Source of the DNA: Erwinia sp. E_sp_B01_1
GTDB lineage: Bacteria; Pseudomonadota; Gammaproteobacteria; Enterobacterales; Enterobacteriaceae
Direction of reading: 5' to 3'
DNA length: 64,000 bases
Assembly: GCF_036865545.1 (NCBI RefSeq)
Contig: NZ_CP142208.1
Span: 2,542,001 to 2,606,000, forward strand
Position 1 is the stretch's first letter. The number at the start of each line of letters is the position of its first letter. Positions 1-64,000 of the stretch are shown here, piece by piece. The translations under genes were made by a program, and so were the position numbers. Below the pieces are notes generated by a model. That model saw nothing but the letters and a program-made list of their open reading frames with translations. It was not told where the DNA came from and made no database searches.

Positions 1-2166
<2,166 letters not shown>

Positions 2167-2170
2167 ATTT

Positions 2171-2398
2171 TTACCGGGGGCAACCACCGGCCCCTGGCAC
2201 TTCGCCAGCCTCATGAGAGTCAGCCGGGCAGTCTGAACCCTGCCCCTGCAGGACAAATATTTTGTCGACGTTTTGCGGATCAATCCTGTCGCCGGGGTGC
2301 TTGCGAAAAGCCAGCCCCCGCCCCATTACCACCTGTTCGAAGCCCAGCTCATCATGAACCAGCGCCACGTTATTATTTAATACTTTGATTATTTTCAT
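2171..2398 (-). CDS. Truncated BglG/LicT-type antiterminator retaining only the CAT RNA-binding domain
   Basis: 75 residues. Positions 1 to about 52 match the co-antiterminator (CAT) domain of BglG-family proteins, including LNNNV near the start and VMGRGLAFRKHPGDRI in the middle. The two PTS-regulation domains that follow in full-length proteins (about 280 residues) are gone: after IFVLQ the reading frame continues with unrelated residues and stops just past the convergent glucosidase gene. The start is intact, with TAAGGA directly upstream, and the leader carries a RAT site. In characterised family members an isolated CAT domain binds RNA and is constitutively active, so this may be a decayed gene or a working mini-antiterminator. 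The remnant nature is seen; activity is inference. Confidence 0.75.
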   Translation of the reverse strand: MKIIKVLNNNVALVHDELGFEQVVMGRGLAFRKHPGDRIDPQNVDKIFVLQGQGSDCPADSHEAGEVPGAGGCPR

Positions 2399-2410
2399 AT
2401 CCTTACCGAA

Positions 2411-2432
2411 AATAAAATCCCGGTTATCCCGG
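2411..2432 (-). terminator. Short leader terminator next to the RAT site
   Basis: On the minus strand CCGG-GATAA-CCGG is followed by GATTTTATTTT. The stem is only four perfect base pairs, with possible further pairing of the AAAACC end of RAT to the T-rich tail, so it is weak as seen. Its position directly after RAT is what makes it credible. Confidence 0.4.
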
Positions 2433-2437
2433 CGCTG

Positions 2438-2467
2438 AGGTTTTGCCAGCCACAGCAGTAACTCTCC
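2438..2467 (-). promoter_or_regulatory. RAT (ribonucleic antiterminator) site in the leader of the CAT-only gene
   Basis: Read on the minus strand, the 30 bases begin GGA, contain TTACTGC in the middle and end GGCAAAACCT, the layout of the bgl/sac RAT hairpin recognised by CAT domains. It starts about 40 bases upstream of the CAT-only start codon and abuts a short GC hairpin with a T-rich tail, as expected when RAT and terminator are mutually exclusive. Confidence 0.75.
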
Positions 2468-2519
2468 AGCGGTTACCTTAATTCATTGTCAGCGCAGCTC
2501 AAGTTCGGGGCGATGGAAC

Positions 2520-2535
2520 TGTGATAACTCTCGTA
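2520..2535 (-). promoter_or_regulatory. Possible CRP site upstream of the RAT leader
   Basis: On the minus strand TACGA-6-TCACA, one perfect and one degenerate half-site of the TGTGA-N6-TCACA consensus, about 55 bases upstream of the RAT. Catabolite control is usual for bgl-type leaders, but one good half-site is weak evidence. Confidence 0.3.
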
Positions 2536-2548
2536 ATTTACTGATTTA

Positions 2549-2878
2549 TCAGCCTTCCAGGCCCGGCTGACAGCGGCTTTGTTCCAGTGCTTTTAACTGC
2601 GACATACGCTGATTAGCATGTTTCTGCGCCAGACTTTTTGCCACGCCATTGCCGATACCGAAATCGCCAATCACGCCAAGCACGGTGAGGCCGTCAAACT
2701 CGCCGGTTTTATCGATTTTTGCCTGCACCTGATTCTGGCTGGCGATCTCTGCCTCCACGCCCTGGCAGTCGAGCGTCGTCGCCTGGACTTCGCTCACCGG
2801 TGGTGAAGAGGGGTACTGTTTGAGGGCGCAGCCGGAGAGCAGTATGGACACAGCAAGTACGCAGGTAATTTTCAGCAT
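2549..2878 (-). CDS. Small putative lipoprotein of unknown function
   Basis: 109 residues with a hydrophobic N-terminus and lipobox LSGC (Cys17), so it is probably exported and lipid-anchored. The mature part has two further cysteines, near residues 38 and 103, that could form a disulfide, and a glycine-rich GDFGIGNG stretch. I do not recognise the family. It lies between the bgl remnant and mppA on the same strand as both; the 235 bases separating it from mppA show nothing coding. No strong ribosome-binding site is visible. Confidence 0.6.
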   Translation of the reverse strand: MLKITCVLAVSILLSGCALKQYPSSPPVSEVQATTLDCQGVEAEIASQNQVQAKIDKTGEFDGLTVLGVIGDFGIGNGVAKSLAQKHANQRMSQLKALEQSRCQPGLEG

Positions 2879-3113
2879 AAAGGACCCGTTCTGGAAAAAA
2901 GAAGAATGACCAGAGCAGTATCTGCCAGCGATGCCTCAGGCGATGCCCTGATCATCAGGCAAACAGGACGACTTATTAACCGATCGCCAGTCATTGCCTC
3001 TGCCCAGACTGGCCACATCCTCACACACAGGTCATGCCCGTTACCGCTGGTCAGAGAAATTATCCTGTCATCTCCGGACAGAAGCTGCTGCCCTGCCCGG
3101 AATGACAACGGAC

Positions 3114-4736
3114 TCAGTTGCCGTGCTTAAGGATGTAAAGCGTCCGGCTATAGGCGACGTCTTCGGGATTGGTAATGGGATACCCTTTCACCCAGGGTTT
3201 AATCAGGCGACCATTGGTGTACTGATAAATTGGGGCGATCGGCACCTGGTCGGCCAGAATTTGCTCTGCCCTGTTGTAATCCTCATTACGGACTTCAGCG
3301 TTGGTTTCACGGCCCGCTTTCTCCAGAATTGCGTCATAGTCAGGGTTTTTGAATTTAGCGATATTGCCGCTGTGACTGGAAGTCAGCAGGCTGAGAAAAG
3401 TGGAGGGCTCATTGTAATCCCCTACCCAAGAGGCGCGGATCACATCGAAATTCCCACTGTTACGGCTGTCAATATAGGTTTTCCACTCCTGATTCTGCAG
3501 CTTCACCGTTACACCAAGATTTTTCTTCCACATTGAGGCCACGGCGATGGCAATTTTCTGGTTGTTCTCGGAACTGTTGTACAGCAGCGTTAAATCCAGA
3601 GGGTGCGTGGGGCCATAACCAGCCGCTGCCAGCAGGGCTTTTGCCTGGGCATTAAGTTCCTCCTGGGAGTGCTGCTGCAGAAAGCCTTTCAGGGGTTTGT
3701 ATCCTGCCGTGACGTCCGCAGTGAAATGCCAGGCCGGTTTCTCGCCGGTGCCCAGCACTTTCTCAGCGATTATTTTGCGGTCAATTGTCCAGGAAAGCGC
3801 TTTACGCACCCGGACATCAGCCGTCGGTCCTTTAGTCGTGTTGAAGGCGTAGTAATAGGTTCCCAACTGATCTGGCGTGTAGACCTGACCCGGCAGCTCT
3901 TTTTTCAACATGTTGTAGAGATTTTTCGGAAAGGATTCGGTGATGTCGATATCATCAGAACGGTAGCGTTTGGTGGCGCTGGACTCTTCATTAATCGGCA
4001 CAAAGGTAACTTTGGTCAGTACGCTGTGGGCGTTGTCCCAGTAGCGATCGTTACGCACCAGCACCAGCTTTTCATTGACCACGCGCTCCTGCAATTTATA
4101 GGCGCCGTTACCCACCAGATTCCCCGGCTGCGTCCACTCTTTGCCCGCCTTTTCAATCACCTTTTCCGGCACCGGGAAGAGGCTGAAATTGGCTGTCAGG
4201 CTGACAAAGTAAGGCACGGGTTTATCCAGCGTCACCTTCAGACGATGATCGTCCAGCGCCGTTACGCCCAGTTTATCCGGGGTCATCTCCCCTTTGGTGA
4301 TCGCCTCTGCATTCTGGATGCCGGCCAGCCCGGCAAACCAGGCGAAGGTTGAGCCAATTTTCGGGTCCACCAGCCTGCGCCAGCTGTAGACGAAGTCGCC
4401 AGCCGTGACAGGGTCACCATTTGACCATTTCGCTTCCTTACGCAGGGTGAAAATCCAGGTTTTATTATCCGTGGTCTGCCACTGCGTGGCGACGCCCGGA
4501 ACGGTATTTCCTTTGGCATCCTGGTTTGTCAGCCCCTCGAACAGATCACGGATAACCTGAATCTCTGGCAGGCCCACCGCTTTAGCCGGATCCAGTGAAG
4601 CAGGCTCATCTTTGATGTGACGGACAATTTCCTGACTGGAGGCCAGTGCGGTACCGGGAGGAACCTCGGCAGCAGAAACAGCAGTAGCAACAGCCAGTGC
4701 CAGCAGGGCTGACGTTAAACGGGCAGAATTGTTCAT
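3114..4736 (-). CDS. mppA: Periplasmic murein tripeptide-binding protein MppA
   Basis: 540-residue solute-binding protein of the OppA family (E. coli MppA has 537) with an N-terminal signal peptide ending near AVSAAE. It binds L-Ala-gamma-D-Glu-mDAP released from peptidoglycan and passes it to the Opp permease. Family stretches such as HIKDEPASLDPAKAVGLPEI near the N-terminus and YQYTNGRLIKPW near the C-terminus are intact. The call over plain OppA rests on these and on context: it is divergent from mpaA and followed by ycjG, the same recycling cluster as in E. coli. The 184 bases to mpaA would hold both promoters. Confidence 0.9.
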   Translation of the reverse strand: MNNSARLTSALLALAVATAVSAAEVPPGTALASSQEIVRHIKDEPASLDPAKAVGLPEIQVIRDLFEGLTNQDAKGNTVPGVATQWQTTDNKTWIFTLRKEAKWSNGDPVTAGDFVYSWRRLVDPKIGSTFAWFAGLAGIQNAEAITKGEMTPDKLGVTALDDHRLKVTLDKPVPYFVSLTANFSLFPVPEKVIEKAGKEWTQPGNLVGNGAYKLQERVVNEKLVLVRNDRYWDNAHSVLTKVTFVPINEESSATKRYRSDDIDITESFPKNLYNMLKKELPGQVYTPDQLGTYYYAFNTTKGPTADVRVRKALSWTIDRKIIAEKVLGTGEKPAWHFTADVTAGYKPLKGFLQQHSQEELNAQAKALLAAAGYGPTHPLDLTLLYNSSENNQKIAIAVASMWKKNLGVTVKLQNQEWKTYIDSRNSGNFDVIRASWVGDYNEPSTFLSLLTSSHSGNIAKFKNPDYDAILEKAGRETNAEVRNEDYNRAEQILADQVPIAPIYQYTNGRLIKPWVKGYPITNPEDVAYSRTLYILKHGN

Positions 4737-4920
4737 CAGGACACCTCGGAGTAAGGGCGTTCAAACAGGAGTTATCTGGCACTCTAACGCAAACAGTTGA
4801 TAGATATATAGCATTTTTAGCCCCTCTCTCTGACGACTGGCAGAAGTGTGAGATCTACACATCTTTTGTTCCCCGCTCTTTTACGCTAGCTTTAGTGAAA
4901 ACGTTCAGGAGCGAAAAGCC

Positions 4921-5628
4921 ATGTCCCAGATCCATCCACGGCCGTTACGCGGCAAACTCGATGCAGAAAGTAAAGTGTATGGTGCCTCGGTACTCGGTGC
5001 CCCACTGTTATGGTTTCCCGCTCCGGCGGCCGATGAGGATAGCGGGTTGATTCTCGCCGGGACGCATGGCGATGAAACGGCAGCCGTTGTCACCCTCTCC
5101 TGCGCCATGCGGACGCTGCAGGAAAGCCACCGGCGTCATCATGTGGTGCTGGCCGTTAACCCTGATGGCTGCCAGCTTGGGCTGCGGGCGAATTCACGCG
5201 GCGTGGATCTGAACCGTAATTTCCCGGCGGCCAACTGGCAGGCAGGCGACACGGTATATCGCTGGAACAGCGTCGCGGATGAGCGGGATGTGGTGTTATC
5301 GACCGGAGACAAACCGAATTCGGAGCCAGAAACTCAGGCCCTCTGTGAGTTAATTCATGGACTGAAACCCGCCTGGATCGTCACTTTTCACGAACCCCTG
5401 GCCTGTATTGAAGATCCGCATACCAGCCCGCTGGGCCACTGGCTGGCGAAAAAAATGGATCTCCCGCTGGTGACCAGCGTGGGTTATGCCACGCCCGGCT
5501 CTTTTGGCAGCTGGTGCGACGACCTCAGCCTGCCGGTGATCACCGCAGAGTTGCCGCCCATTTCCGCTGACGAATCAACGGAAAAATACCTGGGCGCAAT
5601 GGTGGATTTATTAAGCTGGCAGCCCTGA
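4921..5628 (+). CDS. mpaA: Murein tripeptide amidase MpaA
   Basis: 235-residue zinc carboxypeptidase of family M14 that removes meso-diaminopimelate from the murein tripeptide in the cytoplasm. Zinc ligands His49 and Glu52 sit in the THGDE motif, followed by NPDG, GVDLNRNFP and a C-terminal ITAELPP region carrying the general-base Glu. It is divergent from mppA, which supplies the substrate, and convergent with ycjG, whose product acts on the released dipeptide. Its last 18 bases overlap the 3' end of ycjG. Confidence 0.93.
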   Translation: MSQIHPRPLRGKLDAESKVYGASVLGAPLLWFPAPAADEDSGLILAGTHGDETAAVVTLSCAMRTLQESHRRHHVVLAVNPDGCQLGLRANSRGVDLNRNFPAANWQAGDTVYRWNSVADERDVVLSTGDKPNSEPETQALCELIHGLKPAWIVTFHEPLACIEDPHTSPLGHWLAKKMDLPLVTSVGYATPGSFGSWCDDLSLPVITAELPPISADESTEKYLGAMVDLLSWQP

Positions 5629-6591
5629 AAAGTCGATCCGCCCACAGCTGAATGGCAGCGCAGGCTCCACATCCACCGCCAGCCAGGTCGGCCCGTCGAG
5701 ATCAACAAAGCGGGCCGAAGTTGCCAGCGGCAGCGCAGCGTTAATCGCTCTGGAGGTGCAAAGCATACATCCGAGCATCACTTCAAACCCGGCGGCTCTG
5801 GCCGCCTGCATCAGGGCCAGCGCCTCCGTCAGGCCACCCGTTTTATCCAGTTTGATATTGACCATTTCATAACGACCTTTCAGCGCGGGCAGACTCTCAC
5901 GCGTGTGGCAGCTCTCATCGGCACAAATGGGCAGCGGATGAATAAAGTTAGCCAGCGCGGCATCTTCTCCGGCAGGCAGCGGCTGCTCAAGCATCGCCAC
6001 GTTAAGATCGGCTAACAGCTGACAGCGTGCCGCCAGCCCCTCACTGTGCCAGGACTCGTTAGCATCCACAATCAGCGTTGCCTGCGGAACGGCAGTTCTT
6101 ACCGCTACCAGCCTTTCGGTGATCAGCGAATTATCCATCTTGATTTTCAGCAGTCTGGCACCGTTTTCCCACAATGCCAGGGCGGAGCTTGCCATCATTT
6201 CCGGCGTATCAATGCTGACCGTCTGCGCCATCTCGATCGCTGAAGGTTGTGTGGTTGCTGTTAGCTGCCAGAGATCGCTGGCTGTTTTTCTGGCCTGCAA
6301 ATCCCACAGCGCAGAGTCGACAGCATTCCGCGCGGCACCGGCAGGCAGGGCCTTTTGCAGTTGCTCCCGCGTCATGCCCTGCTCAAGCTCGCCGTATAAC
6401 GCTGCGATTTGTGCCAGCACGGAGGCTTCCGTTTCACCATAACGGGGATAAGGGGTGCACTCGCCCACGCCTTTAATCCCCTCTTCCTCCAGCTCAACCA
6501 CCACCACGCCTGCCTCATTCCGGGTACCCCGGGCAATCACAAAGGGCGTATGCAGCGGCCAGGCTTCCGGATAGACCTTTACAGCTCTCAT
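5611..6591 (-). CDS. ycjG: L-Ala-D/L-Glu epimerase
   Basis: 326-residue enolase-superfamily enzyme that epimerises L-Ala-D-Glu from murein peptides to L-Ala-L-Glu so that it can be degraded. KIKMD holds the catalytic lysine, and the metal ligands lie in IVDANES, LEQPL and ICADES. The start at 6591 (MRAVKVYPEAW) matches the family N-terminus and has AAGGA seven bases upstream; the longer in-frame start at 6636 does not. It completes the mppA-mpaA-ycjG set. Confidence 0.92.
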   Translation of the reverse strand: MRAVKVYPEAWPLHTPFVIARGTRNEAGVVVVELEEEGIKGVGECTPYPRYGETEASVLAQIAALYGELEQGMTREQLQKALPAGAARNAVDSALWDLQARKTASDLWQLTATTQPSAIEMAQTVSIDTPEMMASSALALWENGARLLKIKMDNSLITERLVAVRTAVPQATLIVDANESWHSEGLAARCQLLADLNVAMLEQPLPAGEDAALANFIHPLPICADESCHTRESLPALKGRYEMVNIKLDKTGGLTEALALMQAARAAGFEVMLGCMLCTSRAINAALPLATSARFVDLDGPTWLAVDVEPALPFSCGRIDFSGLPA

Positions 6592-6752
6592 CGACAAATC
6601 CTTATTGGGAGGGAATGAAATGCACCCACACAACATAGTCCTGACTCACTGTTTTATGCAATGCGCCGGGCTTTGTTAGCACTTTTTCTGTCTGAGTCCG
6701 TCAGCATGACATACACTCTTTTCTCTGTTCACTGCGCTTATAAGGAAAAAAT

Positions 6753-7256
6753 ATGTCTCAGACTGTGCATTTTCAGGGCAATCCCGTGGCCGTTTCAGGC
6801 CAGCTTCCGACGCCAGGCCAGACCGCTCAGCCTTTTACCCTGGTCGCGAAAGACCTCTCCGACGTGTCGCTCACCCAGTATGCCGGGAAGCGTAAAGTAC
6901 TGAACATTTTCCCCAGCATTGATACCGGCGTTTGTGCCGCTTCCGTGCGCAAATTCAATCAGCTGGCTGGTGAAATCAGTAACGCCGTGGTGCTGTGTAT
7001 CTCTTCAGATTTGCCGTTTGCTCAGTCACGTTTCTGTGGCTCAGATGGCCTGAGCAACGTAGTGACGCTCTCCACGCTGCGCGGTGGTGAGTTCAAAGAG
7101 CATTACGGTGTGGCGATTGCCGATGGCCCGTTAAAAGGCCTGGCTGCACGTGCTGTGGTGGTGCTGGATGAACAGGACAAGGTGATTTACAGCCAGCTGG
7201 TGGAGGAGATAACCACCGAGCCTGACTATGACGCTGCGCTGGCCGCACTGAAGTAG
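6753..7256 (+). CDS. tpx: Thiol peroxidase Tpx (lipid hydroperoxide peroxidase)
   Basis: 167-residue atypical 2-Cys peroxiredoxin, thioredoxin-dependent and mainly reducing alkyl and lipid peroxides. The peroxidatic Cys61 is in DTGVCAAS and the resolving Cys95 in SRFCGS, at the usual Tpx positions. A clean ribosome-binding site (AAGGA) precedes the ATG. It is convergent with tyrR and monocistronic. Confidence 0.97.
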
Positions 7257-7391
7257 CAGGCCTGGCGAGGGGATAATTTCCCCTCGTCGGGGAAGCCTGA
7301 CGAGGGGACAACGTTTATCCCATCATCCGTAAAATCAGCAAGCTCAGCGATGGCGGTATGTTTACCCCATCGCCTGGAGTCTCATCCTGTC

Positions 7392-7419
7392 GGGGCGGCA
7401 TCTGTTTCCGCCCCTTTTT
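7392..7419 (+). terminator. Intrinsic terminator of tpx, overlapping the tyrR stop codon
   Basis: GGGGCGG, a nine-base loop, CCGCCCC and five Ts. Only the plus strand has the T run, so it serves tpx. A second hairpin without a T run (CGAGGGG/CCCCTCG, about 7266-7286) lies nearer the tpx stop. Confidence 0.8.
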
Positions 7420-8989
7420 ACTGCCCTTCGTCTTCGGTTTTCTTCTGGCTCAGCCCATACTCACGCAGTTTGTTCGCAATAGCGGTATGAGAGACACCCA
7501 GTCTTTTAGCCAGCTTGCGCGTGCTGGGATAGGAGAGATAGAGACGGGCGAGAATTGAGCGCTCGAAACGGCTGGTGATCTCATCCAGCGATCCCTCCAT
7601 CACTTCCTCACCCAGCGGGATATCCATAGCAAATTCTGGCAGAACGATATCCTGAGGGCGCAACTCATGCCCCTCCAGTTGGGTCAGTGCGCGATAGAGC
7701 GCATTCTTCAACTGACGCACGTTACCAGGCCAGGTATAGCGGCTTAAAAAAGCGTTGAGCTGCGGAGAAAGTTTGGGTCTTGCCAGGCCCTGCTCGTCGG
7801 CAAAGCGGGCGACAAACAGCTCCGTCAGCGGCAGGATATCCTGAGGACGATCGCGCAGCGGCGGCAGGTTCAGCGTCAGCACGTTCAGACGATAGAACAG
7901 GTCTTCACGGAATTCACCGCGATGGACCATTTCAGTCAGGTTTTTTTGTGTGGCGCAGATAACCCGCACATCCACATGCACTTCATGCTCTTCCCCTACC
8001 CGGCGAAAAGTCCCGTCGTTGAGGAATCGCAGCAGTTTAGTCTGCATGCGTGGCGTCATTTCACCGATTTCATCCAGCAGCACCGAGCCACCGTTCGCCT
8101 GTTCGAAGAACCCTTTTTTGCCTTCCAGCGCATTGGGATAGGCGCCCGCCGCGTGGCCAAAAAGCTCACTTTCCGCCACGTCATCCGGCAGCGAGGCGCA
8201 GTTCAGCGCCAGGAACGGCTTTTTGCCACGGGCGCTACGCAGGTGGCAGGCACGGGCCAGCATATCTTTTCCGGTACCGGTATCGCCCACAATCAAGAGC
8301 GGCGCGTCCAGCATCGCCAGCTTGCGGGCCTGATCCACCACCTGACGCATTTTAGGGTTAACCGCCACGATATGCTGGAACTCGCTGTCATCATTTACCG
8401 CCAGATTTTGCAACTGCTGGCCCATTCTGGCCGTGGATTTCAGCATCACCACCGCGCCCACAGGATCGGCTGGCTGCTCTTTTTCACCAGCGGCATAAAT
8501 AGGGGTGATCTCCATCAGAAAATCACGGCCCTGGATCACCACATGGTGGGCCTGAGCTTCGATGCGGTCGCTCTCCAGCCAGCGCTGGAAATTAAAGCCG
8601 GTAATCAATGCCCCAGCGCCGAAAGTGCGCATTTTTTCCTGGTTCAGGGAAAAAAGCAGCTGGGCCGCCGGATTAGCCAGCTCCACTTTACTTTTCATAT
8701 CAATGGAGAAAACCGGTTCCGGCAATGCCACAAGCAGCGCGCTCAGGGCGCGGTGTTCACGTTCGGAAGGAAGAAAGGCAACGGTACGGACATCGGTTAC
8801 GCTGGGGATCCGGCGAATTTCCGCCATTAATTGCGAAAATTGTTCAAATTCAACCGGGCTGAAGTTGAGATAGATTCGGCCAATAGTGGCAATTTCAATT
8901 CCGCGCAGATCGATGCTGCGTAAAACCAGCAGATCGAGCAGTTCGCGGGTAAGACCAAGTCGGTCCTGGCAAAAAACTTCCAGACGCAT
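7418..8989 (-). CDS. tyrR: Transcriptional regulator TyrR
   Basis: 523-residue regulator of aromatic amino-acid synthesis and transport: N-terminal ACT domain, PAS domain, AAA+ domain with Walker A GDTGTGKD and Walker B LLDEIGEM, and a C-terminal helix-turn-helix (RKLAKRLGVSHTAIANKL). The ATG at 8989 is preferred (E. coli-type N-terminus MRLEVF, AAGG nine bases upstream) over the TTG three codons earlier. In the AAA+ domain the region where sigma-54 activators carry GAFTGA reads GAYPNA; as I recall, E. coli TyrR lacks this loop altogether. It is therefore expected to act with sigma-70 polymerase. Confidence 0.95.
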   Translation of the reverse strand: MRLEVFCQDRLGLTRELLDLLVLRSIDLRGIEIATIGRIYLNFSPVEFEQFSQLMAEIRRIPSVTDVRTVAFLPSEREHRALSALLVALPEPVFSIDMKSKVELANPAAQLLFSLNQEKMRTFGAGALITGFNFQRWLESDRIEAQAHHVVIQGRDFLMEITPIYAAGEKEQPADPVGAVVMLKSTARMGQQLQNLAVNDDSEFQHIVAVNPKMRQVVDQARKLAMLDAPLLIVGDTGTGKDMLARACHLRSARGKKPFLALNCASLPDDVAESELFGHAAGAYPNALEGKKGFFEQANGGSVLLDEIGEMTPRMQTKLLRFLNDGTFRRVGEEHEVHVDVRVICATQKNLTEMVHRGEFREDLFYRLNVLTLNLPPLRDRPQDILPLTELFVARFADEQGLARPKLSPQLNAFLSRYTWPGNVRQLKNALYRALTQLEGHELRPQDIVLPEFAMDIPLGEEVMEGSLDEITSRFERSILARLYLSYPSTRKLAKRLGVSHTAIANKLREYGLSQKKTEDEGQ

Positions 8990-9137
8990 CAGGGGCAACC
9001 TTCATCAATTTCGGGCGTTAACTGATAATACTCTATCGCAGGGGGTGCCAGAAGTAGTCTGGAAGGAAAAGTTGACAGGTAGTGTACTTAGTGCGCGCCA
9101 GCCCACGATCCGTGCGGACTGACGCGTAAATTTACGG

Positions 9138-10196
9138 CTATTTTGTAGAAGGCGGCGCGCCCTTTTGCAGCGTCTCTTTCAGTTGCGTAATCAAATCCCG
9201 CCGAAAATCACCCAGCCGGGGTTTATCGCCTTCAATCCAGGGCAGAGGCCGGCAGAGTTCCATGGCCTTGATGCCCAGACGGGCGGTAAGCAAACCTGCC
9301 CCAATCCCCTGCGCGGCTCTGGCAGAAAAGCGGGCCGCCAGATCCTGAGACATCCAGTCCATCCCCACTTCCCTGACCAGCTCTGAAGCCCCGGCAAAGG
9401 CAATATTGAGCAACACCAGCCGGAACAGCCGGATGCGGCTGAAATACCCCAGTTCAATGCCATAGATGGCGGCGATACGGTTGACCAGGCGCAGGTTACG
9501 CCAGGCGATAAAGGCCATATCCACCAGTGCCAGCGGGCTAACGGCAATCATCAGCGTGGATTCGGCTGAACTGCGGCCAATTTCACGGCGTGCCTGACCA
9601 TCCAACACCGGCTGCACCAGTTGGGCATAGAGGCCGACAATTTCACGATCGTTATGGGTTTCATGCAGCGAAGCGTGCCAGCGCTGCAGCGCCGGATGCC
9701 CCTGATCCAGCCCAGCCTGTTTAGCCAGTTTTTCACAGAAATCGCGGCCTTTACCCATGCCATGACTGGTCAGCATCTCACGGGCAATCTCACGCTCCTC
9801 TGCCCGCTCACGCAGGCGCCATAAACGTCGCCATTCGGCAATCAGAGAACCGGCACCGGCAAACACAATCAAACCGCCCGCCACACAGCCGCCCATCGCT
9901 ATCCAGTCCTGCTGTAGCCAGGCATTGTGTGTCCACTGCACGCCCTGCGCCACCACGCTCACGCCCATAACGGCCAGGCCAAGTTTGACCATTTTCCGCC
10001 ACAGGCTGCGTTTGGGGCGCAAAGCCGCCTCCACTACGCGCTCACCTTCCCCCTCCTCTTCAGGTTCAAGGTCAGGGTTTTGCGGTACGAAGAGTGCATT
10101 TTGTTGCTCAAAAGTCTGCGCCGCCTTCAACTGGGGCGCTGTATCCGCATCCAGCGGCCTGGCGAAATCGATACGAGGTTTAATCGGCGTAGTCAT
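9138..10196 (-). CDS. ycjF: Inner-membrane protein YcjF (UPF0283)
   Basis: 352-residue protein with a charged N-terminal region, two hydrophobic segments near residues 70-120 and a further one in the C-terminal half. Its role is unknown; the family is co-expressed with the phage-shock response in E. coli. Its start overlaps the end of ycjX by 4 bases (ATGA), so the two are translationally coupled in one transcript behind the psp genes. Confidence 0.93.
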
Positions 10197-11590
10197 CGCA
10201 GTTTATCTCCCAGTAAAAACTCCAGCGCCGCATCCACCCGGATGTGCGGCAGAGGCCGGTCCACGTCCAGATCCTGCGGCCTGAATTGTTCAAAGTGAAA
10301 ACCCTGCTGCTGCCAGAAAGCATGGCCCGGCAGCCGCGGAGGGACTTCACCCGGATAAACCGTCAGTGGCTCATTGTCGGCCAGACGGTGACCGCGTAAC
10401 GCAGGGATTTTCTCTCCCTGATGATCCACCAGCCCGCTCTGGGTAGCCTGCACCGACGCCAGCCCCAGACAATCCATAGTGATCCCTTCAAACGCCGCAT
10501 TTTGCCAGGCATCCTGCACCAGTTGCTGAAGGAGTGAGACGAGGTTGGCATGCTGATCGGCGGTAACGTGATCAGATTTGGTGGCGGCAAACAGCAGTTT
10601 ATCGATCACCGGTGAAAACAGACGCCGGAACAGCGTACGCTGACCATAAGAGAAGCTCTGCATCAGCTGCGTCAGCGCCAGACGCATATCGTTAAATGCC
10701 TGGGGGCCGCTGTTCAGGGGCTGAAGACAATCGACCAGCACAATCTGACGATCGAATCGCAGGAAGTAGTTTTTATAAAACCCTTTTACCACATGCTGGC
10801 AATAGTAATTGAACCGGGCCCGCAGCATACCGATGTTGCTACCGGCATCAGCCTGAGCGAGACGGATTTCGTTACCCTCTTCCAGCCCCGGCCAGGGGAA
10901 AAATTGCAGCGCGGGCGCCCCCGCCATATCGCCCGGCAGAACAAAGCGTCCGGGCTGAATAAAGTGCAGTCCTTCCTGCTTACACTTCAGCAGATAGTCG
11001 GTCCATGCCGCCGCAATTTCACCCAGCCGGTTTTCGTCTGCCGGAGCCAGAGGGTCAAGACCTTCACACAATGTTTTCCAGCGTTGTGACCAGCTGGCAC
11101 GATCGCCCTGCAACAGCCCGGTCATCTGACGCGACCAGCCAGGGTAGTCCTGGGCCAGCATCGGCAGATCCAGCAGCCATTCGCCGGGATAATCGACAAT
11201 TTCCAGATAAAGGGTGGAGGTCTCTTTGAAATGGCGCAATAAAGATTCGCGCGAACGGTAACGCAGCGCCAGACGCATCTCACTCACGCCCCGCGTGGGC
11301 GTTGGCCAGTCGGGCGGCGTGCCATAAAGCTGCGATAAGCCTTCATCATAAGTGAAGCGCTGAATGCCCATGTCCCGCTGCGGAACGCGTTTCACGCCGA
11401 GTAGCCGCTCTTCACGAACGGCAGAGAACATCGGCAGGCGGGCACCGGAATTGACGTTGAGAAGCTGATTGACCAGAGAGGTGATAAAAGCGGTTTTGCC
11501 GCTGCGGCTGAGGCCGGTAACCGCAAGGCGCAGATGGCGATCCGCGCCCCGGTTCACCAGCGACAGCAATTCATTTTGAAGTCGTTTCAT
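10193..11590 (-). CDS. ycjX: P-loop protein YcjX
   Basis: 465-residue cytoplasmic protein of the YcjX family with an N-terminal Walker A motif (GLSRSGKT, residues 26-33) and a [11 protein letters not shown] segment likely forming the G3/Walker B region. It is a nucleotide-binding protein of unknown role linked to the psp regulon. It lies 83 bases downstream of pspD and is coupled to ycjF. Confidence 0.93.
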
Positions 11591-11673
11591 TATGGTGTCG
11601 GCACCTTTTTTTTATTGTCGTTATGACGGCTTAAGGAGGTGCAAGTGTAGCAAATTACGGCAAAAACAGGCGA

Positions 11674-11898
11674 TCAGGATTTTTTCCAGCGTGCGCTGGC
11701 ACCGCGTAATGCCCGGCGGAGTAAGGGTTCAAGCGCCCAGGCCAGAAAGAGTTTCAGCGGACGGTGCGCCACCGATTTCACCGCCCAGCCCGCCACGCCG
11801 CCTGGCCCGTAAGTCATGGCGCCGATCAATACAAACTTACCGGCCTTTTTCAACGTGGGCGCGGCATTACGTTTTAAAGCTGTCTGCCAGGAATGCAT
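11674..11898 (-). CDS. pspD: Phage shock protein D
   Basis: 74-residue membrane-associated protein, the size of E. coli PspD, with the GGVAGWAVKSVAHRPLKLF segment typical of the family. It is the last of the pspABCD genes, 59 bases after pspC. Its exact role in envelope-stress protection is not established. Confidence 0.88.
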   Translation of the reverse strand: MHSWQTALKRNAAPTLKKAGKFVLIGAMTYGPGGVAGWAVKSVAHRPLKLFLAWALEPLLRRALRGASARWKKS

Positions 11899-11957
11899 AA
11901 GGGTGCTCCATTAGAAAATAACCGATAAGGCCCGCAGGCGAGCCGGTTAATAAAAGG

Positions 11958-12323
11958 TTAAAGCTGACGAAAACGGCTGCGAACGCTGAACGTCTCTGAG
12001 GTGACATAGCGCTCCATGTTTCTCAGATTCTCCTCTCCGCCATTTAACTCCCTGCTCAGCTGATCCAGCAATTCGTTGGCAGTGGGCGTTCTTTCGCCCC
12101 GGCGGTTGAGGCTGTCCGGCATCTCTTCCAGCACAAAAGCCAGGCCGAAGTAGGCAATCAGCGTAAACATAAACAGGCCAAAGAACATCGATAACACCAC
12201 GATGACCCTGACCAGACGCACCGGAATATCCAGGTATTCTGCAATTCCGGCACAGACGCCCTTAACTTTTGCCCGCTCAGGAATGCGGTAGAGTTTCTTT
12301 CCTTTAATAATCACTCCGCTCAT
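11958..12323 (-). CDS. pspC: Phage shock protein C, inner-membrane stress sensor
   Basis: 121 residues. An N-terminal PspC domain with KVKGVCAGIAEYLDIPVRLV is followed by one long membrane helix (about residues 42-65) and a C-terminal tail. With PspB it relieves PspA inhibition of PspF under membrane stress. It overlaps pspB by 4 bases, so the two partners are translationally coupled. Confidence 0.95.
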   Translation of the reverse strand: MSGVIIKGKKLYRIPERAKVKGVCAGIAEYLDIPVRLVRVIVVLSMFFGLFMFTLIAYFGLAFVLEEMPDSLNRRGERTPTANELLDQLSRELNGGEENLRNMERYVTSETFSVRSRFRQL

Positions 12324-12547
12324 GGCTGCCTCCAGTTCGGATGCTCGGCATCCAGAATTTCTTCCAGCGCGTGAATACGTTCACGCATCCGTTTTGCATC
12401 CAGAGTCAGCTGTTGCAGCCGCTGCAATTCACTTTGTGACAGCTCGGCACCGCCATTCTGGCGATTGCTGTAATGAAGCCACAGCCAGATGGGTGCCACA
12501 AACAGCACGAAAATCGTCAGGGGGATGGCTAAAAATAACGCGCTCAT
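12320..12547 (-). CDS. pspB: Phage shock protein B
   Basis: 75 residues: an N-terminal membrane helix with the typical LAIPLTIFVLFVAPIWLWLHY stretch (about residues 5-26), then an amphipathic coiled-coil tail. It forms the PspBC sensor complex. It lies 65 bases downstream of pspA and its stop overlaps the pspC start. Confidence 0.95.
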   Translation of the reverse strand: MSALFLAIPLTIFVLFVAPIWLWLHYSNRQNGGAELSQSELQRLQQLTLDAKRMRERIHALEEILDAEHPNWRQP

Positions 12548-12612
12548 TCATTCTCCTTGAAATATCAGCCGGTCAGTAATGAATTTCCGGCCACGAAGGC
12601 CGGAAGCAAACC

Positions 12613-13275
12613 TTATTGCTGGGTCATTTTGGCTTTTAACGCTGCCAGCTGCTCGCTGATTTCATCATCGGCCTGCAGGTCAGCAAACTCCTGATTCAGC
12701 GTTTTCTTTTTGCCCAGACTCTGGCTTTCCGCTTCGGCTTCCATATGGTCAATGCGACGCTCGAAAGATTCGAACCGTGCCATCGCTTCATCAATTTTGC
12801 CGCTGTCAAGCTGACGACGCACATCACGGGAAGAGGACGCTGCCTGATGACGCAGGGTCAGGGCTTGCTGACGGGCGCGGGTTTCGCTGAGTTTTTTCTC
12901 CAGCTCACCAATTTCGCCTTTCATCCGGGTCAGGGTTTCTTCAACCAGTTCCGCTTCGCGCTGCAGCGAAACGATTAAATCGGTCAGCTTCTGCTTTTCA
13001 ATCAGTGCTGCGCGGGCCAGATCCTCTTTCTCTTTACGCAGAGCCAGTTCCGCTTTTTCCTGCCATTCCGCCTGCTGTGTTTCAGCCTGGTCGATGCGAC
13101 GGACCAGCTGCTTTTTCTCCGCAAGGGCCCGGGCAGAGGTGGAACGAACTTCAACCAGCGTATCTTCCATTTCCTGGATCATCAGACGCACCAGCTTTTG
13201 GGGATCCTCAGCTTTTTCCAGCAGAGAATTGATGTTGGCGTTCACGATGTCGGCAAAGCGAGAAAAAATACCCAT
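12613..13275 (-). CDS. pspA: Phage shock protein A, PspF inhibitor and membrane-stabilising effector
   Basis: 220-residue PspA/IM30 (ESCRT-III-like) coiled-coil protein. It binds the PspF AAA+ domain and blocks its ATPase activity; released under stress, it supports the membrane. The start at 13275 ([16 protein letters not shown]) matches the family and has GAGGAG six bases upstream; the in-frame codon at 13293 is too early. It is the first gene of the operon and divergent from pspF. Confidence 0.96.
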
Positions 13276-13333
13276 AATCAACTCCTCATTCATTTTTTAG
13301 TTTGCGCAAACTCTGCGGCTACAACATGACTAT

Positions 13334-13349
13334 TCAATACGCGTGCCAA
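13334..13349 (-). promoter_or_regulatory. Sigma-54 promoter of the pspA operon
   Basis: On the minus strand TTGGCACG-CGTA-TTGA, a strong -24 element with the correct 10-base gap to a GA in place of the consensus -12 GC, about 60 bases upstream of the pspA start. The pspF-side half of the same 204-base region should hold the PspF activator sites, which I could not assign individually. Confidence 0.8.
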
Positions 13350-13479
13350 CTTTTATCTCCTTGATTTTCTGGAGTTCCGACAGTTTACAGCCTGTCAGTA
13401 ATTGTCTAATGTGGTCTGAATAACCAATAACTGGTGAATTTGATGAATGAAAATAACGTTACCCTGACGGGGAAATTCA

Positions 13480-14469
13480 ATGAGTGAAAATAAAGATGCT
13501 CTGCTGGGCGAATCCAATAACTTTCTCGAAGTTCTCGAGCAGGTTTCCCGGCTGGCGCCGCTGAATAAGCCGGTGCTGGTGACGGGGGAACGCGGCACCG
13601 GCAAAGAGCTGATTGCCAGCCGCCTGCACTATCTTTCCGACCGCTGGCAGGGGCCCTTTATTTCACTCAACTGTGCAGCCCTGAATGAAAACCTGCTCGA
13701 CTCAGAGCTTTTCGGCCACGAAGCCGGGGCGTTTACCGGCGCACAGAAACGGCATTTGGGACGTTTTGAGCGCGCAGATGGCGGCACGCTGTTCCTTGAT
13801 GAACTGGCTACAGCACCCATGCTGGTGCAGGAAAAATTATTGCGGGTGATTGAGTACGGACATCTTGAACGGGTGGGCGGCAGTCAGCCTCTTCAGGTCA
13901 GCGTCCGGCTGGTCTGCGCCACCAATGATGACCTGCCCCTGCTGGCGCAGCAGGGGAAATTCCGCGCCGACCTGCTGGACAGGCTGGCTTTTGATGTTGT
14001 CCAGTTGCCGCCACTGCGCGAACGCCGTAGTGATATTCTGGTCATGGCTGAACATTTTGCTATCCAGATGTGCCGCGAACTTGGCCTGCCGCTGTTCCCT
14101 GGTTTTTCCGCTGCTGCAAAGCAGATGCTGCTGGATTACGGCTGGCCGGGCAACGTGCGGGAACTCAAAAACGTTGTGGAACGTTCGGTCTATCGCCACA
14201 GTGAGGTCGATCAGGAGCTGGACAGCATTATTATCAATCCCTTCCAGCGACAGCAGCCTGCGGCACCCGATCCCTCTGATGAGGATCCCCTGCCCGTTTT
14301 ACCTCTGGATCTGCGCCGCTGGCAGAATCATCAGGAGAAAGCCCTGCTGGAGAAAAGTCTCGGACAGGCTCGTTTTAATCAGCGCCGGGCGGCCGATCTG
14401 CTGGGCGTGACCTATCACCAGCTACGCGCCATGATGAAGAAACATGACATCAGTATGGACAAGGATTGA
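13480..14469 (+). CDS. pspF: Sigma-54 activator PspF
   Basis: 329-residue enhancer-binding protein without a regulatory N-terminal domain: an AAA+ domain with Walker A GERGTGKE (36-43), the sigma-54-contacting loop GAFTGA (83-88), Walker B TLFLDEL, and a C-terminal Fis-type helix-turn-helix (NQRRAADLLGVTYHQLRAM). It drives pspA transcription and is held off by PspA. It is divergent from pspA and ends 12 bases before the terminator of the convergent small RNA. Confidence 0.96.
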   Translation: MSENKDALLGESNNFLEVLEQVSRLAPLNKPVLVTGERGTGKELIASRLHYLSDRWQGPFISLNCAALNENLLDSELFGHEAGAFTGAQKRHLGRFERADGGTLFLDELATAPMLVQEKLLRVIEYGHLERVGGSQPLQVSVRLVCATNDDLPLLAQQGKFRADLLDRLAFDVVQLPPLRERRSDILVMAEHFAIQMCRELGLPLFPGFSAAAKQMLLDYGWPGNVRELKNVVERSVYRHSEVDQELDSIIINPFQRQQPAAPDPSDEDPLPVLPLDLRRWQNHQEKALLEKSLGQARFNQRRAADLLGVTYHQLRAMMKKHDISMDKD

Positions 14470-14481
14470 GCCGGTTCAGCC

Positions 14482-14508
14482 AAAAAAAAAGCCCGCTATA
14501 AGCGGGCT
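14482..14508 (-). terminator. Rho-independent terminator of the RyhB-like RNA
   Basis: AGCCCGCT-TAT-AGCGGGCT stem on the minus strand (14508-14490) followed by nine Ts. The plus strand lacks a T run, so it does not serve pspF. Confidence 0.9.
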
Positions 14509-14574
14509 AAAAAAATACTGGAAGCAATGTGAGCAATGTCGTGCTCTTCTTCGGTAGAGCCACCGTTGAAGCGC
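14482..14574 (-). ncRNA. ryhB: RyhB-like iron-responsive small RNA
   Basis: On the minus strand, positions 14548-14514 contain GAGCACGACATTGCTC followed by ACATTGCTTCCAGTATT, the conserved target-pairing core of enterobacterial RyhB. It is followed by a GC-rich terminator hairpin with nine Ts (14508-14482). Upstream are TTTACA and TATTAT boxes, 18 bases apart, overlapping a strong Fur box, so transcription would start near 14574 and give about 93 nt, the usual RyhB length. RyhB acts with Hfq to shut down iron-using proteins when iron is scarce. In E. coli ryhB lies elsewhere, near yhhX. The exact 5' end is inferred. Confidence 0.92.
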
Positions 14575-14576
14575 AG

Positions 14577-14595
14577 GAGAATAATAATCATTCTC
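14577..14595 (-). promoter_or_regulatory. Fur box over the ryhB promoter
   Basis: GAGAATAATAATCATTCTC matches the 19-base Fur consensus at 16 positions and covers the TATTAT -10 element of the small RNA, so Fe-Fur would block transcription directly. A second, weaker element (GAGAATTTTTCTCATTA) lies 25 bases further upstream near 14620. Confidence 0.85.
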
Positions 14596-14784
14596 AGCAC
14601 CCTCTGTAAAGCGCTTTGTTGAGAATTTTTCTCATTACCATAGCAACAATGTGCGTATTCTGAACGCCCGGTGAGGTGTTCACGACCTGTCAGCGCGAAA
14701 AAGCGCCAGTTATCCCGGCAAACTTTGGGCGAGACCGGAGAGTGCGGTACACTCTTAATATTGCCTGATATTTCAGATGACTTA

Positions 14785-16404
14785 ATGCGCACACTACTCT
14801 CCACGCTTCTGCTGGGGTTGAGCCTGTTCAGTGCTTCAACCTGGTCCGCTACGCCCGGCGATATTCGTCAGAGCGGCTTCGTTTATTGCGTTAATGGCGC
14901 GGTCACCACCTTTAATCCGCAAATGGCCAGCGGAGGGCTGGTGGTGGATACGCTGGCCGCCCAGCTTTATGACCGCCTGCTGGATGTCGATCCCTATACC
15001 TACCGGTTAATTCCGGAACTGGCAGAGAGCTGGGAAGTGCTGGATAACGGCGCCACTTACCGCTTCCATCTTCGTCATAACGTTCATTTCCAGAAAACCG
15101 CCTGGTTTGCGCCAACGCGCACGCTGAATGCCGATGATGTGGTGTTCAGTTTCCAGCGAATTTTTGACCGGCAGTCCGCCTGGCACAATGTTAACGGCGG
15201 CAGCTATCCCTATTTTGACAGCCTGCAGTTTGCTGATGCCGTAAAAAGCGTGAAAAAACTGGATAGCGACACGGTGGAGATCCGTCTGCGCAGCCCGGAT
15301 GCCTCTTTCCTCTGGCATGTCGCCACCCATTATGCCCCGGTGCTGTCGGCAGAGTATGCCGGGCAACTGACTGCGGCCGATCGTCAGGAACAGCTGGATC
15401 GCCAGCCCGTGGGAACCGGCCCCTTCCTGCTGAGCGAGTATCGCACCGGGCAATATATTCGCCTGGCACGCAACCCTGTTTACTGGAAAGGCCTGCCGCG
15501 TATGCCTCAGGTGGTGATTGATATGGGCGCGGGCGGTACCGGCAGGCTCTCCAAATTACTGACCGGTGAGTGCGATGTGCTGGCCTACCCGGCGGCCAGC
15601 CAGATTTCAATTCTGCGTGACGATCCCCGCCTGCGCCTGACGCTGCGTCCGGGGATGAATATTGCCTATCTGGCCTTCAATACCCGCAAGGCTCCGCTGG
15701 ATCGGGTTGAAGTACGTCAGGCACTGGCGCTGGCCATCAATAATGAGCGGCTGATGGAGTCCATCTATTACGGCACGGCCGAAACGGCAGCCTCACTCCT
15801 GCCCCGCGCCTCATGGGCTTATGATAATGATGCCAGGGTTACCGAATACAATCCGAAGAAAGCCCTTGCTGAGCTGAAAGCGCTGGGCGTGGAGGATCTG
15901 CATCTGACGCTGTGGGTGCCTTCGGCCTCTCAGTCCTGGAACCCCAGCCCGCTGAAAACGGCGGAGCTGATTCAGGCCGACCTCGCACAGGTTGGCGTTA
16001 CGGTTAAAATTATTCCGGTTGAGGGGCGTTTTCAGGAGGCCCGCCTGATGCAGATGAATCACGATCTGACCCTGACCGGCTGGGCAACTGACAGCAACGA
16101 TCCCGACAGCTTCTTCAGGCCCTTACTGAGCTGTGCGGCAATGGGGTCGCAGACCAACTATGCTCACTGGTGTGATACGCAATTTGATGAGGTGCTGCAT
16201 AAAGCGCTGCTTTCTCAGCAACTCGCTTCACGTATTGACTACTATGACCGGGCGCAAAAAATGCTGGCGCAGTCGCTGCCGGTACTGCCGCTGGCCTATT
16301 CTCTCCGGCTGCAGGCTTACCGGCACGATATCAAAGGGCTGGTTTTAAGTCCTTTTGGTAACGCTTCGTTTGCTGGCGTGCATCGTGAAAAGGGCGAGGA
16401 ATAA
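14785..16404 (+). CDS. sapA: Peptide ABC transporter periplasmic binding protein SapA
   Basis: 539-residue OppA-type solute-binding protein with a signal peptide cleaved near STWSA. Sap systems were described in resistance to antimicrobial peptides; in E. coli SapBCDF has also been linked to putrescine export. Family segments [30 protein letters not shown] and [12 protein letters not shown] are intact. The start at 14785 gives the signal peptide; the frame extends upstream to 14671 without one. Two bases separate its stop from sapB. The 315 bases before it hold the RyhB-like gene and the sapA promoter. Confidence 0.94.
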
Positions 16405-16406
16405 AG

Positions 16407-17372
16407 ATGGTTATTTACGCGCTGCGTCGCCTGGTGTTGTGGCTGGTCACCCTGTTTATGCTGACCCTGGTCGGCTTCAGCCTGAGCTACTTTACCCCTC
16501 ATGCCCCTTTGCAGGGGGCTTCTCTCCCGGATGCTTTTCTGTTCTGGTATAAAGGTCTGTTTCATCTCGACCTGGGCGTTTCCAGTATTAATGGTGAACC
16601 CATAGGCCAGCAGATTCGTGAAGTTTTTCCCGCCACGCTTGAGCTGTGCATTATGGCTTTTGCCCTGGCAATGTTAACGGGCATTCCTCTGGGCATTGCC
16701 GCTGGCGTGATGCGCAATAAATGGCAGGATAAAGCCATCAGCGCGCTTGCCCTGCTCGGCTTTTCCATGCCTGTGTTCTGGCTGGCGCTGCTACTGACGC
16801 TGTTCTTTTCGCTTAATCTCGGCTGGCTGCCTGTTTCAGGCCGGTTTGATCTGCTTTATCCGGTAAAAAATATCACCGGGTTTGCGCTGATCGATGCCTG
16901 GCTCAGTCATTCGCCCTGGCGGCATGAGATGATGATCAGCGCGTTAACGCATTTGATTCTCCCCGTAACGGCGCTGGCCGTGGCGCCAACTACCGAGGTG
17001 GTTCGTCTGCTGCGTATCAGTACCCGTGAGGTGATGGAGCAAAACTATATTAAAGCCGCGGCAACTCGCGGGCTGTCAAGACTGACCATTATTCGCCGTC
17101 ATGTGCTGCACAATGCCCTGCCGCCGGTGATCCCACGTCTTGGGCTGCAGTTCTCCACCATGTTAACCCTGGCGATGATTACAGAAATGGTCTTCAGCTG
17201 GCCTGGCCTTGGCCGCTGGCTGGTGGATGCTATCCGTCAGCAGGATTACGCCGCCATATCCGCTGGCGTGATGATGGTGGGCGGTCTGGTGATCACCGTG
17301 AATGTGTTGACCGATATCCTGGGGGCGATAATGACGCCACTTAAGCATAAGGAATGGTATGCCCTCCGATAG
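16407..17372 (+). CDS. sapB: Sap ABC transporter permease SapB
   Basis: 321-residue inner-membrane permease of the DppB/OppB type with about six membrane segments and the EAA-loop region [19 protein letters not shown] that contacts the ATPases. The C-terminus KHKEWYALR is intact even though an insertion begins within its stop region. The last codons lie in a 13-base sequence repeated at the start of sapC: TAG replaces an ancestral TAA stop. Confidence 0.95.
17359..17371 (+). repeat. Direct repeat, left copy, at the end of sapB
   Basis: ATGCCCTCCGATA, identical to 18138-18150. Here it encodes the sapB C-terminus and most of its stop codon in one frame, and in another it is a duplicated sapC start. 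The flanks of the two copies differ immediately on both sides. Confidence 0.9.
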
Positions 17373-17548
17373 GGCTTATTATCATTCAGATAAATTCAAT
17401 GAAATTAAAAATTCGAAATCATAATAATCATTAAGCACCCAATCGTGTACACATTAATCATTGGAATTCGTTTTAATTTAAATGGTTGATGTCAACTGCT
17501 CCGGATTGATGGCCTATGGTTATGTTGATGTAATGGGTAAGGCAGATT

Positions 17549-17827
17549 ATGAAAAGTGTGTGGTTTAAGAAATCAATTTTTGGGCTGATTTATCTGGTGA
17601 TTTCAGCCCTGCTCATCAGATATATCAATCCTCTTAACCACGCCATTTTTGATTCAGGTTCATGGTTGTATTTCAAACATGGACCTGGCGGATATGAATG
17701 GTTCAGTTCTGATTATGAATGGGGGAATGACCCCGCAACGTTCATATTGGCAATCATAGCGCTGATAGCTATTGCTTTAATTGTTTCATTTTTAGCCAAA
17801 AAAACCAGATATTTACTCGGCATGTAA
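17549..17827 (+). CDS. Hypothetical small membrane protein in the sapB-sapC insertion
   Basis: 92 residues with a predicted membrane helix near residues 8-25, a central polar part rich in aromatics and glycine (FKHGPGGYEWFSSDYEW) and a second helix near 66-84, then a basic tail. AAGG lies upstream at a usable distance from the ATG. I do not recognise a family. The codon use and base composition are unlike the flanking sap genes, consistent with acquisition. A topology with both ends in the cytoplasm and a periplasmic loop is inferred from the basic ends. Confidence 0.6.
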   Translation: MKSVWFKKSIFGLIYLVISALLIRYINPLNHAIFDSGSWLYFKHGPGGYEWFSSDYEWGNDPATFILAIIALIAIALIVSFLAKKTRYLLGM

Positions 17828-18027
17828 GAGTATTTAATCAACAGAATTACCATCCGATTCGGACCCAATCCCCTATCGGGTCCTATCACCTGCCAGCTTC
17901 TGTCAAAAATGTGTGGTTGGCATATCAGCCAACGCATTACAGAGTATCCTTAGTTTAAGCCAGTGAGCTTTGTCGAACAGGCTACAGGGCGATAAACGCC
18001 TGTGTTAAGCTATATTGCCTTACGGCC

Positions 18028-18078
18028 CCTGCACTTACAGCAGGAGAAGGATAGCCTCCTGCGAGGAACAACCTGCTG
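18028..18078 (+). other. Nested inverted repeats in the new sapC leader
   Basis: CCTGC/GCAGG (18028-18032 with 18040-18044), CAGGAG/CTCCTG (18041-18046 with 18056-18061) and CAGCAGG/CCTGCTG (18038-18044 with 18072-18078) share arms, so they are mutually exclusive pairings in an RNA. ACAGGC/GCCTGT pairs just upstream (17977-17982 with 17998-18003). None has a T run. It could be an RNA switch or a fragment of a mobile element; no known class was recognised. Confidence 0.4.
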
Positions 18079-18080
18079 AT

Positions 18081-18131
18081 ATGAATGCAAAAGCCCAGAT
18101 AAACCACACAGAGAAGATTTCAATAAAGTGA
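18081..18131 (+). CDS. Possible 16-residue leader peptide before sapC
   Basis: ATG at 18081 opens a 16-codon frame (MNAKAQINHTEKISIK) whose TGA ends six bases before the sapC ATG. It follows the nested hairpins. The ribosome-binding sequence is poor (GAGG 16 bases upstream). If translated, terminating ribosomes could reinitiate at sapC, replacing the lost coupling with sapB. This is inference from position only. Confidence 0.25.
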   Translation: MNAKAQINHTEKISIK

Positions 18132-18137
18132 CAGCCG

Positions 18138-18150
18138 ATGCCCTCCGATA
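18138..18150 (+). repeat. Direct repeat, right copy, at the start of sapC
   Basis: ATGCCCTCCGATA, identical to 17359-17371. It supplies the sapC start codon and the first four codons. Confidence 0.9.
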
Positions 18151-19028
18151 ATATCTATGCCGAAGAACGGCTACCCAGTACGTTGCGCAATGCCTGGCGC
18201 CTGTTTTACCGGGACACCACCGCTATGGTGGGCTTTTATGCGTTTATTGCGCTGGTGCTGGTGTGCATTTTTGGTCGCCTGATGGCACCTTATGGTCTGG
18301 ATCAGCAGTTTCTGGGCTATCAGCTGCTGCCGCCCTCCTGGTCACGCTACGGCGATGTCTCATTCTTTTTGGGAACCGATGACCTGGGCCGCGATATTCT
18401 CAGCCGGTTGATTAGCGGTGCCGGACCAACGGTGGGATCGGCGATACTGGTCACCTTTTTTGCTGCGCTTTGTGCCATGGTATTAGGAGTCTTTGCCGGC
18501 CTGACGCGGGGGCTGCGTTCGGCAATTCTCAACCACGTTCTGGATACGCTGCTTTCCATTCCCTCCCTGTTGCTGGCGATTATTGTGGTCGCGTTTCTGG
18601 GGCCAAATCTGCAGCACGCGCTGCTGGCTGTCTGCCTGGCGATCATTCCTCGCCTGGTTCGGGCTATTTATACAGCGGTGCATGACGAGCTGGAAAAAGA
18701 TTATGTGGTGGCCGCGAGGCTGGACGGCGCAAGCAGTATGAATATTCTCTGGTACGCCATTTTACCGAATATTCTGGCCCTGCTGGTGACGGAGTTTACC
18801 CGCGCGCTCTCGATGGCCATCCTGGACATTGCCGCCCTGGGCTTCCTGGATCTGGGTGCGCAACTGCCCTCTCCCGAGTGGGGAGCCATGCTGGGTGATG
18901 CGCTGGAGCTGGTTTACGTTGCCCCCTGGACCGTAATGCTTCCCGGCGCGGCTATCATGCTCAGCGTGCTGATCGTTAACCTGTTAGGTGACGGCATTCG
19001 CCGGGCCATCGTTGCGGGAGTTGAATAA
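18138..19028 (+). CDS. sapC: Sap ABC transporter permease SapC
   Basis: 296-residue permease of the DppC/OppC type with the EAA-loop stretch [22 protein letters not shown]. It pairs with SapB in the membrane. The start lies in the right copy of the 13-base repeat and has no clear Shine-Dalgarno sequence now that it is separated from sapB. A candidate -10 (CTATATT near 18011) exists in the insert. It is followed directly by sapD with no gap. Confidence 0.94.
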
Positions 19029-20027
19029 ATGCCGCTGCTTGATATTCGTAACCTGACCATTGAATTTATGACCGCAGACGGCCCGGTGAAGGCGGTTGAT
19101 CGCGTCAGTATTACGCTTTCAGAAGGCGAAGTACGCGGGCTGGTGGGGGAATCAGGATCGGGAAAAAGTCTGATTGCCAAGGCCATCTGTGGCGTGACCA
19201 AAGAAAACTGGCGTGTGACGGCAGACCGTATGCGCTTTGACGATATTGACCTGCTGCATCTCTCCCCCCGTGAAAGGCGCAAAATTATCGGCCATAACGT
19301 CTCGATGATTTTTCAGGAACCCCAGTCCTGTCTGGATCCTTCTGAAAGCATCGGCAAACAGATTGTGCAGGCGATCCCCGGCTGGACCTATAAAGGTCGC
19401 TGGTATCAGCGTTTTCGCTGGCGTCGCCGTCGTGCCGTTGAGTTGCTGCACCGCGTGGGCATCAAAGATCATAAAGATATTATGCGCAGTTTCCCCTATG
19501 AGCTGACCGACGGTGAGTGTCAGAAAGTGATGATCGCCATTGCGCTGGCCAATCAGCCGCGTCTGCTGATTGCCGATGAACCGACCAATGCAATGGAGCC
19601 TACCACTCAGGCACAAATTTTCCGTCTGCTGGCCCGGCTTAATCAGAACAATAACACCACTATTTTGTTGATCAGCCATGACCTGCAGATGCTCAGCCAC
19701 TGGGCTGACAGAATCAACGTGATGTACTGCGGGCAGACGGTAGAAACGGCACCCAGCGAAGATCTGATTGTTGCCCCTCATCATCCCTATACTCAGGCCT
19801 TGATCAGGGCGATGCCGGACTTTGGCCGTGCCCTGCCGCATAAAAGCCGTCTCAATACCTTACCCGGTGCGATCCCCTCGCTTGAGCATCTGCCGATAGG
19901 TTGCCGGCTTGGCCCACGCTGCCCCTATGCGCAGAAAAAATGTATCGAAACGCCGAGATTAACCGGCCAGAAATCGCATCTTTTTGCCTGCCACTTCCCG
20001 CTCAACATGGAGAGTCGTAATGGTTGA
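19029..20027 (+). CDS. sapD: Sap ABC transporter ATPase SapD
   Basis: 332-residue cytoplasmic ATPase of the DppD/OppD type: Walker A GESGSGKS (40-47), an ABC signature in the Sap-typical form LTDGECQKV instead of LSGGQ, Walker B LLIADEPT, and a C-terminal cysteine-containing extension ([15 protein letters not shown]) typical of the peptide-transporter subfamily. In E. coli SapD also supports Trk potassium uptake. It starts immediately after the sapC stop and overlaps sapF by 8 bases. Confidence 0.95.
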
Positions 20028-20826
20028 AACACTGCTGGAAGTACGCAATCTCAGTAAAACTTTTCGCTACCGCACCGGGTTGTTTCGCCGTCAACATGTT
20101 GAAGCGGTGAAAGAGGTCAGTTTTATGCTCAGGGAGAAGCAGACGCTGGCTATTATCGGTGAGAACGGCTCCGGAAAATCCACCCTGGCAAAAATGCTCA
20201 GCGGGATGATTGAACCTACTATGGGCGACATTCTGATTGATAACCACCCGCTGGAATATGGCGACTATGGCTATCGCAGTCAGCGTATCAGGATGATTTT
20301 TCAGGACCCCTCCACTTCGCTCAATCCGCGCCAGCGCATCAGCCAGATTCTGGACTTTCCCTTACGGCTGAACACCGAACTGTCGTCAGAAGAGCGCGAG
20401 AAAAGGATCATTGCCACCCTTCGTCAGGTTGGTTTGCTTCGCGATCATGCCGCCTACTATCCCCATATGCTCGCGCCCGGTCAGAAACAGCGTGTGGGAC
20501 TGGCCCGCGCGTTGATTCTACAACCCAAAGTGATCATTGCCGACGAAGCTATGGCCTCTCTGGATATGTCGATGCGCTCACAACTGGTCAACCTGATGCT
20601 CGAGCTCCAGGACAAGCATGGTATCGCTTATATCTACGTGACCCAGCATCTGGGCATGATGAAGCATATCAGCGACCAGGTGATAGTGATGCATCAGGGT
20701 GAAGTGGTTGAGCGCGGCAGCACGGCTGATGTTCTGGCCAGCCCGCTGCACGAGCTGACCCGGCGTCTGATCCACAGCCACTTTGGTGAGGCGTTAACCG
20801 CCGATGCCTGGCGTAAAGATCACTGA
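20020..20826 (+). CDS. sapF: Sap ABC transporter ATPase SapF
   Basis: 268-residue second ATPase: Walker A GENGSGKS (47-54), a degenerate signature [15 protein letters not shown], Walker B VIIADEAM with Ala-Met where most ATPases have Pro-Thr. The start at 20020 overlaps the end of sapD; upstream in-frame codons lie inside sapD. It is the last gene of the operon. Confidence 0.95.
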
Positions 20827-20852
20827 TTATTTTCCGCTAAGCTTTGCCAGAA

Positions 20853-20882
20853 CCGGACAGGAAATGCTCTGTTCCTGTCCGG
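20853..20882 (+). terminator. Terminator hairpin after sapF
   Basis: CCGGACAGGA, a ten-base loop, TCCTGTCCGG: ten perfect base pairs. The T-rich part is delayed (TGTTTTAAT eight bases later), so it may be Rho-assisted. Confidence 0.6.
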
Positions 20883-21059
20883 ATCCCCCTGTTTTAATCG
20901 TTTTCCCGTCTCGTTATACCTTTCCGCTATGATTTAGCACCGATCATTCTTTGGTTCACCTTCAGGCTTGCGCGAGGATAGTCATGCTCTTCAGGCCCGT
21001 TGATGCGTTACCCGTTATTTTTTGGTTTTCCGGGCCGGTTAACTTGAAAAGGAATGACC

Positions 21060-22223
21060 ATGGAACAGCGCCGTTTTTCCGGCAACAGCCACTGGTATCA
21101 CGAAACGCAGTCCACCCTTACCCCTCATGCTGCTCCGCTGGTTCCTGAAGCGGCAGAGATTGAAGACCGTTTTCTGCTGGGGCTGGCTCAGCAATATCCG
21201 GATGCACTGAGGCCAGTTTTGAGCCAGTCTCGCCCGGCGATGCTGGCCTCACGAGACCTGTACCAGCTTCTGATGCCTCAGCTACTGACCGCGAGTAAAA
21301 CCCACACGCTGACGATTTACGATCGCCTCAGCACGGCTTTAACCGTTGCACAGGTCACCGGCATACAACGGTTATGTAACCACTATGCTGCGCGATTAAA
21401 CCCGCTTTCCGGTCCCGACTCTTCCCGTGAGAGTAACCGCCGTCTGACCCAGATTACCGAATATGCCCGGCAACTCGCCAGCCAGCCAACGTTGATCGAC
21501 TCCGCCGCGCTGATGCGTCTTGATGAAGTGGGGCTGACCGCACCGGATATTGTGGCTTTCCATCAGCTGATTGGCTTTGTCAGTTACCAGGCGCGTATCG
21601 TCGCCGGATTAAATGCCCTGCTCGCCCTGCCAGTTCGCTGGATCCCCGGCGTAACCCTTCCTGAAGATGCCCTTGCGGACTGTTTTGCACATCTCACTGC
21701 GTGGCGTCCCCTGCTGCCACCGGTGGAGTTGCGCTATGCTTCCGCCAGCCAGCTGGAAGCACTGACAAGGTGCCAGCCTCAGGAGAAATTACGTGAATGC
21801 GCGTGGCTGCTGGCACACGACGGCGATGCACTTTATGGCTGGGGAAATTTAGTCAGCGCCACGGCGACTGCCACCGCCTCTGAAGAGGGCCGTCTGGCCG
21901 CAGCCGTTGCTGCCCGGATCAATGGCAGCCCGCTCTGTCTGAATCGTTATGCTGCGGGGGAATTGCGCGAGGCGCTGGTAGAGGGAGTGGATCAGGCGCT
22001 GCAGAGTGCCACGCCCGCAAAGAAGGCCATTATTCACTGCGCCGCCCAGTTAACACGCTCGCCTGAACGGTTAAGTGCTGCCCACCTGCAACCCTTAAAA
22101 GAGGCGGGTTACAGCGATCTGGCCGTGTTCAACATCGTACAAAGTACGGCGCTGGCAAGCTGGAACAACCGGCTGATGCAGGCGCTGGGGACCACCTCGC
22201 CCTTAACGGAAACTGAAGCTTAA
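21060..22223 (+). CDS. yciW: YciW, carboxymuconolactone-decarboxylase-like protein
   Basis: 387-residue cytoplasmic protein with the YciW N-terminus (GNSHWYHETQST) and a helical AhpD/CMD-like region through most of its length. In E. coli it is tied to cysteine metabolism under CysB control; its reaction is not settled. The ATG at 21060 is chosen over 21054 because AAGGA lies six bases upstream of it and abuts the earlier codon. In E. coli fabI and ycjD lie between yciW and sapF; here only 233 bases do. A hairpin (TGCCGGAAG/CTTCCGGCA, 22265-22286) follows. Confidence 0.85.
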   Translation: MEQRRFSGNSHWYHETQSTLTPHAAPLVPEAAEIEDRFLLGLAQQYPDALRPVLSQSRPAMLASRDLYQLLMPQLLTASKTHTLTIYDRLSTALTVAQVTGIQRLCNHYAARLNPLSGPDSSRESNRRLTQITEYARQLASQPTLIDSAALMRLDEVGLTAPDIVAFHQLIGFVSYQARIVAGLNALLALPVRWIPGVTLPEDALADCFAHLTAWRPLLPPVELRYASASQLEALTRCQPQEKLRECAWLLAHDGDALYGWGNLVSATATATASEEGRLAAAVAARINGSPLCLNRYAAGELREALVEGVDQALQSATPAKKAIIHCAAQLTRSPERLSAAHLQPLKEAGYSDLAVFNIVQSTALASWNNRLMQALGTTSPLTETEA

Positions 22224-22381
22224 CAGCCTTCCCGCCTGGTCATTGCTGGCCTGCGGTAACCGCCTGCCGGAAGTCCCCTTCCGGCACCGGCGTTAACGGC
22301 CAGACAGAAATTACCCTCCGTCATTGCCGACATCTGACTTCATTGCCCGACAGAAATCACCCGCATTCACGGGCGCCAGAG

Positions 22382-23311
22382 TCAGCCGACGGCAGGAAAT
22401 CCTCTTGCGCCCGGCCCTTCGCTTAACCAGCGGCGCACTTCATCAAAGAAATGCTGTGAAAGCGGCGTCGCCCTGCCCGATTCAGCTATGACCACGGCCG
22501 CCTGACGGGACATAGGCGCAATCGCCAGTTTGCGGCTGTGCAGCTCTGGCGTCATCTCCGGCAGCAGATGCCCACAGGGCGAGATGAGGCAGCCTAATCC
22601 TACCTGTATTCCCTGCACCAGCTGGAAAATTGAGGTGGTTTCAAGGATCACCCGCTGTTTGATATCTGCCTCACGGAAATGCGTATCGAGATACCGACGG
22701 AAATAACGGGTCTGTTCGGCCAGGCAGAGAGGAATAGCTTTTAAATCGCTGAGTTCTAACGGCGCATCACCGGCCAGTTCAGGAAAATGATGCGGATGGA
22801 AAACGACTTCCACGCCGTTATCCTGCAAAGGTTCAGCCTGAAAATGCAGTTCGCGTAGCGTGGCGAGTTCGAAGAAACCGATGCCAACATCCACGGTATG
22901 GCTGTTCAGGGCCTCAAGCAGCTGATCGGCGCTGAGCACGGCAACCCGGTAGTCCAGCTGCGGATAACGATCGCTTATCGCCTTTAACATCACCGGCAGC
23001 GAGATGCTGCACTGAGGCACCACGCCAATCCGTAGCGTGCCGTTGACCCCATGTTTCAGCGACTCCACTTCCAGCTTCAGACCCTGATAGACGGAAACAA
23101 TTTCCCGCGCCCAGGAGAGTACCCGCTCCCCTTCTGCGGTGAAGCCGTCGAAGTTATTGCTGCGGTTGATCAGGGACAACCCCAGCTCCTTTTCAAGGTT
23201 TTTCAGTCGCATGGAGAGCGTGGGCTGGCTGACAAAACTTGCCTCTGCTGCACGACCAAAATGACGTTCCCGTTCCAGATTACACAGGTAAATCAGCTGC
23301 TTTATGTCCAT
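22382..23311 (-). CDS. LysR-family transcriptional regulator
   Basis: 309 residues: an N-terminal winged helix-turn-helix (HFGRAAEASFVSQPTLSMRL) and a C-terminal substrate-binding fold. The N-terminal segment is very like LysR proteins I recall next to formate dehydrogenase operons in other bacteria, which would suit control of the molybdopterin oxidoreductase 2 kb away, but the target is unproven. It lies downstream of the PTS gene on the same strand, 131 bases apart. Confidence 0.85.
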   Translation of the reverse strand: MDIKQLIYLCNLERERHFGRAAEASFVSQPTLSMRLKNLEKELGLSLINRSNNFDGFTAEGERVLSWAREIVSVYQGLKLEVESLKHGVNGTLRIGVVPQCSISLPVMLKAISDRYPQLDYRVAVLSADQLLEALNSHTVDVGIGFFELATLRELHFQAEPLQDNGVEVVFHPHHFPELAGDAPLELSDLKAIPLCLAEQTRYFRRYLDTHFREADIKQRVILETTSIFQLVQGIQVGLGCLISPCGHLLPEMTPELHSRKLAIAPMSRQAAVVIAESGRATPLSQHFFDEVRRWLSEGPGARGFPAVG

Positions 23312-23442
23312 AATTCTTTCACGTTAACCCGTCTGGCCGGCGATACCCATTCACTAAGACAATTCCGTATACTAACACGATGACTCATCCGACTCTGTTA
23401 TCCATTAACGCCGTAAATCCTGCCGGTAGTTATCGGCAGAAA

Positions 23443-25035
23443 TCAGGCAACCCCCAGTGCCGTTTTCACATCACTGGCGATTTTTTCCACCTGCGGGCCA
23501 TAGATAACCTGGATATCATGGTCACTGACGCGGTTCACCCCGTTGGCTCCGGTGGTCATCAGCGTTTGATCCACCACCTCTTTCATCTCTTTAACCCGGA
23601 CGCGTAGCCTGGTGAAGCAGCAATCGACCTCCTCTATATTGGCTTCGCCCCCCAGCCCGCTGATAATGACCTGAATGCGTTCATCAGCAGTCACCGCTGT
23701 GGACTGGTTCTCAGCTTCTTCGGACTCCCGCCCTGGCGTTTCAACCCGCATCCGCGTAATGACAAATTTGAAGCCATAGTAATAGACCGGGACATACACC
23801 AGCCCCAGCAGGATACTCCACCACCATTGGGTTTTACTGCCGCCCAGGATGCCAAACACCACCAGATCAATCGCTCCGCCCTGCACGTTGCCGATCATCA
23901 GGTGCATTAACGACATCAGCATAAATGAGAGACCGGTGAGCACGGCATGCAGCAGATAAAGCACCGGTGAGACAAAGATAAAGCAAAATTCCAGCGGTTC
24001 GGTAATGCCCGTGGTAAAGGAGGTCAAGGCACCGGCCAGCACCAGTGCTTTAACCCGCTGTTTATGCTCAGGTCTTGCCGTATGATATATCGCCAGCGCG
24101 GCGGCAGGCAGACCAAACATCATCACCGGAATTTTCCCCTGGGCGAGGAACTGGGTGGCATTTCTCACGATATCATCCGGAATGCTGCCGGGATGGGTGA
24201 GCGCGGCGTTGAAGATATTCAGTGCGCCCACAATCGTCTGGTTATCTACCGTGGCTATGCCCCCAATCGGCGTGAAGCGCACCGTTTCATTGAGAATATG
24301 GTGCAGCCCGGTCGGGATTAATAATCTTTCGCTGGTGCCGTACAGGAAAGCCCCATACTGCCCGCTTTTGCCAATCAGCTCGCCAACCCAGGCAATGCCT
24401 GCCCCGATGGTTGGCCAGATCATCGCCAGCAGTACGCCCACCAGCGGCAGCACCATCACCGTGACTATCGGGACAAAACGGCGTCCGCCGAAAAAGGCGA
24501 TCGCGGTCGGCAACTGCGTGGTATAGAAACGGTTATGGATAGTCACCGTAAGCAAACCGGCAATGACTCCACCGAGGACGCTCATGTTGTAAGTGAAGAT
24601 CCCCAGCATGTCGATATATTCCGCCGAAGTCATCATGGCGGCGGTCTGCGCCATGCCTTTGGCCTGCAACGCTTCCGGCGTGGTCGTCAAAGCCGTCAGC
24701 CCCTGCGCGCCCAGCGTGGCGCTGACCCCGACATGCATGGCGATAAAGCCGATTACCGCCGCAAACGCAGCGGTGGGTTTTTCCGCTTTCGCCAGCCCGA
24801 TAGCGCTGGCAACGGCGAAAAACACCGGCAGGTTGGCAAATAAGGCACCCGCCACTTTACGAATAAAGCCAATGATTAACTGGGGCGTATGAAGACTGGC
24901 AAAAGCTTCACCGGTGATAGCCGGGTTTTGCATCGCAGCGGCCACGCCAAGAAAAATACCGGCGGCGGCAATCACGGAAATGGGCATCATCAGCGCCTTG
25001 CCGAAGGCATGAATTTTGCTGGCAAATTCTTTCAC
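23443..25035 (-). CDS. PTS glucose/maltose/alpha-glucoside-family EIICB permease
   Basis: About 530 residues: an EIIC domain with some ten membrane segments and the GITEPLEFCFIFVSP signature, then a linker near PGRESEEAENQ and a C-terminal EIIB domain. The phosphorylated cysteine (about residue 473) is in VDCCFTRLR, where most relatives have DACxTRLR, so a second cysteine precedes it. No EIIA domain, so it would rely on EIIA-Glc. The sugar is not decided (MalX, PtsG and AglA all align in part) and no hydrolase is adjacent. The start is a GTG: 25035 has GAGG five bases upstream, with 25041 an alternative. Confidence 0.85.
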   Translation of the reverse strand: MKEFASKIHAFGKALMMPISVIAAAGIFLGVAAAMQNPAITGEAFASLHTPQLIIGFIRKVAGALFANLPVFFAVASAIGLAKAEKPTAAFAAVIGFIAMHVGVSATLGAQGLTALTTTPEALQAKGMAQTAAMMTSAEYIDMLGIFTYNMSVLGGVIAGLLTVTIHNRFYTTQLPTAIAFFGGRRFVPIVTVMVLPLVGVLLAMIWPTIGAGIAWVGELIGKSGQYGAFLYGTSERLLIPTGLHHILNETVRFTPIGGIATVDNQTIVGALNIFNAALTHPGSIPDDIVRNATQFLAQGKIPVMMFGLPAAALAIYHTARPEHKQRVKALVLAGALTSFTTGITEPLEFCFIFVSPVLYLLHAVLTGLSFMLMSLMHLMIGNVQGGAIDLVVFGILGGSKTQWWWSILLGLVYVPVYYYGFKFVITRMRVETPGRESEEAENQSTAVTADERIQVIISGLGGEANIEEVDCCFTRLRVRVKEMKEVVDQTLMTTGANGVNRVSDHDIQVIYGPQVEKIASDVKTALGVA

Positions 25036-25275
25036 AGGCACCTCATCATCACTGAAGAAAGCCTAATTATTAGCCAGGTATTGCGCGGGGAGGCGTAAAT
25101 CCCCCTCATTACAGGCATTTCTTTGAGCTGCTTCACGGTTTCACGATAAACCGCGCCTATCGCACCATTAAACCAATCAATTAGACAATTTTTTTACCCG
25201 GTTGCAGACTTATCCTACAAAAGAAGCAATAACTTCTTAACAAGACAAAAACAATTCAATTACCTGCGAAGCGAT

Positions 25276-27585
25276 ATGAAATTTAAAACTGCGATTAAGC
25301 CTTACCAGGCTGCTGCGGGCGGCTGGGGTTCTCTTGAAGCCACCACCCGCTTTGTGTTTGACAGCAAACAAGTTCTGAAAAATATGCGCAACCTGATGCG
25401 CATGAACAAAGCCAAAGGCTTTGACTGCCCCGGCTGTGCCTGGGGTGATGATAATAAAAGCACCTTCAGCTTTTGTGAAAACGGGGCTAAAGCTGTGACC
25501 TGGGAAGCGACACGCCGTTTTGTTGATGCCAGCTTCTTCGCCCAGCACAGCGTCTCCAAACTTTATCAGCAAAGTGATTACTTCCTGGAATATCAGGGCC
25601 GTCTGACCGAGCCGCTGCGCTATAACCGCGAAACGGATCATTACGAACCCATCAGCTGGGATGCCGCCTTTGCGCTGATCGCTAAACATATTCATGCAAT
25701 GGATAATCCGGATCGGATGGAGCTTTACACCTCCGGACGCGCCAGCAACGAAGCCTCCTGGCTTTACCAGCTGTTTGGCCGTATGCACGGCAGCAATAAC
25801 TTCCCTGACTGCTCCAACATGTGCCATGAAGCCAGCGGCAGTGGCCTCAAGCGCAGCATCGGTGTGGGCAAAGGCACTATTCGTCTGGAGGATTTCGATC
25901 ACGCTGACGCCATTTTTGTATTTGGTCAGAATCCGGGGACTAACCATCCACGTATGCTGCACAGCCTGCGTCATGCGGCAGATCACGGTGCAAAAATCGT
26001 TACCTTTAACACACTTCGTGAGCGCGGTCTGGAACGCTTTGCCGATCCCCAGAAACCGCTTGAAGTGGTCACCAGCAAAGCCGGCACCATCAGCTCAACC
26101 TATTACCAGCCGAATCTTGGCGGCGATATGGCTGCCGTCCGCGGCATGGTTAAGGCGCTTTCACAGACCCATCACGAACGGATAGCTGCCGGGCAAGAAG
26201 GCCTGTTTGATGAAGTCTTTATCAATGCCAAAACTCAGGGGATGGAAGCCTACCTGGCGGAAGTTGAAGCCACAGAGTGGAGCCAGATTGTTCAGCAGTC
26301 CGGCCTGACGGAGCAGCAACTGCGTGAAGCGGCGGCTATCTATCAGAGCGCTGAACGGGTTATCTGTACCTGGGCGATGGGCATCACCCAGCACAAGCAT
26401 TCGGTCGATACCGTTCGCGAAATCGTTAACCTGCAGCTGCTGTTCGGCCAGTTGGGCAAGAAAGGCGCTGGCCTCTGCCCGGTTCGCGGGCACAGCAACG
26501 TGCAGGGTAACCGCACTATGGGCATTGATGAAAAACCGACTCAGGCGTTTCTCGACAGCCTGGCGAAACACTTTGATTTTGAACCACCCCGTAATGTCGG
26601 CCACAACACCGTTGAAGCGCTGGAAGCGATGCTGCGTGACGAAATCAAAGTTCTGATTGCGCTGGGCGGTAACCTGGCCGCAGCAGCGCCAGACAGCCCA
26701 CGCACCGAAGAAGCCCTGCGCCGCTGCGATCTTACCGTGCAGATCAGCACCAAACTGAACCGCAGCCACCTGTGCCCTGGCGCCGTTGATGCGCTGATCC
26801 TGCCGACTCTTGGCCGTACCGAGCAGGATATCCAGGCGACCGGCCCGCAGTTTATTACCGTTGAAGACTCCTTCAGCATGGTTCACGCCTCTGAAGGCGT
26901 GGGTAAGCCAATCGCCGATACCCAGCGCTCAGAGACCTGGATTGTTGCCGGCATCGCCAATGCCGTGCTGGGTAATGAGAAGCTTGACTGGCTGGCGCTG
27001 GCGGCGGATTACAACAAAATCCGTGACCATATCGCGGCCACTATCCCCGGCTTTAACGATTTCAATGCGAAATGCGATATCAAAGGCGGCTTCTATCTGG
27101 GCAATGCGGCGGCTGAATTCCGCTTTAACACCCTGAACAATAAAGCGCAGTTCAGCAATGCCCGCCTGCCGGACTCGCTGTTCCCGCAGTTGGGCGACGT
27201 GGAGGTTCCTTTCACCCTGCAGACGCTGCGTTCACACGATCAGTACAACACCACAATTTACGGACTTGATGACCGTTATCGTGGCGTGTACGGCCAGCGT
27301 GAAGTGCTGTTTATTCACCCTGACGATATGGCTGGCCTTGGTTTTGTGGCCGGGGATGATGTGGATATTGAGACACTATGGAATGACGGCATCACCCGTA
27401 AAGTGTTTAACTTTAAGCTGGTGCCTTACAACATTCCTCAGGGTAACCTCGCGGCTTACTATCCTGAGACTAACCCTCTGGTTCCTCTGTCCAGCTTTGG
27501 CGACGGCAGCGGCACCCCAACCTCAAAATCGGTGCCGGTGAAAATCACCCTTTCCGCGGCCAAAGCAGGGCTGCGTATCGCCTGA
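25276..27585 (+). CDS. ydeP: YdeP-type molybdopterin oxidoreductase (FdhF family)
   Basis: 769-residue protein of the formate-dehydrogenase-alpha-like subfamily. An N-terminal cysteine cluster FDCPGCAW (Cys51, Cys54) plus CENGAK (Cys67) could ligate an iron-sulfur cluster. DCSNMCHEASGSGL marks the active-site region where FdhF has selenocysteine, and CPVRGHSNVQGNRT and MVHASEG belong to cofactor binding. No selenocysteine codon interrupts the frame. E. coli YdeP contributes to acid resistance; its substrate is unknown. It is divergent from the PTS gene, with 240 bases between them. It could equally be a paralogue rather than the true YdeP orthologue. Confidence 0.85.
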   Translation: MKFKTAIKPYQAAAGGWGSLEATTRFVFDSKQVLKNMRNLMRMNKAKGFDCPGCAWGDDNKSTFSFCENGAKAVTWEATRRFVDASFFAQHSVSKLYQQSDYFLEYQGRLTEPLRYNRETDHYEPISWDAAFALIAKHIHAMDNPDRMELYTSGRASNEASWLYQLFGRMHGSNNFPDCSNMCHEASGSGLKRSIGVGKGTIRLEDFDHADAIFVFGQNPGTNHPRMLHSLRHAADHGAKIVTFNTLRERGLERFADPQKPLEVVTSKAGTISSTYYQPNLGGDMAAVRGMVKALSQTHHERIAAGQEGLFDEVFINAKTQGMEAYLAEVEATEWSQIVQQSGLTEQQLREAAAIYQSAERVICTWAMGITQHKHSVDTVREIVNLQLLFGQLGKKGAGLCPVRGHSNVQGNRTMGIDEKPTQAFLDSLAKHFDFEPPRNVGHNTVEALEAMLRDEIKVLIALGGNLAAAAPDSPRTEEALRRCDLTVQISTKLNRSHLCPGAVDALILPTLGRTEQDIQATGPQFITVEDSFSMVHASEGVGKPIADTQRSETWIVAGIANAVLGNEKLDWLALAADYNKIRDHIAATIPGFNDFNAKCDIKGGFYLGNAAAEFRFNTLNNKAQFSNARLPDSLFPQLGDVEVPFTLQTLRSHDQYNTTIYGLDDRYRGVYGQREVLFIHPDDMAGLGFVAGDDVDIETLWNDGITRKVFNFKLVPYNIPQGNLAAYYPETNPLVPLSSFGDGSGTPTSKSVPVKITLSAAKAGLRIA

Positions 27586-27611
27586 CTTTGAGGTCAAATC
27601 AGCATTAATCA

Positions 27612-27633
27612 AAGCCGGGTTTCCCGGCTTTTT
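27612..27633 (+). terminator. Terminator after the ydeP-like gene
   Basis: AAGCCGGG-TTT-CCCGGCTT then TTT: an eight-base-pair stem 26 bases after the stop and 68 before rnb. Confidence 0.75.
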
Positions 27634-27700
27634 ACTTGCCGCGAAGCGGTTAATCGCGTAAAACTGTCTGCCGCTCTTAGGCCACGAAAACGTTGAGATT

Positions 27701-29635
27701 ATGTTCCAGGATAACCCGCTGCTCGCGCAGCTCAAAGAGAAACTCCACTCCCAGACGCCGCGTGTTGAAGGGGTAGTGAAAGGCACCGAAAAAGGCTTTG
27801 GCTTCCTGGAAGTCGACGCACAAAAAAGTTACTTCATTCCGCCGCCGTTCATGAAAAAAGTCATGCATGGCGACCGCGTGGTGGCTGTCGTGCAAACCGA
27901 TAAAGATCGTGAAGTTGCCGATCCGGAAAAGCTGATTGAACCTTTCCTGACGCGCTTTGTTGGTCGCGTACAGCGCAAAGACGATCGCCTGTCGATTGTT
28001 CCCGATCACCCGCTGATGAAAGATGCTATTCAGTGTCGTGCTGACCGCAGCGTGACGCATGATTTTCAGGCTGGCGACTGGGCCGTGGCTGAAATGCGCC
28101 GCCATCCGTTAAAGGGCGACCGCACTTTCTACGCTGAGCTTACCGCTTTTATCACCACGGGTGACGATCATCTTGCCCCCTGGTGGGTCACGCTTTCCCG
28201 ACACAACCTCGAGCGCGAAGCCCCTGAAGCCGTAACCGGCGAGATGCTTGATGAACAGCTTGAGCGTGAAGACCTGACCGCCCTTGATTTTGTTACCATT
28301 GACAGCGCCAGCACCGAAGATATGGACGATGCGCTGTACGTGGAAGAGAAGCCGGAAGGTGGGCTTCGCCTGACTATCGCTATCGCCGACCCTACCGCCT
28401 ATGTGGCTGCAGGCAGCGAGCTGGATGCGATTGCCGCTGAGCGTTCGTTCACCAACTATCTTCCTGGCTTTAATATCCCGATGCTGCCTCGTCAGCTCTC
28501 AGACAATGTCTGTTCGCTGCGCCCGAATGAACGCCGCCCGGTGCTGGCCTGCCGTGTAGACGTGGCTGCTGATGGTACCCTGAGCGAAGAGATTCAGTTC
28601 TTTGCCGCCTGGATTGAATCCAAATCCAAACTGGCTTATGACAACGTCTCTGACTGGCTGGAAAAAACCGGTGAATGGCAGCCAGAAAACGACGCCATCG
28701 CTAACCAGATCCGTCTGCTGCATCGCCTGTGCCTGGCCCGGAGTGAATGGCGCCAGACGCACGCTTTGGTGTTTAAAGATCGCCCTGACTTCCGCTTCCT
28801 GCTGGGCGAAAAAGGCGAAGTGCTGGATATCATTGCTGAACATCGCCGCATTGCGAACCGCATTGTGGAAGAGGCGATGATCACCGCCAACATTTGTGCC
28901 GCCACCGTGCTGCGTGAAAAACTGGGCTTTGGCGTTTATAACATTCATCCAGGCTTTGATACTGAAAAAGCCGTGCTGGCCGCGACCATGCTGGAAAACC
29001 ACGGTCTGAAAGTGGATCCGCTGGCTATCGCCACGCTGCAAGGCTTCCGTGAGCTGCGTCGCGAGCTGGACTCTCAGCCGACGCAGTTCCTGGACAGCCG
29101 TATTCGTCGCTTCCAGTCATTCGCGGAAATCAGCACCGAGCCAGGCCCGCATTTCGGTCTGGGTCTGGAGGCGTATGCCACCTGGACTTCCCCGATCCGT
29201 AAGTATGGCGATATGATCAACCATCGCCTGCTGAAAGCGATGATCAAGGGCGAGACCACTACCCGTCCGCAGGATGACATTACGGTGAAAATGGGCGAAC
29301 GTCGTCGTCTGAACCGTATGGCAGAGCGTGATGTGGGTGACTGGCTCTACTCGCGCTTCCTGCAAAGTTCAGCCGGGACCGATCGGCGGTTCAGCGCTGA
29401 AGTCATTGACGTTTCGCGCGGCGGAATGCGCGTGCGCCTGACGGCAAATGGCGCCGTAGCCTTTATCCCTGCCCCGTTTATTCACGCCGTGCGTGATGAA
29501 CTGGTGTGCAGCCAGGAGAACGGCACCGTACAGATCAAAGGCGAAGTAGCTTATCGCGTCACCGACGTGATTGAAGTCACCATCGCTGAAGTCCGTATGG
29601 AAAACCGCAGCGTAGTAGCCCGTCCGGTTGCATAA
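27701..29635 (+). CDS. rnb: Exoribonuclease II
   Basis: 644-residue 3'-5' exoribonuclease (E. coli RNase II also has 644): N-terminal cold-shock domains with GFGFLEVD, an RNB catalytic domain with the metal-binding aspartates in [16 protein letters not shown] and the [14 protein letters not shown] segment, and a C-terminal S1 domain. It degrades single-stranded mRNA to short oligonucleotides. Synteny with yciW is broken here by about 5.5 kb of inserted genes. Confidence 0.97.
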
Positions 29636-29649
29636 CGCCTGACGCTTAA

Positions 29650-29679
29650 CAGGCGGGATAACGCTTTTTATCCCGCCTG
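29650..29679 (+). terminator. Terminator hairpin after rnb
   Basis: CAGGCGGGATA, an eight-base loop, TATCCCGCCTG: an 11-base-pair stem followed by a pyrimidine tract rather than a pure T run. Confidence 0.65.
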
Positions 29680-29808
29680 CTCTCTTCCCTATCGAAAAAA
29701 CCATTCTTGCCTCACACTTCCTTCTGTCATGACTTTCATTAACAAATAATTACATTACTTTTAACTTGCTGCTGAGTCTCTTTTAGCGATCCTGTGAGGA
29801 GTAATCTG

Positions 29809-31875
29809 ATGAAAAACGTCAAAACCGGCGTGATCTGGTCTGCTGTGGCGTTAATCGGTGCCGGAGCCTTTGCCATGCTGGCCCTTAACCGGGGCGAACA
29901 TGTTAATGCGCTGTGGCTGGTGGTCGCTGCAGTTGCCTGCTACAGCATCGCTTACCGTTTTTACAGCCTGTTTATCGCCCGCAATATTTTCGAGCTGGAC
30001 GACCGTCGCCGGACGCCTGCCGAACTCAATAACGACGGGCTGGATTATGTTCCGACCAATAAATGGGTGCTGTTCGGTCATCATTTTGCGGCGATTGCCG
30101 GAGCCGGCCCGCTGGTGGGGCCCATTCTGGCAGCGCAGATGGGCTTTCTTCCCGGCACTCTGTGGATCCTGATCGGGGTGATGATGGCAGGTGCCGTTCA
30201 GGACTTCCTGATCTTATTTATTTCAACCCGCCGTGATGGCCGCTCACTGGGTGAAATGGCCAAACAGGAGCTGGGCGCTTTTGCCGGCGTGGTGACCATG
30301 CTTGGCGCGCTGGGCGTGATGATCATTATTCTCTCTGCTCTGGCACTGGTGGTGGTCAAAGCCCTGACCAACAGTCCCTGGGGACTGTTTACCATTGCGG
30401 CAACCATCCCCATCGCGCTCTTTATGGGCATCTATATGCGCTTTATCCGGCCAGGCAGAATTGCAGAAGTGTCGCTGATTGGCTTTGTGCTGATGATGGC
30501 CGCGATTATCTTCGGCGGTGACATTGCCCAGCATCCCTACTGGGGGCCGTTCTTTACCCTGAAAGGTACTACGCTGACGTTGGTGTTAGTGATTTACGGA
30601 TTTGTCGCTTCGGTGCTGCCGGTCTGGCTGCTGCTGGCCCCGCGTGATTATCTCTCCACCTTCCTGAAAATCGGCGTCATTATTGGCCTGGCTATCGGCA
30701 TTCTGTTTGCCATGCCGGAGATGAAAATGCCCGCCGTCACGCGCTTTATTGATGGCACCGGCCCGGTGTTCTCAGGCAGTTTATTCCCGTTCCTGTTTAT
30801 CACCATTGCCTGCGGAGCCATCTCAGGTTTCCACGCGCTGGTCTCCAGCGGTACCACCCCCAAACTGATTGAGCGTGAAAGTCATATTCGTTTTATTGGC
30901 TACGGCGCGATGCTGATGGAGTCTTTTGTTGCCATCATGGCGCTGATTTGCGCATCGGTTATCGACCCTGGCGTCTATTTTGCCATGAACTCTCCGGCCG
31001 CATTGATTGGCACCACGGTTGAAACAGCGTCTCAGGCGATCAACGGCTGGGGCTTTGTGGTCACGCCAGAAATGTTAACCGGGATTGCCAGGGATGTGGG
31101 CGAATCTACTATTCTCTCCCGTGCCGGCGGCGCGCCGACATTTGCGGTGGGAATGGCGCATATCATTACCGAAGTCTTTAACAGCCGGATGATGATGGCG
31201 TTCTGGTACCACTTCGCTATTTTGTTTGAAGCGCTGTTTATTCTCACGGCGGTGGATGCGGGAACCCGCGCCTGCCGGTTTATGGTGCAGGATCTGGTCG
31301 GTACCGTAGTGCCCTCGCTGGCCAACAACCGTTCCTGGGTGGGTAATATGGCCGGGACCACCGTTGCTGTGGCCGGTTGGGGCTTCTTTGTTTATCAGGG
31401 TGTGGTAGACCCCTTAGGTGGGATCAATACTCTCTGGCCGCTGTTTGGTATCGGTAATCAGATGCTGGCCTCTATGGCGCTGATCCTGGGGACTGTGGTG
31501 CTGTTTAAAATGAAGAAGCAGCGTTATGCCTGGGTAACTATCCTGCCGACCGCCTGGCTGTTTATCACCTCAATGACTGCGGGCTGGCAGAAGATTTTCC
31601 ATGAAAAGCCCAGCATAGGTTTTCTGGCGCAGGCCAACAAGTTTTCGAAAGGCGTGACCGATGGCATTGTTATTGCCCCGGCTAAAACCGTCGCCGATAT
31701 GCAGACCATCGTCCTGAGCAATCAGATTAATGCCGCTTTGTGCGGGTTTTTCATGCTGGTAGCCATCACTATGCTGATTGCCGCCTTCTTCGTGATCCGT
31801 CGCGCGCTGAAAAGCCCTGTCCCCACCAGTCAGGAGTATGAAGTCTCTTTAAGAAGTGAAGCCCGCCATGTCTGA
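29809..31875 (+). CDS. CstA-family carbon-starvation transporter
   Basis: 688-residue integral membrane protein with about 16 hydrophobic segments. Family motifs are intact: DGLDYVPTNKWVLFGHHFAAI near the N-terminus, GPLVGPILAAQMG, SGFHALVSSGTTPK and QGVVDPLGGINTLWPLFGI. Characterised relatives (CstA, BtsT) import pyruvate and have been linked to peptides. It resembles both E. coli CstA and BtsT, so no symbol is given. The ATG at 29809 has GTGAGGAG just upstream; the in-frame GTG at 29794 is part of that ribosome-binding stretch. It is inserted between rnb and rpfR relative to E. coli. Confidence 0.9.
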   Translation: MKNVKTGVIWSAVALIGAGAFAMLALNRGEHVNALWLVVAAVACYSIAYRFYSLFIARNIFELDDRRRTPAELNNDGLDYVPTNKWVLFGHHFAAIAGAGPLVGPILAAQMGFLPGTLWILIGVMMAGAVQDFLILFISTRRDGRSLGEMAKQELGAFAGVVTMLGALGVMIIILSALALVVVKALTNSPWGLFTIAATIPIALFMGIYMRFIRPGRIAEVSLIGFVLMMAAIIFGGDIAQHPYWGPFFTLKGTTLTLVLVIYGFVASVLPVWLLLAPRDYLSTFLKIGVIIGLAIGILFAMPEMKMPAVTRFIDGTGPVFSGSLFPFLFITIACGAISGFHALVSSGTTPKLIERESHIRFIGYGAMLMESFVAIMALICASVIDPGVYFAMNSPAALIGTTVETASQAINGWGFVVTPEMLTGIARDVGESTILSRAGGAPTFAVGMAHIITEVFNSRMMMAFWYHFAILFEALFILTAVDAGTRACRFMVQDLVGTVVPSLANNRSWVGNMAGTTVAVAGWGFFVYQGVVDPLGGINTLWPLFGIGNQMLASMALILGTVVLFKMKKQRYAWVTILPTAWLFITSMTAGWQKIFHEKPSIGFLAQANKFSKGVTDGIVIAPAKTVADMQTIVLSNQINAALCGFFMLVAITMLIAAFFVIRRALKSPVPTSQEYEVSLRSEARHV

Positions 31876-32005
31876 CGCAGATTTCATTATTGGCAAAACA
31901 TAAACTAATTTACTGCTTTATACTCTGTTTAAGCCCGACTGACTGAAGCTTCGCCTCACTGAAAGAAGTCAGTCGGCCAGACAAATTTTTACCGTTAACT
32001 CCCCC

Positions 32006-32035
32006 GCCCCGATCGCCAGATCGGGGCAATGCTTT
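32006..32035 (+). terminator. Terminator between the CstA-like gene and rpfR
   Basis: GCCCCGATC-GCCA-GATCGGGGC, nine perfect pairs, then AATGCTTTTTG. It lies about 130 bases after the transporter stop; the 282-base gap otherwise holds the rpfR promoter region. Confidence 0.75.
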
Positions 32036-32157
32036 TTGTGTGGCTATTATTCATGATGAAAATTATTCCAGATACACCTTGAGATTATTCTGGTTGCCGA
32101 ATACTGTTGTTAAAATAATAAGATACCGTCTGCATTGCATCCTTCAAGGAGAAACTG

Positions 32158-34146
32158 ATGACCGATGAACCGGGGCAATCGTTACTTTATACCTATTTTG
32201 GTACCACCAGCCCTCATTGGCGTTTAATGGCCGACAGCGATGCGCTGCTTTTTGCTGAAGATGAACAGGCAAGTACCCATATAGCCGTCCCGCTGACCGG
32301 TCCTCAGGCTAATCTGATTCGCAGCATGACGGTGATCACTTCCAGCGTAAACCTGACGCTTTCACTCTATGGTGAGCCGCTGTCAATGCATCTGGTCGGC
32401 AGACGGGTGGATCAGACTTCGTGGGCAGGCAGCGCTTCCGCCTGGGGCGATACTTCAGCCGTTGCCCGCGACCTTGTTCTGGGCCTCTCCTTTGCCGAAC
32501 AGGTGGTTTCTGAAGCCAACTCGGTGATTGTCATTGTTGACCAGCGCGGGGCTATTCAACGCTTCAATCGCCTGAGCGAAGAATATACCGGACTGAAAGA
32601 GCAGGAAGTCATTGGCCGTAACGTGTTTCAACTGTTTATGACCCGTCAGGAGGCTTCGGCTTCCCGCCGCAACATCAGCGGGTTTTTCCGCGATGGCAGC
32701 TCCTATGAAGTGGAACGCTGGATCAAAACCAAAAAGGGCCAGCGGTTATTTCTGTTCCGCAACAAATTCGTCCACAGCGGCAGCGGTAAGAACGAGATCT
32801 ACCTGATTTGTTCGGGGATGGATATTACCGAAGAACGCCGTGCGCAGGAGCGTCTGCGCGTGCTTGCCAATACCGACACCATTACGGGCCTGCCAAATCG
32901 TAATGCCATCAATCATGCTATTGGCGAAGCGCTGGAAAGCCGGACTGAAGGTCAGGTAGGCATCGTCTATCTCGATCTGGACAACTTTAAGAAGGTGAAT
33001 GACGCCTACGGTCATATGTTTGGCGATCAGCTCTTACAGGCCGTCTCGCTGGCGATACTGACCTGCCTGGAGAAGGATCAGACTCTGGCGCGGCTTGGTG
33101 GCGATGAATTTATTGTTTTAGCCACCGACAGCAGCCAGGCCTCGCTGGAGGCTATGGCCTCCCGTATTCTCGATCGCCTCAAACAGCCTTTCCGCATCGG
33201 CCTGATTGAAGTCTACTCGGGCTGCTCGATTGGGATTGCGATGAGTCCTCAGCATGGAGAAGATCGTGAAAGTCTAATCAGAAATGCAGACACCGCGATG
33301 TATACCGCTAAAGAGAACGGCCGCGGCAAATTCAGTATTTTTTGCGCGGAGATGAATCATCGGGTATTTGAATATCTCTGGCTGGACACCAATCTGCGTA
33401 AAGCACTCGAACAAAATCAGCTGATTATTCATTACCAGCCAAAAGTTGACGCGGAGGGTGAAGTGAAAAGCGTGGAAGCGCTGGTCCGCTGGCTCTCTCC
33501 AGAGCGCGGCCTGGTTCCGCCGGGCAATTTTATCGCTTATGCCGAAGAGTCAGGGCTGATAGTTCCGCTGGGACGATGGGTGATGTTAACGGCTCTGGAG
33601 CAAATCCTGCGCTGGCGTGAAAAATGTATCAACCTTCGTGTCGCGGTGAACGTCTCCCCTCGTCAGCTTATTGACCAGAGTATCTATTCCGATCTTAAGC
33701 TCGCGCTCGATCAAGCCGGTCTGGAACGCAGCCCGATTGATATTGAACTGACAGAAAGCTGTCTGATTGAGAATGAAGATAAAGCGCTGGCGCTGATGGA
33801 GCAGTTCCAGCAAATAGGGGCTGAGGTCCATCTGGATGACTTTGGTACCGGCTATTCGTCTCTGTCGCAGCTGGCGCGTGTGCCTGTTGATGTGATTAAA
33901 CTGGATCAGAGCTTTGTCCGTGGCGTCAATAACCAGCCTGTTTCCCAGTCGCTGGTGAAAGCAATTGTGGCCGTGGCGAATGCGCTGGATCTGAAAGTGA
34001 TTGCCGAAGGGATCGAAACCCGTGAGGAAGAAGCCTTTGTCCTGGCGAGTGGTGTCGGCACCCGCCAGGGGTATTACTATGCCAGACCTATGCCCGCTGA
34101 AGATCTCGAGCAGTGGTTATCCGACAGAACAAAGGAAAAGCCTTAA
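32158..34146 (+). CDS. rpfR: RpfR/PdeR: PAS-GGDEF-EAL cyclic-di-GMP phosphodiesterase and likely DSF-family receptor
   Basis: 662 residues. The N-terminal ~100 residues match the E. coli PdeR (Gmr/YciR) start and correspond to the RpfF-interaction domain of RpfR. PAS spans about 115-228, the GGDEF domain has an intact RLGGDEF, and the EAL domain keeps SVEALVRW, NVSPRQL, ELTES, DDFGTGYSS and EGIET, so phosphodiesterase activity is expected. In Cronobacter and Burkholderia RpfR binds the signal BDSF through PAS and lowers c-di-GMP. The neighbour is an RpfF-like synthase, convergent, with their stop codons overlapping by 4 bases, which supports naming it rpfR rather than pdeR. AAGGAG precedes the ATG. 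Confidence 0.9.
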   Translation: MTDEPGQSLLYTYFGTTSPHWRLMADSDALLFAEDEQASTHIAVPLTGPQANLIRSMTVITSSVNLTLSLYGEPLSMHLVGRRVDQTSWAGSASAWGDTSAVARDLVLGLSFAEQVVSEANSVIVIVDQRGAIQRFNRLSEEYTGLKEQEVIGRNVFQLFMTRQEASASRRNISGFFRDGSSYEVERWIKTKKGQRLFLFRNKFVHSGSGKNEIYLICSGMDITEERRAQERLRVLANTDTITGLPNRNAINHAIGEALESRTEGQVGIVYLDLDNFKKVNDAYGHMFGDQLLQAVSLAILTCLEKDQTLARLGGDEFIVLATDSSQASLEAMASRILDRLKQPFRIGLIEVYSGCSIGIAMSPQHGEDRESLIRNADTAMYTAKENGRGKFSIFCAEMNHRVFEYLWLDTNLRKALEQNQLIIHYQPKVDAEGEVKSVEALVRWLSPERGLVPPGNFIAYAEESGLIVPLGRWVMLTALEQILRWREKCINLRVAVNVSPRQLIDQSIYSDLKLALDQAGLERSPIDIELTESCLIENEDKALALMEQFQQIGAEVHLDDFGTGYSSLSQLARVPVDVIKLDQSFVRGVNNQPVSQSLVKAIVAVANALDLKVIAEGIETREEEAFVLASGVGTRQGYYYARPMPAEDLEQWLSDRTKEKP

Positions 34147-35012
34147 CCTGCTTTACGCAACACCTGAGCACTGTGTCGGTTTTGCAGCTGAACCAGACGC
34201 TCCATATAGGCGATATCCTTCGGCTCTATAGTGAATGCAAAATCTACCCAGTCTTCCGTGATGTCCATCAGCTCCGCGCGTGTCAGCTGTAGTACCCGCT
34301 GACGCGCTTTGAGCATGGCTTTTACGCCGTTAAGCTTGGGCTTCATGGTGTCGATAAATGTGCGGGTAGCCTGATACCCCTCCCCTGGCTGGAACAGTTT
34401 ATCGACCAGTCCGCGCTGTTCAAACCACTCCGCTGTGTGGGATTCTCCCTCACAAATCAGCTGCTCGGCCAGTTTCATTCCGGAACGACGTGCCACCAGC
34501 GAGTAGCCGCCCATGCCGGGGAAAAGGTTAAAAGCGATCTCCGGGAAGCCCATACGTGCGGTGTCCTGCGCCAGAATAAAGTGATGGGCCAGTGCAGCCT
34601 CAAATCCTCCCCCTAAAGCACTGCCTTCCACCATCGCAATACTCACCGCTCCGGTATCAAACCCACGAGCCGCAGCATGAATACAATCCACACAGGCCCG
34701 GGCATAAGCTCTTAGCGCCTCACGGCGACCATTTTTTATCGATTCAACAAAGAAGCGCAGATCGCCACCGGCATTAAACATCGTCGGCACCAGCGAACCG
34801 GTCACCCAGAAATCAATGGGTAAACCGGAGCGTTGGGCAGCGTAACTGAGGTTCATTATCTCTTCAATCAGCTCATGGTTAAAGCTGGGACGCGGTTGCG
34901 CACGAAGTAACATCCACATGGTACGGCGACCCTCTTCATAATAGGCAGAGAGCTGTGTGGTTTGTCCAACTTCGCTAAACAACCGGCATGTAGTCTGATT
35001 AATTACTGTCAT
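34143..35012 (-). CDS. rpfF: RpfF-type DSF-family signal synthase (enoyl-CoA hydratase/thioesterase fold)
   Basis: 289 residues, the length of Xanthomonas RpfF. It is a crotonase-fold enzyme that makes cis-2-unsaturated fatty acid signals (DSF, BDSF) from acyl-ACP. The two catalytic glutamates are present: Glu138 in ALGGGFEAAL and Glu158 in GFPEIAFNLFPGMGGYS. NAGGDLRFF, the oxyanion-side motif, is also conserved. It lacks the features of a standard fatty-acid-oxidation hydratase and sits tail-to-tail with rpfR, the arrangement of signal synthase and receptor. AGGATAAG precedes the start. The exact acyl chain produced cannot be read. Confidence 0.88.
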   Translation of the reverse strand: MTVINQTTCRLFSEVGQTTQLSAYYEEGRRTMWMLLRAQPRPSFNHELIEEIMNLSYAAQRSGLPIDFWVTGSLVPTMFNAGGDLRFFVESIKNGRREALRAYARACVDCIHAAARGFDTGAVSIAMVEGSALGGGFEAALAHHFILAQDTARMGFPEIAFNLFPGMGGYSLVARRSGMKLAEQLICEGESHTAEWFEQRGLVDKLFQPGEGYQATRTFIDTMKPKLNGVKAMLKARQRVLQLTRAELMDITEDWVDFAFTIEPKDIAYMERLVQLQNRHSAQVLRKAG

Positions 35013-35209
35013 TATCTTATCCTCTGGTTATGGGTGCGCTTAAGCGCGGTCCCAGCGTAATCCAGAGCGAGTAATCACAAAATCTGCTTTTGATTTTTAA
35101 GACAAAAGAGGTAGTGGCCTGGCTGTAGTCAAGTTAATAGTCCTCAAGATGTTCTGAAAAATATCCAGATAATCCGATCGTCAGAATTATGTTATCAGCG
35201 CTGTTCTGT

Positions 35210-35911
35210 TCATTTTTTCTGACCATACCAGGCATTACTGCCATGCTTGCGCAGATAGTGATTATCCAGCAGCGGCTGTTGAATAGCCGGGAGTGATGGC
35301 GCGAGTTGCTGGCTAAAGATCCCCATGTAAGCCACTTCTTCCAGCACCACGGCTGAGTGAACCGCGTCTTCTGCTGTTCTCCCCCAGCAGAACGGACCGT
35401 GTGAGTTCACCAGCACTGCGGGGATCGCCATAGGATCAAGTTCCCTGTCACGGAAGGTTTCAATGATGACCTGCCCGGTTTCCCACTCGTAACGATTCTG
35501 AATCTCTTCAGGCTTCATCTGCCTGGTGCAGGGAATAGCGCCGTAAAAGTCATCAGCATGGGTTGTGCCCCATGCGGGGATATCCCGCCCTGCCTGTGCC
35601 CAGATGGTGGCATGGCGGGAATGGGTATGGACAATACTGCCTGTCCCGGGCCATGCCTGATAGAGTGCGCGATGAGTATCCGTATCGGATGAAGGGCGTT
35701 TATCGCCCTCCACGACTTCACCACTGGCAAGATCGACCACCACCATATCGTCACGGCGCATCTCCGGGTAACTGACACCGGAAGGTTTGATTACCAGCAG
35801 CCCTTTCTCGCGATCTATAGCGCTGACATTGCCCCAGGTAAACACCACCAGACCATGTTTCGGCAGCGCCAGATTGGCATCCAGCACCTGTTGTTTCAGC
35901 TGTTCTAACAT
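35210..35911 (-). CDS. L-ribulose-5-phosphate 4-epimerase-type enzyme
   Basis: 233-residue class II aldolase/epimerase. GNVSA, KPSGVSY and SSDT form the phosphate site; the zinc histidines are in [10 protein letters not shown] and the later VNSHGPF. It aligns end to end with AraD, and also with UlaF and SgbE, so the pathway (arabinose or ascorbate/xylulose) is unclear. No kinase or isomerase genes are adjacent, so it is an orphan here. It occupies the place between the rpf pair and osmB, where E. coli has yciT/yciZ. Confidence 0.85.
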
Positions 35912-36296
35912 TTTATCTCTCCGGGACCCTTTTCTCTATTCTCCGCGGAGGCGTTGAGACTGGGTATGGAGGCGATCGCTGGATGTGAGTAGTAATTAGC
36001 TGTAGGGCCAGAATTGTGTCAAAAATTAAGAATTTTTACCTGTAAAGATGATCAGCCGTCACTAAAATAGAGAGCAGTAATAGACCCAGAGGTGATAGTT
36101 AGAGTTCTAACTTTCCTGGCGCTGTTGCTGCCCTGTCCCAACTGTCTCACTTCAGGGAGAAGGCGACATTTTCGCGCGGCTAATTTCTTTTAAGTAAGAT
36201 AAATCACTTATAAATTAGCCCGGACCGGGCCATTAACGCAGAGCTGTAGCTATACTTACCAGGATACCTCTGCAGTAGCAATTAAGGAGAAGTGAT
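35912..36296. other. Intergenic region upstream of osmB
   Basis: 385 bases without a credible ORF. Near osmB it has a sigma-S-like -10, CTATACT at 36250-36256, and a small perfect hairpin (GCCCG-GAC-CGGGC, 36218-36230) that may cover or precede it. Further upstream it is AT-rich with no recognisable site; the promoter of the divergent epimerase gene should lie near 35930-36000. Confidence 0.5.
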
Positions 36297-36515
36297 ATGT
36301 CAATGACTGCAAAACGCATTACCGCGGGCCTGTTAGCCGCAACCTTAGTACTTTCTCTGAGCGCCTGTTCAAACTGGTCAAAACGCGATCGGAACACGGC
36401 TCTGGGTGCGGGTGCTGGTGCTATCGGTGGATCGATTTTATCCAATGGTAGTGGATTAGGTACCGTAGGCGGTGCCGCAGTAGGTGGAATTATCGGCCAC
36501 CAAATCAGCCGTTAA
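36297..36515 (+). CDS. osmB: Osmotically inducible lipoprotein OsmB
   Basis: 72 residues, identical in length to E. coli OsmB: a lipoprotein signal with lipobox LSAC (Cys24), SNWSKRDRNTALGAGAGA and a glycine-zipper C-terminus. It is a small envelope lipoprotein induced by osmotic stress and in stationary phase, the latter supported by the CTATACT element upstream. AAGGAG precedes the start. Confidence 0.95.
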   Translation: MSMTAKRITAGLLAATLVLSLSACSNWSKRDRNTALGAGAGAIGGSILSNGSGLGTVGGAAVGGIIGHQISR

Positions 36516-36556
36516 CAGAAATAATAATTCAGGCTAATGCAGCGCATCTACACAAG

Positions 36557-36583
36557 AAGGCCGCGAGAATTCGCGGCCTTTAT
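36557..36583. terminator. Bidirectional terminator between osmB and yciH
   Basis: AAGGCCGCGA-GAAT-TCGCGGCCTT with flanking A and T residues. It serves the two convergent genes; it lies 42 bases after the osmB stop and just after the yciH reading frame. Confidence 0.75.
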
Positions 36584-36589
36584 TCTGGC

Positions 36590-36915
36590 TCAACCCCCTG
36601 CCAGTTTTACCTTAAGCCCTTTGGCTTCCAGCAGTGTCTTGATCAGGTCTCGCTTGTCACCCTGAATTTCAATGACGCCTTCTTTGACAGATCCTCCGCA
36701 GCCACATTTTTCTTTAATTCTGCTGCCAGCTTTTCAAGTTCAGCATCCTGTAAATCCAGCCCGGTGATCAGGCATACGCCCTTACCTTTTCGGCCGCTGG
36801 TCTGACGCTGGATACGGACGATGCCGTCGCCTTTAGGGCGCTGGACTTTCTGCTCAGGTTCATCAATGCGGCCTGAGTCTGTGGAATAGACCAGGCGGCT
36901 GTTATTGTCAGTCAT
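36590..36915 (-). pseudogene. yciH: yciH (SUI1/eIF1-like) with a one-base frameshift
   Basis: Residues up to AAELKK match YciH, a 108-residue translation-initiation-fidelity factor of the SUI1 family. The frame then shifts at the homopolymer 36707-36715 and ends early at 36643. Reading on in the neighbouring frame recovers CGCGGSVKEGVIEIQG and the normal C-terminus KLAGG with a stop at 36590-36592, so one base is missing and the rest is intact. The conserved CGCGG is lost in the literal product. Its start lies over the pyrF stop (ATGATGA), giving tight coupling. A read error is as likely as a real mutation. Confidence 0.85.
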
Positions 36916-37631
36916 CATGCCTCCTGTAAAGACGTGAGGATGGTTTTGAGCGTTGCTTCGGGATTTGCAGACTGAGTAATAGGACGCCCGATCACCATAT
37001 AGTCTACGCCAGCCTGCTGCGCCTGTTGTGGCGTCATGATACGTCTTTGATCGCCAGCCTCACTTCCTGCAGGACGGATGCCCGGCGTGATGAGCTTAAA
37101 GTCATGTCCCAACGCTTGTTTGAAGCGCATCGCTTCATGAGCTGAACAGACAACGCCATCCAGCCCACAGTTCTGCGTCAGGCGCGCCAGGCGTTCTGCA
37201 TGATCGGCAGGCGAAGCATCAATACCGATATCTTTAAGATCTGAAGCTTCCATGCTGGTCAGCACGGTAACCGCGATTAACAATGGGGCATCTTTACCAA
37301 AGGGTAACAGCGCCTCGCGCGCGGCGGTCATCATCCTCGCTCCCCCGCTCGCATGCACATTCACCATCCAGACACCCAGCTCAGCCGCCGCCGCTACGGC
37401 ATGTGCGGCGGTGTTAGGGATATCGTGAAACTTCAGATCCAGAAACACCTCGAATCCCCGCTGATGCAGTTCTTTCACCAGTTGCGGACCAAACAGGGTA
37501 AACATCTCTTTACCGACTTTCAGCCGACAACTCTGGGGATCAATCCGGTCTACAAAGGCCAGGGCGGCTGCACGGTCGTTGTAGTCCAGTGCGACCAGAA
37601 TGGGGGAACCGGATACCTGAGGTGATTGCAT
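36915..37631 (-). CDS. pyrF: Orotidine-5'-phosphate decarboxylase
   Basis: 238-residue enzyme of the last step of UMP synthesis. The catalytic Asp-Lys-Asp array is in [11 protein letters not shown] (Asp65, Lys67, Asp70); the phosphate site is TPGIRP and later VIGRPIT. The start at 37631 is chosen because it matches the family length and has GAGGG upstream; the frame extends 27 codons further without similarity. It is followed immediately by yciH in the same transcript. Confidence 0.96.
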
Positions 37632-37851
37632 GGAAAAGCCCTCTTTGAGTGATGCGCCTGTGGCACAGGAGATAAACGGCAAGCATTCTACCTGTGACAC
37701 CGGGAAATTCACAGTTCGCCGCGCGTGTTTTCCCTTTTATGCCCTGTCAGGCTCAAGAGAATGCCAATGCCTGAGGAGTCGATGACTAAAAAGTCATTAG
37801 TATGTTGTAACTAAAATAAAGGGTGAAATATGGCCAGTTCCCCGGCAAAGG

Positions 37852-39021
37852 TTACTGGCCGTCAAGTCCGCGAATGGGTTTAACTGAGGACCATGCACGG
37901 CAGGATGGACAATGCCAGTAAAGTGCATGGGCGGTGAAACCGCATTTGTGACAACGATAGCGAGGTTTGGTACGGATTTGCTCCCCCACCATATCACGCA
38001 GCACCATCAGGCTCTCTTTTGCCCTGCCGTCTTCCGCTTCGTGAAGGTGATAATCCATCAGACGATGGAATACCCGCATGGTTGGATGGCGCTGAAGCTG
38101 TCGGTTGATATAGATCTGGGCGACCTCTCCCCCCTCGTCTTTCTCTATCACATCAGAGAGATATAGCTCGGCGGCCGCACCGGTATTTTCCTCAACGCAG
38201 CGCTTAAGGTACTCTGCCCAGGCTTTGGGTTGCTGAAGCTGTTGATAACAGGTTTCCAGCATTTCAAGCGTTTCACTGACCAGTTCTTTGTCCTGTTCAA
38301 GCACCAGCTTCAGATGCCCTACCGCTTTGGCATATTCGCCTTTAGCCATATGGATGCGCCCCATCATGATCGAGACGCGTGCGCTCTGCCTGTCAGCCGA
38401 TTCGCCTTTTCTTAACAGGCTCATCGCACGATCCAAATCATCACTGCCCATCGCCTGCAAAGCGAGTTCACAATAGAAATGCGCGATCTCCATCCGCTGT
38501 TTATCCTTGCCCATCTTCACCAGGCGTTCAGCCACTTCAATGGCTTTCGGCCAGTCGCTGGTGGCCTGATGAATGAGCAACAGCTGCTGTAAGGCACCTA
38601 CACGGAAATCGGTTTCGTCCACTAACTGGCTGAACATCTCTTCAGCCCGGTCGTAAAAACCGGCGGCCATATAGTCGCGGCCAAGTTGCTGTACGGCTAA
38701 CAGACGCTGATCGTAGGTCAGGGAAGCACTTTCCATCAGTGCCTGGTGAATGCGGATTGCGCGATCAACCTCTCCCCTTGAGCGGAACAGGTTACCCAGC
38801 GTCAGGTGTGCTTCCACCGTCCCACTGTCCTCTTTGAGCATATCAAGGAACAGATCTACGGCTTTATCCTGCTGGTTAGAAAGCAGGAAGTTGACCCCTG
38901 CCACATAGTCACGCGACAGCCGGCTGGCTTCCTGTTGCTTATCCTGTTGCGCGCTGCGGCGTCCCATATACCAGCCATAAGCGGCAGCAACCGGGAGTAA
39001 CAGAAACAGCAATTCCAACAT
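37852..39021 (-). CDS. lapB: LPS assembly regulator LapB (YciM)
   Basis: 389 residues: an N-terminal membrane anchor (LELLFLLLPVAAAYGWYMG), a cytoplasmic array of TPR repeats through about residue 340, and a C-terminal rubredoxin-type metal site with Cys357, Cys360, Cys371 and Cys374. It recruits FtsH to degrade LpxC, setting LPS levels. It is 6 bases downstream of lapA, in one operon with it; pyrF follows 220 bases on. Confidence 0.96.
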   Translation of the reverse strand: MLELLFLLLPVAAAYGWYMGRRSAQQDKQQEASRLSRDYVAGVNFLLSNQQDKAVDLFLDMLKEDSGTVEAHLTLGNLFRSRGEVDRAIRIHQALMESASLTYDQRLLAVQQLGRDYMAAGFYDRAEEMFSQLVDETDFRVGALQQLLLIHQATSDWPKAIEVAERLVKMGKDKQRMEIAHFYCELALQAMGSDDLDRAMSLLRKGESADRQSARVSIMMGRIHMAKGEYAKAVGHLKLVLEQDKELVSETLEMLETCYQQLQQPKAWAEYLKRCVEENTGAAAELYLSDVIEKDEGGEVAQIYINRQLQRHPTMRVFHRLMDYHLHEAEDGRAKESLMVLRDMVGEQIRTKPRYRCHKCGFTAHALYWHCPSCRAWSSVKPIRGLDGQ

Positions 39022-39027
39022 GAGTGA

Positions 39028-39336
39028 TTATTCCCTGACGGCAGGAACTTGTGACGTGGCCACAGTTTCTTCTGCCTGCCCCAACTGCTGCTGGAGACGT
39101 TTTAATTTACGCTGAGAATGAGCCAGAGAGACGCGTACGCGCAGCCAGAACAGACCGCAGATGGCCCAGCCAAGTAAAAATCCGGCGGCAAACAGGACGG
39201 CCAGTAGCGTGGAAACGCGGTATTCTCCCTGCGCTAACAGATAGTTAAAGGAGACGACCTGATCGTTATGCGCCCCGAGCGTAATAGAGATGATAAAAAT
39301 CACTAATACCAGTAAAAAAATCAGCAAATATTTCAC
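39028..39336 (-). CDS. lapA: LapA (YciS), membrane partner of LapB
   Basis: 102 residues from the GTG at 39336, equal to the E. coli length and N-terminus (KYLLIFLLV); an in-frame ATG at 39348 has no ribosome-binding site, while GGGATGGA precedes the GTG. Two membrane helices (about 2-20 and 43-65) are followed by a cytoplasmic coiled-coil tail. Confidence 0.93.
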   Translation of the reverse strand: MKYLLIFLLVLVIFIISITLGAHNDQVVSFNYLLAQGEYRVSTLLAVLFAAGFLLGWAICGLFWLRVRVSLAHSQRKLKRLQQQLGQAEETVATSQVPAVRE

Positions 39337-39479
39337 AGTCCATCCCATAGTCTGGTGTTAACCAGATGAATTATGCCAAAAAAATTGCGTTGTTGCTTGT
39401 CCGAAACCTTTGTAAGCGTGCTGACGCTGAAAATAGTCTGCTGACTTACCTTTTATGGGGGCGAAAAGCAGAAACACAA

Positions 39480-40241
39480 TCACTTCTGTTCGCGTTGCTG
39501 GATCTCCTGTTCTTCCTTCGGCGGCACCGTCAGTGGTCCACAGTATCGCTGGACCAGCCAGGTCGCCAGCGTCACCAGTATCCAGCTGATCAGCGTGGAT
39601 GTAATCAGATCCTGTGGCCAGTGCATCCCCAAAACCAGACGACTTGCCATCACGCCCACTGCCCAGACCACCAGAATAGCAACGGTGACTACCCTGCGGC
39701 GTGGCCAGAGCAACCCAATCCCAAGCAGCGCCCAACTGGCAGCAAACATGGTGTGTCCTGAAGGGAAAGCATAGCCCGTTTCAAATTCCCAATGCTGTTT
39801 GAGCCAGTCCGGAAGCTGTGTATTTTCGATCAATGCATTGCGAACCAGCGTGCTGCGTTCTGCTCTTTTTTGATCGTAAAATGTTTTTTCATCCAGGCTG
39901 TGGTTTTGTTCAAGCCAGACCACATATGGACGGGCCTCCTGAACCTGCTCTTTAATAAAGGACTTGGTATACTGGCCGGTCAGGATCGCTGAAACCACGA
40001 TAATCAACAAAATCAGCGCAGGTTTAAAACGAAACCTCAGACACCACATAAACCAGGCGCTGAGAATGGCGCTGGTTAATACTCCCCAGGGGCTGGTTAC
40101 CGTCTCCGTCAGCCAGAAAAGAATTTTATGTCCTGTACCCATCTCTACCGGTTGCCAGTGCCAGCCAGAGATCCATACGCCTGCTGGCATAATCAGTAAT
40201 AACAGCGCACCCAAAGTGGTGCGGATAGCAATTTCTCTCAT
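39480..40241 (-). CDS. pgpB: Phosphatidylglycerophosphatase B
   Basis: 253-residue inner-membrane PAP2-family phosphatase that dephosphorylates phosphatidylglycerol phosphate and undecaprenyl pyrophosphate. Motifs in order: KEQVQEARP (C1), PSGHTMF (C2), and SRLVLGMHWPQDL (C3), with about six membrane segments. It is monocistronic, upstream of lapA on the same strand and divergent from ribA. Confidence 0.94.
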   Translation of the reverse strand: MREIAIRTTLGALLLLIMPAGVWISGWHWQPVEMGTGHKILFWLTETVTSPWGVLTSAILSAWFMWCLRFRFKPALILLIIVVSAILTGQYTKSFIKEQVQEARPYVVWLEQNHSLDEKTFYDQKRAERSTLVRNALIENTQLPDWLKQHWEFETGYAFPSGHTMFAASWALLGIGLLWPRRRVVTVAILVVWAVGVMASRLVLGMHWPQDLITSTLISWILVTLATWLVQRYCGPLTVPPKEEQEIQQREQK

Positions 40242-40472
40242 AGATCTCCAGTAACGGTTCAGGACTTGTGGTCAATTCTTGATATCTTTATGATTAAAAA
40301 TAATAACATACCCCTCAGGAAGGTGATAATTGTGCGGTATAACAACAATCGCTCTAACTGGTTTACCGCCCAGGCTCTGATTGTGGCAAAATACGTTTTA
40401 TGAATTGTGTCAGTTTGCTGACAGCGCGCTACCATGATGATAGCGCAACACTTGATGGTTCTGGAGAGTCAC

Positions 40473-41066
40473 ATGCAGCTTAAACGGGTAGCAGAAGCCA
40501 AACTGCCCACGCCATGGGGAGATTTCCTGATGGTTGGTTTTGAAGAACTGGCAACCGGTCACGATCATGTGGCTCTGGTTTATGGAGATATCAGCGACAG
40601 CGAAGCGGTGCTTGCTCGTGTTCATTCCGAGTGTCTTACCGGAGATGCCCTTTTCAGCCTGCGCTGTGATTGCGGCTTTCAGCTCGAAACCGCCCTGAAT
40701 CATATTGCAGAAGAGGGCCGGGGCGTGCTCTTGTACCATCGTCAGGAAGGTCGCAATATTGGCCTGTTGAACAAAATCCGCGCCTATGCGCTGCAGGATA
40801 AAGGCTATGACACCGTGGAGGCCAATCATCAGTTAGGCTTCGCAGCCGATGAGCGTGATTTCACCTTGTGCGCGGATATGTTCAAACTGCTGGGCGTTAA
40901 TGAAGTCCGCCTGCTGACCAATAATCCCCGTAAGGTAGAAATCCTTAGCGAGGCTGGCATCAACATTGTTGAGCGCGTGCCGTTGATTGTCGGGCGTAAT
41001 CCTGAAAATGCTCACTACCTGGATACCAAGGCGGCCAAAATGGGCCACCTGCTGTCAAAGGACTGA
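40473..41066 (+). CDS. ribA: GTP cyclohydrolase II
   Basis: 197-residue zinc enzyme of the first committed riboflavin step. The zinc cysteines are Cys54, Cys65 and Cys67 in [18 protein letters not shown], with the GTP site [11 protein letters not shown]. The start at 40473 fits the family N-terminus and has GGAG upstream; the frame opens 13 codons earlier without support. It is monocistronic. Confidence 0.96.
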
Positions 41067-41085
41067 GTCTGTACCAGGTATAAAA

Positions 41086-41113
41086 AAAGGGCCGATAAGA
41101 ATCGGCCCTTTTT
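41086..41113. terminator. Bidirectional terminator between ribA and acnA
   Basis: AAAGGGCCGAT-AAGA-ATCGGCCCTTT with two further Ts on the plus strand and a long A run on the other side, 20 bases after the ribA stop and 19 before the acnA stop. Confidence 0.85.
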
Positions 41114-41131
41114 AATTTGTGCTTATGCCTG

Positions 41132-43818
41132 CTATTTGTCACCCAGCATGTTACGGATGACATAGTGCAGGATGCCATCATTCTGGTAGTAGGTCAGCTC
41201 ATTACCCGTGTCGATGCGGCAGCGAGCCGCCAGGGCCTCTTTGCGCCCATCCGGGTAAGTCAGCGTCACATTGACCGTTCCGCCTGGCTTCAACAGCGTC
41301 AGATCCTCAACGTCAATCTGTTCATCCCCGGTTAGCCCCAGCGTTTTACGGGTGACGTTTTGAGGGAATTCCAACGGAAGGATACCCATACCGATCAGAT
41401 TTGAACGGTGAATTCGCTCAAAGGATTCTGCGATAACTACCCGTACGCCTAACAGGCGTGGCCCTTTAGCAGCCCAGTCACGGCTTGACCCCGAACCATA
41501 CTCTTTACCGGCAATCACGGCTAAGGGCACAGACTGCTGCTGATATTTCATTGCGGCGTCATAAATGGCCAGTTGCTCATTACCAGGGACAAACCGTGTT
41601 ATGCCCCCTTCAATCCCCGGCACCATCTCGTTACGGATACGGATATTGGCGAAGGTTCCCCGCATCATCACTTCATGATTGCCCCTGCGTGAACCATAAG
41701 AGTTGAAATCTCCGCGCTCCACGCCATGTTTCTGCAGATATCGACCGGCAGGGCTTTCCGCTTTGATACTCCCCGCAGGCGAAATATGATCCGTTGTGAC
41801 TGAATCTCCCAGCATCGCCAGGATGCGTGCGCCCCTGATGTCTTTCACAGGCTCCGGCTCTCTGCCCATCTCATCGAAGAACGGAGAGAGACGAATGTAG
41901 GTTGATCCCTGATCCCAGTCATAGGTTGCGGCTTCGCTGACTTTGATTTCCTGCCATTCAGGCGTGCCTTCAAACACTTCGGCATACTCTTTGTGGAACA
42001 TATCTGTGGAGACCAACTGTACGGCCTCAGCGATCTCTTCCGGAGAAGGCCAGATATCTTTCAGATACACCGGCTTGCCAGCATGATCCTGGCCGATGGG
42101 ATCCCGTTGCAGGTTAATATTCATATTTCCGGCCAGCGCATAGGCCACCACCAGCGGCGGCGAAGCCAGCCAGTTGGTTTTGACATAAGGATGAATACGC
42201 CCTTCAAAATTACGGTTACCGGACAGCACGGCACCCACCGTCAGATCGCCCTTTTTGATGGCGCTTTCAATCTCGTCCGGCAGCGGGCCGGAGTTACCGA
42301 TACAGGTTGTGCAGCCATATCCCACCAGGTTAAAGCCCAGCTTGTCGAGCCAGGGCGTTAACCGCGCCGTTGCCAGATAGTCTGAAACCACTTTAGACCC
42401 CGGCGCCAGAGAAGCTTTTACCCAGGGCTGACGTTTAAGGCCCAGAGTGACCGCTTTTTTTGCCAGCAAACCCGCAGCCATCAACACGCTGGGATTAGAA
42501 GTGTTGGTACAGGAAGTAATAGCGGCGATCACCACCGCCCCATCATCCAGCGTATATTCCTGACCCGTTTTACTTTCGGTGTAATTTACCGCTTTATGCT
42601 GTTTTTGTGCCTGATTGACCTCAAGCTCATTGCTTGCCTGAAAAGCTTGCGGAACATCACCCAGTGAGACACGATCCTGAGGACGTTTAGGGCCGGCAAG
42701 GCTGGCTTCCACCTCATTCATATCCAGAGCGAGAGAGCTGGTAAACACTGGCTCATCGCCTGTGTTACGCCACAATCCCTGAGCTTTGGCATACTCCTCT
42801 ACCAGCGCAACCTGTTCACTGCTTCGCCCGGTCAGCGTCATATAGCCCAGCGTAACGTCATCCAGCGGGAAGAACCCACAGGTAGCACCATATTCAGGCG
42901 CCATGTTGGCAATAGTGGCGCGATCCGCCAGCGGTAAGTCGTCCAGGCCATCACCGTAAAATTCGACAAATTTGCCCACAACGCCATGTTTACGCAGCAT
43001 CTGGGTTACCGTCAGGACTAAGTCAGTGGCGGTGATCCCGGGTTTCAGTTTTCCGGTCAGCTTAAAACCTACAACGTCAGGGATAAGCATTGATACAGGC
43101 TGGCCCAGCATGGCTGCTTCCGCCTCAATCCCCCCACTCCCCATCCAAGTACCCCCAGCGCGTTGATCATAGTGGTATGCGAATCTGTACCGACCAGGGT
43201 ATCGGGATAGGCCATCTCTTCGCCATCCAGCGTTTCATGCCATACGGCTTTGCCAAGATATTCAAGATTGACCTGATGACAGATGCCGGTGCCCGGCGGA
43301 ACAACGCTGAACTTATTAAACGCTTTTTGCCCCCAGCGCAGAAAAACATATCGCTCATGATTACGTTCCATTTCAAGGCGCACGTTCTCTTCAAACGCAT
43401 CATCATCCCCAAAATGATCTACGGTCACTGAGTGGTCAATAACCAGGTCTACCGGTGAGAGAGGGTTAACTTTTGCCACATCCCCGCCCAGTCGCGCCAC
43501 GGCCTCACGCATGGCAGCAAGATCGACAACTGCCGGAACGCCGGTAAAGTCCTGCATTAATACGCGGGCAGGACGATAAGCAATTTCCCGATCGGCATGC
43601 GCCTTTTCAAGCCAGCCGGCCAGTGCGACGATATCCTCTTCGGTTACTGAGACGCCATCCTGCCAGCGAAGCAGGTTTTCCATCAGAACTTTAAGAGATT
43701 TGGGCAGGCGGGAAAGGTCACCAAGCTGTTCTGCAGCACGGGGAAGGCTGTAATAATTATAACGTTGGCCTTTAACATCCAGTGTAGCCCTGGTTTTATT
43801 TTGTAGGGTAGACGACAT
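41132..43818 (-). pseudogene. acnA: Aconitate hydratase A with a one-base frameshift
   Basis: Two overlapping frames together give a complete AcnA of about 890 residues. The N-terminal part runs from 43818 through [15 protein letters not shown] and GWGVGG, then shifts. The C-terminal part resumes with [14 protein letters not shown] and includes the cluster cysteines in SCTNTSNPS and [10 protein letters not shown] and the [13 protein letters not shown] loop. The break is at a run of six Cs (43130-43135); seven would restore the frame. Everything else is full length. AcnA is the stress-resistant TCA-cycle aconitase; loss would leave AcnB. AGGAGG precedes the ATG. Real mutation versus sequencing error cannot be settled here. 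Confidence 0.9.
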
Positions 43819-43950
43819 CACTCCTCCTTCATTGATCTCAAATTATAACCTGAGTAATTACAGGGTCTGATTTAAAGATAGTACAAACTGAAGGTAACGT
43901 TTTGATAACAACACGGAATGACAACACCTGAAACACTCTGCAAAAACAAA

Positions 43951-43985
43951 AACGCCCCGCGGAAAGTGCCAGCGGGGCGTTTTTT
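43951..43985. terminator. Strong hairpin between ymiC and acnA
   Basis: AACGCCCCGC and GCGGGGCGTT with an eleven-base loop, Ts on the plus side and GTTTTTGTTTTT on the minus side. On the minus strand it would end transcripts from ymiC before they enter acnA, about 130 bases ahead of the acnA start. Confidence 0.8.
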
Positions 43986-44013
43986 AAAATTCTGTATAAT
44001 AAATCAGGCGTTA

Positions 44014-44106
44014 TTAACGCATCATCAGACCGACCCAGACAGCACTGGTCCAGAATAAGGCTGAAAAAGTCCAGGTACTAAACCAGGTCATTTGAGTTAA
44101 ATTCAT
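44014..44106 (-). CDS. ymiC: Small membrane protein YmiC
   Basis: 30 residues, MNLTQMTWFSTWTFSALF then WTSAVWVGLMMR: one amphipathic or membrane helix rich in Trp and Phe. GAGGG lies six bases upstream of the ATG. It matches by position the tiny gene upstream of acnA in E. coli and, as far as I recall, its character. Function unknown. Confidence 0.7.
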   Translation of the reverse strand: MNLTQMTWFSTWTFSALFWTSAVWVGLMMR

Positions 44107-44297
44107 TTTTGCCCTCACCCAGGTCTTCGCGACCAAAAGCGTACATCTTAAAAACCCTCGCCAGGCGATCGGGTTTCACCGTTTTTCAAAGAATTACAGT
44201 TTTCAGGCAGTAAAGTGCCCGGCCAGATGAAGGTGGCCAATATACTTAATATTATTCGTTTTTATCATCACGCCCGACCCGTGCAGTCGGAATATAA

Positions 44298-44474
44298 CTA
44301 ATCGTTAAAAGCTGGCGATTTTTTATCAATCATGGAATCAATAAAATTGCGCTGCAGTTCACTCAGGCCCCATGAGTCCGGAATAGCGACATCATGAGTG
44401 GTTTTCGATTTACAATACTGCTCTTTCATTTTGCTGGTTGTTTGTGGTTTTTCATTAACACTCTGGAAATGCAT
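44298..44474 (-). CDS. yciX: Small protein YciX
   Basis: 58-residue soluble protein starting MHFQSVNEK and containing AIPDSWGLSELQRNFIDSM. Its ATG follows the ymiA stop by two bases (TAATAATG), with GGGGG seven bases upstream, so the two are coupled. Its place matches the ymiA-yciX operon of E. coli. Function unknown; the upstream in-frame start at 44495 lies within ymiA and is not favoured. Confidence 0.65.
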   Translation of the reverse strand: MHFQSVNEKPQTTSKMKEQYCKSKTTHDVAIPDSWGLSELQRNFIDSMIDKKSPAFND

Positions 44475-44476
44475 TA

Positions 44477-44635
44477 TTACCCCCACATATGCCAAATCAT
44501 TACTGCAACACCAATCCAGAACAGCGCTGAGCCAGCGAATACCGCCAACCAGGCTTTGCGTTTCAGATTGCTGGTACGCTGAGCCTTAAGGGTCTTTTGA
44601 CCAAAACCGGTTTGTACTGAAAGTCTGGTAGCCAT
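44477..44635 (-). CDS. ymiA: Small membrane protein YmiA
   Basis: 52 residues: a basic N-terminus, KRKAWLAVFAGSALFW and a single membrane helix ending HMWG, the recognisable YmiA C-terminal half. It is the first gene of a short unit with yciX between cysB and acnA, as in E. coli. Function unknown. Confidence 0.8.
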   Translation of the reverse strand: MATRLSVQTGFGQKTLKAQRTSNLKRKAWLAVFAGSALFWIGVAVMIWHMWG

Positions 44636-45140
44636 AGTTTTTGATAATCACTCTCATTGTAAACGATTGTTTTAACCAATCAGAAATTAGGATGAATCCT
44701 AAACATTATCGTATGGGAAATCCAGTAATTTTTATTGAACACAACGATTAATGGCATTTATCAAACAAGAAAAACTATAATGATTGTCATTAACCAAACT
44801 TAACTCAATTTATTATCTTTTAAGCCAAATTACTTATGTAAACCTCCTTTTCAGATCCATTTTTTACTGGGGTCTTCTTTGCCTCCCCTCTGAAAGCGCC
44901 CGTCTCAGCCACTTGATAACCAGAGTATGAGAATCATCCTAACCTTTCGCAAAGTCTGTCCGTTAAAAGTGTGTGTTGTTTCTCATTTAATGAATAACAA
45001 TGAAAAAACATGTGATACACGTTTCATTTACGTCAAAATAATTAAAAGGTTTTATCGATTAGAGTAATAGAAAGGGCCATTTAGATAATAGAGGCCGCTA
45101 TTACGGCCTCATACAGGAGAGTGATTTTTACAGCGAGGCG
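44636..45140. other. AT-rich region between cysB and ymiA
   Basis: 505 bases, with no credible ORF. It holds a Fur-like box (44776-44794), two weaker AT-rich similar stretches near 44645 and 44930, and the cysB terminator hairpin at the right end (GAGGCCG/CGGCCTC, 45091-45110, with TATTAT following on the minus strand). Confidence 0.6.
44776..44794 (-). promoter_or_regulatory. Fur-like box upstream of ymiA-yciX
   Basis: TATAATGATTGTCATTAAC matches the 19-base Fur consensus at 15 positions, about 140 bases before the ymiA start. It would make this small-protein unit iron-responsive; no promoter elements were assigned with confidence. Confidence 0.5.
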
Positions 45141-46118
<978 letters not shown>

Positions 46119-46319
46119 TCATTCCATCTGAGGTTTGAAGCGACGCGCCGAACACCTGCCGGTGCAGGAAGCGGTGAAACCGCTGCAGCACTGAAAGATC
46201 CGGTCTAATGCGATTTAATACTAAGGAAAGGGGTATTTATAACAACTATACCAAATACAGGTCAGATGTATAGCATGGCAGGCATTTAAGGAAGGGCCAG
46301 CGAACGCCGGCCCATCTGA

Positions 46320-49034
46320 TTACTTTTTAGCGGCTTTCTCTGCAGCGGCTTTTTTTGCAGGTGCTTTAGCCTTAGTGGCTTTTGCAGTGGCAGCTTTACC
46401 AGCAGAAGCTTTAGTGGAAGTTGTTTTAGCCGTTGAGGCTTTGGTGGCAACTTCCCATTTCCCATCGACATAAAACGCTGACCAGCCTGTAGCCTTACCC
46501 TCTTTCTCGGTACTGACATACTGCTGTTTAGTTTTACGGCTGAAGCGGACAACCGCTTTGTTGCCCTCTTCATCACTGACGGGGGCATCGGCCAGATAGC
46601 TCAGTTTTTCCGGCAGACGATCGCGGAAGCGCTGAAGCTCTTCCACCAGCGGCGCACGGGTTTCCCTGGATTTAGGGAAAGTATTCGCCGCGAGGAAGAC
46701 ACCGGCGGCACCATCACGCAGTACAAAATAAGCGTCTGACTTTTCACAAGTCAGTTCAGGCAGCGGCACCGGATCTTCTTTCGGCGGAGCTACATCGCCA
46801 TTGCGCAGGATCTTACGGGTGTTTTTACAGTCGTCATTGGTGCAGGCCATGTACTTACCAAAACGTCCCATTTTAAGGTGCATTTCAGAACCACACTTCT
46901 CGCACTCCACTATCGGGCCGTCATAGCCTTTGATGCGGAATTCACCCTGCTCAATTTCGTAACCGTCGCAACCGGGGTTATTACCGCAGACGTGCAGCTT
47001 GCGCTGGTTGTCGATCAGATAACTGTCCATAGCCGTGCCGCACTTCTGGCAGCGGCGACGGGCACGAAGGGCGTTAGTTTCAGCATCTTCCCCTTCCAGA
47101 ATATTCAGTACTTCATTTTCTGGGATCAGGTTAATGGTCTGTTTGCAGCGCTCTTTCGGCGGTAAAGCGTAGCCGGAGCAGCCCAGGAACACGCCAGTGC
47201 TCGCCGTGCGGATCCCCATTTTACGGCCACAGGTCGGGCAGTCGATGGAGGTAAGGATCATCTGGTTGGGCTGCATTCCGCCCTCTTCCGGATCTTTATC
47301 CGCTATCTCCAGCTGCTGGCTGAAATCGGCAAAGAACTGGTCCAGCACGCCTTTCCACTGCGCTTCGTTGTTGGCAACCTTATCGAGGTTGTCTTCCATA
47401 TGCGCAGTAAAATCGTAATTCATCAACTCGCGGAAGTTTTCTTCCAGACGATCGGTAACGATTTCACCCATTTTCTCCGCATAGAAACGACGGCTCTCAA
47501 CACGAACATAGCCGCGATCCTGAATGGTTGAGATGATTGAAGCATAGGTGGAAGGACGACCAATACCGCGTTTTTCCAGCTCACGTACCAGCGAGGCTTC
47601 ACTGAAGCGTGCCGGTGGTTTGGTAAAGTGCTGGCTTGGTTTCAACTGTTGCAGGCTGAGCTCTTCGCCCACTTCTACCGGCGGCAAGGTACGATCTTCA
47701 TCACCTTTGCGCAGTGCCGGCATGACCTTAGTCCAGCCATCAAAGCGCAGTGTGCGGCCTTTTGCTTTGAGTTTGAACTCCCCTGCCGCTACGGTCAGCG
47801 TGGTGGAGTCATACTGGGCTGGCATCATCTGACAGGCAACAAACTGACGCCAGATCAGCTGATAAAGCTTCTGCGCATCGGCTTCCATATCTTTCAGTTG
47901 TTCAGCTACTACAGCCACATCAGAAGGACGGATGGCTTCGTGCGCTTCCTGAGAATTATCTTTGCTGGTATAGACGTTCGCCGCTTTCGGCAGATATTTA
48001 CTGCCAAACTCATCTTCAATATAGCCGCGCACCATGCTGACCGCATCCTGACTCAGATTGGTCGAATCGGTACGCATATAAGTGATATGACCGGCTTCAT
48101 ACAGACGCTGCGCCATCATCATGGTTTTCTTCACGCCGTAGCCCAGACGAGTACTGGCCGCCTGCTGCAGGGTGGAGGTGATGTAAGGCGCGCCAGGCTT
48201 GCTGCTGGTTGGCTTGTCTTCACGATCGGCCACCACATAACGGGCTTTTTCCAGCAGGCTGACAGCGGCATGAGTCTGATCGCCGTTAACCGGACGGAAT
48301 GGCTTGTCATGCTGATGCGTCACTTCCATCGGCAGGCCAGTGCCTTTCGGTGTATTCAGATCGGCATGCAGTTCCCAGTACTCTTCTGGCACGAACGCTT
48401 TAATTTCGCGCTCACGCTCAACCACCAGACGCACGGCCACTGACTGCACGCGCCCTGCTGAGAGACCACGGGCAATTTTTTTCCACAGCAGCGGGGAGAC
48501 CATATAGCCTACCACGCGGTCCATGAAGCGACGGGCCTGCTGTGCATTTACCCGATCGATATTCAGTTCGCCCGGCTTTTCAAAAGCCTGACGAATCGCA
48601 TTTTTTGTGATTTCGTTAAAGACTACGCGGCTGAAGCGCGAATCATCACCACCGATAACTTCCCGCAGGTGCCAGGCAATGGCTTCCCCTTCGCGGTCGA
48701 GATCCGTTGCGAGATAGATATGGTCAGCATTTTCTGCCAGGGCTTTCAGCTCTGCCACCACTTTTTCTTTGCCCGGCAGAATCTGGTAATTCGCTTCCCA
48801 TCCATGAAAAGGATCGACGCCCATACGGTTGACTAACGCCGTTTTTTCGTCCTTTTTCACTTTTTTGGCTGGTTTACTGGTTGTAGAGTCAGCGCTCTTT
48901 TTAACTGTTGATCCACTGGTCGGCAAATCACGGATATGGCCGACGCTGGACTTAACCACGTAGTCATTTCCGAGATATTTATTGATTGTTTTGGCTTTTG
49001 CCGGGGACTCAACTATTACGAGAGCTTTTCCCAT
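46320..49034 (-). CDS. topA: DNA topoisomerase I with a lysine/alanine-rich C-terminal tail
   Basis: 904 residues (E. coli 865). Toprim domain with [11 protein letters not shown] at the start and [11 protein letters not shown], the catalytic tyrosine in [13 protein letters not shown], and C-terminal zinc-binding domains with several CxxC pairs (for example [23 protein letters not shown]). After [12 protein letters not shown], where the E. coli protein all but ends, comes a tail of about 40 residues made almost entirely of Lys, Ala, Thr and Ser, like histone H1-type tails. The start at 49034 (MGKALVIVE) has AAAGGT upstream; a longer frame to 49124 lacks similarity. Confidence 0.96.
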
Positions 49035-49432
49035 ATTTACCTTTACCTGATTAAAACATCCGAGAGTAAATTGTGCCGTTTGCCGGGGCAAGCGCGTCGC
49101 TACCACCGGGGAAGAAGTTTTCAACCCGGTGATTTTCTGCCCTGTTGGCTTCCCTTGCTCTGGGATCCAACCTGCTGATTAACGACACCTTTTACAACCT
49201 GTTCTGTGCATTTCAAACATTGCGTAAAGCTAGTTTTACGCCCGGAACCCGAAACGCCCACACTGTACCTGATAAAATCTGATACGCAACTTAATTAGCA
49301 TCTGCGCAGGGTTTACGCCAGAAAGTACGGCAAAAAGAGTTACCTGGCGCATGCCTGCACAAAGAATGTGGTTTTGTCATGTGCGGACGTAATATACTCT
49401 TTTTTCCACGCGTACTATAAAGGAGGGAAAAC
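49035..49432. other. Divergent control region of topA and yciN
   Basis: 398 bases with no gene. It contains a perfect inverted repeat GCGTAAA-6-TTTACGC at 49222-49241, of unknown meaning, and a TATACT box near 49394 ahead of yciN. The multiple topA promoters known in E. coli should lie here, but I could not assign them. Confidence 0.5.
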
Positions 49433-49681
49433 GTGAATCAGACCCAGACTATAAATCGTGACAGCCTTTTAAGCATCGCCAACGAGATGTTGGTCAGCCA
49501 CAAGGACTACTTCGTGGGAGTGAAAGCCACGGATGTTGAACAAAAAGGGGACGTTTTGATTTTCAGGGGGGATTATTTTCTGGACCAACAAGGTTTACCG
49601 GGTGAGAAAAGTAGGGTGGTTTTTAACCTTTTCAAATTTCTCGCCGTCGAACTCTCCCCTCGTTATCAGCTGGATAAGTAG
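49433..49681 (+). CDS. yciN: Small protein YciN
   Basis: 82-residue cytoplasmic protein that matches YciN along its length (GDYFLDQQGLP, VVFNLFK, final segment YQLDK). Function unknown. It starts with GTG behind a strong AAGGAGGG. It is convergent with sohB, 26 bases between stops. Confidence 0.88.
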   Translation: MNQTQTINRDSLLSIANEMLVSHKDYFVGVKATDVEQKGDVLIFRGDYFLDQQGLPGEKSRVVFNLFKFLAVELSPRYQLDK

Positions 49682-49707
49682 CGCCCGTTAACCGGGCGCA
49701 AAAGAGA

Positions 49708-50757
49708 TCACAACAGCGGCTTTTCGCCACGCTGCCAGAGACGCAGCAGCAAAGCTTCTGCGCTGCCTGCCGCGCTCTGTGTGAAGCGGTCCATCATCTT
49801 TTTGCGGCGGCTGTACTTCACGGCGATCACTTCATGGCTGACCATCTGATCGATGATTAAATCATCGCTGGTACCCACAGCATCAATCAGTCCGTTCTCC
49901 AGTGCCTGGGTGCCAAACCAGTGTTCGCCAGTCGCCACTTTGTCGATGTCCAGCGTCGGACGCATCTGATGGACGAACTGTTTGAATAACAGGTGAGTTT
50001 CATTCAGGTCTTGCTGGAATTTTTCCCGTCCCTGTTCGGTGTTTTCACCAAACAACGTCAGGGTGCGTTTGTATTCGCCGGCGGTGTGCAATTCGACGTC
50101 GATTTCATTACGCTTCAGCAGGCGGTTAAAGTTTGGGATCTGCGCAACCACACCAATAGAGCCAACGATCGAAAACGGGGCTGCCACAATACGGTCGGCC
50201 ACACAGGCCATCATATAGCCACCGCTGGCTGCCACTTTGTCGACGGCTACCGTCAGGCGGATGCCTTTATCCCGCAGGCGCTGCAATTGTGATGAGGCCA
50301 GGCCATAACCGTGAACCACTCCGCCAGGGCTTTCAAGGCGCAGTAAAACCTGATCTTCAGGCTTAGCCACGGCCATCACTGCGGAAATTTCCTCGCGCAG
50401 CGAGCTGACTTCGTGTGCATCCATGCTGCCTTTAAAATCCAGCACGAACAGCGTTGGCTTACCCGTAGAATTAGTCAGGCCCTGCTTCGCCCGCTGCTTA
50501 GCGGTTTTGGCCTCCAGCTTCTCTTTCTTCTTTTTCTCTTTGTGCCACAGTTTTTGATCCTGATGCTTCATTTTGGCCAGCATCATCTCATCTTTCATCT
50601 CCTGATAATTATCACCGAGATGCGTCAGCTTCAACTGACCGTTCTGGACGCGTTTTCGCATTGCCAGATTAGTGATCAGCACCGCAATCACGGCAATGGC
50701 AATCACAACGGTGACCACTTTGGCCAGAAAAAGCCCATAATAAGAGAGTAATTCCAC
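49708..50757 (-). CDS. sohB: Inner-membrane S49 peptidase SohB
   Basis: 349 residues, the E. coli length: an N-terminal membrane anchor (about 7-32), a long charged coiled-coil, then the signal-peptide-peptidase-like domain with the nucleophile Ser178 in KVAASGGYMMACVADRI. It acts on the periplasmic side of the membrane; a multicopy suppressor of degP loss in E. coli. It is monocistronic. Confidence 0.95.
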   Translation of the reverse strand: MELLSYYGLFLAKVVTVVIAIAVIAVLITNLAMRKRVQNGQLKLTHLGDNYQEMKDEMMLAKMKHQDQKLWHKEKKKKEKLEAKTAKQRAKQGLTNSTGKPTLFVLDFKGSMDAHEVSSLREEISAVMAVAKPEDQVLLRLESPGGVVHGYGLASSQLQRLRDKGIRLTVAVDKVAASGGYMMACVADRIVAAPFSIVGSIGVVAQIPNFNRLLKRNEIDVELHTAGEYKRTLTLFGENTEQGREKFQQDLNETHLLFKQFVHQMRPTLDIDKVATGEHWFGTQALENGLIDAVGTSDDLIIDQMVSHEVIAVKYSRRKKMMDRFTQSAAGSAEALLLRLWQRGEKPLL

Positions 50758-50974
50758 TCATTCCGCCTTATTTAACATCGAATTAGAACAGCAGCTATTG
50801 TAACCGAGTCGCTGGCTGGCGTCGCCCGAATCCCGCCTCCTGCGCACGGTTTTACCTTTACTGAACGTTGAACTGCTCTCTGTTTTAGGGCATAAAGCAC
50901 ATTATTGATTGCGGGCAAAGGCTTACGGCACCGCATGCCGTAACCAAACCCCCACAGCGCCAGAGGACATCAAC

Positions 50975-51736
50975 ATGTACTATCAACCTAAAGACAATTT
51001 GCTCAACGATCGAATCATCCTTGTAACGGGTGCCAGCGACGGTATTGGCCGCGAGGCCGCACTCACCTATGCCCGCTATGGTGCACAGGTTCTGTTACTG
51101 GGGCGAAGTGCGCAAAAGCTTCAGGCCGTGGCTGATGAAATCGCCGCTACCGGTAAAGAGTCCCCGCGCTGGTTTATTCTGGATTTAGAGCAGGCCACCC
51201 CTGAACGCTGCAGGCAATTAGCTGAAGAGGTATCTCAACAGGTTTCTCGCCTTGATGGCGTACTGCACAATGCCGGATTACTGGGCGATATCGCCACCAT
51301 GGATCATCAGGATCCCACCGTGTGGCAACAGGTAATGCGGGTGAATATAGACGCCACCTTCTTTCTGACCCAGGCCCTGCTCCCCCTGCTGCTCAAATCA
51401 CATTCGGGATCGCTGGTCTTCACCACCTCCAGCGTAGGTCGTCAGGGGCGTGCGGGCTGGGGAGCCTATTCTGTTTCCAAGTTTGCTACTGAAGGCATGA
51501 TGCAGGTCCTGGCCGATGAATATGACAGCAAGCATCTGCGGGTGAACTGCATCAATCCTGGCGGAACCCGAACCAAAATGCGTGCCAGTGCTTTTCCTGA
51601 TGAAGATGCCAATAAATTAAAAACCCCGGCGGAAATCATGCCCCTGTACCTTTATCTGATGGGCGATGACAGCAAACGTAAAACCGGCACCAGCTTTGAT
51701 GCCCAGCCCGGACGTAAACCGGGAGCGGCAGAATAA
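50975..51736 (+). CDS. yciK: Short-chain dehydrogenase YciK
   Basis: 253-residue SDR-fold oxidoreductase of unknown substrate: the cofactor motif TGASDGIG (19-26), HNAGLLG, and the catalytic YSVSK. The start at 50975 matches the family (MYYQPKDNLLND) and has GAGG upstream; the frame opens 22 codons earlier. Its stop overlaps the btuR start by one base (TAATG). Confidence 0.95.
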   Translation: MYYQPKDNLLNDRIILVTGASDGIGREAALTYARYGAQVLLLGRSAQKLQAVADEIAATGKESPRWFILDLEQATPERCRQLAEEVSQQVSRLDGVLHNAGLLGDIATMDHQDPTVWQQVMRVNIDATFFLTQALLPLLLKSHSGSLVFTTSSVGRQGRAGWGAYSVSKFATEGMMQVLADEYDSKHLRVNCINPGGTRTKMRASAFPDEDANKLKTPAEIMPLYLYLMGDDSKRKTGTSFDAQPGRKPGAAE

Positions 51737-52326
51737 TGGCCGGGGAGAGGCACCAGCAGCGTCAGCAAAAACTCAAGGAGAAGGTGGATGCCCGTATTGC
51801 CTCAGCTACTGAGCTTCGCGGCATCATGATGGTTTTTACCGGAAACGGTAAAGGTAAGACCACGGCAGCCTTCGGCACCGCCTCCCGTGCCGTAGGCCAT
51901 AAGAAACGAGTGGGTGTGATCCAATTTATCAAAGGCGAATGGTTAAACGGCGAACGAAATCTTCTGGAACCGCACGGCGTGGAGTTTCAGGTGATGGCTA
52001 CCGGGTTTACCTGGGATACGCAGAACCGTGAAACCGATACGGAAGCCTGCCTTCAGGTATGGCAGCACGGCAAACGGATGCTACAGGATGAGACGCTGGA
52101 TTTGGTGGTGCTGGATGAGCTGACTTATATGATCAGTTTTGATTATCTTCCGCTTGAAGAGGTGGTCGAAGCTTTTAAAAACCGGCCTTCCCATCAAAGT
52201 GTGATCGTTACTGGCCGCGGTTGTCACCGCGATCTGCTTGAAATGGCAGATACAGTTACCGAGATGCGCCCGGTGAAGCACGCTTTTGATGCCGGAATAC
52301 AGGCCCAGCAAGGCATAGACTGGTAA
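51736..52326 (+). CDS. btuR: Cob(I)yrinic acid a,c-diamide adenosyltransferase BtuR
   Basis: 196 residues with the P-loop GNGKGKTT (36-43) and VVLDELTYM typical of the BtuR/CobO/CobA family. It adenosylates cobalamin for coenzyme B12 salvage. Its start overlaps the yciK stop by one base, so the two are coupled. No cobalamin biosynthesis genes are in the window. Confidence 0.96.
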   Translation: MAGERHQQRQQKLKEKVDARIASATELRGIMMVFTGNGKGKTTAAFGTASRAVGHKKRVGVIQFIKGEWLNGERNLLEPHGVEFQVMATGFTWDTQNRETDTEACLQVWQHGKRMLQDETLDLVVLDELTYMISFDYLPLEEVVEAFKNRPSHQSVIVTGRGCHRDLLEMADTVTEMRPVKHAFDAGIQAQQGIDW

Positions 52327-52347
52327 TTGTTGCCGCTGCGGCAAATA

Positions 52348-52382
52348 AAAACCCCCTGCGGCAGAGCCTCAGGGGGTTTTTT
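52348..52382 (+). terminator. Terminator of yciK-btuR
   Basis: AAAACCCCCTG, an eleven-base loop, CAGGGGGTTTT and two further Ts, 21 bases after the btuR stop. It may also work on the other strand. Confidence 0.88.
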
Positions 52383-52478
52383 AACAGGTTTTATCAGCCA
52401 CGTTAGCGGGCAGACAACCCTTTCACTGGCTGTCAGCCCGCTTACTGCTGCCAACCTCTCGCAGGCTAATCATGCCGC

Positions 52479-53360
52479 CTATCGTTCACGCTTGACGGCA
52501 GGACGGCGATTGCCGCTGGCTTTGGAATGCGTGGAGTGACGCTTAACAGCACGACGAATCTGATTCGCCTTCGTGCGGCGGCGATCTTTCTCCACCGCCA
52601 CTTTACTGGTGGTTTCTGGCGGCAGGCCGACCAGTTCACGCAGATAGTTGGTCGGCGCTAATTCCAGTTCTGTCCAGCCACCACGAGGCAGCCCTTTGGG
52701 CAGGTTGATATCACCGTAACGGGTACGGATCAGACGGCTAACCTGCACACCCACGGACTCCCACAGGCGGCGGACTTCGCGGTTACGCCCTTCTGTCAGC
52801 GTCACTGTGTACCACTGGTTAATGCCTTCACCGCCGGTAAACTTCAGCGTTTTAAAGGAGGCAGGACCATCTTCCAGCTGAACACCACGGCTCAGCTTTT
52901 TGATCTTGTCGTCATCAATCTCGCCAAATACGCGTACGGCGTATTCACGTTCCACTTCACGGCTTGGATGCATCAGACGGTTTGCCAGTTCACCGTCGGT
53001 GGTGAACAGCAGCAGACCGCAGGTATTCACGTCCAGACGGCCTACGGCAATCCAGCGTGCTCCACGCAATTTCGGTAAACGGTCGAAGACGGTAGGACGA
53101 CCTTCCGGATCGTTTCGCGTACAAAGTTCACCTTCCGGCTTGTAATACGCCAGAACGCGACAAACTTCTTCGTTGGATTCGGCTACTGAAACCAGGTGGC
53201 CGTCAATGCGGATCTTGATGGATGCGCTGGGTTCCACGCGGTCACCCAGCGTGGCCAGCTTACCGTCCACGCTGACGCGTCCGGCAGAAATTTTGGTTTC
53301 AATTTCGCGGCGGGAACCGTGCCCTGCGCGTGCTAAGACTTTCTGTAATTTTTCGCTCAT
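52479..53360 (-). CDS. rluB: 23S rRNA pseudouridine synthase RluB
   Basis: 293 residues: an N-terminal S4 RNA-binding domain ([15 protein letters not shown]), then the RsuA-type catalytic domain with Asp110 in GRLDVNTCG. It converts U2605 of 23S rRNA. The C-terminal tail is highly basic, and the stop lies about 150 bases after btuR, convergent. Confidence 0.96.
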
Positions 53361-54269
53361 GGCGCTACCTCTGTGTCGCCTTCCCAGGCGTCATGCTAAA
53401 CAAGTATCCCTGTGCATCAGCCGAATCTGGTGTGTCGCGACCTGCGCGATGCACACTGCCGGATCTCTGCCTTTTCAGGGGAAGCGCATTCTACACTAAG
53501 TTGTTATTTTATGATAACGCTATGCACATCTCATTTAGGGGCACTCTGTGCACGGATGACGCTGCCTTATACAAGCAGGCTGACTGAAGTTGTGGAGAGG
53601 ATTTTTTAGCGCCACAGGCGATTGAAAGCATTTGCCATTCTTTACAGCAAAAATGAAACAATGGGGTATCACGCTAATGATTTCTGGGGAAAAATTCACA
53701 TTCGTTACCGACTTGTTAAAAATTTTGGGATGAGCCGGACGGATAATTGGGAGGGTGCTTTACACCTTAAGAAGCGCACTGGTACTGGCTGTGGCAGGAA
53801 ATAAAGCCTGATATCGCTAACTGTAGTTCTCCGCACCACACTTAATTTCACCGATAGATATTAACACTGCACTTTAGGATAATAACAGAGCTTTATACTG
53901 ATTTAATAAAAATCTGCTTATAGTAAACTGAACTTAACGGCAAATATTCAGGCCTTTCAAATAGCAGATTGAGTTAATTCTGGATCTTCACTGTTTTTAT
54001 CCCTGAAGGCATTTATTATATTTGCTCCGCTAATAAGTTTGTGTAGAATTCACCCAGGTCATAAATGGCCAGAAAAATAAGATTTAATAATAAATATTAT
54101 AATTTAGTTTAAGTACAAAAAAATAATCATCTGAAGCACTTTTAAATCATTACTAAAAAAGACGGGCCAGACTCGTCAACAATATACGCTGACCTGTGTC
54201 AGCATCGGCCTTACACGTCATCAATCTTCACCAGGGATTTACTGACGTGTCCGACAAAGTGTAGCGATC
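53361..54269. other. AT-rich gene-poor stretch upstream of the serine protease gene
   Basis: 909 bases. The first 150 hold the rluB promoter region. After about 53590 the base composition drops sharply to AT-rich. A 60-codon TTG-start frame at 53622-53804 lacks a ribosome-binding site and similarity; a short hairpin (GCTGAC-CTGT-GTCAGC, 54189-54204) lies close to the next gene. E. coli has yciQ at about this locus. I see no remnant of it. Confidence 0.5.
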
Positions 54270-54896
54270 ATGAAAAAAATAATGACGATCCCGGCATTAG
54301 CTCTGCTATTGCTAACCGGCTGCTCTGTGGGAAAATACCAGTACAGCAGCGAAGCCATGAACCGTGTCGATATGAATTTTACCGGCATCCCTACCATTCT
54401 TGGCGTCGGAGCGCTGGGCACCAGCATCCCAATCACGCCCGAATACAGCCTGACAGCAGCGCACGTTGCTAAACTTTCTGTGCAGCGAGTCAAAGCGTAT
54501 CACCCCTACTGCGACCTCGCGATTATCTACCATAAAAACGAACTCAAAAGTCTGCCAAAATTTCGTAGCGGTGATATAGGTGAGACGGTCAAAATGTATG
54601 GTTACAGTTTTATTACTGCCATGCCTGTTGAGTCCTCAGGTGTTAATCTTGCGCTGACAGGCATCCGCAATGAGTGGAATAAACGCCCCTGCGTCGCTAT
54701 GGTTTCAAATGCAGGCGTGGTGAAAGGCATGTCCGGTGGCGCAGTTTATAATCACGATGACACTATCGGTGGGGTAATTGTTGGTTATACCAAAGAGATT
54801 AAACGCCACAAGAATACAACAGTGCCGCTTAAGAATGTTTCCCTGTATATTCCTTATAAAGATTTCCAGGAGTGGCTGCTTAAATCAACGACATAA
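54270..54896 (+). CDS. Putative lipoprotein with a trypsin-like serine protease triad
   Basis: 208 residues. A signal peptide ends in the lipobox LTGC (Cys18), so the protein is probably an envelope lipoprotein. The mature part has the catalytic signatures of a chymotrypsin-fold peptidase in the right order: His65 in LTAAHVAK, Asp82 in CDLAII and Ser155 in GMSGGAVY. Two more cysteines (81, 141) could form a disulfide. It is much smaller than DegP and has no PDZ domain. It sits in an AT-rich, lineage-specific patch between rluB and yciO, suggesting transfer. Family name, substrate and activity are not known to me. Confidence 0.75.
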   Translation: MKKIMTIPALALLLLTGCSVGKYQYSSEAMNRVDMNFTGIPTILGVGALGTSIPITPEYSLTAAHVAKLSVQRVKAYHPYCDLAIIYHKNELKSLPKFRSGDIGETVKMYGYSFITAMPVESSGVNLALTGIRNEWNKRPCVAMVSNAGVVKGMSGGAVYNHDDTIGGVIVGYTKEIKRHKNTTVPLKNVSLYIPYKDFQEWLLKSTT

Positions 54897-54955
54897 CGCA
54901 AATAAACTGCGTCGCCCTACAAAAAATTAAGGTAAATGCCTCTTATTATTTATTA

Positions 54956-54984
54956 GCCCGCCAGTGATAATACGCCTGGCGGGC
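54956..54984. terminator. Hairpin between the protease gene and yciO
   Basis: GCCCGCCAG, an eleven-base loop, CTGGCGGGC, with flanking TTA and TAA extending the pairing. It lacks a clear T run on either strand but stands between two convergent genes. Confidence 0.55.
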
Positions 54985-54993
54985 CGCTAATTA

Positions 54994-55614
54994 TTATAAG
55001 AAGGGCTGAATATCGCCAACGCCCTCACGCACGACTTCAGGTGAGTTATCGGTGAGATCGATTACCGTCGTAGGCTGCTGCCCCAGATAGCCTCCATGAA
55101 TGATCAAATCAACCGTTTTGCCCAGGCTGTCCTGAATTGCCTCAGGATCGGATTCTGTAAAGTCATTGCCTGGCAACATCAGTGAAGTAGACATCATAGG
55201 TTCATTCAGCGCCTCCAGCAGAGCCAGGGCGATTGGGTTTGAAGGCACCCTGAGTCCAATCGTTTTCCGCTTGTCGTTCATCAACCGGCGTGGCACTTCT
55301 TTGGTCGCTTTCAGGATAAAAGTGTAGTTACCGGGCGTGTTGTTTTTGATTAACCGAAACGCCGTGTTGTCCACATGTGCATAGGTTGACAGCTCAGAGA
55401 GATCGCGGCAGACCAGCGTGAAATTATGATTTCCATCCAGCTTTCTGATCCTGCAGATACGCTCCATCGCATTTTTATCTTCCAGCTTACAGCCCAGCGC
55501 GTACCCAGAATCCGTAGGGTAGACAATGACACTTCCCTTGTTAAGCAGTTCCACAGCCTGTTTGATCAGCCTTGGCTGCGGGTTTTCCGGGTGAATATAG
55601 AAAAATTGACTCAT
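54994..55614 (-). CDS. yciO: YrdC/Sua5-family protein YciO
   Basis: 206 residues, the E. coli length: the YrdC fold with IVYPTDSGYALGCK, LPGNDFTESDPE and DLIIHGGYLGQ. Relatives (TsaC) make threonylcarbamoyl-AMP for tRNA modification; YciO itself is not essential for that and its role is unsettled. It follows rnm by 33 bases on the same strand, likely one transcript. Confidence 0.95.
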   Translation of the reverse strand: MSQFFYIHPENPQPRLIKQAVELLNKGSVIVYPTDSGYALGCKLEDKNAMERICRIRKLDGNHNFTLVCRDLSELSTYAHVDNTAFRLIKNNTPGNYTFILKATKEVPRRLMNDKRKTIGLRVPSNPIALALLEALNEPMMSTSLMLPGNDFTESDPEAIQDSLGKTVDLIIHGGYLGQQPTTVIDLTDNSPEVVREGVGDIQPFL

Positions 55615-55647
55615 AAAAAACCTCTTATCTGCCGCACCCGCAGCAGA

Positions 55648-56523
55648 TCACGCGGGTGCAATTTCAGGAAAGCGTAGCCATACCGCCTCTACGCCTCCCG
55701 GAAGCCATAATTTTTTTCCCAGCTCGATCCACGGGCAGGGTTGATGGAAATCAGACCCTTGTGAAGCGGCCAGCTGATAATCCTGAGCATAGCGTGCCAG
55801 TTGAGTGCGTTCGTTGGGCGCCTGCTGACACTGCGCCACTTCCATTGCATCACCGCCCTGCTCACTGAAATACGCTATCAGACGTTTCAGCCATTTAGCT
55901 GACAGGCCGTAACGACCAGGATGGGCCAGCACCGTACGGCCACCAGAATGATGAATAGCATCAACAGCTTGTTTAATTGTACACCACTGTGGCGGAGCGT
56001 AGCCTGTTTTGCCTCTGGCCAGATAATTTTTGAATACCTGGGCCATATTGTCAGCCTTGCCCTGAGCGATCAGAAACCGGGCAAAGTGTCCGCGGGTAAT
56101 AGCTCCGCCTTCTGCCAGCGCAAGCGCACCCGCAAGAGCATCCGGGATATGGGCTTTTTCCAGCCGTTCGGCTATCAACCTGGCCCTGTCCATACGGCGG
56201 TCGCTTTGTTCCTGCAAAAATGCAGTCAGCACCGGATGTTTTTCATCCACTCCCAGCCCGACAATATGAATTTCATGATTTTCCCACAGTGTGGAAACCT
56301 CCACCCCGGCCATCAGCTTCAGCGGTAGCTGATGCTTTGCTATCGCCTCGCGGGCAGCCTGAATACCGCCAATGCTGTCGTGATCGGTAATAGCCAGCAC
56401 ACCAACACGATGCTCTACGGCACGCAGTACCAGCTCTTCCGGCGTGAGAAGGCCATCCGACGCGCGGGTGTGGCTGTGCAAATCGTAGATGGGATAAGGG
56501 TTCAGCGGGGTTGGATCTGTCAA
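55648..56523 (-). CDS. rnm: PHP-domain 5'-3' exoribonuclease Rnm (YciV/TrpH)
   Basis: About 292 residues: N-terminal PHP metallo-phosphoesterase motifs IYDLHSHTRASDG and ITDHDS, further metal ligands in GVEVSTLWENHEIH and a C-terminal GSDFHQPCPW. In E. coli it matures 5S and other rRNA 5' ends and degrades small RNA fragments and pAp. The start is uncertain: a TTG at 56523 has GGAG five bases upstream and gives the family length, while in-frame ATGs at 56559 and 56610 lack a ribosome-binding site. It is divergent from the trp operon. Confidence 0.92.
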   Translation of the reverse strand: MTDPTPLNPYPIYDLHSHTRASDGLLTPEELVLRAVEHRVGVLAITDHDSIGGIQAAREAIAKHQLPLKLMAGVEVSTLWENHEIHIVGLGVDEKHPVLTAFLQEQSDRRMDRARLIAERLEKAHIPDALAGALALAEGGAITRGHFARFLIAQGKADNMAQVFKNYLARGKTGYAPPQWCTIKQAVDAIHHSGGRTVLAHPGRYGLSAKWLKRLIAYFSEQGGDAMEVAQCQQAPNERTQLARYAQDYQLAASQGSDFHQPCPWIELGKKLWLPGGVEAVWLRFPEIAPA

Positions 56524-56594
56524 AACTGCTCCGTCATTGGCGGATAAATGTCGCAGCATGATAACCAGAATTCCCGACGCGGGGAAAAAGAGTA

Positions 56595-56631
56595 TTGACT
56601 TTTTTGCCATGAACCCGTTAACTAGTACGCA
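56595..56631 (+). promoter_or_regulatory. trp promoter and TrpR operator
   Basis: TTGACT (56595-56600), a 17-base spacer, TTAACT (56618-56623). The -10 region lies in GTTAACTAGTACGCAAGTTCA, which matches the right half of the E. coli trp operator base for base; the left half is degenerate (ACCC in place of ACTA). TrpR repression is therefore expected but possibly weaker. Confidence 0.88.
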
Positions 56632-56657
56632 AGTTCACATGCAAGGGTATCGGAATC

Positions 56658-56708
56658 ATGACTATGACACATACGATGATGACTGGTTGGTGGCGCACTT
56701 CACCCTGA
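56658..56708 (+). CDS. trpL: trp operon leader peptide TrpL
   Basis: Sixteen codons, [16 protein letters not shown], or fourteen from the second ATG at 56664 (the E. coli length). The tandem Trp codons followed by Arg-Thr-Ser are the hallmark of the enterobacterial leader. Ribosome stalling on them when Trp-tRNA is scarce prevents formation of the downstream terminator. AAGGG precedes the start. Confidence 0.93.
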
Positions 56709-56756
56709 ATGGGCGAAGGAGTCATGCACGCAACCAGACGTTGTGCAGATACCCAG

Positions 56757-56781
56757 GCCCGCCGAAAGCGGGCTTTTTTTT
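56757..56781 (+). terminator. trp attenuator terminator
   Basis: GCCCGC-CGAAA-GCGGGC followed by eight Ts, 48 bases after the trpL stop and 25 before trpE. The alternative pairing partners should be around 56690-56755; I did not model them. Confidence 0.93.
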
Positions 56782-56805
56782 AGCAAAATTCAGAGAACTG
56801 ATTTC

Positions 56806-58368
56806 ATGCAAAATGCCAAACCTGGAGTGAAGTTAATCACCGGCAGCGCACCCTACCGCGAGGATCCGGCCGCCGTGTTCCATCAATTGTGCGGCGCCCG
56901 CCCGGCGACACTGCTGCTGGAATCTGCCGACATCGACAGCAAACGCAATCTGAAAAGCCTGCTGATCGTAGACAGCGCCCTGCGCATCAAAGCGCTGGGT
57001 AATAGTGTTACCGTGCAGGCGCTGTCCGAAAATGGCCGCGCAATTCTCCCACTGCTTGATGCGGCACTGCCTGAATCAGTCATCAGTACCCTGCGCCCGG
57101 ATGGCCGTGAACTGACTTTCCCGGAAAATACCCAGGTCCAGGATGAGGATTCACGGCTGAAAGCGACCTCGGTCTTCGATGCCCTGCGGCTGATCCCACA
57201 GCTGGTAAACAGTCCGGAAGACGAGCGTGAGGCCGTGCTGCTTGGCGGTCTGTTTGCTTATGACCTTGTGGCCGGTTTTGAGGATCTGCCAGAACTGGAT
57301 AACCAACAGCGCTGCCCTGATTACTGCTTTTATCTGGCCGAGACGCTACTGGTTATCGATCATCAGAGCCAGACTGCACGCCTGCAGGCCAGCCTGTTTA
57401 CGCCAGCCTCCTCGGAGTTTCTGCGTCTGCAAAGCCGCATAGAGCAGTTACACGCGCAGATGCTGCAACCAGCGCAGCCGCTTCCCGTGCAGCCGGTTGA
57501 GAAGATGGCCCTCAGCGTTAACCAGAGTGATGAAGAGTATTGCGCCGTGGTTCGCCAGATGCAGGAAGCTATCCGCATTGGCGAAATTTTCCAGGTAGTG
57601 CCTTCCCGCCGGTTCTCGCTGCCCTGCCCCTCACCGCTGGCGGCCTATGACACGCTGAAGAACAGCAACCCAAGCCCTTATATGTTCTTTATGCAGGATC
57701 AGGATTTCAGCCTGTTCGGCGCTTCACCAGAAAGCTCGCTGAAATATGATGCCACCAGCCGCCAGATTGAAATCTATCCGATAGCCGGAACACGTCCTCG
57801 TGGTCGTCACGCGGATGGCTCACTGGACCGCGATCTGGACAGCCGTATTGAGCTGGAAATGCGTACTGACCATAAGGAGCTGGCCGAACATCTGATGCTG
57901 GTTGACCTGGCCCGTAACGATCTGGCACGAATTTGTGAACCAGGCAGCCGCTACGTGGCAGACCTGACTAAAGTGGACCGTTACTCCTTTGTGATGCACC
58001 TGGTCTCCCGCGTGGTGGGAACCCTGCGCAAAGATCTGGACGTGCTGCACGCCTATAGCGCCTGTATGAATATGGGCACCCTGAGTGGTGCCCCTAAAGT
58101 CCGTGCAATGCAGCTGATTGCCCGCGCAGAAGGCACGCGTCGTGGCAGCTACGGTGGCGCAGTAGGTTACTTCACTGCCAGCGGCGACCTTGATACCTGC
58201 ATCGTTATTCGTTCGGCTTATGTTGAAGACGGCGTGGCCACGGTTCAGGCCGGTGCCGGTGTGGTGCTGGACTCTGTTCCTCAGGCAGAAGCCGATGAAA
58301 GCCGCAATAAAGCCCGTGCCGTGCTACGTGCCATCGCTACCGCTCATCACTGCAAGGAGATTTTCTGA
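56806..58368 (+). CDS. trpE: Anthranilate synthase component I
   Basis: 520 residues, the E. coli length. It converts chorismate and ammonia (from TrpG) to anthranilate. The feedback tryptophan site motif [10 protein letters not shown] is near residue 40, and the chorismate-binding core includes [24 protein letters not shown] and [11 protein letters not shown]. The start at 56806 fits the family; the frame runs back into the attenuator. The stop overlaps the trpG start by one base. Confidence 0.97.
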
Positions 58369-58946
58369 TGGCCGATATTCTGCTGCTCGACAATATTGAC
58401 TCCTTTACTTACAACCTCGTCGACCAGTTACGTGCCTTTGGTCATAACGTGGTGATTTACCGTAACAGCGTACCGGCTGAGACGCTGATCGAGCGTTTAC
58501 AGTCGATGCAGGATCCGGTGCTGATGTTGTCACCTGGTCCGGGCGCACCTGCTGAAGCAGGCTGTATGCCTGAGCTTCTGAGCCGCCTGCGCGGACATTT
58601 GCCCATCATCGGTATCTGCCTGGGACATCAGGCGATTGTGGAAGCTTACGGTGGACACGTAGGCCAGGCGGGAGAAATTCTTCACGGTAAGGCCTCGGCC
58701 ATTAGCCATGATGATCATGGCATGTTTGAGGGTCTGACGAATCCCCTTCCGGTAGCCCGCTATCACTCACTGGTAGGCAGTAACGTGCCCGAAGAATTGA
58801 CGGTGAACGCCACCTTTAATGGCATGGTGATGGCAGTGCGCCACGATAAGGATCGGGTTTGTGGATTCCAGTTCCATCCGGAATCCATTCTGACGACTCA
58901 GGGCGCAACCCTGCTCGAACAAACCCTGGCCTGGGCGCTGGCATAA
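58368..58946 (+). CDS. trpG: Anthranilate synthase component II, glutamine amidotransferase
   Basis: 192-residue class I amidotransferase: oxyanion PGPGAP, nucleophile Cys84 in GICLGHQAI, and the His-Glu pair in FQFHPESI. It delivers ammonia to TrpE. It ends at its own stop, so it is not fused to trpD as in E. coli and Salmonella; Serratia-type genomes show the same separate arrangement. Coupled to trpE by a one-base overlap (TGATG). Confidence 0.97.
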
Positions 58947-58961
58947 AACATGGAGACTTCG

Positions 58962-59960
58962 ATGAACGCTATTCTGGAAAAGCTTTATCAGGCGAAAACG
59001 CTGACGCAGGCCGAGAGCCACCAGCTCTTTTCCGCCATCATCACCGGTCAGCTTGAGCCGACTCAGCTGGCTGCTGCCCTGATTGCCATGAAAGTACGCG
59101 GCGAACGCCCGGAAGAGATCGCCGGAGCAGCTACCGCGCTGCTGGAAGATGCCAAACCTTTCCCGCGCCCCGACTATGCCTTTGCTGATATTGTCGGTAC
59201 CGGCGGCGACGGCAGTAACAGCATCAATATTTCCACCGCCAGCGCCTTTGTAGCGGCAGCCTGCGGGCTGAAAGTGGCAAAACACGGTAACCGTAGCGTT
59301 TCAAGCAAGTCCGGTTCTTCCGATCTGCTGGCCGCCTTTGGGATTAGCCTGGACCTGCCGGCTGAACAGGCCCGTCAGGCGCTGGATGAACTCAACGTTT
59401 GCTTCCTGTTTGCCCCGCAATATCACACCGGTTTTCGTCATGCGATGCCAGTGCGTCAGCAGCTTAAAACCAGAACGTTGTTTAACGTACTTGGCCCGCT
59501 GATCAACCCAGCCCGCCCGCCGCTGGCGGTGATTGGCGTCTACAGCCCTGAACTGGTGCTGCCCATCGCCCAGACGCTGAAAGTGTTAGGCTACCAGCGT
59601 GCAGCCGTGGTTCATGGCGGCGGCATGGATGAAGTGGCTCTGCACAGCGCCACGCACGTTGCGGAGCTGCGCGAAGGCGAGATCACCAGCTACCAGCTTA
59701 CGCCAGAGGACTTCGGTCTCAGCGCTCATCCGCAGGAAGCGCTGGCAGGCGGGACGCCGGAAGAAAACCGTGACATTCTGACGCGATTGCTCCAGGGTAA
59801 AGGCGAACTCGCCCACGAAGAAGCGGTGGCCGCCAACGTCGCCCTGCTGTTGAAGATTTTTGGACAGGAAGATTTACGTAAAAACGCTGAATTCGCGTTG
59901 CGTACCATTCGCAGTGGTCAGGCTTACGAGCGCGTTGTCGCCCTGGCAGCAAGAGGATAA
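58962..59960 (+). CDS. trpD: Anthranilate phosphoribosyltransferase
   Basis: 332 residues: the PRPP site [35 protein letters not shown] and [11 protein letters not shown]. The start at 58962 (MNAILEKLY) has GGAG eight bases upstream; an ATG at 58950 lacks one. It stands 15 bases after trpG, free of the amidotransferase. Confidence 0.96.
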
Positions 59961-59962
59961 TC

Positions 59963-61324
59963 ATGCAGGAAACCGTACTGAACAAAATTGTGCAGGATAA
60001 GGCCGTCTGGCTGGCAGAACGTCAGCAGCAGCAGCCGCTCTCCTCCTTTGAGAAAGAGATTAAACCGTCCACCCGTGGCTTTTACGATGCGCTACAGGGT
60101 GCCAGGACCGTCTTTATCCTCGAATGTAAAAAAGCCTCACCGTCAAAAGGGCTGATCCGCGAAGATTTTGATCCAGCCACCATTGCCGGCATCTATAAGC
60201 ATTACGCTTCAGCAATCTCGGTGCTGACTGACGAAAAATATTTTCAGGGAAGCTTTGATTTCCTGCCTGTTGTCAGCGCAGCCATTACTCAGCCGGTGTT
60301 GTGTAAAGACTTCATGATTGACCCGTATCAGGTTTACCTGGCGCGTTTCTATCAGGCCGATGCGATTCTGCTGATGCTTTCAGTCCTGAACGATGAACAA
60401 TATCGTCAACTGGCCGCGGTGGCTCACAGCCTGAATATGGGCGTACTGACCGAAGTGATCAGCGATGAAGAGCTGGAGCGTGCCACCGCTTTAGGGGCAA
60501 AAGTCATTGGGATTAATAACCGGGACCTGCGCGATTTATCGATCGACCTGGATCGCACGCGTCGTCTGGCCCCTAAAGTGGCCCACGGCGTTACGGTGAT
60601 CAGCGAATCCGGTATCAATCGTTATTCTCAGGTACGTGAACTCAGTCATTTTGCTAACGGCTTCCTGATTGGCTCAGCATTAATGTCAGAGGACGATTTG
60701 TCCGCCGCAGTTCGCCGGGTCATTCTGGGAGATAACAAAGTGTGCGGGCTGACCCGTGCTGAAGATGCCCGCAGCGCACATGAGGCCGGAGCCATTTATG
60801 GCGGCCTGATTTTCGCTGAAGGTTCACCCCGCAAAATAGATATTGAGAAAGCCCGACAGGTAATGTCCGGTGCTCCGCTGAAATACGTCGGCGTGTTCCG
60901 TAATAACAGCATTAGTGACATTGTCACTAATGTCGGTGAGTTATCCCTCCGCGCTGTGCAGCTACATGGTGATGAAGATCAGGCTTTTGTCTCTGCGCTG
61001 CGCGCGGAACTGCCTGAAGCGGTACAAATCTGGAAAGCTTTCAGCATCAAAGAAGCTTTGCCGACCCGGGACTGGCAGCATGTAGATCGCTATGTGTTTG
61101 ACAACGGCAAGGGTGGCAGCGGCAGCCGTTTTGACTGGTCACTGCTCGACGGACAGGCGCTGGATAACGTGCTGTTGGCCGGTGGACTGGGCGCAGATAA
61201 CTGTGTGGCCGCGGCGCAACTTGGCTGTGCTGGCCTGGATTTCAACTCCGGCGTTGAAAGTGAACCCGGAATTAAAGATGCTTCGAAGATTGCCTCAGTG
61301 TTTAACACTCTGAAGGCGTACTGA
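59963..61324 (+). CDS. trpC: Bifunctional indole-3-glycerol-phosphate synthase / phosphoribosylanthranilate isomerase
   Basis: 453 residues (E. coli 452-453). The N-terminal TrpC half has [13 protein letters not shown] and [13 protein letters not shown]; the C-terminal TrpF half starts near residue 256 with [12 protein letters not shown] and ends [17 protein letters not shown]. The fusion is the enterobacterial form. Two bases separate it from trpD. Confidence 0.97.
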
Positions 61325-61371
61325 CCGTGGGGGCGGCTTCGGCAGCCCCGGATTGCGAAAAGAGAATCGAC

Positions 61372-62562
61372 ATGACCTTATTAAATCCCTATTTCGGCGA
61401 GTTTGGTGGCATGTATGTGCCACAAATCCTGATGCCTGCGCTGCGCCAGCTGGAAGAAGCCTTTGTCAGTGCCCAGCGCGATCCAGAATTTCAGGCCGAA
61501 TTCACTGACCTGTTAAAAAACTATGCAGGCCGGCCAACGGCGCTGACGCTGTGTAAAAACCTCACGGCAGGCACCAAAACACGTCTTTATCTGAAGCGCG
61601 AAGATCTGCTGCACGGCGGCGCGCATAAAACCAACCAGGTGCTGGGTCAGGCTTTGCTGGCTAAGCGCATGGGCAAAACCGAAATTATCGCTGAGACTGG
61701 CGCAGGTCAGCATGGCGTGGCTTCGGCTCTGGCCAGCGCCCTGCTGGGCCTGAAATGCCGCATTTATATGGGCGCGAAAGATATTGAACGCCAGTCACCT
61801 AACGTGTTCAGAATGCGTCTGATGGGCGCGGAAGTGATCCCGGTCCACAGTGGTTCTGCCACGCTGAAAGATGCCTGTAACGAAGCCCTGCGCGACTGGT
61901 CAGGTAGCTATGATACCGCGCACTATATGCTGGGTACGGCTGCTGGCCCCCATCCTTTCCCGACTATCGTGCGTGAATTCCAGCGCATGATTGGGGAAGA
62001 GACCAAAGCGCAAATCCTCGAAAGAGAAGGACGTTTGCCGGATGCCGTTCTGGCCTGCGTGGGTGGCGGTTCTAACGCCATCGGCATGTTTGCTGATTTC
62101 ATTGATGATGAGTCGGTGGGCCTGATCGGCGTAGAGCCAGCGGGCCACGGTATTGAAACCGGCGAGCATGGCGCGCCGCTGAAGCACGGCCGTGTAGGGA
62201 TCTACTTCGGCATGAAATCGCCAATGATGCAGACTGAAGATGGACAGATTGAAGAGTCTTATTCTATTTCAGCCGGTCTGGACTTCCCTTCAGTAGGGCC
62301 GCAGCATGCTTATCTGAACAGCATCGGTCGCGCTGAATACGTTTCTGTTACCGATGATGAAGCGCTTGAAGCCTTTAAAATATTGTGCCGTAGCGAAGGG
62401 ATTATTCCGGCGCTGGAATCTTCACACGCGCTGGCCCATGCGTTGAAAATGATGCACGAGGCTCCGGAAAAAGAGCAGCTTCTGGTGGTCAACCTTTCCG
62501 GGCGCGGTGATAAAGATATTTTCACCGTTCACGATATCCTGACAGCTAAGGGAGAAATTTAA
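61372..62562 (+). CDS. trpB: Tryptophan synthase beta chain
   Basis: 396 residues. It condenses indole and serine; the pyridoxal-phosphate lysine is Lys86 in GGAHKTNQV, with the phosphate loop [10 protein letters not shown]. The start at 61372 ([13 protein letters not shown]) is the family start; the frame opens 15 codons earlier at a GTG. It overlaps trpA by one base (TAATG). Confidence 0.97.
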
Positions 62563-63368
62563 TGGAGCGTTATGACCAGCTTTTTAAACGTCTTGATGCC
62601 GCAAAAGAAGGGGCTTTCGTTCCTTTCGTGACGCTGGGCGATCCAACACCAGAGCTTTCCCTGCAAATCATCGATGCGCTGATTGAAGGTGGAGCCGATG
62701 CTCTTGAGCTGGGGATCCCCTTCTCTGATCCACTTGCAGATGGCCCTACCATTCAGAACGCCGCCCTGCGTGCTTTCGCAGCAGGAGTGACACCGTCACA
62801 ATGTTTTGAAATTATCAAAGCCGTGCGTCAGAAGCACCCGGAAATTCCAATTGGCTTGCTGATGTATGCAAACCTGGTCTTCTCCAACGGCATCGATAAC
62901 TTTTATGCACGCTGTCAGGAAGCGGGTGTCGATTCGGTACTGGTTGCTGACGTACCCGTTGAAGAGTCCGCCCCTTTCCGTCAGTCCGCACTTCGTCACA
63001 ACGTTGCGCCGATCTTTATCTGCCCGCCTAATGCGGATGACGATTTATTACGTGAGATTGCCTCACATGGCCGGGGTTATACCTATCTGGTCTCCCGCGC
63101 TGGCGTAACCGGCGCGGAAAATCGTGGCGTCAGCCACTCTCTGCTGCATCTGGTGGAGAAACTGCGCGAGTATCACGCTGCACCGCCGGTACAGGGATTT
63201 GGGATTTCTGAACCTGAACAGGTAAAAGAAGCACTGAAAGCCGGTGCTGCCGGAGCCATTTCCGGGTCAGCTGTTGTCAAAATCATCGAGCAAAACCACG
63301 CAAATCCGCCGGTGATGCTGGCTGAACTCAAAGCCTTTGTCAGCAAGCTGAAAGCGGCGACGCGTTAA
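62562..63368 (+). CDS. trpA: Tryptophan synthase alpha chain
   Basis: 268 residues, as in E. coli, an (alpha/beta)8 barrel that cleaves indole-3-glycerol phosphate. The catalytic Glu49 lies in [14 protein letters not shown] along with Asp60. Last gene of the trp operon, translationally coupled to trpB. Confidence 0.97.
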
Positions 63369-63377
63369 TTTGGCTTA

Positions 63378-63412
63378 AATGCCTTTCCCGCCTGGGTAAG
63401 GCATTATTTTTT
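63378..63412 (+). terminator. trp operon terminator
   Basis: AATGCCTT, a twelve-base loop, AAGGCATT, then ATTTTTT, ten bases after the trpA stop. Confidence 0.85.
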
Positions 63413-63524
63413 CACTCTTTATTACACCCTTTTCTGGAAAATTTCCCGCCTGTGGCTAAGCTTCTGATACAGAGTGATCTGTACACACGGCTTATGCCAA
63501 CTGATTAATGACAGGGAGAATAGA

Positions 63525-63839
63525 ATGAAGTTATTTAAAGTCCTGACGGGTATGCTTGTTGCGGCTGTAGTCGCGATCACAGTCAGCGCCTGTGCGCCAA
63601 CGCCGACGAAAGAAGGAACCGGTGGCTATATTGACGACACTGTTGTCACCACTAAAGTGAAAACGGAATTACTGAAAGACGAATCACTGAAATCCACTGA
63701 GATTAACGTTGAGACTTTCAAAGGCCGCGTTCAGCTGAGTGGTTTTGTCACCAGCCCGCAGTCAGCTAACCGTGCGGTGCAAATCACCCGTGGCGTGAAA
63801 GGTGTTACCTCCGTTACGAACAATATGCAAATCAAGTAA
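63525..63839 (+). CDS. BON-domain lipoprotein
   Basis: 104 residues: a lipoprotein signal with lipobox VSAC (Cys24), then a single BON domain (about 34-102) with DTVVTTKVKTELLKD and VQLSGFVTSPQSANRAV, like one half of OsmY. BON domains bind phospholipid or help outer-membrane integrity. The start at 63525 gives the signal peptide and has GGGAG upstream. It occupies the site between trpA and ompW where E. coli has yciGFE. Confidence 0.85.
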   Translation: MKLFKVLTGMLVAAVVAITVSACAPTPTKEGTGGYIDDTVVTTKVKTELLKDESLKSTEINVETFKGRVQLSGFVTSPQSANRAVQITRGVKGVTSVTNNMQIK

Positions 63840-63857
63840 TTGTGCTGCATAACGAGG

Positions 63858-63885
63858 AAAGGCGCTGATTCAGCGCCTTTTTTTT
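63858..63885 (+). terminator. Terminator after the BON lipoprotein gene
   Basis: AAAGGCGCTG-ATT-CAGCGCCTTT followed by five more Ts; it also lies just beyond the ompW stop on the other strand. Confidence 0.88.
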
Positions 63886-63895
63886 CAGCCCGAAC

Positions 63896-64000
63896 TCAGA
63901 AGCGATAGCCCGCGCCGAAGAAGAATACGAACGGATTAATATGGGTATCAATACTCTGATGGCCGGCTGCGGAGTCAAAGCCGACTTTGGTTTTGATATC
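63896..64000 (-). CDS. ompW: Outer-membrane protein OmpW, C-terminal fragment at window edge
   Basis: The last 34 codons are visible, ending INPFVFFFGAGYRF with the terminal Phe used by the BAM machinery. It matches the OmpW C-terminus (VFxFxxGYRF), an eight-stranded beta-barrel for small hydrophobic molecules. Position next to trp is as in E. coli. The start lies beyond the right edge. Confidence 0.85.
   Translation of the reverse strand, partial: DIKTKVGFDSAAGHQSIDTHINPFVFFFGAGYRF

Follow-up and report, generated by a model that had tools for sequence, protein, structure and literature searches.

A 766-bp block at the sapB/sapC overlap of an Erwinia genome as the probable relic of an integrase-bearing element

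In the accessible part of one report (PMC7371120), four Klebsiella prophages sit between an intact sapB and an intact sapC. The accessible part of another (PMC10132054) describes a prophage at sapB with a 13-bp attB that overlaps the coding sequence of sapC, and tandem arrays of as many as three prophages at this gene of E. coli CC119. Because of these published prophages and their 13-bp attB, the kind of insertion discussed here is already known. What is new here is a tiny, probable relic at this known type of site in the genus Erwinia, together with a pattern of short leader ORFs in front of sapC.

We analyzed a stretch of 64,000 nucleotides from Erwinia sp. E_sp_B01_1 (the window), in which a block of 766 bp separates sapB from sapC. 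We consider it probable (about 0.85) that prophages and integrative elements with phi80-related integrases use the sapB/sapC overlap as their attB, and that the block in the window is a decayed relic of one of them.

The split junction in the window

The two copies of a 13-bp direct repeat (ATGCCCTCCGATA), found by the repeat search, start 779 bp apart and lie at the two edges of the block (Table 1). The GC content of the block is 0.40, against 0.55 for sapB and 0.57 for sapC. The initial annotation, made from the sequence alone, had described an AT-richer insertion flanked by a duplication of the sapB/sapC overlap, with both genes intact, and the analysis bears this out: both ORFs are open and complete, and the gene positions place sapAB physically apart from sapCDF. 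The repeat exceeds what is expected by chance. Yet a perfect repeat is nothing special, because insertions that keep both overlapping genes intact must duplicate the overlap. Across 26 occupied sites the two copies of the overlap share between 6 and 14 of their 14 positions, with 13 shared in the window. Between 17300 and 18200 there is one terminator-like hairpin, whereas shuffled sequences have 0.5 on average (sd 0.8).

Table 1. Features of the split sapB/sapC junction (window coordinates)
Feature	Position	Strand	Description and basis
sapB	16407..17372	+	Open and complete, TAG stop at the left junction; ORF and Pfam BPD_transp_1 (1e-39)
Left 13-bp core, attL-like	17359..17371	+	Encodes the final SapB residues; repeat search, register with 25 other occupied sites
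Terminator-like hairpin, weak	17361..17375	+	Spans the left junction; 5 pairs, then TTATTATCAT
Gene for a 92-aa protein	17549..17827	+	Two hydrophobic stretches; ORF, distant homologues, alignment, hydropathy peaks
Degenerate right arm, candidate	17991..18135	+	Weak nhmmer match (E=0.028) to a profile of 12 arms
Short leader ORF, 16 codons	18081..18131	+	TGA stop 6 nt before the sapC ATG; ORF list
Right 13-bp core, attR-like	18138..18150	+	Carries the sapC ATG; repeat search, register with other occupied sites
sapC	18138..19028	+	Open and complete, first gene of the separated sapCDF part; ORF and Pfam

The block contains one plausible gene, and its predicted 92-aa product with two hydrophobic stretches agrees with the earlier suggestion that a membrane protein had been added to the sap operon. 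This gene had no match in a Pfam search and no transposase was seen, and the repeat search found no inverted repeat of at least 12 bp joining the ends of the block; the initial annotation had noted both absences. No further copy of the block turned up: it occurs once in the 4.80-Mb genome that carries it, and a blastn search of plasmid and phage records gave no match at E ≤ 1e-3. An Rfam search returned four chance eukaryotic matches, all far below the gathering scores.

At E ≤ 1e-3 the 92-aa protein matched one cluster in a large protein database, at 99% identity. Three distant relatives (28–30% identity) were found among 295 genomes of the family, and the residues invariant in their alignment with the protein include E57, G59 and D61. 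Two of the three relatives (L033 and L034), which are small membrane proteins, directly follow genes with a Tlde1 domain (PF10908), and at the locus of the third (L035) no Tlde1-domain gene was recognised in the ORF list. The ORF list of the window likewise shows no Tlde1 ORF adjoining the 92-aa gene. Elsewhere in the same genome, Tlde1-like sequence occurs at four places (broken into two pieces at one of them), and each is followed by a hydrophobic-looking protein (87, 174, 114 and 79 aa, the 114-aa protein by a hydropathy calculation and the other three by eye). Judging from these neighborhoods, the likeliest reading of the 92-aa protein is an orphan immunity-like protein.

At one locus of this genome (L263, from about 1458), a small protein that has two hydrophobic stretches is encoded after a Tlde1-like gene, as is an ORF that looks Hcp-like by eye.

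Occupied and empty sites in Erwinia and other genera

A junction query of 1601 bp matched in all 37 genomes of the genus. The sapB/sapC overlap is kept in 23 of them, which supplies the empty sites in relatives that the initial annotation had asked for, and the junction is split in the other 14. In 13 of these the gap measures 383 bp to 52.4 kb. In the remaining one (G035), which is rearranged, the two sap halves lie ~165 kb apart on opposite strands. No common feature was seen among the left ends of the 14 sites, and the block of the window shares no cargo with the 12 other islands of the genus that were compared (G035 not among them), the only match being a 19-base chance one. The right arm of one species (G010) was found only at sapC, in 11 of the 37 genomes, and all 11 are occupied.

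Occupancy is scattered over the genus. On a tree of the sap genes (37 rows, quick method) it changes 9 times, and on a tree of the rpoB region 8 times (35 of the 37 genomes, as G030 and G031 had no match); on each tree at least 7 of the changes are forced by well-supported branches. The label was equally clustered in 42 out of 500 shuffles with either tree. The rpoB-region tree pairs the window's genome as sister with the occupied G007 (support 100), and the two belong to a clade of four whose remaining members are empty. The sap tree recovers the same clade of four but does not pair these two as sisters.

The islands of the genus carry varied genes. In G005 (L036) and G033 (L049/L054/L050) the sapB/sapC gap holds, on the opposite strand, what we take to be an arn-like gene cluster, and in G033 transport-like and other genes lie beyond it. 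Two sister species, G034 (L051) and G010 (L040), share a cluster with a very long ORF (1510 and 1509 aa, respectively) that is presumably peptide-synthetase-like. Inside the gap of G015 (L044, about 2234–2398) there is a second, degenerate copy of the 3' part of sapB, which may reflect a tandem insertion of two elements or a partial duplication of the gene. In G035 (L052/L053) an integrase-family match lies in the stretch between the sapAB and sapCDF halves, and an inversion seems to have used the split site in this genome.

The site is also occupied outside the genus. In a sample of the family, 86 out of 139 genomes matched the empty-site query, and five genomes from outside the genus show a clear split (G070, G081, G100, G134 and G140). 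In three others (G058, G110 and G142) the junction falls at contig breaks or on two contigs, and among the remaining matches, some of which do not span the full junction, no split was seen. Two contigs of G110 (L173 and L174) end exactly at the sapB/sapC junction without overlapping, and this assembly may have been broken there by a repeat or a mixed population. For 80 named loci, the site is empty in 64, has a measured gap in 13 and lacks sapB within 10 kb in 3. Erwinia, Winslowiella, Pantoea, Mixta, Citrobacter and Escherichia albertii are represented among the 16 non-empty loci, 8 of which are the same records as genomes in the genus and family counts. Almost all E. coli genomes have an empty site: 5426 genomes were searched, 5369 matched, and 5363 of these have one place that covers at least 80% of the query. 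The gap of Pantoea agglomerans holds a 110-aa glycine-rich ORF (L210:8760–9092, minus strand), which has a leader of double-glycine type and may be a bacteriocin.

Integrases, right arm and leader ORF beside sapC

In E. albertii a tyrosine integrase of 409 aa adjoins sapC on the opposite strand. This integrase and those at the site in Pantoea brenneri and Citrobacter sp. have the Arm-DNA-bind_3 and Phage_integrase domains, and all three frames are open. Compared with a phage collection, the E. albertii integrase is closest to those of four Klebsiella prophages (82–83% identical), followed by phi80 and its kin (50%). In the one Klebsiella prophage record that was opened, sapC, sapD and sapF adjoin the integrase. 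Prophage genes also occur at the site in two E. coli genomes: in strain 3426, sapB and sapC are ~55 kb apart with a lambdoid-type prophage and a related open integrase between them, and in strain 2012C-4227 prophage genes follow sapB.

A tblastn search with the E. albertii integrase detected related sequence at the sapC side in 18 of the 25 occupied sites searched (10 out of 14 in the genus and 8 out of 11 outside, one being the query itself; for G035 the search covered the regions near its two ends). It detected none in the window, G008, G011, G027, G134, P. agglomerans and Pantoea sp. A4. Within the genus, this search found the integrases at the site as fragments only; for instance, G007 keeps one with E 7e-7. 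In a nucleotide comparison, a 66-base piece of the integrase arm-domain region outscored 60 shuffled controls at 25 of 30 sites, but not in the window (29.0 against a shuffled maximum of 30.5), G011, G134, G070 and G142. A PF00589 search of 14 genomes gave, among the matches listed, none inside the gaps of the 13 unrearranged sites and one in the 165-kb stretch between the sap halves of G035.

In other species the right arm upstream of sapC consists of an antisense integrase remnant and a leader. We built a profile from 12 such arms, this genome excluded, and its best nhmmer match in the whole window, a weak one, is the candidate right arm of Table 1. With a leader profile built from 15 sites, the best match in the window falls at 18066–18091 (weak, E=0.028, against 6.5 at best in a shuffled window), and with one from 24 sites at 18066–18092 (weak, E=0.098). 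All of these matches fall at the predicted place. In the block itself tblastn recognised no integrase remnant, in keeping with the low score of the 66-base piece. The block is not a complete prophage or integrative element, because it has no integrase gene at the sapC side, which a relic need not keep. Since it has no recognisable integrase remnant, shares no cargo and gives weak E-values, its descent from an integrase-bearing element of the same kind is something that we infer rather than demonstrate.

Short ORFs precede sapC at most occupied sites. At 25 of the 30 sites, an ORF opens with ATG 8 or more codons ahead of the junction, reads into the start of sapC in the sapB frame and ends at +8 or +11. 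The mean over 300 rounds of dinucleotide shuffling was 5.2 sites (sd 2.1, maximum 12), and the other two frames had 0 and 1, numbers to be read with the relatedness of the 30 sites in mind, as the 25 are not independent events and the shuffles overstate independence. Leaders of differing length hold the sapB frame. They are found beside the open integrases of E. albertii, Citrobacter, P. brenneri, E. coli 3426 and the Klebsiella phage, and likewise in relics. Five sites fail the strict frame test (the window, G034, G140, G142 and Pantoea sp. A4). The ORF of G034, like that of the window, has 16 codons and stops 6 nt before the sapC ATG, and that of Pantoea sp. A4 stops at -2.

These leaders may act as a surrogate upstream cistron for a coupled start of sapC. 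The fuller proposal is that the elements bring a surrogate cistron on the sapC side, with a start codon of its own and a stop within or shortly ahead of the sapC start, which keeps sapC coupled, mostly in the sapB frame, once sapB has been displaced, and that in old relics the integrase piece may serve as an antisense promoter of sapCDF; we hold it tentatively, at somewhat less than even odds. The leader pattern at occupied sites is possibly new: we found no earlier report of a surrogate cistron at an attachment site, a result of little weight given our thin coverage of subscription papers.

The conserved stretch upstream of sapC was first read as a promoter and proved to be the antisense of codons for the integrase arm-binding domain. 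This antisense core is more conserved than the four-fold sites of sapC in 55 out of 55 pairs of 11 genomes (0.69–0.98 vs 0.34–0.76), and its TTGC and GATAAT columns are invariant in 13 sequences. GATAAT is also present in most of the intact integrases at this site, and we take the stretch to be a conserved motif of such integrases. A promoter scan of 17300–18200 gave one site, against 2.9 in shuffles, and no match in the right arm of the window. Behind long islands, sapCDF probably needs a promoter of its own, because in G005 the main intervening ORFs run the opposite way. That an antisense piece of the integrase was exapted and kept as this promoter is conceivable from its sequence, and we rather doubt it.

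Origin of the block and comparison with known systems

The initial annotation had offered two origins for the block, and both fare poorly. One is a MITE-like, non-autonomous transposable element with a 13-bp target duplication, which we regard as highly improbable. A direct repeat at both edges, a length below 1 kb and the lack of a visible transposase would all suit such an element. It would be expected neither to lack terminal inverted repeats of at least 12 bp and further copies in its genome, plasmids or phages, as this block does, nor to leave a right arm such as that of G010 only upstream of sapC; and the differing cargo of many sizes that other species hold at the same junction is unlike a transposon family without site specificity. 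The other is a single replication slippage or illegitimate capture in this lineage that duplicated the overlap, and we give it very little credence. Two points favor it: an insertion into overlapping genes survives only by duplicating the overlap, and no mobility gene is recognisable in the block. A one-off event is at odds with a junction that is split in 14 of 37 congeners and in other genera, with integrases or their fragments beside sapC at most occupied sites.

It is also possible, though on balance unlikely, that the block is an old intergenic region bound to this locus, which spread and was lost by homologous recombination through the flanking sap genes, the present cargo having been swapped in without an integrase. 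The G010 right arm, confined to sapC in occupied genomes, speaks for such exchange, as do the scattered occupancy despite homologous arms and the integrase fragments, with no whole gene found, at the sites of the genus (G035 being searched near its two ends). Against it stand the open integrases and the prophages that occupy the site in Escherichia, Citrobacter, Klebsiella and Pantoea. It overlaps with our preferred explanation, and the region may still have begun as an integrase-borne element.

We therefore return to the sapB/sapC overlap as an attachment site and the block as a decayed relic. The 13-bp repeat is best read as attL and attR, because the site is recurrently split, integrases lie beside sapC and a 13-bp attB has been published for this position, as given in the accessible part of PMC10132054. 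The 13 bp of the window fit the published description of that attB in length and position. The element would have encoded its integrase at the sapC-side end, pointing away from sapC, and its integration would have duplicated the short core, so that sapB kept its stop and sapC its start. The body of the element and the integrase would since have been lost from the block. What remains would be an orphan cargo gene, that of the 92-aa protein, and ~150 bp of right arm, with the short leader ORF just before sapC, which would bring ribosomes to the sapC start as sapB once did.

On this reading, an odd 13-bp duplication becomes a recognisable footprint of a phage-like landing site in the overlap of two core genes, neither of which is destroyed. 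Across the family the site has received diverse cargo (the presumed arn-like cluster and peptide-synthetase-like genes, a possible bacteriocin, prophages), and tiny inserts such as the 766-bp block can be read as scars of it. If the leader does keep translation coupled, a mobile element can spare a host gene that depends on its neighbor, a cost of integration that is seldom considered.

Several described systems resemble parts of this locus. The Tlde1 effector/immunity pairs of type VI secretion, as presented in the accessible part of PMC9638812, have a parallel in the two distant relatives of the 92-aa protein that follow Tlde1-domain genes, and in the Tlde1-like genes of the same genome that precede hydrophobic proteins; the 92-aa gene itself differs in having no adjoining Tlde1 gene in the window, and its identity to the relatives is ~30%. 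The three integrases at the site resemble phi80-type tyrosine integrases in having both Pfam domains, and that of E. albertii is ~50% identical to phi80 Int over its full length, a level that is no proof of a shared attachment site. The nearest systems are the prophages at sapB/sapC, each known to us from the accessible part of its report. Those of E. coli CC119 (PMC10132054) are whole prophages, some with deletions, whereas the window holds a probable relic of <1 kb in another genus; the likeness lies in the 13-bp attB that overlaps sapC. Those of Klebsiella pneumoniae (PMC7371120) are also whole prophages, unlike the insert of <1 kb without an integrase in the window, and they share with it the identical junction and an intact sapB and sapC.
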